From Verrucomicrobiales bacterium (GTDB lineage: Bacteria > Verrucomicrobiota > Verrucomicrobiia > Verrucomicrobiales > DEV007), in NCBI GenBank assembly GCA_016795505.1, contig JAEUHH010000004.1:1-39931 (forward strand): 39,931 nt of DNA, in the 5' to 3' direction. This document shows, one piece after another, positions 1 to 39,931 of the stretch. A program made the translations under genes and the position numbers. A model generated the notes under the pieces. It did no database searches and was not told where the DNA came from. It was given only the letters and a program-made list of their open reading frames with translations. Within the stretch, counting starts at the first letter, position 1, and each line of letters opens with the position of its first letter.

Positions 1-801
1 GTCGAGTCTTTGCTGGAACTGCTGCCGGTCCTCTACTCCGACACGCAGAGCCTGGGCATCCGGCAGGAGATCGAGCGCGCCCAAGCGGCTCGGGATGAGG
101 CCTGGCTGGCGCAGATTCTGGAGCGCTTCGAGCGGCGGCGCTTTGATCTATCGATCTTCGTCCGCGAACTCAAACAGCGTTTCACCCGTTGGTACAATCG
201 CACGAACAACCGCCAAGGCACCTTGTGGGAGGATCGCTTCAAGAGCGTGCTGGTGGAAGGCTCGGAGCGCGCCCTGCTGACGATCGCGGCTTACATTGAT
301 CTGAGTCCGATCCGGGCGGGTTTGGTGAAAAATCCCGAGGACTATCGCTGGTGCGGCTACGCGGAGGCGGTGGCGGGCAAGCAGGTGGCGCGCCGGGGGC
401 TGAAAGCGATCCTGGAGCACACGAGCCACGGGGTGAATCGCGATCTGACCTGGGAATACACGGCCGGCGTCTATCGGGTGCTGCTCTTTGGCAAAGGGCT
501 GGAGCGCGAGGCCGATGCGCAGACAGGAGCGAAAGCGCGACGCGGTTTCAGCGCGGAACGGATCGAGGCGGAAGAAAAGCGGGAGGGGCGATTGTCGATC
601 CCGGAGATTCTTCGCTGTCGGGTGCGGTATTTCTGTGATGGGGCGGTGTTTGGGACGGTGGAGTTCGTGAACCGCGTGTTTGAGGCGCATCGGGGTCAGT
701 TTCCCGCCGGGCGAAAGAGCGGAGCCCGCCCCCTGCGAGGTGGAGCGGACTGGGGCGAGCTGCGGACGCTGCGCGATCTGCAGGTGAGACCAGTTGGGTA
801 A
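1..801 (+). CDS. REP-associated (RAYT / Y1_Tnp family) transposase, 5' end outside window
   Basis: The reading frame is already open at base 1, so the N-terminus and the HUH metal site that normally lies there are outside the window. What remains holds the signature of IS200-like REP-associated transposases: the block FTRWYNRTNNRQGTLWEDRF, then KSVLVE, then the AAYIDLSPIRAGLV segment and an EDYRWCGYAEA stretch. RAYTs are single-copy, single-strand DNA transposases of the Y1 HUH group, thought to move short palindromic REP elements and not themselves. No inverted repeat flanks the visible 3' side (802-1027), so this is not an obvious insertion-sequence end. Its presence matters because four related palindromic elements lie elsewhere in the window. 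Family assignment is confident; activity is unknown because the catalytic His residues cannot be seen. Confidence 0.85.
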   Translation, partial: VESLLELLPVLYSDTQSLGIRQEIERAQAARDEAWLAQILERFERRRFDLSIFVRELKQRFTRWYNRTNNRQGTLWEDRFKSVLVEGSERALLTIAAYIDLSPIRAGLVKNPEDYRWCGYAEAVAGKQVARRGLKAILEHTSHGVNRDLTWEYTAGVYRVLLFGKGLEREADAQTGAKARRGFSAERIEAEEKREGRLSIPEILRCRVRYFCDGAVFGTVEFVNRVFEAHRGQFPAGRKSGARPLRGGADWGELRTLRDLQVRPVG

Positions 802-940
802 GAGAAACAGTCTCCACGCCACCGGCTCGACCGGCCTTCCACCAGAGCCGTTCCAGAGAGAATGCCGACGCCGCGTATCACCTTCCCGAACCACGCCTAG
901 ATCTTTCCATTGGCCCCAGTAGCGCCCGCGCCTCCGCCAT

Positions 941-969
941 TTGCAAAGGCCCGTCGGCGACCGTAGGTT
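941..969 (+). promoter_or_regulatory. Candidate sigma-70 promoter for the hem operon
   Basis: TTGCAA at 941-946 and TAGGTT at 964-969 are separated by 17 bp, with the first gene starting about 60 bp downstream. The -10 keeps the TA....T pattern seen in the other candidate promoters of this window. Read by eye only. Confidence 0.4.
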
Positions 970-1027
970 CCGAGTCCGTCCCGTCCCGGCGTTGTTCCGG
1001 TCCCGGTGCCGGATTTGCGAAACACGG

Positions 1028-1801
1028 ATGGACAAACTCCTGCTGGCTCTCTCGACGCTCTGTTTCCTCGGCGGATTCGTTTACGCCGTGGTAGCGCTGC
1101 GTTCCGGCCGACCGCGCCACACCACCCGGCTGAATGTCGTCTTCGTGGCGGCCGGATTCCTCTTCCAATCCCTCGCCCTCCACCAGCGCGGCCAACTCCA
1201 CGGCCGCTGCCCGGTCACCAGCAGTGCAGAAATCCTCGTCTTCCTGTGTTGGAGCGTCGTGCTGCTCTATTTCGTCGTCGGACGCACCTTTCGGCTCTCC
1301 CTCCTGGGAATGTTCACAGAGCCCCTGGTGCTCGTCTTCCAGACCGTCGCTTTGTTCCTGCTCTGGACTGCCGATCCCGGCCCGAGCCCGCTGGACACGG
1401 TCGACGGCTGGCGCGAACTCCATGTCGCCGTCGCCCTGCTCTCCTTCGGCGCCTTCGCTCTCACGGGTGTCGCTGGTGTCATGTATCTCGTGCAGGACCG
1501 CCAGCTCAAACGCCATCAACTCGGCGCTCTCTTCTACAACCTGCCGCCCATCCGGCATCTCGCCTCAGCCATCGTCCGGCTTGCCGGCATCGGGCTCGGG
1601 TTGCTCAGCGTCGGCATCCTGTCCGCTTTCCTGATGCAAAAGCGCCCGGATGCCCTGCACCTGACCATGGCTTTTGCCGTGTGGCTCGGCTACGCCATCC
1701 TCCTCGGCTGGCACCTCTCCGGCGCCTCCACGCCCCGACGCCTCGCCCTCGCCGCCCTCCTCGTCTTCCTCCTGCCGCTCGCGCAGTTGGCCACTCTGTA
1801 A
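1028..1801 (+). CDS. CcsA/HemX-like integral membrane cytochrome c assembly protein
   Basis: This 257-residue protein is almost entirely hydrophobic, with about eight predicted membrane segments separated by short basic loops. It resembles the cytochrome c assembly protein (CcsA/CcmC-like) superfamily, including the HemX/YpjD proteins encoded next to hemA. Conserved-looking histidines sit at the start of a membrane helix (RELHVAVALLSFG) and in HLTMAFAVW; histidines in such positions bind haem in CcsA relatives. The ATG at 1028 gives a clean membrane start. The stop lies 22 bp before hemA, so the two are probably cotranscribed. In Bacillus, hemX is beside hemA and affects HemA level. Whether this copy works in haem export for cytochrome c maturation or in HemA control cannot be decided from sequence. 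Confidence 0.75.
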   Translation: MDKLLLALSTLCFLGGFVYAVVALRSGRPRHTTRLNVVFVAAGFLFQSLALHQRGQLHGRCPVTSSAEILVFLCWSVVLLYFVVGRTFRLSLLGMFTEPLVLVFQTVALFLLWTADPGPSPLDTVDGWRELHVAVALLSFGAFALTGVAGVMYLVQDRQLKRHQLGALFYNLPPIRHLASAIVRLAGIGLGLLSVGILSAFLMQKRPDALHLTMAFAVWLGYAILLGWHLSGASTPRRLALAALLVFLLPLAQLATL

Positions 1802-1823
1802 ACGCCGATCCGAACCCCACCGC

Positions 1824-2921
1824 GTGAGCCTGCTCTGTCTCGGAGTCAATTATAAGACCGCCCCGGTGGAAATCCGGGAGCGCCTCGCCTTTCCCGAGAC
1901 CGGTCTCCCCGACCGTCTCCGCGAAATTACCGGCCTCGATCCCGTGCGCGAGGCGGTCGTCCTCTCCACCTGCAACCGCGTGGAAATCTACGCCGCCGCC
2001 GAGGACCATGCCGAGGCCTTCGAGCGGCTGACGCACTACCTCGTTGACCATTTCCGGCTCGACTCCCCCGCGGCGATCGAGTTTTACCGCCTCGAGGACG
2101 ACGGAGCCGCCCGCCACCTTTTCCATGTCGCCAGCGGCCTCGACAGCATGGTGCTCGGCGAGACCGAGATTTTCGGACAGGTGAAAAAAGCCTACCAAAT
2201 CGCCTGCGATGCCAGCGTCACTGCCCGGTGCCTGAACAAACTTTTCCAGCAGAGCTTCCGCATCGGAAAGCTGGTCCGCAGCGGCACCCAGATCCAGCAG
2301 GGCAGCACCAGCGTCGGGTCCGTGGCCGTCGACGTCGCCGAGCAGATCTTCGGCCGGCTCGATGGCTGTCGCGTCATGGTCGTTGGCGCCGGCGAGATGA
2401 GCCGCCAGGTCGCCCAGAGCCTGCTGTCCCGCGGCGCCAGCAGCATCATCGTGTCGAACCGCTCCCACGACAAAGCCGTCGAACTCGCCGCCGAACTCAA
2501 TGGCGAAGCCGTGCGCTTCGACGACTGGGAGCGCGTCCTCGCCGAAGTCGACATCGTCATCAGCTCCACCTCAGCCCCGCATGCCATCATCCACCCCGCG
2601 ATGATCGAGACCGTCATGCCCCACCGCTTCGGGCGCTCCCTGTTCCTCATCGACATCGCCGTGCCACGGGACATCGAGCCGGCGGTGAACGACATCGACA
2701 ATGTCTATCTCTACGACATTGATTTCCTCGAAAAGATCGCCGCCCGCGCCCGCATCGAACGCGAAAAACAGATCGCCCTCTGCGAAGCCATGATCGAGCG
2801 CCACATCGGCGAAAAAGGCATCGAAGCCCTCTCGCCCGAGCGCCGACCAGAAACTGGCGCCAGCCAGCCAACCGACAGGATCAACAGCATGGGCAACATC
2901 CAGAAGAGAAATCCCGTTTAA
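1824..2921 (+). CDS. hemA: Glutamyl-tRNA reductase, short form
   Basis: HemA reduces glutamyl-tRNA(Glu) to glutamate-1-semialdehyde, the first step of C5 tetrapyrrole synthesis. The 365-residue product starts at GTG 1824 and shows LGVNYKTAPVEIRE at the N-terminus, the catalytic cysteine C50 in STCNRVEIYA, the ASGLDSMVLGETEIFGQVKKAY block, and the NADPH-binding GAGEMSRQVAQSL segment. Family members are usually a little over 400 residues. Here the C-terminal dimerisation domain is reduced to a short helix, then ends in a tail that looks foreign (see repeat at 2874-2928). The short length recalls chlamydial HemA. It follows the CcsA-like gene by 22 bp and precedes hemC by 26 bp, so it is part of the operon. 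GTG is preferred because it places the conserved LGVNYKTAPVEIRE block right at the N-terminus and no closer ATG exists. Confidence 0.95.
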   Translation: MSLLCLGVNYKTAPVEIRERLAFPETGLPDRLREITGLDPVREAVVLSTCNRVEIYAAAEDHAEAFERLTHYLVDHFRLDSPAAIEFYRLEDDGAARHLFHVASGLDSMVLGETEIFGQVKKAYQIACDASVTARCLNKLFQQSFRIGKLVRSGTQIQQGSTSVGSVAVDVAEQIFGRLDGCRVMVVGAGEMSRQVAQSLLSRGASSIIVSNRSHDKAVELAAELNGEAVRFDDWERVLAEVDIVISSTSAPHAIIHPAMIETVMPHRFGRSLFLIDIAVPRDIEPAVNDIDNVYLYDIDFLEKIAARARIEREKQIALCEAMIERHIGEKGIEALSPERRPETGASQPTDRINSMGNIQKRNPV

Positions 2922-2928
2922 TCCTGTC
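2874..2928 (+). repeat. Dispersed-repeat-like element forming the 3' end of hemA
   Basis: The segment begins GACAGGAT (2874-2881) and ends ATCCTGTC (2921-2928), an exact 8-bp inverted pair, with a purine-rich interior containing AACAGCATGGGCAACATC. This closely resembles the 'acaggat-taacaggat' type of dispersed intergenic repeat that I recall from other bacterial genomes. It encodes the last residues of HemA (TDRINSMGNIQKRNPV) and supplies the TAA stop at 2919-2921. Only one copy is present in this window, so the dispersed nature rests on resemblance. Confidence 0.5.
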
Positions 2929-2947
2929 AAAGAAACCCACGCCCCAC

Positions 2948-3931
2948 ATGTCCCGCCCCCTCATCCTCGGCACCCGCGGCAGCGACCTCGCCCTCACCCA
3001 GACCCGCATGGTCGAGGCCGGGCTGCGCGCCGCCGGCTATTCCGGCTCCATCGAAGTCAAGATCATCAAGACCATCGGCGACAAGCGTCCCGACCTAAAG
3101 CTGTCCGAGTTTTCCCAAGGAGATCAGCCGGTCGTCGACAAAGGCATTTTCACCAAGGAACTTGAGGAGGCCCTGCTCGCCGGCGAGATCGATGCCGCCG
3201 TCCACAGCCTCAAGGACGTGCCCACCGATCTCAGACCCGATTTTCGCATCGTCGCCACCCTCGAGCGGGCCCCGGTCGAGGACGTGTTGCTGACGCGGAT
3301 TCCGATGCAACAGGGTCTGATCGGCGATGCAACAGGGTTGGATCGGAAAACCATCGCCACCAGCAGCGTCCGCCGCGCCCGCCAACTCGCCTGGCTGTAT
3401 CCAGGCGCGTCCGTGGTGGACATCCGCGGCAACGTACCCACCCGAGTCGGAAAACTGCTCGCCACCCCGGAGTGGGACGGCATCCTGCTCGCGCGCGCCG
3501 GCTTGGAGCGGCTCGGCATCCTGCCCCAGGGCCAGGGCGACGAGACCTGCTTTGAGTTCGAGGGCCAGACTGTCCACGCCCTCATTCTTGATCCCGGTGC
3601 CTTTTTACCCGCCGCCGGCCAGGGCGCGGTCGCCATCGAGGCCCTGAAAACGAATGCCGAAGCCGCGGCTGCCTGCGCCCTGATCAATCATGCGCCGACC
3701 TTTGCCCGCGTCACCGCCGAGCGCCATTTCCTGCACCGCCTCCAGGCCGGCTGCCAGACGCCGGTCGGTGCATTGACCTGGTTCGAAGACGGCGGCGACA
3801 CTCTTGCGATGCGCGCCCGCGTCTTCGATGAAGCCGCGCCGGATGCGGACCCGCTCGAAGCCGCCACCCGCGGCCCCGCTGCCGATCCCGAAGCCATCGC
3901 CGACCAACTTTACGCCCTGATCCATGCCTGA
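2948..3931 (+). CDS. hemC: Porphobilinogen deaminase (hydroxymethylbilane synthase)
   Basis: HemC joins four porphobilinogen molecules into hydroxymethylbilane on a dipyrromethane cofactor. The 327-residue protein has LGTRGSDLALTQT at the N-terminus, the KGIFTKELEEALL and AVHSLKDVPTDL active-site blocks, TSSVRRARQL, DIRGNVPTRVGKL, and the cofactor cysteine C269 in LQAGCQTPVGA. It is somewhat longer than the roughly 310-residue norm. Part of the extra length is at residues 118-135, encoded by a palindrome-family element described separately at 3299-3350. That segment lies just before TSSVRR, where E. coli HemC has about five fewer residues. The gene overlaps the following cobA-hemD start by 8 bp (ATGCCTGA), which points to translational coupling. 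Confidence 0.96.
   Translation: MSRPLILGTRGSDLALTQTRMVEAGLRAAGYSGSIEVKIIKTIGDKRPDLKLSEFSQGDQPVVDKGIFTKELEEALLAGEIDAAVHSLKDVPTDLRPDFRIVATLERAPVEDVLLTRIPMQQGLIGDATGLDRKTIATSSVRRARQLAWLYPGASVVDIRGNVPTRVGKLLATPEWDGILLARAGLERLGILPQGQGDETCFEFEGQTVHALILDPGAFLPAAGQGAVAIEALKTNAEAAAACALINHAPTFARVTAERHFLHRLQAGCQTPVGALTWFEDGGDTLAMRARVFDEAAPDADPLEAATRGPAADPEAIADQLYALIHA
3299..3350 (+). repeat. REP-like palindromic element inside the hemC reading frame
   Basis: This 52-bp stretch aligns along nearly its whole length, with one gap and a handful of mismatches, to the reverse complement of the intergenic element at 18835-18885. Both start with TTCCGATGC, contain CAGGGT(C/T)TGATCG(G/C)CGAT, and end GATCGGAAA. 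Inside hemC the central hairpin is degraded, and the sequence now reads as two near-direct copies of CAACAGGGT at 3309 and 3331. It encodes I118 to K134 of HemC without breaking the frame. Confidence 0.65.
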
Positions 3932-5477
3932 GAAAAAATCGTCTTCCCAACCGGCTCAGACAAAGACCGGGATTTGCTACCTCGTCGGTGCCGGCCCCGG
4001 CGATCCGGGCCTGATGACCCTGCGCGGCAGGGAATGCATCGAGATCGCCGATGTGATCGTCTATGACTACCTCTCGAACTCAGACTTCCTGAAATGGGCG
4101 CGGCCCGATGCGGAAAAAATCTACGTCGGCAAGAAGTCGAAGGACCACACTCTGCCCCAGGGCGGCATCAACCAGCTCCTCGTCGAAAAGGCCCAAGCCG
4201 GCCAGATCGTCACCCGGCTGAAGGGCGGCGACCCCCTCATCTTCGGACGCGGCGGCGAGGAGGCGCAGGAACTGGTGGCCGCCGGCGTGCCCTTTGAGTT
4301 CGTCCCGGGCATCAGCTCGTCCATCGCCGGTCCGGCATACGCGGGCATCCCCGTCACGCATCGTGCCCACAATGCTCAGCTCACCATTTTCACCGGCCAT
4401 GAGGATCCTACCAAGGCTGAGTCGTCGATCGACTACGCCCAGATCGCGAAGGCGCCGGGCACCAAAGTGATGCTGATGGGAGTGGAGCGACTGCGAACCA
4501 TCACCGATGCCCTGCAGCAGCACGGCGCCGATCCCGCGACCCCGGTGGCTCTGGTACGCTGGGCCACCACCGGCCACCAACGCACCGTGACCGGCACGAT
4601 CGCCACGATCGCCGATGTGGTCGAGAAATGCGGCTTCGAGGCTCCCGCGGTGGCGATCTTCGGCGGCGTGGTCGGCCTGCGTGACGAGTTGAACTGGTTC
4701 GAATCGCGACCGCTGTTCGGCCGGCGCGTCGTCGTGACGCGCACCCGGGCGCAGATCGGCTCGCTGAGCCGGCAATTGCGCGATCTCGGCGCCGACGTGC
4801 TGGAGATGCCGACCATCCGCATCGAGTCGTCGCAGGGTGCCGACTACCGCGGCTTCGCCGAGATGGTCAAGGATTGCCACCGGTACGACTGGCTCATTTT
4901 CACGAGTCCGAACGCGGTGGACTACTTCTTTGCGATGTTTTTCCAATTGTTCACCGACATCCGCTCCATTGGCGGCGTGCGGATCGCTTCGATCGGGCCC
5001 GGCACCGATGCGAAGCTCAAGGAGCGCGGTCTGGAGGTCGATTTGCGGCCCGAAACCGCCGTCGCCGAGTCCCTGGCCGACGCGTTTGAAAAGGAAATTG
5101 GCAGCCTGGAGAATCTCACCATGTTCTGGCCCCGTGCCGAGGGCGCTCGCGAGGTGCTCAGCGAGCGCCTGACCGACGCCGGCGTGATGCTCGATGAGGG
5201 CATCGCCTACCGCACCGTGCCCGAGACTGACGATCCCACCGGGGCTGTGGAGCGTTTCAAGAAGGAAGGCGCCGACATCATCACCTTCACCAGTTCTTCC
5301 ACGGTGGATTGCTTCTTTGATCTCGGATTGGAACTGCCAGACGGCATCCAGATTGCCAGCATCGGGCCGATCACCTCGGATGCCATCCGCCGCCACGGCC
5401 GCACCGTCGATATCGAAGCCGCCCAGCATGACATCCCGGGCTTGGTCCTGGCGGTGCGGGAGTTGGCGGAGCGGTAA
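3924..5477 (+). CDS. cobA-hemD: Uroporphyrinogen-III C-methyltransferase / uroporphyrinogen-III synthase fusion
   Basis: This 517-residue protein carries two enzymes. Residues about 12-260 are a SUMT/CobA domain, with the SAM-binding YLVGAGPGDPGLMTLRG start, the VTRLKGGDPLIFGRGGEE motif, and PVTHRAHN. Residues about 265-515 are a HemD domain (RRVVVTRTRAQIGSLSRQLRDLGA, LIFTSPNAVDYFF, ITFTSSSTVDCFF). HemD closes and inverts hydroxymethylbilane to uroporphyrinogen III; CobA methylates it at C2 and C7 toward sirohaem or cobalamin. Fusing them ties the product to the branch enzyme. The same fusion is known from several phyla, including Firmicutes and Verrucomicrobiota. The ATG overlaps the hemC stop by 8 bp. 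The gene ends 11 bp before a convergent gene, with no terminator visible between them. Confidence 0.95.
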   Translation: MPEKKSSSQPAQTKTGICYLVGAGPGDPGLMTLRGRECIEIADVIVYDYLSNSDFLKWARPDAEKIYVGKKSKDHTLPQGGINQLLVEKAQAGQIVTRLKGGDPLIFGRGGEEAQELVAAGVPFEFVPGISSSIAGPAYAGIPVTHRAHNAQLTIFTGHEDPTKAESSIDYAQIAKAPGTKVMLMGVERLRTITDALQQHGADPATPVALVRWATTGHQRTVTGTIATIADVVEKCGFEAPAVAIFGGVVGLRDELNWFESRPLFGRRVVVTRTRAQIGSLSRQLRDLGADVLEMPTIRIESSQGADYRGFAEMVKDCHRYDWLIFTSPNAVDYFFAMFFQLFTDIRSIGGVRIASIGPGTDAKLKERGLEVDLRPETAVAESLADAFEKEIGSLENLTMFWPRAEGAREVLSERLTDAGVMLDEGIAYRTVPETDDPTGAVERFKKEGADIITFTSSSTVDCFFDLGLELPDGIQIASIGPITSDAIRRHGRTVDIEAAQHDIPGLVLAVRELAER

Positions 5478-5488
5478 GTGGGCACTGA

Positions 5489-8400
5489 TCAGGGTGTCCC
5501 CATCAGGCGCCGCATTTGGTCGTCCCAACTTTTTCGGGACTGGAACCAGGCACCCTTTCCGGTGATGAAGACGAGATTCTTATCATCGAGGAAAAGCTGC
5601 TCGACCGACTCCAAAGCCTCCCATTCAAGCCGACGCTTCATCTCGTCGGTGTGGGTGTCTTTAGGATTCTCGATCAAGCCCCCCAAACGGAGCGCGATCC
5701 GGATCGGGGCCTCTTTCTTTCCGTCTGGCCAGTAGTACAAATACCGTCGGCTGTCACCAGCTTTTTGCGAGGACAGGAACAACATCTCCCTGTCATTGGT
5801 CCAGACCAATGGTTTCAGTGAGGCATCCACATTTTCAGACTGCCGGAAGGCGGGCGGAAACTGAAAGCGACCGGGAATGCCGAGGTCTGTGTTCACCATC
5901 TGCCAAATTCCCCGATCGACTTCGGCGCGAACCAGAAAGCTCGACACCACCAGGGGAGACGGAGCGATCTGGTTGATGGACATGGCGCGGCGACTCACCG
6001 AAGTGACGAAGACTTTCCCTTCGTGCCAGTTCATCCCGACATTGGCGGAGATGCCGGACAAGGGCGGACCCACCCGGGAGAATTTCTCTCCATCGGAAAA
6101 GCGAAAGGCTCCTCCCGAAAACGGCGCCGCTTCGAATGCCGCCATCACCTCGCTGTCACCCAACGGCAGAGGATTGCCAAAGAAGTTCGCGACGCTCGCC
6201 TCGTCTTCCTGAACGGAGGCGGGACGCCGGGCTGTATCGAAGTAGGTGGAAATCTCCAACGTCTGCAAATCGACCGCATAGAAGCCAGAACGCGGATGGG
6301 GAACCGACTCGGAAAGTGGCCCCCCTCCTCGCCTCACGATTGATCCATCGAAACAGAAGAGTCGATCCCCGAGGCACCGAAAGCCCTTCTTATCTTTGAG
6401 GAAGGGCAATTCCCGCGTGGTCCATTGTTTTGATCTGCGATCGTATTGACCGATCGAACCGGGAGCGACGACGAGGATGCGCTCTTCGCTGATGTGTAGC
6501 GCCCCCAAGATGGATGACCGATCGTTTCGACCCCGCTCGGCAAAATGCGTGTTGATGGGTGGGGGAATCTTTATGAAGTCGGTGAACTGCGCCGTTACCG
6601 AATCGAAAATGACCACCTCGGCTTCTTCGGGCACCTCGCTCGCGACGAGAAAATGGAAGACGCCGTCGTGGTGGGCCGATTGGACCAGCTTTCGCCCGGG
6701 ATAAGTATAGGCGTAGCCCGTGATGTTGTAATCTTCCGCACTGGCGGGCGGAGCCGGTGGCGCAGGCGACGGAACCGGCTGGGGAGATGCCGGATTCCCC
6801 TTCGCCGGAGTTTTGAGGTATCTCTGTTTCAGAAGCGTCAGGGTGAATGGTTTCAATTTGAAGGCCTCGGGTGCCTTCGCGTTGTATCGCTCCAAATCGT
6901 CGATTACCCCTTCCGCGAATCCAGCCCAAACTGCCTCGGTCCTTTGGGAGACGGCGCTGAGGAGAAGGCTTTGAGAAAACTGTGAGCCAATCCTTGCCTG
7001 CTTTCCCGTAACCATCGAGTGGAATGACCGCCACCATGGTGCGGTCTCCCCGTTGGGATCTGCCAGAGAGCCGGGGCAGGTGATGGTCGTTTCAGCTCTG
7101 ACCAACCAGAGACCATAAGCGCCCAAGACCTGCCGACGGGCGAGTTCATCGCTTTGCGCCACGAGCCACTCCCTGGCCGCTTGGGTACGCTGGGAGGCGG
7201 TGTCACTGTCGGGCGATTCAAAAATCGAGAGAAGTTGAGCATCGGTTTGTCGGATCAAATCCCTGTCGTCGCCTCTTGGGCTGAGGGCCTGGCTGACCAG
7301 GTCGCCGAGGCGAACACCTCCGCCTGCCCGAAATTTCCAGATAGTATTCGCTCCACCGGGCAGACTCCCGGCTCCAGGATAGGGCGAACCGGTAGGATAC
7401 TGATGTGAAAGACTGTTTCGGATTCCAAAAAACCTCGATTCCAGTGCGCTGAACTCTCCCGCCGAAGTCTCTGAGGATGCCGGGCCGCCAAAGCCACCGG
7501 GAGCCAGAAGACGTTCGAGATGGGCCACTGCGTCACCGGGCCCCGATTGATACACTATTTCGGTGAACGGATTATAAAACCTCGGACTGTCGGCAGAGGA
7601 AAGAGCCTGAAACGATTTGTTGATGAGCAGCAGCACGGAGTGCAGTTCCCGCCTGCGCTCCGAGAAGATGGACTCCGGGCCGTTTGATTCAACGGATTCC
7701 CACAGATTGCGCTCGTAGTATTCAGCCAGAGTGCGACTTGCGGCGAATACCTCATTCTGGAGCCATGAATCGCGCGAGGACACCGTCACCACTGGTCGGG
7801 ACGACTTGCCATCCGTCACCTGCAAGCCAGTTGTGGTCGAGGGCCCGGGCTTTTGGGTTGGCAGGACATGGGTCACCACATCGTTCAGCGACCACGCCGC
7901 GTCGATCAATTTCGCCCATTGTTCCTCGCTGACCGGCCGGTCAGCATCGGGGTATGGCTCCAGGGGATGGACTGCCGCGGCCACTCCGGTGTTGTATCCA
8001 GGGCCAGTCAGGCGGGAGGGTAATGCACCGCCCGAAATGTCGAGGAAAACGGCGCCCAGTTGGGATTTGAGTGCCAGAGCGGTCAGACCAGGGTGATTCG
8101 CAAAGCCCAACTCCCGCGCACTGGCGGCACGCCGTCCCGCTTCGTCGTATTGCTTCAACTGGTAAAGGCGCTGAACTTCGTCAAAGGCGGCGTCGGCCTC
8201 GGTGTCGGGTGCGAGCGATTCGTCCTTCTCGACCACGCCCGGCACCGGCTTTCCAGACTGCTGGGCCGCCAGATCCCGGATGCCTCGGTCGATGTCCGCA
8301 GCGATCGCGGCTACCAGGCTGCCCAGTTCCGTGGTTGGCGACCGCACCTCGCGCTTCAGCACGACTGACGTCCCCGCCGGCGCGATGGACACGTTGGCCG

Positions 8401-9133
8401 TCGACTCCGGCTCTCCCAGCGTGAAGTCCCCCTCGACCAGATAGTCTGCGCTGGCATAACCGGACCTGTCGATGCCGGTGAGCTTGTTCTCGAGACCCGG
8501 CAAATCCAGCGAAAGGCGCTCCGTGAGGGCCAGTCCGGGTCTCGATGACAGGGCTCCGGCCAGGAGTCGGACGAAGCCGGCGGCCTCCACTGCCTGATCC
8601 TCCGCCGGTTTTGAAGGATTAAAACGAGGAACAAACCGATTCAGGCTCACCGACACGACCTGCAAATCACCCGCTGCGGTCAACCGCTTCAGAGCCATGG
8701 GAAGAGCCAGCGCGATGTCTCCCGCGATCGCCCCCGGATCTCGAGACAAAGGGTAGGCCTCGCTCCATACTGCCAGGCCTTTCCGACAGGCTGTCAGTCT
8801 GGCCACGAGTAGTTTTTGCGATTCAAACGGGATCTCCTCCAGCAACAGCACCGCGTCGGCACCTGCCAACCGAGTCTCGATCCTGTTGTAGTCGAGCCGC
8901 CTCTCGGACAAAATCTGATCGAGCGAAATCCTCTCCAGAATCTGGATTTCCGGCCGACCATCCATGGCGGCGGTCACCAGATCACCGATGGATTCCACTG
9001 AAGGCATCGCAGCAATCGCCAAACGGAGTTCCGAAGACTCGGCAGCCCCTGATGTCGAAGGGATCGCCACCCCAACAGTCATGGCCAGAGCGACGCACGA
9101 TCGGGACCAGAGAACTCCAAAAAACCGCTTCAT
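5489..9133 (-). CDS. Large exported protein of unknown function, possible C-terminal beta-propeller
   Basis: From ATG 9133 the product has 1214 residues, beginning MKRFFGVLWSRSCVALAMTV and continuing to a signal-peptidase-like ASGAAES-type region near residue 30. I do not recognise the family. Residues about 35-340 look like two tandem alpha/beta modules of the kind in CsgG/TolB-N-like envelope proteins: short strands, then FVRLLAGALSSRPGLALTERLSLD, then a YLVEGDFTLG block. Residues about 370-830 are mostly helical, with a TPR-like start (FDEVQRLYQLKQYDEAGRRA). After a Pro/Ala linker (about 830-850), residues 855-1214 are strand-rich with repeated 'FDSVT', 'YDRRSKQW', 'YAVDLQTLEIST' units, suggesting a propeller. 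It is monocistronic and convergent with cobA-hemD. An upstream in-frame start at 9349 is rejected because it precedes the signal peptide by 72 residues. Confidence 0.75.
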   Translation of the reverse strand: MKRFFGVLWSRSCVALAMTVGVAIPSTSGAAESSELRLAIAAMPSVESIGDLVTAAMDGRPEIQILERISLDQILSERRLDYNRIETRLAGADAVLLLEEIPFESQKLLVARLTACRKGLAVWSEAYPLSRDPGAIAGDIALALPMALKRLTAAGDLQVVSVSLNRFVPRFNPSKPAEDQAVEAAGFVRLLAGALSSRPGLALTERLSLDLPGLENKLTGIDRSGYASADYLVEGDFTLGEPESTANVSIAPAGTSVVLKREVRSPTTELGSLVAAIAADIDRGIRDLAAQQSGKPVPGVVEKDESLAPDTEADAAFDEVQRLYQLKQYDEAGRRAASARELGFANHPGLTALALKSQLGAVFLDISGGALPSRLTGPGYNTGVAAAVHPLEPYPDADRPVSEEQWAKLIDAAWSLNDVVTHVLPTQKPGPSTTTGLQVTDGKSSRPVVTVSSRDSWLQNEVFAASRTLAEYYERNLWESVESNGPESIFSERRRELHSVLLLINKSFQALSSADSPRFYNPFTEIVYQSGPGDAVAHLERLLAPGGFGGPASSETSAGEFSALESRFFGIRNSLSHQYPTGSPYPGAGSLPGGANTIWKFRAGGGVRLGDLVSQALSPRGDDRDLIRQTDAQLLSIFESPDSDTASQRTQAAREWLVAQSDELARRQVLGAYGLWLVRAETTITCPGSLADPNGETAPWWRSFHSMVTGKQARIGSQFSQSLLLSAVSQRTEAVWAGFAEGVIDDLERYNAKAPEAFKLKPFTLTLLKQRYLKTPAKGNPASPQPVPSPAPPAPPASAEDYNITGYAYTYPGRKLVQSAHHDGVFHFLVASEVPEEAEVVIFDSVTAQFTDFIKIPPPINTHFAERGRNDRSSILGALHISEERILVVAPGSIGQYDRRSKQWTTRELPFLKDKKGFRCLGDRLFCFDGSIVRRGGGPLSESVPHPRSGFYAVDLQTLEISTYFDTARRPASVQEDEASVANFFGNPLPLGDSEVMAAFEAAPFSGGAFRFSDGEKFSRVGPPLSGISANVGMNWHEGKVFVTSVSRRAMSINQIAPSPLVVSSFLVRAEVDRGIWQMVNTDLGIPGRFQFPPAFRQSENVDASLKPLVWTNDREMLFLSSQKAGDSRRYLYYWPDGKKEAPIRIALRLGGLIENPKDTHTDEMKRRLEWEALESVEQLFLDDKNLVFITGKGAWFQSRKSWDDQMRRLMGTP

Positions 9134-9445
9134 GAGGACAGCATGGGAGAAATTCGGCACGGCGGTCAATCCGATTTTTCCCAAATTCCCATTTTCGAAA
9201 TCGAGTCGGCGTGCCCACCCGAACCAACCCCTGCCGGGAATGAAAGAGGTGGCTCGGAAAGAATGGTGAAAACCACATTCCGGCCCCATTGGCAGAACCA
9301 TCGATTTTTTCGGCGCCGAAGTGCGGTCTTCGGCCGCCGCCGAAGCCATCGCAGCCCGGACAGCTCTTTGCGAAAAGGCGCCGGCTATGGTAGCGTGTCG
9401 TCAGTCTGTCCGCCGCACCGTTCCGCCCCGTCCCCCGCTCCTCCC
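9134..9445. other. Divergent intergenic region, no gene seen
   Basis: The 312 bp between the large exported protein (-) and the OmpA-domain gene (+) hold no convincing ORF. On the minus strand a TTGACC lies about 40 bp before the 9133 start but has no good -10 partner (CATGCT at 18 bp). The plus-strand promoter candidate is listed separately. The first half is locally AT-richer than its surroundings. Confidence 0.5.
9368..9396 (+). promoter_or_regulatory. Candidate promoter for the OmpA-domain gene
   Basis: TTGCGA (9368-9373) and TAGCGT (9391-9396) are 17 bp apart, about 50 bp before the ATG at 9446. The -10 is weak but shares TA....T with the hem, asd and sucC candidates. An overlapping TATGGT at 9386 is an alternative -10 without a matching -35. 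Confidence 0.3.
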
Positions 9446-10513
9446 ATGGATCCCACCTACAGTTGGCAGTCCGTCTCCCGCCAGACGCCGAGCTTCAAGA
9501 TCGAGACGACGCGCAACCTCGGCTGGTGGATCCTGCTGGCGCTGCTGATCTCGGTCTTCATCCACATTTTCCTCTATCTGGCCCTGGGGGAGATGCAGTG
9601 GTTCGGCGGGGCGGCGCCCAAGGATGAGATCGTGTGGAAAAACCAGCGCAAGCAGCTCACGATCGACCGGGACAAGCTGGAGCAGATGCTGCCCACGCCG
9701 GAGCCTCCGAAGCCGGAACCGGTGGAGCCGGCAAAGCTGAGCGACCTGCCCCTGATCGACAAGTCACTGGACGAATTCGACCTGATGGAGCGAGCCAAGG
9801 ACAAGGAGGTGAAGCTGACGCCGGAGGTGAACACGGCCCAGATTTTCACCAATGAACGCCCCACGGTGCCGAAGCAGGCGCTGGAGTCGATCGCGGACAG
9901 CATCGATGTCTCGGCGGCGGATGTCCTGAGCCGTGACCTGAAGGAGATGCGGGAAAAGCTGCTGGAGTCCTCGGTAGTGTCGAACGACCAGCCGCTGATG
10001 GAGCTGAACAACGACGATCTGAATACGGGGGTCGACACGGATGAGTTCTTCCGCAAGGCGGCCTCGAAGGCCTTCGGCGGCGACGCGGACAAGTTTATGG
10101 AGGGCTACAGCTCGCTCGACGGCCTGATCGGCGCGACGGGCGGTGACCTGCCTCCGGGTGAGGAGAAGATCCTGATGCCGACGGACATCCTGTTCGAATA
10201 CAATGAGTATGCGCTGAAGGAAGCGGCCCGCCTGAGCATGATGAAGCTGGCCTTCATCGTGCAGACGAACCCGACAGCGCAGTTCGTGATCGAGGGGCAC
10301 ACGGACAGCTTTGGCAATGAGGAGTACAATCTGGACCTGAGCATGAAGCGGGCCGTGGCGGTGCGCGACTGGCTGGTGGAGCGACTCCAGATCGGATCGG
10401 ACAACATCAAGGTGATGGGCCTGGGGAAGACCCGCCCGATCGTGAATCCGGGCGGCACGGTGGAGGAGCAAAGCCTGAACCGCCGGGTGGAGATCGTGAT
10501 CCGCAAGTCCTGA
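9446..10513 (+). CDS. Inner-membrane-anchored OmpA-domain (peptidoglycan-binding) protein
   Basis: The 355-residue protein has a short cytoplasmic N-terminus and a single membrane helix at about residues 26-47 (LGWWILLALLISVFIHIFLY). A Pro/Glu-rich stretch follows (PTPEPPKPEPVEP), then an acidic, mostly helical middle, and an OmpA C-terminal domain from about residue 235. The OmpA signature is clear: ILFEYNEYALKEAA, FVIEGHTDSFGNEEYNLDLS, RAVAVRDWLVERLQI and NRRVEIVI. OmpA domains bind peptidoglycan through a conserved Asp and Arg; candidates are the D of GHTD and the R of NRR. An uncleaved anchor plus a Pro-rich spacer is the layout of MotB or TonB-like proteins, not of outer-membrane OmpA. 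The ATG at 9446 is chosen because the upstream extension is Pro/Arg-rich and untypical. The sigma-factor cluster follows after 104 bp. Confidence 0.85.
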   Translation: MDPTYSWQSVSRQTPSFKIETTRNLGWWILLALLISVFIHIFLYLALGEMQWFGGAAPKDEIVWKNQRKQLTIDRDKLEQMLPTPEPPKPEPVEPAKLSDLPLIDKSLDEFDLMERAKDKEVKLTPEVNTAQIFTNERPTVPKQALESIADSIDVSAADVLSRDLKEMREKLLESSVVSNDQPLMELNNDDLNTGVDTDEFFRKAASKAFGGDADKFMEGYSSLDGLIGATGGDLPPGEEKILMPTDILFEYNEYALKEAARLSMMKLAFIVQTNPTAQFVIEGHTDSFGNEEYNLDLSMKRAVAVRDWLVERLQIGSDNIKVMGLGKTRPIVNPGGTVEEQSLNRRVEIVIRKS

Positions 10514-10617
10514 TGATGTCCCCGCGAATCCGGAAGAGGGCGCATTTTCGGTGCCGGACCCTCCCGAAATGCTTGCCGTCCGGCCCCGGCGGTTGTTTTG
10601 TTGCGTTTCTCCTCTGA

Positions 10618-11274
10618 ATGAATTCCCGCGACACCCCGTCAAAGCCAGCAGAGTCTGCGTCGGACTCTTCGGGAGAAGTGTCGCCACCGGGTGATGAGGT
10701 GCTCGTCACCCGGGCTCAGCAGGGCGATATGGAGGCTTTCGACGCGTTGGTGACCCGCTATCGGGGCCGGATTTATGCCATGATTTATCAACTCGTCCAG
10801 AATGAAGCCGACGCTTGGGACCTCGCGCAGGATTCCTTCGTGAAGGCATGGCGCGCGCTGCCGCGCTTCAAGGGACAGAGTGGCTTTTACACCTGGCTCT
10901 ACCGGGTCTCTCATAATGTGGTCTATGACTGGCTGCGGAAAAAGTCGAACGTGGCAGAGACACGAGAGTTCGATGATACCGTATCATCGGACCCGACCGC
11001 GCTGGAGGCCCCGACGGCCCCGCGCATCGCCGAGGCTCCCGACCGCGAGGCCGAGCGGGTCGATCTGCGCCGGGAGATCGAGGCGGCGATGGCCAAGCTC
11101 TCACCGGAACACCGCGAGACCATCCTGCTGCGCGAGGTGGAGGGTCTGAAATATGAAGAAATCGCCGAGCGCATGGAGTGTTCGGTCGGGACGGTGATGT
11201 CCCGTCTGTTTTACGCCCGTCGCAAGCTACAGGATCTGCTCCGCGCCACCCACGAGCGTCTCGCATCGGAATGA
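10618..11274 (+). CDS. ECF-type RNA polymerase sigma factor (RpoE-like)
   Basis: This 218-residue sigma-70 family factor has only regions 2 and 4. Region 2 spans about residues 30-105 (AFDALVTRYRGRIYAMIYQL, ADAWDLAQDSFVKAWRALPRF, FYTWLYRVSHNVVYDWLRKK). Region 4 spans about 155-208 (LSPEHRETILLREVEGLKYE, EIAERMECSVGTVMSRLFYA). The linker between them is long and acidic. A low-complexity, Ser/Pro-rich 30-residue N-terminus precedes region 2. It lies 100 bp upstream of a membrane protein with anti-sigma features, the usual sigma/anti-sigma pairing. It probably answers an envelope signal, given the OmpA-domain neighbour, but the regulon cannot be read here. Confidence 0.93.
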   Translation: MNSRDTPSKPAESASDSSGEVSPPGDEVLVTRAQQGDMEAFDALVTRYRGRIYAMIYQLVQNEADAWDLAQDSFVKAWRALPRFKGQSGFYTWLYRVSHNVVYDWLRKKSNVAETREFDDTVSSDPTALEAPTAPRIAEAPDREAERVDLRREIEAAMAKLSPEHRETILLREVEGLKYEEIAERMECSVGTVMSRLFYARRKLQDLLRATHERLASE

Positions 11275-11373
11275 TGCGCCTACTCTGGTCAGTTTTTTTC
11301 CCAAAAATCCCCAACCCCTCTCCCCCACGCACGCCTGTCAACGAATCAGAATCGTGAACCAACCTGCAGAGAC

Positions 11374-12030
11374 ATGAAACCGACCGTTGATGAAACCCTC
11401 CTCACCCGTTGGATCGACGGGGACCTCTCCGAGGCCGAAGCCGCGGCCTTGCTGGAGACACACCCTGAAATCCTGGCGGAGAAGGAAACCGCCGCCACTC
11501 TCGGCAACTTGCTGCGCCAGGCCAACGCCTCGACGCCCGACATCCCCTATGCGGACTTCTTCAATCACCAGATCAAGCGCCGCATCGCCAACGATGAGGA
11601 TGTGTTTTCCCGCGAGACTTCGGTCGCGGCCGCTGCGGCTGCGGATGAGCCGATGGTATTCCCGCTGTTCCAGCGCCTGCGCTGGCTGTCGGCGATCGGT
11701 TTCGTGGTGACGCTTGGCCTACTGGTCGGGCTGGGCCTGCGATCCGATGAGAACAGCCACACCGAGGTGGTCAGCACTTACAGCCCGGCGGAGGGGGCCA
11801 CGGTTACGTCGGCCTATGACTCCGTGGCCGGTGCCACGGTGATCCGTCTGGACGGAGTGCCGCCCATCCCCGCGGACGTGGTGATCGGCGACGTGCCGGC
11901 CGGTCGTCTGAGCCAGTTGCACCGCGTGATTTACTCGACCCAATCGGGGTCCCTCGGTTGTCCGATGAGCATTCTGGCCGGTGAAAAGGCCGGCGATCCG
12001 CTGCCCGAGGCGTTGCTGGTCCAATTCTGA
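11374..12030 (+). CDS. Putative membrane-bound anti-sigma factor
   Basis: A 218-residue protein starting at ATG 11374. Residues 1-70 are helical and acidic (LLTRWIDGDLSEAEAAALLE), like the cytoplasmic sigma-binding part of anti-sigma factors. They lack the zinc-binding HxxxCxxC of ZAS proteins. One membrane helix lies at about residues 104-122 (IGFVVTLGLLVGLGL). The remaining ~95 residues would be periplasmic, with no enzyme motif. Gene order directly after an ECF sigma factor is the main argument for the role. Alternatively it could be an unrelated membrane protein sharing the operon. Confidence 0.6.
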   Translation: MKPTVDETLLTRWIDGDLSEAEAAALLETHPEILAEKETAATLGNLLRQANASTPDIPYADFFNHQIKRRIANDEDVFSRETSVAAAAAADEPMVFPLFQRLRWLSAIGFVVTLGLLVGLGLRSDENSHTEVVSTYSPAEGATVTSAYDSVAGATVIRLDGVPPIPADVVIGDVPAGRLSQLHRVIYSTQSGSLGCPMSILAGEKAGDPLPEALLVQF

Positions 12031-12063
12031 GCCCTTTTTCCCCTCACCCCCGCTCCGTCGTCC

Positions 12064-12591
12064 ATGGCCCCGCTGCCTTCCTCCAGACGCATCATTTGGG
12101 CCGGTATAGCCGCCGCAATCGCCGCCTGTCTCATGGGTGGCACGTTCCTGGCTCAGGAAGCGCCAAAAACGGCCGGAGCCACCGAGCAACCATGCGATGG
12201 CGACGTCTGGTGCGGGCTTTTCGTGGCTCGCGCCGAGGCTCCCAGTGGCGCACCGGCTGATCCGGCCCATGCCGCTCTGCAGGAAAAGCTGGCGAAGGCA
12301 TTCCCCTCGCACCGGCATTTCCAACTGGTCGGCGAAAAGACCGGCTCGGTCTACAAGGAGTACGAGTGCTGGATCGTCCCCACCAAGCAGCTTTTCCTCA
12401 AGCTCGACTCCCTGGGGCCCGACGCCTCGAAGGACGGGGTGCATCTCCATCTGCAACTGTGGCAGGAGGAGCACGTGATCCTGAAGTCGGACGCCATTCT
12501 ACGTCGGGAGCCGGTCTTCATTTCAGGTCCGGCCTGGGGCGACGGCCGCCTGATCATGGTGCTGAAGCTGGCCAACGATCCACAAGCCTGA
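12064..12591 (+). CDS. Small exported protein of unknown function
   Basis: The 175-residue product has an N-terminal hydrophobic segment (IIWAGIAAAIAACLMGGTF) that is either a signal peptide or an anchor. A globular part follows with no recognised motif. The sequence ends with strand-like segments (GVHLHLQLWQEEHVILK, RLIMVLKLAN). It follows the putative anti-sigma gene by 33 bp in the same direction, so it is probably the third gene of the sigma operon and could be an accessory sensor or regulon member. It ends 21 bp from the convergent acetyltransferase gene. The call rests on position and on sequence looking protein-like; I do not recognise a family. Confidence 0.65.
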   Translation: MAPLPSSRRIIWAGIAAAIAACLMGGTFLAQEAPKTAGATEQPCDGDVWCGLFVARAEAPSGAPADPAHAALQEKLAKAFPSHRHFQLVGEKTGSVYKEYECWIVPTKQLFLKLDSLGPDASKDGVHLHLQLWQEEHVILKSDAILRREPVFISGPAWGDGRLIMVLKLANDPQA

Positions 12592-12612
12592 AATCGGCCC
12601 ACCGCCTGTCCT

Positions 12613-13020
12613 TCAGGCGCCGCGCACGATCCAGCACGAGTCATGTCGGGTCATGCCGACATGGGGATAATACGATTCCGCCTTGGGAGCGGCGATCAGG
12701 ATCAGCGTCGTGTGCCGTCCCGCAGTCTCGTGGGTGAGATCGATGAGCCGGCGGCCGATACCCTGGCGCTGATAAGCTTCGTCCACGGCGAGATCCGAGA
12801 GATAGGTGCAAAACGCGAAATCCGTCAGCGCCCGCGCCACCCCCACCAATTTTCCACCGATCCGGGCCGTGGCGATGATGGACGCGGCGCGGAGCATCGC
12901 CTCCAGGCGCGGGACATCGTCCACCGGCCGGCGCTCGGAAAGGGTCGACCGTCTCAGCACATCAATGAACTCCCCGACCGCGAGGGTCGGCTCGATCTGG
13001 AAGACCGGTTCTGCTGGCAT
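12613..13020 (-). CDS. GNAT-family N-acetyltransferase
   Basis: Starting at ATG 13020 this gives 135 residues with the acetyl-CoA binding motif [21 protein letters not shown] (R/Q-x-x-G-x-G/A type), preceded by [17 protein letters not shown] and followed by a strand with YYPHVGM. GNAT enzymes transfer acetyl groups from acetyl-CoA to amines; substrate cannot be inferred. A longer frame to 13101 exists, but the extra N-terminus does not look like GNAT sequence. It lies alone on the minus strand between the sigma cluster and the oligopeptidase gene. Confidence 0.85.
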
Positions 13021-13146
13021 GCCGTTGGATAGGCCCGATCCGGTCGGAAGGAAAGCACTATCCCCAGCCACGCCACCAAAGGATCTCCACCGCCGACCCA
13101 CGCGGCATTGGACGCCGATGCCATCGACCCCTACATTGGCGCCGCC

Positions 13147-15279
13147 ATGTCATCCGCCTCCCCCGCCCCGTCGCATCCCTTCCTCGATCACTCCTTTCAT
13201 CTCCGCTGGTCGCGGCTCGTGCCCGAGGCGATTCAAACCGACATTTCCCTCGCCCTGCAGGAGGCGCGCGCTGCGATCGATGCCCTCGCCGCCCCCGTGG
13301 CCGAGGGGGAATTACTGACCTTCTCCAACACCCTGCTGGCCTTGGAAAAAGCCACCGAGGACCTCGACCTGGCCTGGGGACGTGTCAGCCACCTCGACAG
13401 TGTGCGCAACAGCGATGCCCTGCGCGAAGCGCACAATGCCATGCTGCCCGCGGTGTCGGAATTCTACGCCGGCATCCCGCTCAATGAAGGCCTCTGGGAG
13501 CGGGTGGCCGCCTATGCCGAAACCGCCGAAGCCGGAGCCCTCACCGGGGCGCGGAAACGCCTGCTGGAAGAGACCATCGCCGATTTCCGCCAGAATGGCG
13601 CCGATCTGCCGGCAGAAAAAAAGAAGCGTCTCGAGGAGGTCCAGGCGGAGCTGGCGAAACTGACTCAGAAATATTCCGAGAACGTACTCGATTCCACCAA
13701 TGCATGGGAACTCGTCGTCACCGATGAGACCCGGCTCGCCGGCCTGCCGACCACCGCCAAGGCGACCCTGCGGGGCGAGGCCAAAGCCAAGGGCCTCGGC
13801 ACCGACGACGAGCCGGCCTGGCGCATCACCCTGAAGGCACCCAGCTACATCCCCGTGCTCGAGCACGCCGACGATGCCGACCTGCGCCGCGAAGTCTGGG
13901 AGGGATCGACCACCATCGGACGCGGTGGCCAGTACGACAATACCGACCTCGTGTGGCAGATCCTCGATCTGCGGCATGAAAAGGCCGCCCTGCTGGGCAA
14001 GGAGCACTTCGCCGACCACGTGCTGGAGCGCCGCATGGCCAAGACGGGCGAAGCGGCCCTGCGATTCGTCGAGGACCTGCACGCCCGCACCAAGCCCGCC
14101 TTCGATCGCGAGACGGCCGAGCTGGAGGCCTTCCGCGCCGCCCAGACCGGCGGCGAGCCGGCGCCCTTCGAGCCGTGGGACGTGGCTTACTGGTCTGAGA
14201 AACAGCGCAAGGCCCGCTACGACTTCGACGAGGAGGAACTGCGCCCCTACTTTCCCATCGACGGCGTGCTGAGCGGCATGTTTGAGATTGCCCAGCGGAT
14301 TTTCCACGTCTCCATCGAGGAAAAGCCATCGATCTATCTCGAGCCCGGCTCGGCGGAGACCGCTCCCGCCGGAACGGTCGAAGTCTGGCATCCTGAAGTG
14401 AAATTCTACGAGATGCGGGACAGCGCCAGCGGAGAACACCTCGGCTCCTTTTACGCCGACTGGCATCCCCGTGAGGCAAAGCGCTCCGGTGCCTGGATGA
14501 ATTATCTGTTCACCGGCGAGCCGCCCACCTTCGAGGGCGAGGAGCGCAGGCCCCACCTCGGGCTGATCTGCGGCAACATGACTCCCTCCTCCGACGGGCA
14601 GCCCGCCCTGCTCACCCATGGCGAAGTGGAGACCGTCTTCCATGAGTTCGGACACCTGCTGCATCACCTGCTGGGCGATGTCGAGATCAAGTCGCTGAAC
14701 GGCGTGAAGGTGGTGTGGGACTTCGTCGAGCTGCCCTCGCAGATCATGGAAAACTTCTGCTGGGAGCGCGTCAGCCTCGATTGCTTCGCCCGGCATCACC
14801 AGACCGGCGAAGCCATTCCCGAGTCCCTTTTCGAGAAAATGATCGCGGCGCGGAACTTCCGCTCCGCCACCGCGATGATGCGCCAGCTCGCCTTTGGCAA
14901 GCTCGACCTCGAGCTGCACACCCACTACGGACGCCACCGGGGGCGCGACCTGGATCAGTTGGTCGATGAATTGCTGGCCGACTACCAGATCCGCCTCACC
15001 CGGAAACCGCCGACGATGGCCCGCCGCTTCGGTCATCTTTTTTCCAGTTCCACCGGTTATGCCGCCGGCTACTACAGCTACAAGTGGGCCGAGGTGCTGG
15101 ACGCCGACGCCTTCACCCGCTTTGCCGAGGGCGGAGTGCTCTGCCCCCAGGTGGGCCGGGAATTCCGGGACAAGATCCTCAGCAAGGGGAACTCCGAGGA
15201 CGCTGCCAAGCTCTACCGGGACTTCATGGGCCGCGACCCCGGTCTGACCGCCCTGCTCGTCCGCAGCGGGCTGGCTTGA
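13147..15279 (+). CDS. prlC: M3-family oligopeptidase A
   Basis: A zinc metallopeptidase of 710 residues from ATG 13147, close to the 680 of E. coli OpdA/PrlC, which degrades cleaved signal peptides and other short peptides in the cytoplasm. The zinc site is HEFGH at residues 499-503 (H499, E500, H503), with a third ligand E528 in [12 protein letters not shown]. Other family blocks are [20 protein letters not shown] just before the zinc site and [20 protein letters not shown] near the C-terminus. A TTG start 39 bp upstream is possible but adds only a short Asp-rich tail. The gene is convergent with the amidase gene, 24 bp away. Confidence 0.95.
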
Positions 15280-15303
15280 CCGGCCGGAGGCCCCCGCCCC
15301 GCC

Positions 15304-16302
15304 TCAGCGGCCCACCGCCTTCTGGAATTTCACCACCGCGTTCGCGATCGCGTCCGCCAACTCGTTGCGATACTCCTCCGTGTGGATCTTCTTGCCCTCG
15401 GCGTAGTTGGTGATGAAGCCGCCCTCGAACAGGATCGCCGGCTTGTTGATGCCGCGCAGCACGTTGAAGCGCGCCCGCTTGATCCCGCGATCCGTCGCTT
15501 TCAGCTCATGCATCACGTGGGCATGCACCGCCGTGGCGAGGGCGATGTTCTCCGCGTCGCGCACATTGCCATTGAGGAAGGAACTCCACGCCCCGCTGCC
15601 ATCCGTCGACGACGTGCCCTGCGGCGCCAGCGCATAGGTCTCGATCCCGGTGGCACTGCGGCTGCCGGATGAGTTGAAGTGGATGCTGATGAAAATGGCG
15701 TCGCTGTGGCGGTTGGCGAATTCCACCCGCTGCCCCAGGCTCAGGAAGACATCCGTGGTGCGCGTCATCTGGGTCTTGAAGCCGCGCTCCTCCAGTTCCC
15801 GCTTCAGCCGCATCGACAGGTCGAGCGTGTAATTTTTTTCCCAGCCGAAGACCCCTTTCGCACCCGAGTCGTGATCGCCGTGGCCCGGATCGATGATGAC
15901 GGTGTTGAACTTGATCGGCTTCTTGATGTAGCTGGGCCTCAGCACCGGGTCCACCAGCTTCGCCAGATCGATCGTCGAGATGTAGGCGTGCCCGCTCTGC
16001 TCCGCGATGGGAAAGCTCAGGCTGAAAAGGATGTTGTTGATGTAGATCGACTGAGATCCCGACTTCCAGCGCATGATCAGCGTCGGATGCTTGAACAGCC
16101 GGTCGCCACCCGAGGAGACGAAGCGCTCGAAGCGGTAGAAGTCCTTCACATTCTCATCCGAGACGTAGTCGCGGCCTCCGATCTTCGTCACCGACCAGTT
16201 GGCCGAAGCCGGCCAGACGCCGGCCAGCAGCAGCAGCAGTAGCAGGCTGACCAGCCAACGGGTCCGGCTCGCAGGACGAGTGGTCGGGAGGTGGTGCGTC
16301 AT
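15304..16302 (-). CDS. N-acetylmuramoyl-L-alanine amidase (Amidase_3, AmiC-like)
   Basis: This 332-residue exported amidase cuts the bond between MurNAc and the stem peptide of peptidoglycan, typically in daughter-cell separation. Residues 1-35 form a signal peptide with an unusual run of leucines (LVSLLLLLLLAGVW). A region resembling a copper-amine-oxidase-N/AMIN-like fold covers about 36-125. The catalytic domain starts at about 130. Zinc ligands are visible as H141 (DPGHGDHD), E155 (WEKNYTLDLS) and H208 (SIHFNSSGS). The catalytic glutamate is E293 (LFEGGFITN). All key residues are present, so it should be active. It is transcribed alone from the candidate promoter at 16362-16389. Confidence 0.93.
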   Translation of the reverse strand: MTHHLPTTRPASRTRWLVSLLLLLLLAGVWPASANWSVTKIGGRDYVSDENVKDFYRFERFVSSGGDRLFKHPTLIMRWKSGSQSIYINNILFSLSFPIAEQSGHAYISTIDLAKLVDPVLRPSYIKKPIKFNTVIIDPGHGDHDSGAKGVFGWEKNYTLDLSMRLKRELEERGFKTQMTRTTDVFLSLGQRVEFANRHSDAIFISIHFNSSGSRSATGIETYALAPQGTSSTDGSGAWSSFLNGNVRDAENIALATAVHAHVMHELKATDRGIKRARFNVLRGINKPAILFEGGFITNYAEGKKIHTEEYRNELADAIANAVVKFQKAVGR

Positions 16303-16361
16303 GGATTCGAGTTTCGTTTCGACGTGGCCGGGGCAGGGCCTACCCCACCCGGACCGGCGAA

Positions 16362-16389
16362 ATCGTAGCGAAACCTCAACGATTCACAA
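16362..16389 (-). promoter_or_regulatory. Candidate promoter for the amidase gene
   Basis: On the minus strand TTGTGA (16389-16384) and TACGAT (16367-16362) are 16 bp apart. The start codon at 16302 is about 60 bp downstream. Confidence 0.4.
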
Positions 16390-16410
16390 CCATCAGCCTT
16401 AGACGAAACG

Positions 16411-16441
16411 AAAAAAGGGCGACCGGACTCGCCGGTCGCCC
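16411..16441 (-). terminator. Rho-independent terminator of the small lipoprotein gene
   Basis: GGGCGACCGG (16417-16426) and CCGGTCGCCC (16432-16441) form a perfect 10-bp GC-rich stem with a 5-base loop. On the minus strand it is followed by six T (16416-16411). It starts 35 bp after the lipoprotein stop. It is the clearest intrinsic terminator in the window. Confidence 0.9.
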
Positions 16442-16476
16442 CTTTTCAGAGAAGAGAAGTGTTTCGACTTCGCCGC

Positions 16477-16602
16477 TTACTTCGAGCAGGTGACTTCCGA
16501 GCTGCAGGCAGACGGGCAGCAGGACTTCTTGGCCGTCGAGGCGCAGCTGGACAGGCCGAGGGCGACGAAGGCGGCGGCGAGGGTCAGGATGATGGACTTC
16601 AT
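16477..16602 (-). CDS. 41-residue Cys-rich small lipoprotein
   Basis: ATG 16602 opens a 41-residue protein: MKSIILTLAAAFVALG then the lipobox LSSC at about residues 18-21. The predicted mature chain is only about 20 residues with five further cysteines (KKSCCPSACSSEVTCSK). The lipobox implies lipidation at the first Cys and an envelope location. The cysteine spacing (CC-x3-C-x5-C) could bind metal or form disulphides. Despite its size it has its own strong terminator, which argues for a real, well-expressed transcript. A longer in-frame start at 16767 exists, but its extension is Arg/Pro-rich and precedes the signal sequence, so it is rejected. Comparable tiny Cys-rich lipoproteins are seen in Verrucomicrobiota genomes; function unknown. 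Confidence 0.8.
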   Translation of the reverse strand: MKSIILTLAAAFVALGLSSCASTAKKSCCPSACSSEVTCSK

Positions 16603-16818
16603 GGTTGGTGGCAGGTGGGTGTGTTGAGGTATGGTTGCTTTGACGGAAAGCCCGAGCCGGTCGCTTGACCGATGACGGAGACTCCCCCGAGTGGCTCCAC
16701 CCAGCGCCGCAGGGCGATGGGGTCTCCGCTCTGCCGCCGAAGATACGCCCTCGGCGGCGAAATCCAAATAAAATTAAGATTTATTAACCATCCTCGGAAT
16801 CTCCGTCGGCTTCCGTCA

Positions 16819-16846
16819 TTGCAAAGCGATACCCAGACCGTAAGCT
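16819..16846 (+). promoter_or_regulatory. Candidate promoter for asd-ispA
   Basis: TTGCAA (16819-16824) and TAAGCT (16841-16846) are 16 bp apart, 34 bp before the asd ATG. The region just upstream (16765-16795) is conspicuously A/T-rich, which could act as an UP-like element. The 277-bp gap between the lipoprotein start and asd holds nothing else recognised. Confidence 0.45.
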
Positions 16847-16879
16847 TGCCGCCCCTTTTTCAACCCCAGTCCCCTATCT

Positions 16880-17893
16880 ATGAGCCAGGCCAAACACATC
16901 GCCATCGCCGGAGCCACCGGAGCCGTGGGCGTCGAGATGCTGAAGTGTCTCGAGCAACGCGACTTTCCCATCAGCCAACTCACCCTGCTGGCCTCGGCCC
17001 GCTCGGCCGGCAAGACGATGACCTTCCGCGGGGAGGAAATCCCGGTGCAGGAGCTGACCGCCCACTCATTCAAGGGCGTCGATGTGGCCCTCTTCAGCGC
17101 GGGCTCCGGCATTTCCAAAGAGTTCGCCCAACATGCCGTGGCATCCAATGCCGTGGTCGTCGACAACTCCTCCGCCTTCCGCATGTTGCCCGAGGTGCCG
17201 CTCGTCGTGCCCGAGATCAATCCCGATGACGCCCGCAACCACGCCGGCATCATCGCCAACCCGAACTGCACCACCATCATCACCCTGATGGCCCTCCATC
17301 CCCTGCACAAAGCCTTCGGCGGCGTGCGGCGGATCATCGCCTCCAGCTACCAGGCCGTGTCCGGCAGCGGCGCCCAGGGCATCCTCGAGCTGAAAGCCCA
17401 GAACAAAGCCCTCGCCACCGGCCAGCCCCTCCCCGAACGCCGCGTCTATCTGCGCCAGATCGCCTCGAACGTGATTCCCCACGTCGATTCCTTCCTGCCC
17501 AACGGCTACACCAAGGAGGAAATGAAAATGCACTACGAAGGGCAGAAAATCCTCCACGCTCCCGATCTCATCGCCTCGGTCACCTGCGTGCGCGTGCCCG
17601 TCTATCGGTCCCATTCCGTGTCCGTCACCGCCGAGTTTGCCCACGAGCCCTCTGTCGAGGCGGCCCGCCTCGCCATCAATGCCGCCCCCGGCGTGCATGT
17701 GATGGATGACATCGACGCCGAGTTGCCGATCTACCCGACTCCCCTCGACGCCACAGACGGCGACGACTGTCTCGTCGGCCGCATCCGCCGCGACCTCGTC
17801 TTTGCCGAGCGCGGCCTGACCTTCTGGGTCGTCGGCGACCAGGTGCGCAAGGGCGCGGCCCTCAATGCCGTGCAAATCGCCGAGATCCTCTGA
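16880..17893 (+). CDS. asd: Aspartate-semialdehyde dehydrogenase
   Basis: Asd makes aspartate-4-semialdehyde from aspartyl phosphate with NADPH, the branch point to lysine/diaminopimelate, threonine and methionine. The 337-residue protein has the nucleotide-binding IAGATGAVGVEMLKCLEQR at the N-terminus, FSAGSGISKEFA, VVDNSSAFRM, and the catalytic cysteine C130 in ANPNCTT. Later blocks are SYQAVSGSGAQG and VRVPVYRSHSVSV with the active-site histidine. Length matches the family. The ispA start is 20 bp after the stop. Confidence 0.97.
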   Translation: MSQAKHIAIAGATGAVGVEMLKCLEQRDFPISQLTLLASARSAGKTMTFRGEEIPVQELTAHSFKGVDVALFSAGSGISKEFAQHAVASNAVVVDNSSAFRMLPEVPLVVPEINPDDARNHAGIIANPNCTTIITLMALHPLHKAFGGVRRIIASSYQAVSGSGAQGILELKAQNKALATGQPLPERRVYLRQIASNVIPHVDSFLPNGYTKEEMKMHYEGQKILHAPDLIASVTCVRVPVYRSHSVSVTAEFAHEPSVEAARLAINAAPGVHVMDDIDAELPIYPTPLDATDGDDCLVGRIRRDLVFAERGLTFWVVGDQVRKGAALNAVQIAEIL

Positions 17894-17913
17894 CGCTCCC
17901 CGCCCCCCGAGCC

Positions 17914-18804
17914 ATGACCCTGGCCGCCTACCTCAAAGACCGCCAGCGACAGGTCGATGCCGAGCTGAAGCGCCTGCTCCCCTCGACCAAGACCCGCCCC
18001 GGCACCGTCCATGAGGCCATGCGCTACTCCGTGCTGGCCGGCGGCAAGCGACTGCGCCCCATCCTCTGCCTCGCCGCCTGCGAAGCCTGCGGAGGCGACG
18101 CCGCAGCCCGGAAAAACGCCCTCACCCTCGGCGCCGCCGTGGAGATCCTCCACACCTACACCCTGATCCACGACGACCTCCCCTGCATGGACGACGATGA
18201 CTTCCGTCGCGGCCTGCCGACCTGCCACAAGAAATTCGGCGAAGGCATGGCCGTCCTCGCCGGCGACGCCCTGCTCACCCTCGCCTTCGAAATCCTCGCC
18301 GGCATCGTGCCTCCGAAGCGCCATCCCCTCGCCGCCTTCGTCCGCGAGCTGGCTGTCACCGGCGGCAGCCGCAAACTCATCGGCGGCCAGGTACTCGACC
18401 TCGAGGGCGAAGGCCGCGCCGTCACCGCCGCCGAGCTGCGCTACATCCACGAGAGCAAAACCGCCGCCCTGCTCACCACCGCCATCCGATTCGGCGGCAT
18501 GGCCGCCAATGCCCCGGAGAAGCCCCTCGAGGCCCTCACCGTCTTCGGCCATTCCCTCGGCCTCGCCTTTCAGGTCATCGACGACATCCTCGACGTCACC
18601 CAGACCTCCGAAAAACTGGGCAAAAGCGCCGGCAAGGACGCCGCCGTCGGCAAAGCCACCTACCCCGCCCTCTTCGGACTCGAAAAATCGCGCACCGAGG
18701 CCGCCCGCCTCACCCGCCGCGCCCGCGAATCCCTCGCCCTCTTCGGCGAAAAAGGCACCCGCCTCGCCGAGATCGCCGGCTATCTGCTCGATCGCGAATA
18801 CTGA
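17914..18804 (+). CDS. ispA: Polyprenyl (farnesyl/geranylgeranyl) diphosphate synthase
   Basis: This 296-residue all-helical prenyltransferase condenses dimethylallyl diphosphate with isopentenyl diphosphate to farnesyl or longer diphosphates for lipid carrier, quinone or carotenoid synthesis. The first aspartate-rich motif is DDLPCMDDDD at residues 87-96, preceded by YSVLAGGKRLRP. The second is FQVIDDILDVTQT, and KDAAVGKATYPAL follows. The two extra residues in the first motif (DDxxxxD) are the bacterial short-chain type. Product length cannot be set by eye. Cotranscribed with asd, and followed by a palindromic element before sucC. Confidence 0.92.
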   Translation: MTLAAYLKDRQRQVDAELKRLLPSTKTRPGTVHEAMRYSVLAGGKRLRPILCLAACEACGGDAAARKNALTLGAAVEILHTYTLIHDDLPCMDDDDFRRGLPTCHKKFGEGMAVLAGDALLTLAFEILAGIVPPKRHPLAAFVRELAVTGGSRKLIGGQVLDLEGEGRAVTAAELRYIHESKTAALLTTAIRFGGMAANAPEKPLEALTVFGHSLGLAFQVIDDILDVTQTSEKLGKSAGKDAAVGKATYPALFGLEKSRTEAARLTRRARESLALFGEKGTRLAEIAGYLLDREY

Positions 18805-18834
18805 GCCTCCCGGCCGCGGAGAGTTCCGGTTCAC

Positions 18835-18885
18835 TTTCCGATCAGACCCTCTTTGATCGGCGATCAAACCCTGTCGCATCGGAAA
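18835..18885. repeat. REP-like palindromic element between ispA and sucC
   Basis: The element is bounded by an 8-bp inverted pair, TTTCCGAT (18835-18842) and ATCGGAAA (18878-18885). Its centre is a perfect 17-bp palindrome at 18852-18868 (TTTGATCG, G, CGATCAAA). Its reverse complement matches the stretch inside hemC at 3299-3350. No T-run follows, so it is not a standard terminator, though it may still act as an RNA hairpin at the end of the asd-ispA transcript. Confidence 0.75.
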
Positions 18886-18922
18886 TCGCGGCAAACTTCC
18901 CGGCTTTGCGCCGCCTTGCGCC

Positions 18923-18950
18923 TTGACGCTCGGGGGCCGCGTCGTAAGGT
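18923..18950 (+). promoter_or_regulatory. Candidate sigma-70 promoter of the suc-gltA cluster
   Basis: TTGACG (18923-18928) and TAAGGT (18945-18950) are 16 bp apart, ending 33 bp before the sucC ATG. This is the best -35 match in the window, fitting a housekeeping TCA-cycle operon. Confidence 0.55.
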
Positions 18951-18982
18951 TTGCGCCCTCCCGGACAGGGCTTTCTCACGCG

Positions 18983-20167
18983 ATGAACATCCACGAATAC
19001 CAGGCCAAGGAACTCTTCGAAAAATACGGCGTCCCGACCCCGAAAGGCAAGGTCGCCAACAACGCGGCGGAAGCCCGCGCCATCGCGGAGGAACTCGGCG
19101 GTTCCAACGTCGTGGTCAAAGCCCAGGTCCACGCCGGCGGCCGCGGCAAGGGCACGTTCAAAAACGGGTTCAAAGGCGGCGTCCACCTCGTCAATTCCGC
19201 CGCCGAAGCCGGCGACATCGCCGAGAAAATGATCGGCCAGGTGCTCGTCACCCACCAGACCGGCGAAGAAGGCAAGCTGGTGAACAAAGTCCTCATCGCC
19301 CAGTCGGTCGATATCGCCAAGGAATACTACCTCGCCATCCTGATGGACCGCGATAGCCGCGGCCCGGTCATCGTCGCCAGCACCGAGGGCGGCGTGAACA
19401 TCGAGGAAGTCGCCGAACACACCCCGGAAAAGATTCTCAATGAAAAGATCCACCCGCTGCTCGGCCTGCAAGCCTACCAGACGCGCAAACTGGCCGCGAA
19501 GCTCGGCTTTCAGGGCGATCAGGCCAAGGCTTTCGGCAAGCTGCTCGGCGCCCTCTACAAGCTCTTCATCAGCTGCGACTGCTCCATGGTCGAGGTGAAT
19601 CCTTTGGTGCTCACTCCCGACGGTCAGGTGCTGGCGCTGGACGCGAAGTTCAACTTCGATGACAACGCCCTCTATCGCCACCCCGAGATCGAGGCGATGC
19701 GCGACCCCAGCGAGGAGGACCCCCGCGAGGTCGAGGCCTCGAAATACGGCCTCAACTACATCGGTCTCGACGGCAACATCGCCTGCCTCGTCAACGGCGC
19801 CGGTCTCGCCATGGCCACGATGGATATCATCAAATACTGCGGCGGTGAGCCGGCGAATTTCCTCGATGTCGGCGGCGGCGCCTCGAAGGAGCAGGTCACC
19901 AACGCCTTCAAGATCATCCTCGGCGACCCGAATGTGAAGGGCATCCTGGTGAACATCTTCGGCGGCATCATGGACTGCAACGTCATCGCCGAAGGCATCG
20001 TCGCCGCCTCCAAGGAAGTCGGCCTGTCCCTGCCGCTCGTCGTCCGCCTGGAGGGCAACAACGTCGAAGCCGGCAAGAAGACCCTCGCCGAATCCGGCCT
20101 GAACCTCATCTCTGGCGACAACCTCGCCGACGCCGCCGACAAGGTGGTGAAAGCGATCGCGGCTTAA
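18983..20167 (+). CDS. sucC: Succinate-CoA ligase (ADP-forming) beta subunit
   Basis: SucC binds the nucleotide and, with SucD, interconverts succinyl-CoA and succinate with ATP or GTP production. The 394-residue protein starts at ATG 18983 with [20 protein letters not shown], has the ATP-grasp blocks [15 protein letters not shown] and [20 protein letters not shown], and the C-terminal [17 protein letters not shown] and [16 protein letters not shown] of the ligase domain. Length matches E. coli SucC (388). Unusually, two unrelated genes (20178-21100) separate it from sucD. Confidence 0.97.
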
Positions 20168-20177
20168 TTTTTCAGGC

Positions 20178-20723
20178 ATGAGCGAGGACGGATTCGGATT
20201 TACGCTGAGATTCAGCCGGCGCTATAGCATGGCGCACCGGTTGATCAGTGGCGTCGCGCCGAATTGTCGCGTGCCCCATGGGCATGATGAGGTGGTGACA
20301 GTGGACATTGTCGAAAATTCGAATGCCGGTCTCGACGAAAAGACCAACATGCTGGTCGAATTCGAGCAGGTGAAGGGCCGCTGGTTCAAATGGATCGACA
20401 AGGCGGTGGACCACAGCTTTCACCTCGGCGATGGCGACCCGCTGGTGGCCTATTTTCGTGAGAACGAGCCGGACATGCTGCCACGCCTGCTCATCACGCC
20501 CGGCGACCCGACCACGGAGATCCGCGCCGCCTGTTTCGCGCGGAAGTTGCGCGCCTTCCTCGACGCCGACAATCCTGGCTTCGCCTGCCACCGGCTGACC
20601 ATCCAGGAGACGCCCACCAACGCCGTGGAATTCCGTCCCTGGGGCGCAAACGCCGTGCTGCCTCAAGGCGACCACTGGTGGACCCGCCCCGACCAAAGCA
20701 TCAACGACCTCGCCGCCGCCTGA
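20178..20723 (+). CDS. 6-pyruvoyltetrahydropterin synthase / QueD-family protein
   Basis: A 181-residue member of the PTPS/QueD (T-fold) family. The zinc site is complete: H20 in SMAHRL and the H34-G-H36 pair in CRVPHGHDE. C30, four residues before H34, matches the catalytic Cys of the CxxxHGH motif. Downstream VDHSFHLGDGDP and the substrate-anchoring glutamate in TIQETPTNAVEF also fit. QueD makes 6-carboxytetrahydropterin for queuosine; PTPS makes pyruvoyl-tetrahydropterin. At 181 residues it is longer than QueD (about 120), with an insert between about 85 and 150, so the exact reaction is open. It starts 10 bp after sucC and ends 5 bp before the VOC gene, so it is cotranscribed with TCA genes. 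Confidence 0.85.
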   Translation: MSEDGFGFTLRFSRRYSMAHRLISGVAPNCRVPHGHDEVVTVDIVENSNAGLDEKTNMLVEFEQVKGRWFKWIDKAVDHSFHLGDGDPLVAYFRENEPDMLPRLLITPGDPTTEIRAACFARKLRAFLDADNPGFACHRLTIQETPTNAVEFRPWGANAVLPQGDHWWTRPDQSINDLAAA

Positions 20724-20728
20724 TCGCC

Positions 20729-21100
20729 ATGGGAATCGCCGCCAAAGATATTGCCTTCGTGGGCTACCCGGTCACCGATCTCGACCGGGCGCGGGATTTC
20801 TACGGCCGCGTATTGGGCCTGGAGTGCATCCTGGATCATCCGATCGACGATCACCTGCGCTGGATCGAATACGCCGTGGGCGACTCGGCCATCGCCATCT
20901 CGAATGCCTGGGCTCCCAGCGGCCAGAGCGGGCCGGGCGCCGCCTTGGAGGTGGCCGATCTCGACGCCGCCGTCGCGCATCTCCGCGCCGAGGGCGTGTC
21001 TTTCCGCACCGAGGTTCTGGCCTCGCCCTCCTGCCGGTTCGTCGGCATCGCCGATCCCGACGGCAACGACCTGACCATTCATCAGCACCATCCCGCCTGA
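20729..21100 (+). CDS. VOC-superfamily (glyoxalase/bleomycin-resistance fold) protein
   Basis: This 123-residue protein has the two beta-alpha-beta-beta-beta halves of the vicinal-oxygen-chelate fold: [25 protein letters not shown] at the start and [13 protein letters not shown] at the end. The [17 protein letters not shown] segment opens the second half. VOC proteins include glyoxalases, dioxygenases and drug-binding proteins; metal ligands are not complete enough to choose. The ATG at 20729 lies 5 bp after the PTPS-like stop. Confidence 0.87.
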
Positions 21101-21134
21101 TTTTCCAACCGTTCACCTTTCACCGAATCGCACC

Positions 21135-22028
21135 ATGGCCATCCTCGTCGACGAAAACACCAAGGTCCTGATCCAGGGCATCACCGGCTCCTTTGGCGGA
21201 CGCCACGCGCAACTCAGCCTCGACTACGGCACGCAGGTCGTGGCCGGCGTCACTCCAGGCAAGGGCGGCCAGAAATTCGCCGACCGGGTGCCGATCTATG
21301 ACACCGTCGCCGAAGCCGCCGCCGAGACCGGTGCCACCGTGTCGGCCATTTTCGTGCCCCCGCCTTTCGCGGCCGACGCCATCCTCGAAGGGGTCGATGC
21401 CGGGCTCGACCTCGTCGTGTGCATCACCGAGGGCATTCCCGTCATCGACATGATGAAGGTGCGCGCCGCCATGGCCGGCAGCAAGACCCGGCTCATCGGA
21501 CCGAACTGCCCCGGCCTCGTCACCCCCGGTCGCGGCGAGAAATCCCACGGCGGCTGCCGCATCGGCATCGCCCCCGGCTACATCCACAAACGCGGCAGCG
21601 TCGGCGTGGTCTCGCGCTCCGGCACGCTGACCTACGAGGCGGTGTGGCAGCTCACCCAGCTCGGTCTGGGCCAGAGCACCTGCGTCGGCATCGGCGGCGA
21701 CCCGATCAACGGCACCTCGCACCTCGACTGCCTGAAAATGTTCAACGACGACCCCGAGACCGAGGCCATCATCATGATCGGCGAGATCGGCGGCAGCGCC
21801 GAGGAGGAAGCCGCCGCGTGGGCCAAGGAGCATTGCAAAAAGCCCATCGCCGGCTTCATCGCCGGAGCCACCGCGCCTCCCGGCCGTCGCATGGGTCATG
21901 CCGGTGCCATCATCTCCGGCGGCAAAGGCACCGCCGAAGCCAAAAAGGAGGCCCTCCGCGATGCCGGCATCCTCGTCGCCGAGACGCCCTCGGACATGGG
22001 GGCTACTTTGGTGAAGGCTTTGGGTTGA
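21135..22028 (+). CDS. sucD: Succinate-CoA ligase (ADP-forming) alpha subunit
   Basis: SucD carries the CoA site and the phosphohistidine. The 297-residue protein begins [20 protein letters not shown], then has [46 protein letters not shown] and [13 protein letters not shown]. The phosphorylated histidine is H255 in [16 protein letters not shown]. All core blocks are intact, so with SucC this should form an active enzyme. It follows the VOC gene by 34 bp and precedes gltA by 75 bp. Confidence 0.97.
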
Positions 22029-22103
22029 TTGCCAAGCCGAAATCGGGATAATCCCCACTTTCCCCGCACCGCCATCCGAAACGCCCAACACCACCCACCG
22101 ATC

Positions 22104-23240
22104 ATGTCATCGACTGCCACCGATTACGCCAAAGGACTCGAAGGAGTCATCGCCAACGAATCGAAGCTCTCCGATGTGCAGGGTCAGGCCGGTGTCCTGC
22201 GTTACCTCGGTTACAACATCGACGACCTGGCCGAGCAGACCACCTTCGAGGAGGTCGTCCACCTCCTGCACATCGGCCGCCTGCCGAACCGCGCCGAACT
22301 GGAGAAGCTCACCACCACCCTGCGCAGCCACCGCAGCCTGCCCCAGGGCCTGATCGATTTCGTGAAAGGCGCGCCCCAGGACGCCAATCCCATGGATGTC
22401 CTCCGCACCGGCGTCAGCATGCTGGGCCTCTACGACCATCGCGGCGAGGATCAAAACCGCGACCTCAACGAGGAGCGTTCCCTCGCCATTTGCGCCAAGA
22501 TGCCGCTCATCGTGGCCGCGTTCCACCGCTGCCGGCAGGGCCTGCCCATCGTCGAGCCCCGTCAGGATCTCAGCGAAGCCGCCCATTTCCTCTACCTCAT
22601 CAATGGCGAAGTCCCCAGCGACGATGCCGCCCGCACTCTCGACGTGGCCTACATCCTCCACGCCGATCACGGGATGAATGCCTCCACCTTCAGCGCCCGC
22701 GTGACCATCGCGACGCTGTCGGACATGTATTCGGCCATCACCAGCGCCATCGGCACCCTGAAAGGACCGCTCCACGGTGGGGCCAACGAGGGAGTCATCC
22801 ACATGCTCGAAGAAATCGGCAGCGAGGACAAAGTCGATGCCTACGTCGAGGACTGCCTGGAGCACAAGAAGAAGATCATGGGCATCGGCCACCGGGTTTA
22901 CAAGGTGCTCGACCCCCGCGCCCCGCACCTGCGCAAGATGGCCATCAAGCTCACCGAGCAACTCGGCGAGCCGAAGTGGATCCGCATGTCCGAGCGCATC
23001 GCCGGCATCATGAAGGAGCGCAAGGGCCTGAATGCCAACGTCGACTTCTACTCGGCGACCGTTTACTACTCGCTTGGCATTCCCACCGACCTGTTCACTC
23101 CGATTTTCGCCATTTCCCGCGCCGCCGGCTGGACCGCGCAGGTGCTCGAACAGCTCGACGACAATCGTCTCTACCGCCCGCTCACGCTCTACACCGGCCC
23201 GACCGAAGACGTGCCGATCGTGCCGATCGATCAGCGGTAA
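22104..23240 (+). CDS. gltA: Citrate synthase (short, dimer-type)
   Basis: Citrate synthase condenses acetyl-CoA and oxaloacetate. From ATG 22104 the protein has 378 residues, the length of the dimeric Gram-positive/archaeal-type enzymes and shorter than the 427-residue NADH-sensitive E. coli form. The catalytic triad is visible: H224 in PLHGGANEGV, H263 in MGIGHRVYKVLDPRAP, and D314 in NANVDFYSATVYY. The N-terminus (TDYAKGLEGVIANESKLSDV) fits the family. It closes the sucC-sucD cluster. A short GC hairpin at 23244-23261 follows but lacks a T-run. Confidence 0.96.
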   Translation: MSSTATDYAKGLEGVIANESKLSDVQGQAGVLRYLGYNIDDLAEQTTFEEVVHLLHIGRLPNRAELEKLTTTLRSHRSLPQGLIDFVKGAPQDANPMDVLRTGVSMLGLYDHRGEDQNRDLNEERSLAICAKMPLIVAAFHRCRQGLPIVEPRQDLSEAAHFLYLINGEVPSDDAARTLDVAYILHADHGMNASTFSARVTIATLSDMYSAITSAIGTLKGPLHGGANEGVIHMLEEIGSEDKVDAYVEDCLEHKKKIMGIGHRVYKVLDPRAPHLRKMAIKLTEQLGEPKWIRMSERIAGIMKERKGLNANVDFYSATVYYSLGIPTDLFTPIFAISRAAGWTAQVLEQLDDNRLYRPLTLYTGPTEDVPIVPIDQR

Positions 23241-23259
23241 CGAAGCGCGCGGGTCCGCG

Positions 23260-24204
23260 CTACTCCGCGGCCATCTGCCGCAGATGCCGGTCAAACCATG
23301 CCGCGAAATGGCGGGTGTCCAGACTGGCCGCCAGCCAGCCGTGACCCTTGCGCGGACGAACCCCGAGCCGCACTTCTGGAGCGCCCACCCGGCCCGAGGC
23401 ATCGCGAAACCACTCGGACTGCTCCAGCGGCGTCAAGGTGTCGGCATCGCCGTGGAGGATCAACACCGGCGGCTGATCGGGCCGCACGTGGAAGACCGGC
23501 GACAGATCCCGGGCGATGACCTGCCACTTCTCCCGATCCACCGCATCGGGTCCGAAGGCAGCGCGAAAGCTCTTCGGCGGGCCCCCGTCGTGGAGATTTT
23601 CCGTGGAGGAGCCCAGATCCACCAAATTCGTCACCGGGAAAAAAATCCCCACCGCCTGGACCGCGCTGCTTTCGCGATCAACCGGGTCGGACGCGTCGGC
23701 TGGACCGGGACCACCGCGCGTGGCCAGCATCAGGCTCAGGTGCCCGCCGGCACTCGCCCCCATCACGCCGATCCGGTCCGGGTCGATCCCGAAGTCAGCC
23801 GCCCGATGCCGGATGTAGCGCACGGATCGATGGATATCCGTCACCGTGTCCGGCACCGACACCTCGGGCTGAGAAATGTGGGAAACCGCAAAGACCGTGT
23901 AGCCGCTCCGCAACAGCGGCGCCACCATCCAGACGTGCATCGCAGCGGGATCCGACTTCCATCCCCCGCTGACGATGAAGATCGCTCCCAGCCCGTTGGG
24001 ACGCTCGGGCCGGATCATTTCGAGCGTCAAGTCGCGGCCGTTCCGACTGCCATAGACGATCCCCGGCGTCCGCTCGCAGGCGGGATTCACATAAATCCAA
24101 AGCCCACCCGCCGCCGCGGCCACGAGCAGGCCCACGACGATGGCCACTCGGAACAACTTCCAGCCGATCGACAAACAGCCGGATTTTTTTCCCACCGAAT
24201 TCAT
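23260..24204 (-). CDS. Membrane-anchored alpha/beta hydrolase (esterase/lipase-like)
   Basis: Starting at ATG 24204, the 314-residue product has one membrane helix at about residues 17-39 (LFRVAIVVGLLVAAAAGGLW), then an alpha/beta-hydrolase domain. The nucleophile is S151 in the elbow GASAGGH. The acid and base are the Asp in HGDADTLTP and the His in GHGWLAA. It resembles carbohydrate-esterase-like BD-FAE/acyl-peptidase relatives. The helix would hold the enzyme on the periplasmic face, or be a poor signal peptide. It is convergent with gltA (19-bp gap) and divergent from the Gfo/Idh gene. A longer frame to 24285 is less likely because its N-terminus is polar and untypical. Confidence 0.83.
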   Translation of the reverse strand: MNSVGKKSGCLSIGWKLFRVAIVVGLLVAAAAGGLWIYVNPACERTPGIVYGSRNGRDLTLEMIRPERPNGLGAIFIVSGGWKSDPAAMHVWMVAPLLRSGYTVFAVSHISQPEVSVPDTVTDIHRSVRYIRHRAADFGIDPDRIGVMGASAGGHLSLMLATRGGPGPADASDPVDRESSAVQAVGIFFPVTNLVDLGSSTENLHDGGPPKSFRAAFGPDAVDREKWQVIARDLSPVFHVRPDQPPVLILHGDADTLTPLEQSEWFRDASGRVGAPEVRLGVRPRKGHGWLAASLDTRHFAAWFDRHLRQMAAE

Positions 24205-24366
24205 CCGCACAGCTTCGCCCAACCCGGTGGAATCGTCGCTCGAAATTCGTACGCGCGGCCCGATCGAGCCCTCTGGCCGCCGCATTGACGTGATTGATTC
24301 CCCGGACGGTCATCGGCAGCATGGCGGTCAGACCGGACCCACCTTCCCTCCGGTCGCTTCCGATCC

Positions 24367-25668
24367 ATGAATTCCCTGCCACCATCGACCCCGCCCTCCC
24401 GCCGCCGCATCCTCCGAGCCGCCGGAGGCACCCTCGCCGCCGCCGGTCTCGCCGCCCCGCGGGCGTTCGCCGCCAATGACAAGATCTCCGTGGCCTGCAT
24501 CGGCATCCGCGGCCGGGGAAACTCGGTGATGCAGAGCTTCGTCGCCGAACCCGACTGCGAGATCACCCACCTGTGCGACGTGCGCGAGGCCGTGCTCACC
24601 CAGCGCGGCGCGGAGATCAAGGCCAAGACCGGCAAGATGCCCAAATTGGTCCGCGACTACCGCGATCTGCTTACCGATCCCACCATCGACGCCTTCATGG
24701 TCGCCACGCCCGACCACTGGCACGCTTTGCTGACCATCGAGGGCTGTCTCGCCGGCAAGGATGTCTATGTGGAGAAGCCGGCCAGCCACAATATCCAGGA
24801 GGGCAAAGTCGCCGTCGCCGCGGCCCGCAAAGGCGATCGCATGGTCCAGATGGGCACCCAGATCCGCAGCGCGGCCTTCCTGAAGGAGGCGCGGGACTTC
24901 GTCGCCAGCGGTGCGCTGGGCAAGGTGATTTCCGGAAAAGCCTGGGAAACCGCCCGGGTCGGCGCGGTGAAACTGGCCGCCGACGGCACGCCACCGGCCG
25001 GCATCGACTACCATCTCTGGCAGGGACCGTCGCCGGAGCGCGCCTACAACGAAACCATCGTCGGCGGCGCATGGCGCTGGCTGTTCGACTACGGCACCGG
25101 CGATCTGGGCAACGACGGAGTACATCGCATCGATTACTGCCGCTACGTGATGGGTCTGGACGACTGGCCCGAGGCCATCACCTCGTCGGGTGGAAAATAC
25201 TTTTTCGAGGATGATCAACAGTGGCCTGACACGCTCTTTGTCACCTACGACTATCCCGGTGCGGTGCTGCAATATGAGATGCGGCTGTGGTCCAAGTCGC
25301 GCCTCTTCAATGCCGGCGAAGGCGCCACCATCTACGGTGAAAACGGGTGGATGCTCCTGACCAACACCTCGTGGAAGGCCTACGATCCCGACGGCAAGAT
25401 CATGAAGGAAGGCAGCAGCGACGGCGGTCAGCAGGCCCATGTGCGGAACTTCCTCGATGCCGTGCGCAGCCGGAAGCGCGAGTCGCTGAATCAGGAGATC
25501 CTGAGCGGCCACATCAGCACCGTGATGTGCCACGCCGGCAACATCGCCTGGCGGACGGGGAAAAAGCTCCGTTTCGACCCGAAGACCGAGACCTTTGACG
25601 ACGCCGAAGCCAACGCCCTCGTCGGCCGGGAGCACCGCAAGGGCTTCGAGTTGCCGAAGATCGCGTGA
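24367..25668 (+). CDS. Tat-exported Gfo/Idh/MocA-family oxidoreductase
   Basis: The 433-residue protein starts with a twin-arginine signal (SRRRILRAAGGTLAAAGLAA, cut near residue 35). A Rossmann domain follows (ISVACIGIRGRGNSVMQSF, then THLCDV) with the family blocks ATPDHWHALLTIEG and GKDVYVEKPASHN, where the Lys of EKP is the usual catalytic residue. The C-terminal half is the beta-sheet substrate domain (YDYPGAVLQYEMRLW, SRLFNAGEGATIYGENGWM). Tat export implies folding with NAD(P) before secretion, as known for many Verrucomicrobiota/Planctomycete members acting on sugars or inositols. The substrate is unknown. The ATG at 24367 is fixed by the Tat motif. A 29-nt palindrome lies 24 bp after the stop. 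Confidence 0.92.
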   Translation: MNSLPPSTPPSRRRILRAAGGTLAAAGLAAPRAFAANDKISVACIGIRGRGNSVMQSFVAEPDCEITHLCDVREAVLTQRGAEIKAKTGKMPKLVRDYRDLLTDPTIDAFMVATPDHWHALLTIEGCLAGKDVYVEKPASHNIQEGKVAVAAARKGDRMVQMGTQIRSAAFLKEARDFVASGALGKVISGKAWETARVGAVKLAADGTPPAGIDYHLWQGPSPERAYNETIVGGAWRWLFDYGTGDLGNDGVHRIDYCRYVMGLDDWPEAITSSGGKYFFEDDQQWPDTLFVTYDYPGAVLQYEMRLWSKSRLFNAGEGATIYGENGWMLLTNTSWKAYDPDGKIMKEGSSDGGQQAHVRNFLDAVRSRKRESLNQEILSGHISTVMCHAGNIAWRTGKKLRFDPKTETFDDAEANALVGREHRKGFELPKIA

Positions 25669-25692
25669 CAACCGGGTTCGGTAGCCAAAGAA

Positions 25693-25721
25693 ACAGGGTT
25701 GGATCGCCGATCCAACCCTGT
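25693..25721. repeat. REP-like perfect palindrome after the Gfo/Idh gene
   Basis: A perfect 14-bp inverted repeat around one central base (25707): ACAGGGTTGGATCG against CGATCCAACCCTGT. On the minus strand the stretch GACAGGGTT...GATC matches the ispA-sucC element at 22 of 24 positions. The two differences (T to G, and A to C) sit opposite one another and keep the stem paired. It lies between convergent genes, so it may act as a bidirectional hairpin, but no T-run is present on either side. Confidence 0.8.
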
Positions 25722-25767
25722 CAGTCCGAAAAGAAATGGCCGCGCTGACGGCGCGAACCGGAGCCGG

Positions 25768-26358
25768 TCACCAAGTCATCACGTTGTCTTGGACCTCGTT
25801 GTCGTCGTTGTCCTTGCCGGCACTCCAGACGATCACGCCTTGGGGAATGTTCTGCACATCTTCCACAAAAGAAGGGGCGGGCACCCGGTTGTTGTAGTCG
25901 GTGTCCATGATCACCCGATAGTATTCGGCCCACGGATCCCACAACTCGCCACCTCCATCGCCGCTGGCATGGATCCCCTTGCGATACTTGCCTTCGCCCG
26001 CCGGCTTGGCCTTGCTGCCGCTGTAGAAGGGAATACGGCGGGGGTTGAGTCCTCCCCGCTCGGCTTCCGCATCGGAGGCAAGCAGGATGTCCATCAGACC
26101 TGCATCACTCAGGATTTCTTCATCTGGACCAGGGTCCTTCATGGGATACTTTCGGTATTCTGTGAAATAGCTGCCGATGGCGTTCTTGAGCTGCAGAGCG
26201 TCATTCTGGGCGGCCATCTTGTTGGCCTTTTCGAGAATGCCCTTGGAGGCCGGGATGGTAATGCCCGCGAGGATGCCGATGATGACGATGACCACCATCA
26301 ATTCCATGAGGGTGAAGGCGCGGATGGCCTGGGAGGGGAGGGCAGATCTGATTTTCAT
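25768..26358 (-). CDS. Type II secretion/type IV pilin-like pseudopilin
   Basis: A 196-residue pseudopilin from ATG 26358. The 14-residue basic leader (MKIRSALPSQAIRA) is followed by the prepilin-peptidase site and N-terminal helix FTLMELMVVIVIIGILAGIT, with the conserved Glu at +5. The -1 residue is Ala instead of the usual Gly, a tolerated variant. After the helix come NDALQLKNAIGSYFTEYRKYP and a variable C-terminal sheet with WDPWAEYYRVIMDTDYNN and VWSAGKDNDDNE, typical of GspG/H-like pseudopilins with an acidic (possibly calcium-binding) tail. It stands alone: no secretion ATPase or secretin is in the window. Large sets of orphan pseudopilins are common in Verrucomicrobiota and Lentisphaerota. 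Confidence 0.88.
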   Translation of the reverse strand: MKIRSALPSQAIRAFTLMELMVVIVIIGILAGITIPASKGILEKANKMAAQNDALQLKNAIGSYFTEYRKYPMKDPGPDEEILSDAGLMDILLASDAEAERGGLNPRRIPFYSGSKAKPAGEGKYRKGIHASGDGGGELWDPWAEYYRVIMDTDYNNRVPAPSFVEDVQNIPQGVIVWSAGKDNDDNEVQDNVMTW

Positions 26359-26447
26359 AAACTTGGCGGGTGTTGCGAGGCTCTTGGGAATCCGGCGGAT
26401 CAGGGGAAGGTGCCGAATGGCCGTTTGAACTTCGTTTCTTTGAGACG

Positions 26448-26477
26448 ATGTAATCACAAAGCCAAAGTCCGGGTCAA
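26448..26477 (-). promoter_or_regulatory. Candidate promoter for the pseudopilin gene
   Basis: On the minus strand TTGACC (26477-26472) and TTACAT (26453-26448) are 18 bp apart, giving a leader of about 80 nt before the ATG at 26358. The surrounding 26440-26505 is the AT-rich divergent region shared with the RNase R gene. Confidence 0.4.
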
Positions 26478-26505
26478 GCCTGATTTCTCTTTTTCTTAAA
26501 ATTTT

Positions 26506-28779
26506 GTGACGAACCCTTTTCTTGCTGTTATACGGCGCCACGTGGCCCACCCCGATTTCCGTCCGGCGACCAAGTCCGAGCTGGCTCGCCAGTTGGGCAT
26601 CGACGCCCCGGACCGGGCGGCGTTCCGCGCGGCCCTGAGGTCGCTGGAGGATTCCGGCGAGCTGGTGTGTGGCAAGCGATCGCGCTACAGCGCGGCTTCC
26701 GCGGGAAAAGCCGGCGGCGGTGTAGGAGACGGTCGGCTGACGGGTACGATGTTTTTTCCGCCCAACGAAACGCGCCGCCACGGCTTTTTCCGGCCCGATG
26801 CGGCCACGGCGGCCCGTCCCGAATGGCGGTCGATCGAGGGCGATCTGTTCGTCCCGGCGCGGTATGCGGGCACCTCCATGCAGGGCGATCGAGTGGCGGT
26901 GAAATTGCACAAAAAGGCCCCGCCCCGCTGGCACCGCCACGTGAAGGGCCGTGCTCCGCGCACCCGTGATGAGGGGGGCTTCGAGGCCCATGTCGTCGCG
27001 ATCCTGGAGCGGGGACAGCCGCGCATCGTTGGGACTTTTCGTCAACATGGACGTTATGCCCACCTTTGTCCGGACCACCCGAGTCTGCCGGCCACTTTCA
27101 ACCTGACGGGCTCGTTTCACGGCGCCAAGAACGGCGACAAGGTGGTGGCGAGATTTGAGGCTTGGGACTCTCCCCAAGTCCCCCCGGTCGCAGCGGTGAT
27201 CGAGGTCCTGGGACGGCCCGATGCGCCGGGCGTCGACATCCTGTCGGTGATTCACCGCTACGGCCTGCCCACGCGTTTCCCGGAGGCGGTGCTGGCGGAG
27301 GCGGAGGCCATTCCCGAGACAATCGACCCGGCCGAGATCGCCCGGCGCGAGGACTGGCGGGAGCGCGAAGTCTTCACCATCGATCCCGAGGATGCCCGCG
27401 ATTTCGACGATGCCATCCATGTGGTCGCGCTGCCCGAAAGCGAGGAGGGCGGATGGGAACTGGCGGTCCACATCGCGGATGTGTCACACTTCGTCCGGTC
27501 TGGATCCGCATTGGACCGGGAGGCCAAAACCCGGGGCAACAGTGTCTATCTCGCCGACCGGGTACTGCCGATGCTGCCCGAAAAGCTGAGCAACGGCGTT
27601 TGCAGCCTGAAGCCGGGCGTCGACCGGCTGACCTATGCCGTGGTCCTGAGGTTTGACGCCGCCGGGCGCCAGCGGGCGGTGCGGTTCACCCCGGCGGTGA
27701 TTTGCAGCCACCGCCGCTACACCTACGAGGAGGCGTTTGCCCGGATGCGATACAGCGAGGCCGAGGTACAGGCGCTCGATCCGGCCGAGGCCTCCCTGGT
27801 GAACCATCTGAAGCGGGCCTGGGACCTCGCCAGCCGGCTCCGCCGCCGGCGCTATGACGCGGGTTCGCTGGATCTAGAATTTCCCGAGGTGCGGGCGGTC
27901 TGCGACGAGCAGGGCCGTGCCATCGGGGTGAAACGGTCGGAATACGACGAATCGCACCAGCTCATCGAGGAGTTCATGCTCGCGGCCAACGAGGCGGTGG
28001 CTTATGAGACGAAGAATGCTCCCGTGCCTTCCATCTACCGGGTCCACGAGGATCCCGATCCCCACAAGTTGCTGGAATTCGGCGAGCAGGCGCGTGGCTA
28101 CGGGCATGCGGTCGGCGACGTGACGATGCGCGCGGAATTGCAGAAACTGCTCGCGCTCATCCGCGGCAAGCCCGAGGAACACTCGCTGAAAATCGCCCTG
28201 CTGAAGAGCCTGAAGCGGGCCGCCTACGGCGCGGAACCCCTCGGCCACTACGGGCTGGCCAAAATCAACTACACCCATTTCACCAGTCCCATCCGCCGCT
28301 ATGCCGATCTGGTGGTGCACCGCGTGCTGCGACGACTGGTCGTGTCGCGCAGCGCGACGGCGGCCGAGTCGGAAAAGGCAGACACCACGCCCGCCCAGGG
28401 CCGGCTGGCGGAAATCGCCAAACACATCTCCGAGACCGAGCGCATCGCCGCCGATGCCGAGCAGGAAACCCAACGGATGAAGCTGATGGAGTATCTGCTG
28501 AGCCTTTCGAGCCAGACCGGTCCGGCACGGGTCTTCGAGGCGATCGTCTTCGACGTGAGGCCGATCGGGGCCTTTGTGGAACTAACCGAGCTGATGATCA
28601 AGGGGCTCATCCGCAAGGAAGACCTGCCGCGCGGACAGGGCTTCCGCTTCGATCCGGCGCGCAACCGTTTTGCCGGCTTCCACGGAAAGGCCATGCTCAC
28701 GGTGGGCCAGCGGGTGCAGGTCCGGGTCGCCCGGGTGGACCGGTCTCGCGGCTTCGTTGATTTCGTGCTGGAGCGCTGA
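26506..28779 (+). CDS. rnr: Ribonuclease R (RNB-family 3'-5' exoribonuclease)
   Basis: RNase R degrades structured RNA processively and helps in rRNA and tmRNA quality control. The 757-residue protein starts at GTG 26506; an in-frame stop at 26497 rules out anything further upstream. Residues about 1-65 are a winged-helix-like N-terminus (KSELARQLGIDAPDRAAFRA). Cold-shock-like domains lie at about 80-250. The RNB catalytic core has its acidic site DPEDARDFDDA at residues 293-303. The HFTSPIRRYADLVVHR block follows, and a C-terminal S1 domain ends the protein (VFDVRPIGAFVELTELMIKG). The basic tail seen in E. coli is missing. No Shine-Dalgarno precedes the GTG, and a TAAAAT at 26497-26502 lies immediately upstream, so the initiation mode is unclear. 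Convergent with the next gene, 6 bp apart. Confidence 0.94.
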   Translation: MTNPFLAVIRRHVAHPDFRPATKSELARQLGIDAPDRAAFRAALRSLEDSGELVCGKRSRYSAASAGKAGGGVGDGRLTGTMFFPPNETRRHGFFRPDAATAARPEWRSIEGDLFVPARYAGTSMQGDRVAVKLHKKAPPRWHRHVKGRAPRTRDEGGFEAHVVAILERGQPRIVGTFRQHGRYAHLCPDHPSLPATFNLTGSFHGAKNGDKVVARFEAWDSPQVPPVAAVIEVLGRPDAPGVDILSVIHRYGLPTRFPEAVLAEAEAIPETIDPAEIARREDWREREVFTIDPEDARDFDDAIHVVALPESEEGGWELAVHIADVSHFVRSGSALDREAKTRGNSVYLADRVLPMLPEKLSNGVCSLKPGVDRLTYAVVLRFDAAGRQRAVRFTPAVICSHRRYTYEEAFARMRYSEAEVQALDPAEASLVNHLKRAWDLASRLRRRRYDAGSLDLEFPEVRAVCDEQGRAIGVKRSEYDESHQLIEEFMLAANEAVAYETKNAPVPSIYRVHEDPDPHKLLEFGEQARGYGHAVGDVTMRAELQKLLALIRGKPEEHSLKIALLKSLKRAAYGAEPLGHYGLAKINYTHFTSPIRRYADLVVHRVLRRLVVSRSATAAESEKADTTPAQGRLAEIAKHISETERIAADAEQETQRMKLMEYLLSLSSQTGPARVFEAIVFDVRPIGAFVELTELMIKGLIRKEDLPRGQGFRFDPARNRFAGFHGKAMLTVGQRVQVRVARVDRSRGFVDFVLER

Positions 28780-28785
28780 GCCGTT

Positions 28786-30636
28786 TCACGGCACCACTGG
28801 CAGCAGGATGTGCGAGGGGCGGGCCGCATCGTGCCAGAGGGTGTTGGTGGCGGGAATCTGACGCCGGTGTTGGGCCAGCGGCTCGCCGGTATTGGGGTTC
28901 ACATCGAAGCGGGGAAAGTTGCTGCTGGCGATGTCCACCCGGATACGGTGGCCTTTCTTGAAGACATTGCTCGTCGGGTAAAGTTTGATGGTAAACGGAT
29001 ACACCGTGCCCGGCTCCATCAACTTTTCCTTCTGGAGCGACTCCCGGTAGCGCGCCCGCACGATGCCGTCTCCGATGTTCAAATCGAATCCCCCCGGCCA
29101 TTCCGCGCTCGGCGGGTAGACATCGACCAGTTTGGCGGTGAAGTCGGTATCCACCGCGGAGGACGACGCCCACAGGGTCACCTCGATCTCCCCGGTGACC
29201 TCGATGTCGCGGTCGAGCGGCCCGGTCTGAAAAACGACCACGTCGTTGCGGGCCGAAAGCGGGACCGGTGCCTGCCAGTTCCAAAAGGCCTCGCCGCCGC
29301 GCTGATCCCAGGCGCCCTGCTGCATGATGTCGTTCCCCGACGAGATGTTCCCGCCCAGGGTGGGCACGGGATTCCGCGGATCGTGCACGTAGTCGGTCGA
29401 GGACTCCGCGGCGTCGGGTTTCGCCGTCGAGAGGGTGCCGTCGCCGTGGAGGTAGTAGGGAGTCAGCTTGGCCCGACGGAGCGGCCACTCGTGTTCCTCG
29501 CGCCAGGAGCCACCATGGAGCAGCTTGCCGTCGGGCGTTTTCGAGCCGTTGCCGGAACCCATCACGAAGATCCGAACCTTGGTGGCGAAAGGCGCCGCTT
29601 TGCCCACCGAATTGTCCTTTTTCTTCATCCACCGGTCGAACCACTCCTTCCGCCACGCGAGCGGGTCGGCGAGGGCGGCATCCGGGCCGAAATCGACCTG
29701 CCCGTGGGCCGACTTGTCCTGCTGGCCGTGGATCCACGGTCCCATGATCAGATACACGTCGCTCTTGAGCGCTTTTGTCAGGGCGGCGAAGTTCGCGGTG
29801 GTGTTCCCAGCCCAGGAGTCATACCAGCCGCCCACGAGATACACCGGCATGTCGCGGTAGCGCGTGGGATCGCCCAGGATGTTGCAGGCCGACCAGAAAT
29901 CGTCGTCCGCGCCGTGCCGCATCGCCCCGATGAGCCAGTCCTCGTACTCCGGCGCCAGCCGCAGCGGCGTGGTTCCGTGTCGCAGTGGCAGATGCGGCAG
30001 GTAATCGAAGCGTTTCTCAGCCATTTCCTTGAGGATGGCCTTGGTGCCCGGGTCCCGGCCCGCGCGGCTGCCGTTGCCGGCATTGAGCATGATCCAATTC
30101 CAGAACCGCATCTCGAAGGCACCCGCATTCCGCATGCTCTGCCGGCCCATGTTCGACACAGCGTCGACGGGAATGACCGTGGTCAGCTGCGGCACGTTTT
30201 CCAGAGCCATGGCGTGCTGCGTGCCGCCCACATAGGAGGTGCCGACCATGCCGATCTGGCCATCCGACCAGGACTGGGCCGCGATCCAGGCCGCGCAGTC
30301 GGCGCCGTCCCGGCCATCGTCGTTGAGGAAACGCCAGACGCCCTCGGATCCATAGCGGCCGCGGGTATCCTGGGCCACGAAGGCATAGCCATGCGAGGCG
30401 AAGTATTCGCCGAAGGCACGGGCGCCGTTTTTGTCATAGGGAATCCGGCTCAGGATGGTGGGCAGCTTCTCAGCCACCCCGCCGGAGGGCAGGTAAACAT
30501 CGGTGGCCAGCTTCACGCCGTCGCGCATCGCGACCAGGATGTCTTTTTTGACCTCAACCGCCGGCGCCGGCTGCTGGGCGAGGGCGAACTGGCCGAAGAG
30601 TAGGTATATCGAAAGGGCGTAGAGCGGCAATTTCAT
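28786..30636 (-). CDS. Exported CocE/NonD-family hydrolase (X-Pro dipeptidyl-peptidase S15 fold)
   Basis: From ATG 30636 the product has 616 residues with a signal peptide (MKLPLYALSIYLLFGQFALA). An alpha/beta-hydrolase domain of the S15 type follows: AMRDGVKLATDVYLP, SRIPYDKNGARAF, then AQDTRGRYGSEG and the nucleophile S134 in GMVGTSYVGG. A C-terminal jelly-roll (about 390-616) shows FQTGPLDRDIEVTGEIEVTL and KGHRIRVDIASSNFPRFDVN. The family contains glutaryl-7-ACA acylases, cocaine esterases and X-Pro dipeptidyl peptidases, so substrate is undefined. An alternative ATG at 30645 differs by three residues. It lies 78 bp downstream of the response-regulator gene on the same strand and may be cotranscribed or controlled by it. 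Confidence 0.92.
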   Translation of the reverse strand: MKLPLYALSIYLLFGQFALAQQPAPAVEVKKDILVAMRDGVKLATDVYLPSGGVAEKLPTILSRIPYDKNGARAFGEYFASHGYAFVAQDTRGRYGSEGVWRFLNDDGRDGADCAAWIAAQSWSDGQIGMVGTSYVGGTQHAMALENVPQLTTVIPVDAVSNMGRQSMRNAGAFEMRFWNWIMLNAGNGSRAGRDPGTKAILKEMAEKRFDYLPHLPLRHGTTPLRLAPEYEDWLIGAMRHGADDDFWSACNILGDPTRYRDMPVYLVGGWYDSWAGNTTANFAALTKALKSDVYLIMGPWIHGQQDKSAHGQVDFGPDAALADPLAWRKEWFDRWMKKKDNSVGKAAPFATKVRIFVMGSGNGSKTPDGKLLHGGSWREEHEWPLRRAKLTPYYLHGDGTLSTAKPDAAESSTDYVHDPRNPVPTLGGNISSGNDIMQQGAWDQRGGEAFWNWQAPVPLSARNDVVVFQTGPLDRDIEVTGEIEVTLWASSSAVDTDFTAKLVDVYPPSAEWPGGFDLNIGDGIVRARYRESLQKEKLMEPGTVYPFTIKLYPTSNVFKKGHRIRVDIASSNFPRFDVNPNTGEPLAQHRRQIPATNTLWHDAARPSHILLPVVP

Positions 30637-30714
30637 GACCCCCATGAAAGCATGACAACGGCAGTCTTGAACAGACAAATCCAGACCTGACACTGGCCGC
30701 GTCGGCCAGCGAAG

Positions 30715-31356
30715 TCACATCTCGCTGTCTGGTAGAATCGCTTGGGGTAATTGGTTCCGCCTGATCAGATCGTGCAGATCCCTACGAATTGTACGGCGGT
30801 CCACCCGATAGAGCCGTGCCAACTCGGAGATATTGACTTTGCCATGGGCCGGTCTAATCCGACGCAATAGATCGTACTGCCGAGCCAATCTCTCAATGAA
30901 CCTTCGGTCGGGATCGTCGTGGTCAAACTTGTCCGATCTCTCAATCGATTTCAATAGGGCCACTGCCTCCCCAAATCCACAATCGGTGAGCGCCCGCTCT
31001 ACAGTGGACTCCAGCAAGTCGATCGGAACTGGCTTTTCGATCGTATAATGAGCTGACAGCGGCCCCTGCAAGAGCCCAAGCTGGCCTTTCACATCCAAGG
31101 TGCCCGAGACGACCACGATGGGCACATGAGCGGCCGTGACTTTTAGCAGGGGGAGAAAGTCGCCGCCCCGTTCCCCTCCGGCGAGGACATGGTCGAGTAT
31201 GATCAGATCGGGCAAACGCCGGGCCATGGCGGAGAGAGCTTCCGTGCCGTTGGCGACAGGATCGAGATCATAGGCGGAGAGGATTTTCCGGTAGGCTCGA
31301 ATTTGCGCCGGGTCGTCCTCGACGATTAGGATGCGGGCTTTTCCGGCGGATTTCAT
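30715..31356 (-). CDS. Response regulator with REC domain and small HTH output
   Basis: A 213-residue response regulator. The receiver domain occupies about residues 8-125, with acidic pocket E-D-D (LIVEDDPAQ), phospho-acceptor D55 (LIILDHVLAG), the VVSGT block and a Lys in YTIEKPVPIDLL. The last ~60 residues contain a helix-turn-helix (ISELARLYRVDRRTIRRDLH) more like DeoR/MarR-type or sigma-like HTH than the OmpR or NarL output domains. Its ATG overlaps the stop of the sensor-kinase gene in ATGA (31356-31353), so the pair is translationally coupled and almost certainly cognate. A longer frame to 31446 is ruled out because it lies inside the kinase gene. Likely targets are the neighbouring secreted hydrolase or FG-GAP gene; this is inference from position. 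Confidence 0.9.
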   Translation of the reverse strand: MKSAGKARILIVEDDPAQIRAYRKILSAYDLDPVANGTEALSAMARRLPDLIILDHVLAGGERGGDFLPLLKVTAAHVPIVVVSGTLDVKGQLGLLQGPLSAHYTIEKPVPIDLLESTVERALTDCGFGEAVALLKSIERSDKFDHDDPDRRFIERLARQYDLLRRIRPAHGKVNISELARLYRVDRRTIRRDLHDLIRRNQLPQAILPDSEM

Positions 31357-34300
31357 GGCGATGTAAAGCTGGGCAAAAGCAACGTAAACGCAGCCCCCCT
31401 GCCGGGCATTGAGGATGCGAGCAGCCCCAAGCCGTGGCGTTCGCAAATGGCGAGTACCGTGGAAAGCCCCAGGCCCGTACCGGATCGGCCCCGGTCGCGT
31501 TTTGTCGTGTGGAAAGGCTCGAAGATTCGCGGCAACTGTTCTGGTGCCACTCCCGGGCCGTTGTCCGAGACGGTGAGCCGCACCGTGGACGTCGAAGTTC
31601 CGGGGGGCAGGATGGTGATCTCATCTGGATCGGCTGGCGCGTCTCCCAGCGACACCGCCACATCGATCCGGCCAGATCCATCCAACGCCTCGACAGCATT
31701 GACAATCAAATTGAGCAGGATCTGATCCAATTGGCTTTGTGGCACCGCCACATCCGGCAGGCCGTCGGGGATGTCGGTTCGTAGATTGATGTCGCCGAGA
31801 AACTTGGGTCGGACGATTCGGACGATGGCGGGAATTGATTCCGAGAGGCGGCACCGAGCCAACTCGGCCTCGATGCCGCGACTGGTATAGCCGAGCAGCG
31901 ACCGTACCACGGCGTCGCCTCGGATGACCGCCGCCTCGATCGCGTCCGCTTCCTCGACCAAGTCCGTTTGGCCGGAGACGCCGCGCCGCAACAACCCCGC
32001 CGACATGCGGATCACGGAAAGGAGATTCCGAAAATCGTGGGCGATGCCCGCGCTGAGCGTTCCCAGAGCCTGCATGCGATGGGCCGCCAGGAGGTCGCTC
32101 CGGATGCGGAGCAGATCCGCTATCAGATCGCGCTGATAGCGGACAATGTGCCACCCCATTCCCAAGGCCAAGGCTACCACTGCCACCGCCAGCAGGGCGG
32201 AGCGCCGAGAAGCGCGGGGCGAATCCCTTGGCTCAACGGCCTCGGCGAGCCGGTCCATGCTTACTCCCAACGGTAGCAACTCCTCGCGAAGACCTTCGAA
32301 TGACCATAATGCCAAAGTCCCGTCGTCAAGGCCGAGGGCGGCATGGGTGTATCCCAACGCCAGCGATTGGATCCGGGAGCCGGGACTCGCCGCCAGTCCG
32401 AGCCATCGCCGCGTCGGCGGATCGTCTCCCAGATCGTAGATGGCGGCCACGGACTGTCGGTCGGCCACGACGAACCGGTCACCCGTCGGCGAAAAGGCCT
32501 GGGCGAGGAGCACGTCATTCGCGCCAGTCTGGGGCAGGTTCCAGGTCAGACTCCAATCCGTCGGATTCCAAAGAGAAAAGGCAAATCGACTCGCGGTGAG
32601 AAGCTGATCGCCCCGCGGAGAGAACAGAGCCATGCCGCCTTCGGGTTCTATCACGGCGATCTCCATCCCGTCCGGCCAGCGCAGGGCCCGGGTTCCTCCC
32701 CCTTTCCACACCGATTGCACGCTCCGACCCGAGCGGGGTTCCACCACCAGCGGATGAAGGGGCAATGCCGACGGCCAGGGATGGGTTTCCAAACGATAGC
32801 CTTCCCCTTCTTCGAATCGCATCGTCGCCGCCACTTGCCGACTCGACAGGCACAGCAATCCAAAGGCGCCTGGCAGAATCAGGCTTTGGGTCAACATTTC
32901 ACCTCCAGCAACGGGTTCGGGTTCACCTAGAGCGCCGTCGTAGCCGGGCCCCTTGGGCGTCTTCCACACCAACAGTCCTTCCGTGCTCGAAGTGAACAGT
33001 GAGTTGCCATCCGACGAAAAGGCAACTCCCTCCGCTAATGCGCCACGCCGATAGTCGAGCAGGCGGCCCGTTCCCGTGGACCAGAGGGCGACTCCCTCGC
33101 GATTGACGGCCGCCATAAACTTGCCATCCGGGCTCAGCGCGACCTGCCTCACGATCGGCGTAACCCCGGTCGGGAACGAAAGTTCCACCACGGCCTCGGT
33201 GATGGGAGCGTCCCAGTATCCGACTCCCAACCGACTGCGACGATAGGCCAGACGACGACCGTCGATGGAAAACCCCATGCCCAGTCCATCCGTCACGACC
33301 ATCACTGGTGTGCCGGGCCCATGGCGCCACAGCCGGGTGGAGCCGTCCAGGCCCGCGCTTCCCAGCAGATGACCCCGAGGATGAAAAAGACATCCATTAC
33401 CGAGTCCCGATGACCGGCCAGGGCACGAACGGTATTGAGCCTCCAATCGAGTAGGGAGACGGTGTTGCCATGCGCGATCCCCACGGTTCGGCCAGCGGGA
33501 TCCCACGCGCACTTCCGCACCACGGAGCCGAGGTCGCGGCGAAGGATCTCGTCTCCCCCGGAGACCCGCCGCACCGAGATCATCCTGTCCAGCCCGAGGG
33601 CCAGCAAGGCTCCGTCTGGCGACAGAGCGAGACAATTCGCCGACGCGGCGATCTCGAACGCCGCGCCCTCGCCGGTTATCCCCACTGTGGAGCCACGGAC
33701 CAGCCGGGCGGCGGGATCCGTCCAGATCAACCAAGCTAGACCGTCCGCATCCGCCGGACCGAAGTCCATTGAGGCCCACCAGATAGCCCCGGTCTCACCG
33801 CCCGCCTGGTGGGTGGAGGCCAGCCGGCCTTGCCGCCAATCCCAGACATCGACCGGCCCATCGGCCCGCCGTGATGCCAGCCATCGGCCATCCCGGCTGA
33901 AGACCAACTCGGCCACCGACAGTGATTCGCTGCCCCGCAGCGTGGCAGCCAACTGGTTGTCGGCGAGATTCCTTACTTCCAGAGGCATGCCCGGGCGCGC
34001 CAGCGCCCAGTGGACCACTGCCGCATCCACCGTCGCGACGGCTTGGGCCGGGGACGACGCGTAAGCATGGAAACGCGCCTCCTCCAGATCCGCCAAAGCC
34101 AGCGCCGCGATCGCCTCGTCGCGAAGATCGGGAGTGATCCGAAAGGTGGCTGCGTGCCGTGCTGCCTCCAGAGCGCGTCGGCGGCGACCCGATTGGGATG
34201 ACAGTCGTTCGCTCCGGATCTGCGCCATTCTCGCCTGCCAAAGACTCGAACGGGCCAAGTCTCGCTGGTTCATCGCCTCCCCAGCCAGATGCCATGCGGC

Positions 34301-34420
34301 AGCGCCGGTCGCGGCCACCGCCCCGAGAAGGATCGCCGCCGCGAAGGTCGAGCGACGAAAGCCCCGGAGAAGGCGGCTCTGCGAAGAGTCGCCGGTCGGA
34401 CTCGGTGGTGCAGGAGCCAT
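31353..34420 (-). CDS. WD40-repeat sensor histidine kinase, interrupted by a one-base frameshift
   Basis: Two overlapping frames make one protein of about 1020 residues. The first (from ATG 34420) has a cytoplasmic tail, a membrane helix at about 26-46 (FAAAILLGAVAATGAAAW), a helical segment ending TPDLRDEAIAALALADLEEA, and WD40-like repeats (ELVFSRDGRWLASRRADGPV). It runs out of register at DSVMDVFF. The second frame resumes FHPRGHLLGSAGLDGSTRLW at that exact point. More WD40 repeats follow, a second membrane helix (LLAVAVVALALGMGW), then a HisKA domain with the phospho-His in GIAHDFRNLL (32037-32039) and HATPase_c (NLIVNAVEAL, DNGPGV, GTGLGLSTV). The propeller lies between two membrane helices, so it is probably periplasmic and acts as the sensor. 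Because both halves remain well conserved, a sequencing error or a recent or programmed shift is more likely than an old pseudogene. Confidence 0.8.
33384..33388 (-). other. Frameshift site in the sensor kinase gene (T5 run)
   Basis: On the minus strand the sequence is GATGTC TTTTT CATCCTCGG. With six T the frame would read D-V-F-F-H-P-R-G, a standard WD40 strand-turn. With five T the upstream frame goes to F-I-L-G and soon stops. A -1 slip on C-TTT-TTC would also restore the frame. Confidence 0.75.
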
Positions 34421-34563
34421 GATCAGGTCGGCGGCGAACTCGCCAGGTGCGAGCAGGCCACGATACTATTTTCCGACATTCACCGATTTGGCAACAGCCT
34501 CACCGGGGTGGGCGCGAAACGCCCATTTCCGGCGACGGAAGGAAGAATCATTCTTGCCCCACT

Positions 34564-37215
34564 ATGAAAGCCCCCACCATCCGCTGCTTTTCCATCGCCG
34601 CCGCAGCCCTTTGCTGGACCGAGACGGCCGGAGCCTTCACGCCCACAGTGACGAAAATCCACGGACGCACTCTCGGAGGAGAGGCTCTCGGGGCCGCGGT
34701 CGATACCAACCGGCAATGGATCGCCATCGGTGAAGAAAAGAATTCCGATGTCGTCCCCTCTGGAGGAGCGGTGCAGATCTACGATGCCCGGACCGGTCGG
34801 CATGTGAGAAAGCTGACCCAGCCCAGTCCGGTCGGCGGAGACCGGTTCGGAAGCAGGGTGGCCGTGTTAGGAAACCTTTGCGTCGTGGGCGCGCCGCGCA
34901 TGAATGGGAACGCGGGCCTCGCGTTCGTCTTCGACATCCTCACGGGACGACGTCTTGCCACCTTGGAGCCGACCAACCCGGTAGCGGGCGATCAATTTGG
35001 GAATTCCGTCGCTGCGCGAGGCCGTTTCATCGCCATCGGCGCGCCAGGGCGTGATGATCCAGGCAACGGGGCCGATTCCGGGGCCGTCCATCTGTTCGAC
35101 GCGACCACGTTCGCCGAGGTGAGGGTCATCCGGCCGGTTGGCGGTCAAGCGGGTGACTCATTTGGTTGGTCAGTCGCTCTCGACCGTCTGCACCTGGTGG
35201 TTGGCGCCCCCAACGCCGATCATTTCGGGGCCGACTCCGGCGATGTTTATGTGTTCAACGTCGAGACGGGCGCGGAATTGCCACCAATGATTCCAGGCGG
35301 CATCAATGGAGGCGATCGCCTTGGCTTTTCAGTAGCTATCGAAGGAAGGAGGCTCGTCGTCGGTGCTCCCGAAGCGACCCACCCCACCACGTCTGCGGAC
35401 GCGGGCATCGCCTGCCTGTTCGAGATCGATTCTGGGATCCAGCTTGCGACCCTTGCCTCCGAAAGCGGATCACCGATGGAACGTTTCGGCCACGCAGTGG
35501 CTCTGGATGGTCCGATGGCGTTGATAGGTGCTCCCAACGCGGGAAGCGGAGGCAATAGCGGCGAAGCTTATCTCTTCGCGACAGCGGACGGATCACGGCT
35601 TCGGACTCTGATTCCCCCGGATACCCGCACCGAGCAGCTCCTCGGAACGGCCGTGTCGCTACGGGCTGGCCGCGCGCTTGTGGGCGCTCCGGGAGACCCC
35701 CAGAGACACTCCGGGAGCGGTGCGCTCTACGCGTGGTCCGCCCAAGCGGCCCCGGCTTCATTCGAAAGTCTGGCCCGCGTGGGCGATTTGGCGGCGGGAG
35801 CCGTCGATGCGGAATTCGCACAGATTCAGCCGCCCGTCTCTGCCTCAAGCGGATTCAGCTTCGGGGCTCGTCTCGCAGGTGTCGGCTCTGATCGGGGCAG
35901 GGATGCCGGCTACTGGCTGGCAGCACCTTCCGTCAACGCAAAATACGCCAAGAGGAGGGACAACGACTTTGGTATGGGACCGACTTTCCAACTATCCGCC
36001 GTCACTGTCGGTCGTTTTCTGACCCAGACGGAGGGGGTCTTTCAGGGCAGAATCGCGGGGCCGGGAATAAATCGTGGGAATGACGACGCGCTGTTCCGCT
36101 TTGACGCCGGGTCTCGCCAGATCATCTTCCGCGAGGGTCAGGCCTCCAGTTTGGCGACGGGTGGCACCTTTCGCGGATTTGGAGGGTTGGTTCAGGTGGG
36201 ACCGCGTTGGGGATTCGGCTACACGCTGATCCAGGGCGTGGGGGGCATCGGAAGGGCCAATGACTCCGGCATCCTCCCGATGCTAGGCCCGACTGTCGAG
36301 ATCGACACCCTCGCTGAGGGACAGGCGGCTATCGGCGGGGGGGTTTACGGACAGTTTCCCGGCCGACTGGCCCATCAGGGGACCGAAATTGTGTTTCCGT
36401 CCTTCCGCATCGACGGAATTGCCACGCCGCCCGCGGCCGCCGCGTATCGAAAGTCCCTCAATGCCGCCGACGCCCTGCTGGCGAAAGCGGGCGACTTCGT
36501 GCCGAGCCTTGGCGGACCCACTTGGTCCTCCTTCCAGGCCGAATCCGCCGACGGGACTGGCCTCGCCGTGCTGCGGGCAACGGTGACGGCGGGACCGGGC
36601 TCCCGTCCTCAACAAATCCTTCATCACGAGACCTTTGGCCTCATCGCCGAGAGCAGCCCTCCAGTGCCCAATCAGACCACGATTTCCCGCCTGATCAAAT
36701 TTTGGCCTTTCGGGGCGGAACGAATTGTGTTTCTTGCCCAACTAGCCGGACCGGGCATCAATCGAACTAACGATCTCGCCCTCTTTCTACTGAATGAGGA
36801 TGGCAACAGCATCCAACTCTTTCGGGAAGGAGAGCATGTCGGCGATAGCGAGGGATCCCGCATCGGCACGATCCTTCGCGTCTCGGTCGATGCATCTGTC
36901 GGCAACTATTTGATTCTGGCCTCCCTGACTGGCGATACGGCTCGCAATCTCGGGATCTTCGACGGCAACCCCACGGCGGGCAACCCGACGGCCTTCTCCT
37001 CCCTGCGGCTCCCCTGTCTGGCTTGGCGCAAAGGCACCCCGGTGCGATCTTCGGCCGGAGTTGCGACTGTCCTCCGCTCGCTCGATATCGCCGATACGAC
37101 CACGGTCGGAGGTGCTGGGAACGTGGGCACCGGGTCCGCCATCGACGACATGGGGGCCTACGGCTTCTGTATTACCTGCGACAATGGCGCCAAAGAGATC
37201 GTGGCGGTTCGATAG
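34564..37215 (+). CDS. Secreted FG-GAP (integrin-alpha-like) beta-propeller protein
   Basis: From ATG 34564 the 883-residue protein begins with a signal peptide (MKAPTIRCFSIAAAALCWTE, cut near AGA-F). Residues about 40-410 hold six to seven FG-GAP repeats of the form GDxFGxSVAxxGxxLVVGAP (for example GDQFGNSVAARGRFIAIGAP, GDSFGWSVALDRLHLVVGAP, GDRLGFSVAIEGRRLVVGAP), enough for one seven-bladed propeller. The C-terminal half (about 430-883) is different, strand-rich, and contains two spaced copies of a GPGINR-NDxALF motif (near 36060 and 36752), as in the DUF7453-type repeats of PVC secreted proteins. It has no obvious sorting signal. It is divergent from the sensor kinase, 143 bp away, so control by that two-component system is plausible. 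An upstream in-frame start at 34447 is rejected since it precedes the signal peptide. Confidence 0.88.
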   Translation: MKAPTIRCFSIAAAALCWTETAGAFTPTVTKIHGRTLGGEALGAAVDTNRQWIAIGEEKNSDVVPSGGAVQIYDARTGRHVRKLTQPSPVGGDRFGSRVAVLGNLCVVGAPRMNGNAGLAFVFDILTGRRLATLEPTNPVAGDQFGNSVAARGRFIAIGAPGRDDPGNGADSGAVHLFDATTFAEVRVIRPVGGQAGDSFGWSVALDRLHLVVGAPNADHFGADSGDVYVFNVETGAELPPMIPGGINGGDRLGFSVAIEGRRLVVGAPEATHPTTSADAGIACLFEIDSGIQLATLASESGSPMERFGHAVALDGPMALIGAPNAGSGGNSGEAYLFATADGSRLRTLIPPDTRTEQLLGTAVSLRAGRALVGAPGDPQRHSGSGALYAWSAQAAPASFESLARVGDLAAGAVDAEFAQIQPPVSASSGFSFGARLAGVGSDRGRDAGYWLAAPSVNAKYAKRRDNDFGMGPTFQLSAVTVGRFLTQTEGVFQGRIAGPGINRGNDDALFRFDAGSRQIIFREGQASSLATGGTFRGFGGLVQVGPRWGFGYTLIQGVGGIGRANDSGILPMLGPTVEIDTLAEGQAAIGGGVYGQFPGRLAHQGTEIVFPSFRIDGIATPPAAAAYRKSLNAADALLAKAGDFVPSLGGPTWSSFQAESADGTGLAVLRATVTAGPGSRPQQILHHETFGLIAESSPPVPNQTTISRLIKFWPFGAERIVFLAQLAGPGINRTNDLALFLLNEDGNSIQLFREGEHVGDSEGSRIGTILRVSVDASVGNYLILASLTGDTARNLGIFDGNPTAGNPTAFSSLRLPCLAWRKGTPVRSSAGVATVLRSLDIADTTTVGGAGNVGTGSAIDDMGAYGFCITCDNGAKEIVAVR

Positions 37216-37228
37216 CGAATCCACTTCT

Positions 37229-38461
37229 TCATAAAAATTGGCTGATCCGATAGTCCGGCCGCGCGGGATCGAAGAGCGAATCGTGGAATTTCACCCCGAG
37301 CCCGGGTCCTTCGGGCAGATGCGCCGCGCCCGCCTCGATGACCGGCCGGCGATCGACGAGACGGTCGTAGAAGGAGCGGATGTGCGCCCGCACCGTCTCC
37401 TGAAAGACAACCCCGGCGGACGCCGCCGCCAAGTGGAGGCCCGAGTAGAGCGTCAGCGGCCCGGTGCAGTCGTGGATGGTGGCGGGAATGTTGTGCGCCT
37501 CCGCGAGGTCGATGATTCGTCGGCTCTCGCTGATGCCGCCGGCCCAGGTGGGATCGACCATGGCATAGTCGGCGGCGCCGAGTCTGAGGATCTCCAGGTA
37601 TTCGCCCCGCCCGAGCACCATCTCGCTGGCCGCGATCGGCAGACCGCTCTGTCGGCGGAAATCGGCCAGAGTCCGGGCGTTGTCGACCCGCAGCACATCC
37701 TCCAGCCAGAATGGCCGGATCTCCTCCAGCGCCTCGGCCAGTCTCAGCGCCGCGGGCAGGGTGAAGAAGGCGTGGCCCTCGATCATGATCTCAATGTCCA
37801 TGCCGACCCGGTCGCGGATGTCCCGGAGCGGGCGCATGCCCTCCTCGAGATCGGCGGTGGAAATGCGATGCCCGCCGGACCGATGTGCCGCCCGGTCGAA
37901 AGGCCAGAGTTTCATCCCCGGTATGCCCTCGGCGACCAATTCCGCCGCCAGGTCCCCGGCCTGATGCAGCGACGCCGAGGTGTCCTGAAGCGGTCCCGGC
38001 TGTCCCTCGTGCCCGTAGCCCGGCCAGCCGGGATGGCGCGCCGCGCGCGCGGCCGTCTCGGCATCGACCACCGCGCCGTAGCTGGGACCACCGCAGGTGT
38101 TGTAGACGGGGATGCGGTCCCGCACGGGTCCGCCCAGCAGCCGGTAGATGGGCTGACCACAGGCTTGACCCAACAGGTCCCAGAGGGCGACATCGATCGC
38201 GGACAGCGCGCGCATTTCCGCCCCCGGACGGCCGAAAGGCGTGCACCGTTCATAGAGAAACCGCCAGTGCGACTCCACCGCCAACGCATCGCCACCGAGC
38301 AGGCGTGCCCCCATCCAGTCGTGGATCAGCGCCGCGATCGCCTGCGGCGTGTAGTAGGTCTCGCCGCATCCCACCAGGCCCGCATCGGTGTGGATGCGCA
38401 GCAGCAGCAGGTTCGGCATGATCTCGGCGGGGATGACGGTCTCCAGGGCGGTGATTCTCAT
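37229..38461 (-). CDS. Mandelate racemase/muconate lactonizing (enolase-superfamily) dehydratase
   Basis: A 410-residue enolase-superfamily enzyme. The N-terminal capping domain runs to about 130 (RITALETVIPAEIMPNLLLL, VGCGETYYTPQAIAALI, ALSAIDVALWDLLGQ). The barrel has the KxW-type strand GMKLWPFDRAAHR seen in mannonate/galactonate-type sugar-acid dehydratases. Metal ligands appear as Glu/His in MIEGHAFF, Glu in PFWLEDVL, and Glu in AASEMVLGRGEY, with the late-barrel His in ATIHDCTGPLTLYSGL. The likely reaction is dehydration of an aldonic acid; which one is not readable. It is the downstream gene of a pair with the UxuA-like gene (42-bp gap) and is convergent with the FG-GAP gene (13-bp gap). 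Confidence 0.92.
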   Translation of the reverse strand: MRITALETVIPAEIMPNLLLLRIHTDAGLVGCGETYYTPQAIAALIHDWMGARLLGGDALAVESHWRFLYERCTPFGRPGAEMRALSAIDVALWDLLGQACGQPIYRLLGGPVRDRIPVYNTCGGPSYGAVVDAETAARAARHPGWPGYGHEGQPGPLQDTSASLHQAGDLAAELVAEGIPGMKLWPFDRAAHRSGGHRISTADLEEGMRPLRDIRDRVGMDIEIMIEGHAFFTLPAALRLAEALEEIRPFWLEDVLRVDNARTLADFRRQSGLPIAASEMVLGRGEYLEILRLGAADYAMVDPTWAGGISESRRIIDLAEAHNIPATIHDCTGPLTLYSGLHLAAASAGVVFQETVRAHIRSFYDRLVDRRPVIEAGAAHLPEGPGLGVKFHDSLFDPARPDYRISQFL

Positions 38462-38503
38462 GGGAAAAGGTAGTGGGTGTTGAAAGCGTGGTTTGCGGGC
38501 CTT

Positions 38504-39469
38504 TCAGCCTGCCGTAGGCTCCGTCGCCTGCATCAGCGCGCGGATGTAGCCGTAGGCAAAGAGGCGGCCCAGCATGGTGTAGCCCGGCTCGCCGTCCTCC
38601 TCGCCTTCCAGTTGGGGCACATGATCCGGGCGCATCGGTCCATCGAAGCCGACGGACCGCAGGGCGCGCATCACGGCCACCATGTCGGTGGGGCCGTTGT
38701 CGTGAAAGGTCTCGACGAAAGACTCCGCCGTGCCGCGGACATCGCGGAAATGGACATACCGGATATGTTGGCCGAGCCGCCCGATCGCCTCGGGGATGGA
38801 GACTCCCATGGCGACGAAGGTGCCCACGCAGAAGCAGATCGCGTGATTCGGGCTCGGCGCCTCGGCCATGAGCCGCTCAAAGGCCTCCACCGAGTTCAGG
38901 ACCCGCGCCTTGTGGCGAAAGACGGCCAGCGGCGGGTCGTCTGGGTGCATCACCACGGTCACGCCATGCTCCTCCGCGACGGGCAGGATGCCGTGGAGAA
39001 AAGCCAGCAACCGCTCCCACAGCACCCCGGCCGCGACCGGCTCGTCGTCGATCGGACCACCCGTCGTGGCGCTCAACGAGACCGCCTGCTCGGCTGCGGC
39101 GAGATCGAAGGCCGTGACCCGCGCCCCGCCGCGCTCGGGAGCGTCCACCCGGGTGCGCACCCAGTCGGTGCCGGCCATGAAATTCGTGCACAGCAGCGGG
39201 ATGCCCAGCTCACCCATGTGCCGGATCAGGGACCGCACTTCCTCCAAGTCCCTGCCGTCATGATCCGTGCCCAGCTTGATGCGCTCGATCGGCAGGTGAC
39301 CCTCCACCGCAAAGAGTCGTAATCCCTCCGAGGCGATGTGGTCGCGCACCGCCCGTAGCGCCTCCCGTCCCGGACCAGGGTAGCGGGAGACGACCCCCTC
39401 GACACCGCACTGGGCGGCGAGACGCAGATTTTCCCGCGAAAGCGGCGACAGGACGGTGGCGAGTTGCAT
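38504..39469 (-). CDS. Mannonate dehydratase (UxuA)-like TIM-barrel protein
   Basis: From ATG 39469 the protein has 321 residues, shorter than E. coli UxuA (394). Family blocks are MHPDDPPLAVFRHKARVLN, CFCVGTFVAMG, VHFRDVRGTAESFVETFHDN, GPTDMVAVMRALRSVGF and RPDHVPQLEGE, which carry the metal-binding His, Cys, His and Asp residues of the UxuA/xylose-isomerase-like fold. UxuA turns D-mannonate into 2-keto-3-deoxygluconate in glucuronate catabolism. The shortened length leaves room for a related sugar-acid activity. A longer frame to 39574 is rejected because its first residues are encoded by the palindromic element at 39547-39581. It heads a two-gene operon with the enolase-superfamily dehydratase. 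Confidence 0.87.
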   Translation of the reverse strand: MQLATVLSPLSRENLRLAAQCGVEGVVSRYPGPGREALRAVRDHIASEGLRLFAVEGHLPIERIKLGTDHDGRDLEEVRSLIRHMGELGIPLLCTNFMAGTDWVRTRVDAPERGGARVTAFDLAAAEQAVSLSATTGGPIDDEPVAAGVLWERLLAFLHGILPVAEEHGVTVVMHPDDPPLAVFRHKARVLNSVEAFERLMAEAPSPNHAICFCVGTFVAMGVSIPEAIGRLGQHIRYVHFRDVRGTAESFVETFHDNGPTDMVAVMRALRSVGFDGPMRPDHVPQLEGEEDGEPGYTMLGRLFAYGYIRALMQATEPTAG

Positions 39470-39546
39470 GGGACCCACCAGTGAAACTACAAAGCCAGCC
39501 TCCCGTCGAGTCCTTTGCAGGCACGCGACCGCGTCGATCGCGTGGC

Positions 39547-39581
39547 GATGAGACCGGGTCTGATCTCCGATCAAACCCGGT
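39547..39581. repeat. REP-like palindromic element upstream of the UxuA-like gene
   Basis: CCGGGTCTGATC (39554-39565) and GATCAAACCCGG (39569-39580) form a 12-bp stem with one mismatch and a 3-base loop; A39553-T39581 extends it. The stretch 39547-39575 matches the reverse complement of the ispA-sucC element at 25 of 29 positions. It lies between the UxuA-like start codon and the tandem array. Confidence 0.7.
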
Positions 39582-39633
39582 TGACTCGCCGTGCGAGGAC
39601 AGGGACGACGAAGACCGGACGGGTCAATTGGCG

Positions 39634-39931
39634 ATGCCGACGCCTCCCATCAACGCCCCGGCCTGTCCATTGATCGACCTGACGGGTCAATTCAACGACC
39701 TGACGCATCGATTCAACGACCTGACGCGTCGATTCAACGACCCGACGCATCGATTCAACGACCTGACGCGTCGATTCAACGACCTGACGCATCGTTTCAA
39801 CGACCTGACGGGTCAATTCAACGACCTGACGCGTCGATTCAACGACCTGACGGGTCAATTCAACGACCTGACGCGTCGATTCAACGACCTGACGCGTCGA
39901 TTCAACGACCCGACGCGTCGATTCAACGACC
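39634..39931 (+). CDS. Possible start of a heptad-repeat (coiled-coil) protein, 3' end outside window
   Basis: ATG 39634 opens a frame with no stop to the window edge. After a short Pro-rich lead (MPTPPINAPACPLIDL) it consists of a seven-residue unit, F-N-D-L-T-R-R, repeated about twelve times with variants ending G-Q or H-R. F and L sit at spacing 3/4, as at a and d of a coiled coil. One third-codon change (CGA to CGT) is silent in this frame but not in the opposite-strand frame. Against it: no Shine-Dalgarno or promoter is visible, and four of six frames through the array are open, as expected for a 21-bp unit. It may be only a DNA repeat. Confidence 0.25.
   Translation, partial: MPTPPINAPACPLIDLTGQFNDLTHRFNDLTRRFNDPTHRFNDLTRRFNDLTHRFNDLTGQFNDLTRRFNDLTGQFNDLTRRFNDLTRRFNDPTRRFND
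39675..39931. repeat. 21-bp tandem repeat array, truncated by window end
   Basis: Twelve complete 21-bp units (39675-39926) plus 5 bp of a thirteenth. Each unit has the form CGACC(T/C)GACG, a variable pair, TC, then a variable base and TTCAA. Three main variants alternate: core GGGTCAA, GCATCGA and GCGTCGA. The first core change always travels with the last, so GGGTC is always followed by A and GC(A/G)TC by G. A degenerate unit precedes the array at about 39618-39635. There are no unique spacers. Confidence 0.95.

Follow-up and report, generated by a model that had tools for sequence, protein, structure and literature searches.

What kind of element is the 21-bp tandem repeat that runs off the end of this contig: part of a gene for a repetitive protein, a series of protein-binding sites or a minisatellite? 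The stretch of DNA analysed here (the window, 39,931 nucleotides) is the entire contig C70, one of 120 contigs in a 6.55-Mb draft genome. Both the presence of a 21-bp array at 39675-39931 and its continuation beyond the window, as proposed in the initial annotation, proved correct. Tandem Repeats Finder (TRF) bounds the array at exactly those coordinates (period 21, 12.2 copies, 91% matches, 0% indels, score 430), far beyond chance, and the contig ends inside it.

Anatomy of the 21-bp array

The copies follow the consensus CGACCTGACGCGTCGATTCAA and are head-to-tail, contiguous and free of indels. The features of the contig end are as follows.

38504-39469, minus strand: UxuA-like (D-mannonate dehydratase family) gene, reading away from the array
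39546-39595, plus strand: two-unit copy from a distinct family of symmetric 22-bp repeats, upstream of the leader
39618-39629, plus strand: incomplete unit GACGGGTCAATT standing alone upstream of the leader, read by eye
39630-39674, plus strand: leader common to the C63 array and the C37 single-unit locus, from sequence comparison
39675-39931, plus strand: 21-bp tandem array, 12.2 units of CGACCTGACGCGTCGATTCAA, from TRF and the unit list, running past the contig end
39858-39931, plus strand: last 74 bases of the window, matched exactly by the start of contig C64 in reversed orientation; the assembly was probably split here within one array

The start of the UxuA-like gene at 39469 is placed from relatives: most of their matches start close to residue 33 of the longer open reading frame (ORF).

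Across the genome, 42 matches to the unit at ≤3 mismatches were found on three contigs, compared with 0 for the reversed-pattern control. Units were compared in a set of 46 (12 from the window, 25 from C63 and 9 from C64) that leaves out partial units and, at the edges of the C63 array, one degenerate unit at 89108 and the degenerate ones from 89654 onward; if the contigs overlap, 3 of the 9 C64 units repeat the last 3 of the window and the 46 would become 43. These units show 12 distinct changes, which gather in columns 6, 11-13, 15, 16 and 18, and 14 of the 21 columns have at most one change. The window array alone contains six unit types rather than the three variants first described.

The initial annotation also held that two separated positions, columns 11 and 15, always change together (GG..A or GC..G). 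Inside the window this is so: G11 occurs with A15 in 3 of 3 units and a base other than G11 occurs with G15 in 9 of 9 (Fisher p 0.0045). Elsewhere in the same genome the link is broken. The C63 array has C11/A15 in 7 units and G11/G15 in 1, such that A15 is absent from the single G11 unit and present in 7 of the 24 others, and C64 adds one further C11/A15 unit. Over all 46 units, p is 0.037 with 9 exceptions, and we reject the idea that the two columns are kept as a pair as a general rule; the pattern of the window is explained by a small number of unit types that were copied next to one another. Hairpin pairing of columns 6 and 15 was likewise rejected, being Watson-Crick in only 19 of 46 units.

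A leader-plus-array module at three loci

The 74-base identity is the longest exact match between the arrays of C70 and C64, the latter a 4-kb contig. Judged from this overlap, the two are probably halves of a single array of ~393 bp, or 18.7 (~19) units if nothing is missing between them. The joined array would sit between diverging genes, the leftward UxuA-like gene and a rightward C64 gene that resembles a cyclic-nucleotide-binding (cNMP-binding) protein by eye, without a Pfam run. The array accounts for the assembly break at the end of C70. A complete array of 26.7 (~27) indel-free, head-to-tail copies is carried by C63 (L007 7115-7675), where the intergenic setting is convergent, with a short gene on one side and the 3' end of uvrA on the other. 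C37 has the leader plus a single 21-bp unit. The left leader (~45 bp) is common to C70, C63 and C37 at 79-86% identity. With the contigs joined, the genome thus has the module at C70/C64 with about 19 units, at C63 with about 27 and at C37 with one, and the array lies in gene-free stretches in both the divergent (C70/C64) and the convergent (C63) setting. No common right-hand tail was seen, as the right flanks of C63 and C64 do not align beyond the units, and an inverted-repeat search of the C63 region returned no terminal pair.

Bacterial VNTR or minisatellite loci, such as MLVA markers, consist of tandem, head-to-tail, imperfect units of 10-60 bp and are intergenic. The array, known here from one genome with loci of 1, about 19 and about 27 units, is like such loci in general in being tandem, head-to-tail, imperfect and intergenic, with units inside the size range of about 10-60 bp. 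The minisatellite alternative raised in the initial annotation is supported by head-to-tail, imperfect, indel-free units in intergenic, non-coding DNA, and we consider it highly probable that the array is an intergenic non-coding minisatellite within a small dispersed leader-plus-array module at three loci.

Because a one-unit locus exists beside many-unit loci, the unit number may have grown from a one-unit state by replication slippage or unequal recombination. Multi-unit blocks may also have moved or recombined between loci, as the arrays carry the same mixture of variants and not array-specific ones. Mean unit identity between arrays (0.888-0.898, or 0.89-0.90) compares with 0.88-0.92 within arrays and is no lower than that within C63 (0.884), and exact multi-unit stretches of 57-74 bp are common to different arrays; both suggest that the arrays drew on one pool of variants, with the leader coming along. 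An analysis of block-duplication lags gave no clear signal (best uncorrected p 0.02 at lag 8 in the window array and 0.05 at lag 5 in C63).

A 212-bp direct duplication (82%; L007 6741-6951 and 8181-8386), covering the 3' end of uvrA together with a 22-bp element, flanks the C63 module on both sides and hints that the module arose by recombination. A low-complexity serine-rich/acidic stretch, part of which also lies upstream of the C63 array, occurs at two loci (L008 5993-6577 on C37 and L103 about 1860-2120 on C74), where it adjoins genes resembling type I restriction genes.

The genome is rich in minisatellites, with 32 TRF rows of ≥3.5 copies, some overlapping, and periods of 7 to 144 in 1.23 Mb. 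Within the same 1.23 Mb, five period-21 arrays have >5 copies, including that of the window, and they are seemingly unrelated in sequence by eye. The other four are at L203 18289-18475, L194 3527-3658, L199 14665-14775 (which reads by eye as leucine heptads) and L228 2325-2452. Large minisatellites with periods of 41, 41 and 17 were found at L220 3558-3857 (C3), L238 13119-13422 (C56) and L243 749-1124 (C98), respectively.

The closest published analogue in kind is the BrickBuilt minisatellite/MITE of Porphyromonas gingivalis, which in the available text of its description has intergenic 23-nt units in 1 to 22.8 copies with a leader and a tail (PMC4596501). As far as that text goes, both consist of direct repeats that are intergenic, limited to a species, about two helical turns long and without spacers, and both have imperfect units with conserved and variable positions and a leader sequence at several loci (here C70, C63 and C37); the number of units there varies from 1 to about 23 between loci (PMC4596501). 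Compared with the same text, there are three loci here rather than 19, no common tail and no recognised terminal inverted repeats, and the likeness drawn here is one of kind (PMC4596501). GTAG-/CGTC-tagged REP elements, as presented in the available text, are also short, often species-limited, repeated and mostly intergenic, and the 21-bp unit contains GACG/CGTC; however, REPs are interspersed hairpins with an unpaired tag, whereas the array is a head-to-tail tandem in which the central palindrome is not conserved (PMC3733652).

The array seems confined to this genome among those searched. A DNA search of 57 genomes (its own and 56 relatives) matched the array in its own genome only, and so did a search of 387 genomes of the phylum (its own included, overlapping the set of 57) for a full match. 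Three other genomes of the phylum gave single short matches, and none of these is an array of the 21-bp unit. The exact two-unit pattern had 0 matches in genome_contigs and 0 in viral_contigs, collections from which the genome itself may be absent, and the array had no match in plasmids and phages. A literature search found no paper describing the 21-bp array or the 22-bp motif.

Several observations count against the minisatellite reading. One is the missing common right-hand tail, and another is base composition in one reading frame (GC3 of 0.71, discussed below). The RNA form of the array also folds better than shuffled sequences (z -3.7, 0 of 200), whereas the DNA form does not (z -0.36); strand folding was given little weight because tandem near-palindromes fold on themselves. 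Rfam gave 0 matches in the window, L007 and L006.

Binding-site and coding readings of the unit

The 14 low-change columns could alternatively be read as constraint, and a period of 21 sets all units on one face of the DNA. The array might accordingly be a series of protein-binding sites two helical turns apart (iteron-like, regulatory or chromosome-organising), with the conserved core TTCAACGACCYGACG as the recognition sequence; the 22-bp symmetric motif family of the same genome has nearly the same two-turn spacing. We nonetheless regard this as unlikely. The 6.5 Mb contain no more than two arrays and a lone unit, and one array is intergenic between divergent genes, the other between convergent ones. 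The palindromic centre GACGCGTC contains several of the most variable columns, and low-change columns can also come from recent common copying. For iterons in particular, which the initial annotation had offered as a possibility, the context gives no support: the neighbours are chromosomal metabolic or repair genes (UxuA-like and enolase-like genes, uvrA and the cNMP-binding-like gene, the last by eye), no rep or par families were found in ten further ORFs of the window, no replication or partition gene was found beside the arrays, and there was no plasmid or phage match.

A coding role is less probable still. The initial annotation had read the array as F-N-D-L-T-x-x with heptad core spacing, which would make it part of a secreted or structural coiled-coil protein of variable repeat number. 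That frame does exist in one forward orientation, and the F and L of its consensus do give heptad core spacing. It is open through the window array and for 370 codons at C63, has a base composition closer to that of genes than the other open forward frame does (the GC3 of 0.71) and yields weak Pfam matches to coiled-coil families. The forward reading RPDASIQ and the reverse reading ESTRQVV are equally open, however, as the unit has no stop in these three frames (two forward, one reverse), and at C63 the two others give ORFs of 327 and 390 codons.

The units themselves do not behave as a coiled coil. In the FNDLTRR frame, the heptad-core L is replaced by P in 22 of 46 units (2 of 12 in the window, 15 of 25 in C63 and 5 of 9 in C64), and a codon-level selection check in six frames found no synonymous excess in any. 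Per frame, 2-4 of the 12 distinct changes are synonymous, compared with 16-18 of 63 possible changes expected at random, and 9 of 12 are non-synonymous in the FND frame, about the random share. The RPDASIQ frame reaches 45 synonymous changes of 69 when weighted by unit, mostly from three columns whose variants spread by copying. Neither the retention of a hydrophobic core nor the purifying selection of a coiled-coil protein was thus found.

The flanks and the distribution of the array point the same way. Beyond the window edge, in C64, the FND frame ends at a stop some 50 codons after the last unit, and reading the flank frames revealed no protein-like continuation common to the arrays. The Pfam matches of the array ORFs are scattered among coiled-coil families and weak, and the few that pass a cut-off probably do so through repetition. 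The array is also absent from the 56 relatives. Given the lack of synonymous excess, the core prolines, Pfam matches at the level of noise and the stop in C64, the array is most likely not coding, and we consider the heptad-repeat protein very improbable. The case carries a caution, in that stop-free 21-bp units yield convincing heptad reading frames by chance.

Other classes can be dismissed briefly: a CRISPR array, as the units are contiguous without unique spacers; a REP element, as they are a head-to-tail tandem rather than an interspersed hairpin; and carriage by RAYT transposases, as repeat matches at their loci are near what density alone gives (among 15 examined loci of the 17 Y1_Tnp matches in the genome, one, L076, has a 4-mismatch unit match and 3 hold a 22-bp core).

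The 22-bp symmetric motif family

The second repeat near the array belongs to a much larger family. The 22-bp motif GAT-NNN-AC-(AGG/CCT/CGG/CCG)-GT-NNN-(A/G/C)TC has 198 strict units in a 1.23-Mb sample (reversed control, 0), which extrapolates to about 1,000 copies in the genome. They form 61 two-unit, 10 three-unit and 46 one-unit elements, with a spacing of exactly 22 bp; some of the single units within ORFs may be there by chance. A differently built pattern found 330 in this genome; 0, 3 and 1 in three congeners; and 0 in 34 others. Covariation of the stem was rejected, as perfect inner pairs are rarer than in shuffled sequences (1 versus 7.3 of 61).

Sites in the window are at 3303-3346, 18856-18882 and 39546-39595. 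The first lies in hemC, and other conserved genes with the motif are iscS (L225 15106), an ABC ATPase gene (L241 3256) and uvrA (L007 13286). The hemC copy aligns without gaps to its two closest named relatives, from metagenome-assembled genomes with 77% and 76% identity. Judged from hemC, the genome belongs to an uncultured Verrucomicrobiales bacterium. The iscS, ABC ATPase and uvrA copies align gap-free to solved homologues, except that the best ABC ATPase homologue has a one-residue gap that the second lacks. A copy in an epimerase gene aligns with a gap and tells nothing either way, and for the L239 element the single alignment shown begins only at the element's end. From these alignments, it looks as if the motif replaced native codons at equal length in conserved genes rather than being inserted. 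Uptake sequences are a possible analogue of the family.

Might the 21-bp array be a diverged, expanded form of this interspersed repeat, carried by the same process? The 21-bp unit contains GATTCAAC, as rare 22-bp units do. Its best alignment scores 25, which 0.7% of shuffled units also attain. This figure overstates the case, because the four 22-bp references were picked by hand once the data were known, and the one that matches has the triplet TCA, which occurs in just 2 of the 198 units. At C70, C64 and C63 the array has elements of the 22-bp family no more than about 0.5 kb away, yet this proximity is weak evidence, as both repeat types favour gene-free stretches. We give this origin little credence. 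More speculative again, and a long shot, is the notion that the array and the ~1,000 22-bp copies, with their spacing of about two helical turns, are both platforms for a single DNA-binding or DNA-copying system specific to this species. Such a system would overwrite existing sequence with its motif and leave the length unaltered; the array would then be a locally amplified, diverged platform.

Read as a minisatellite, the array adds a species-limited member, new in sequence, to a known kind, and has little significance by itself. The 22-bp family matters more: its lying without indels in conserved genes would, if confirmed, be unusual.
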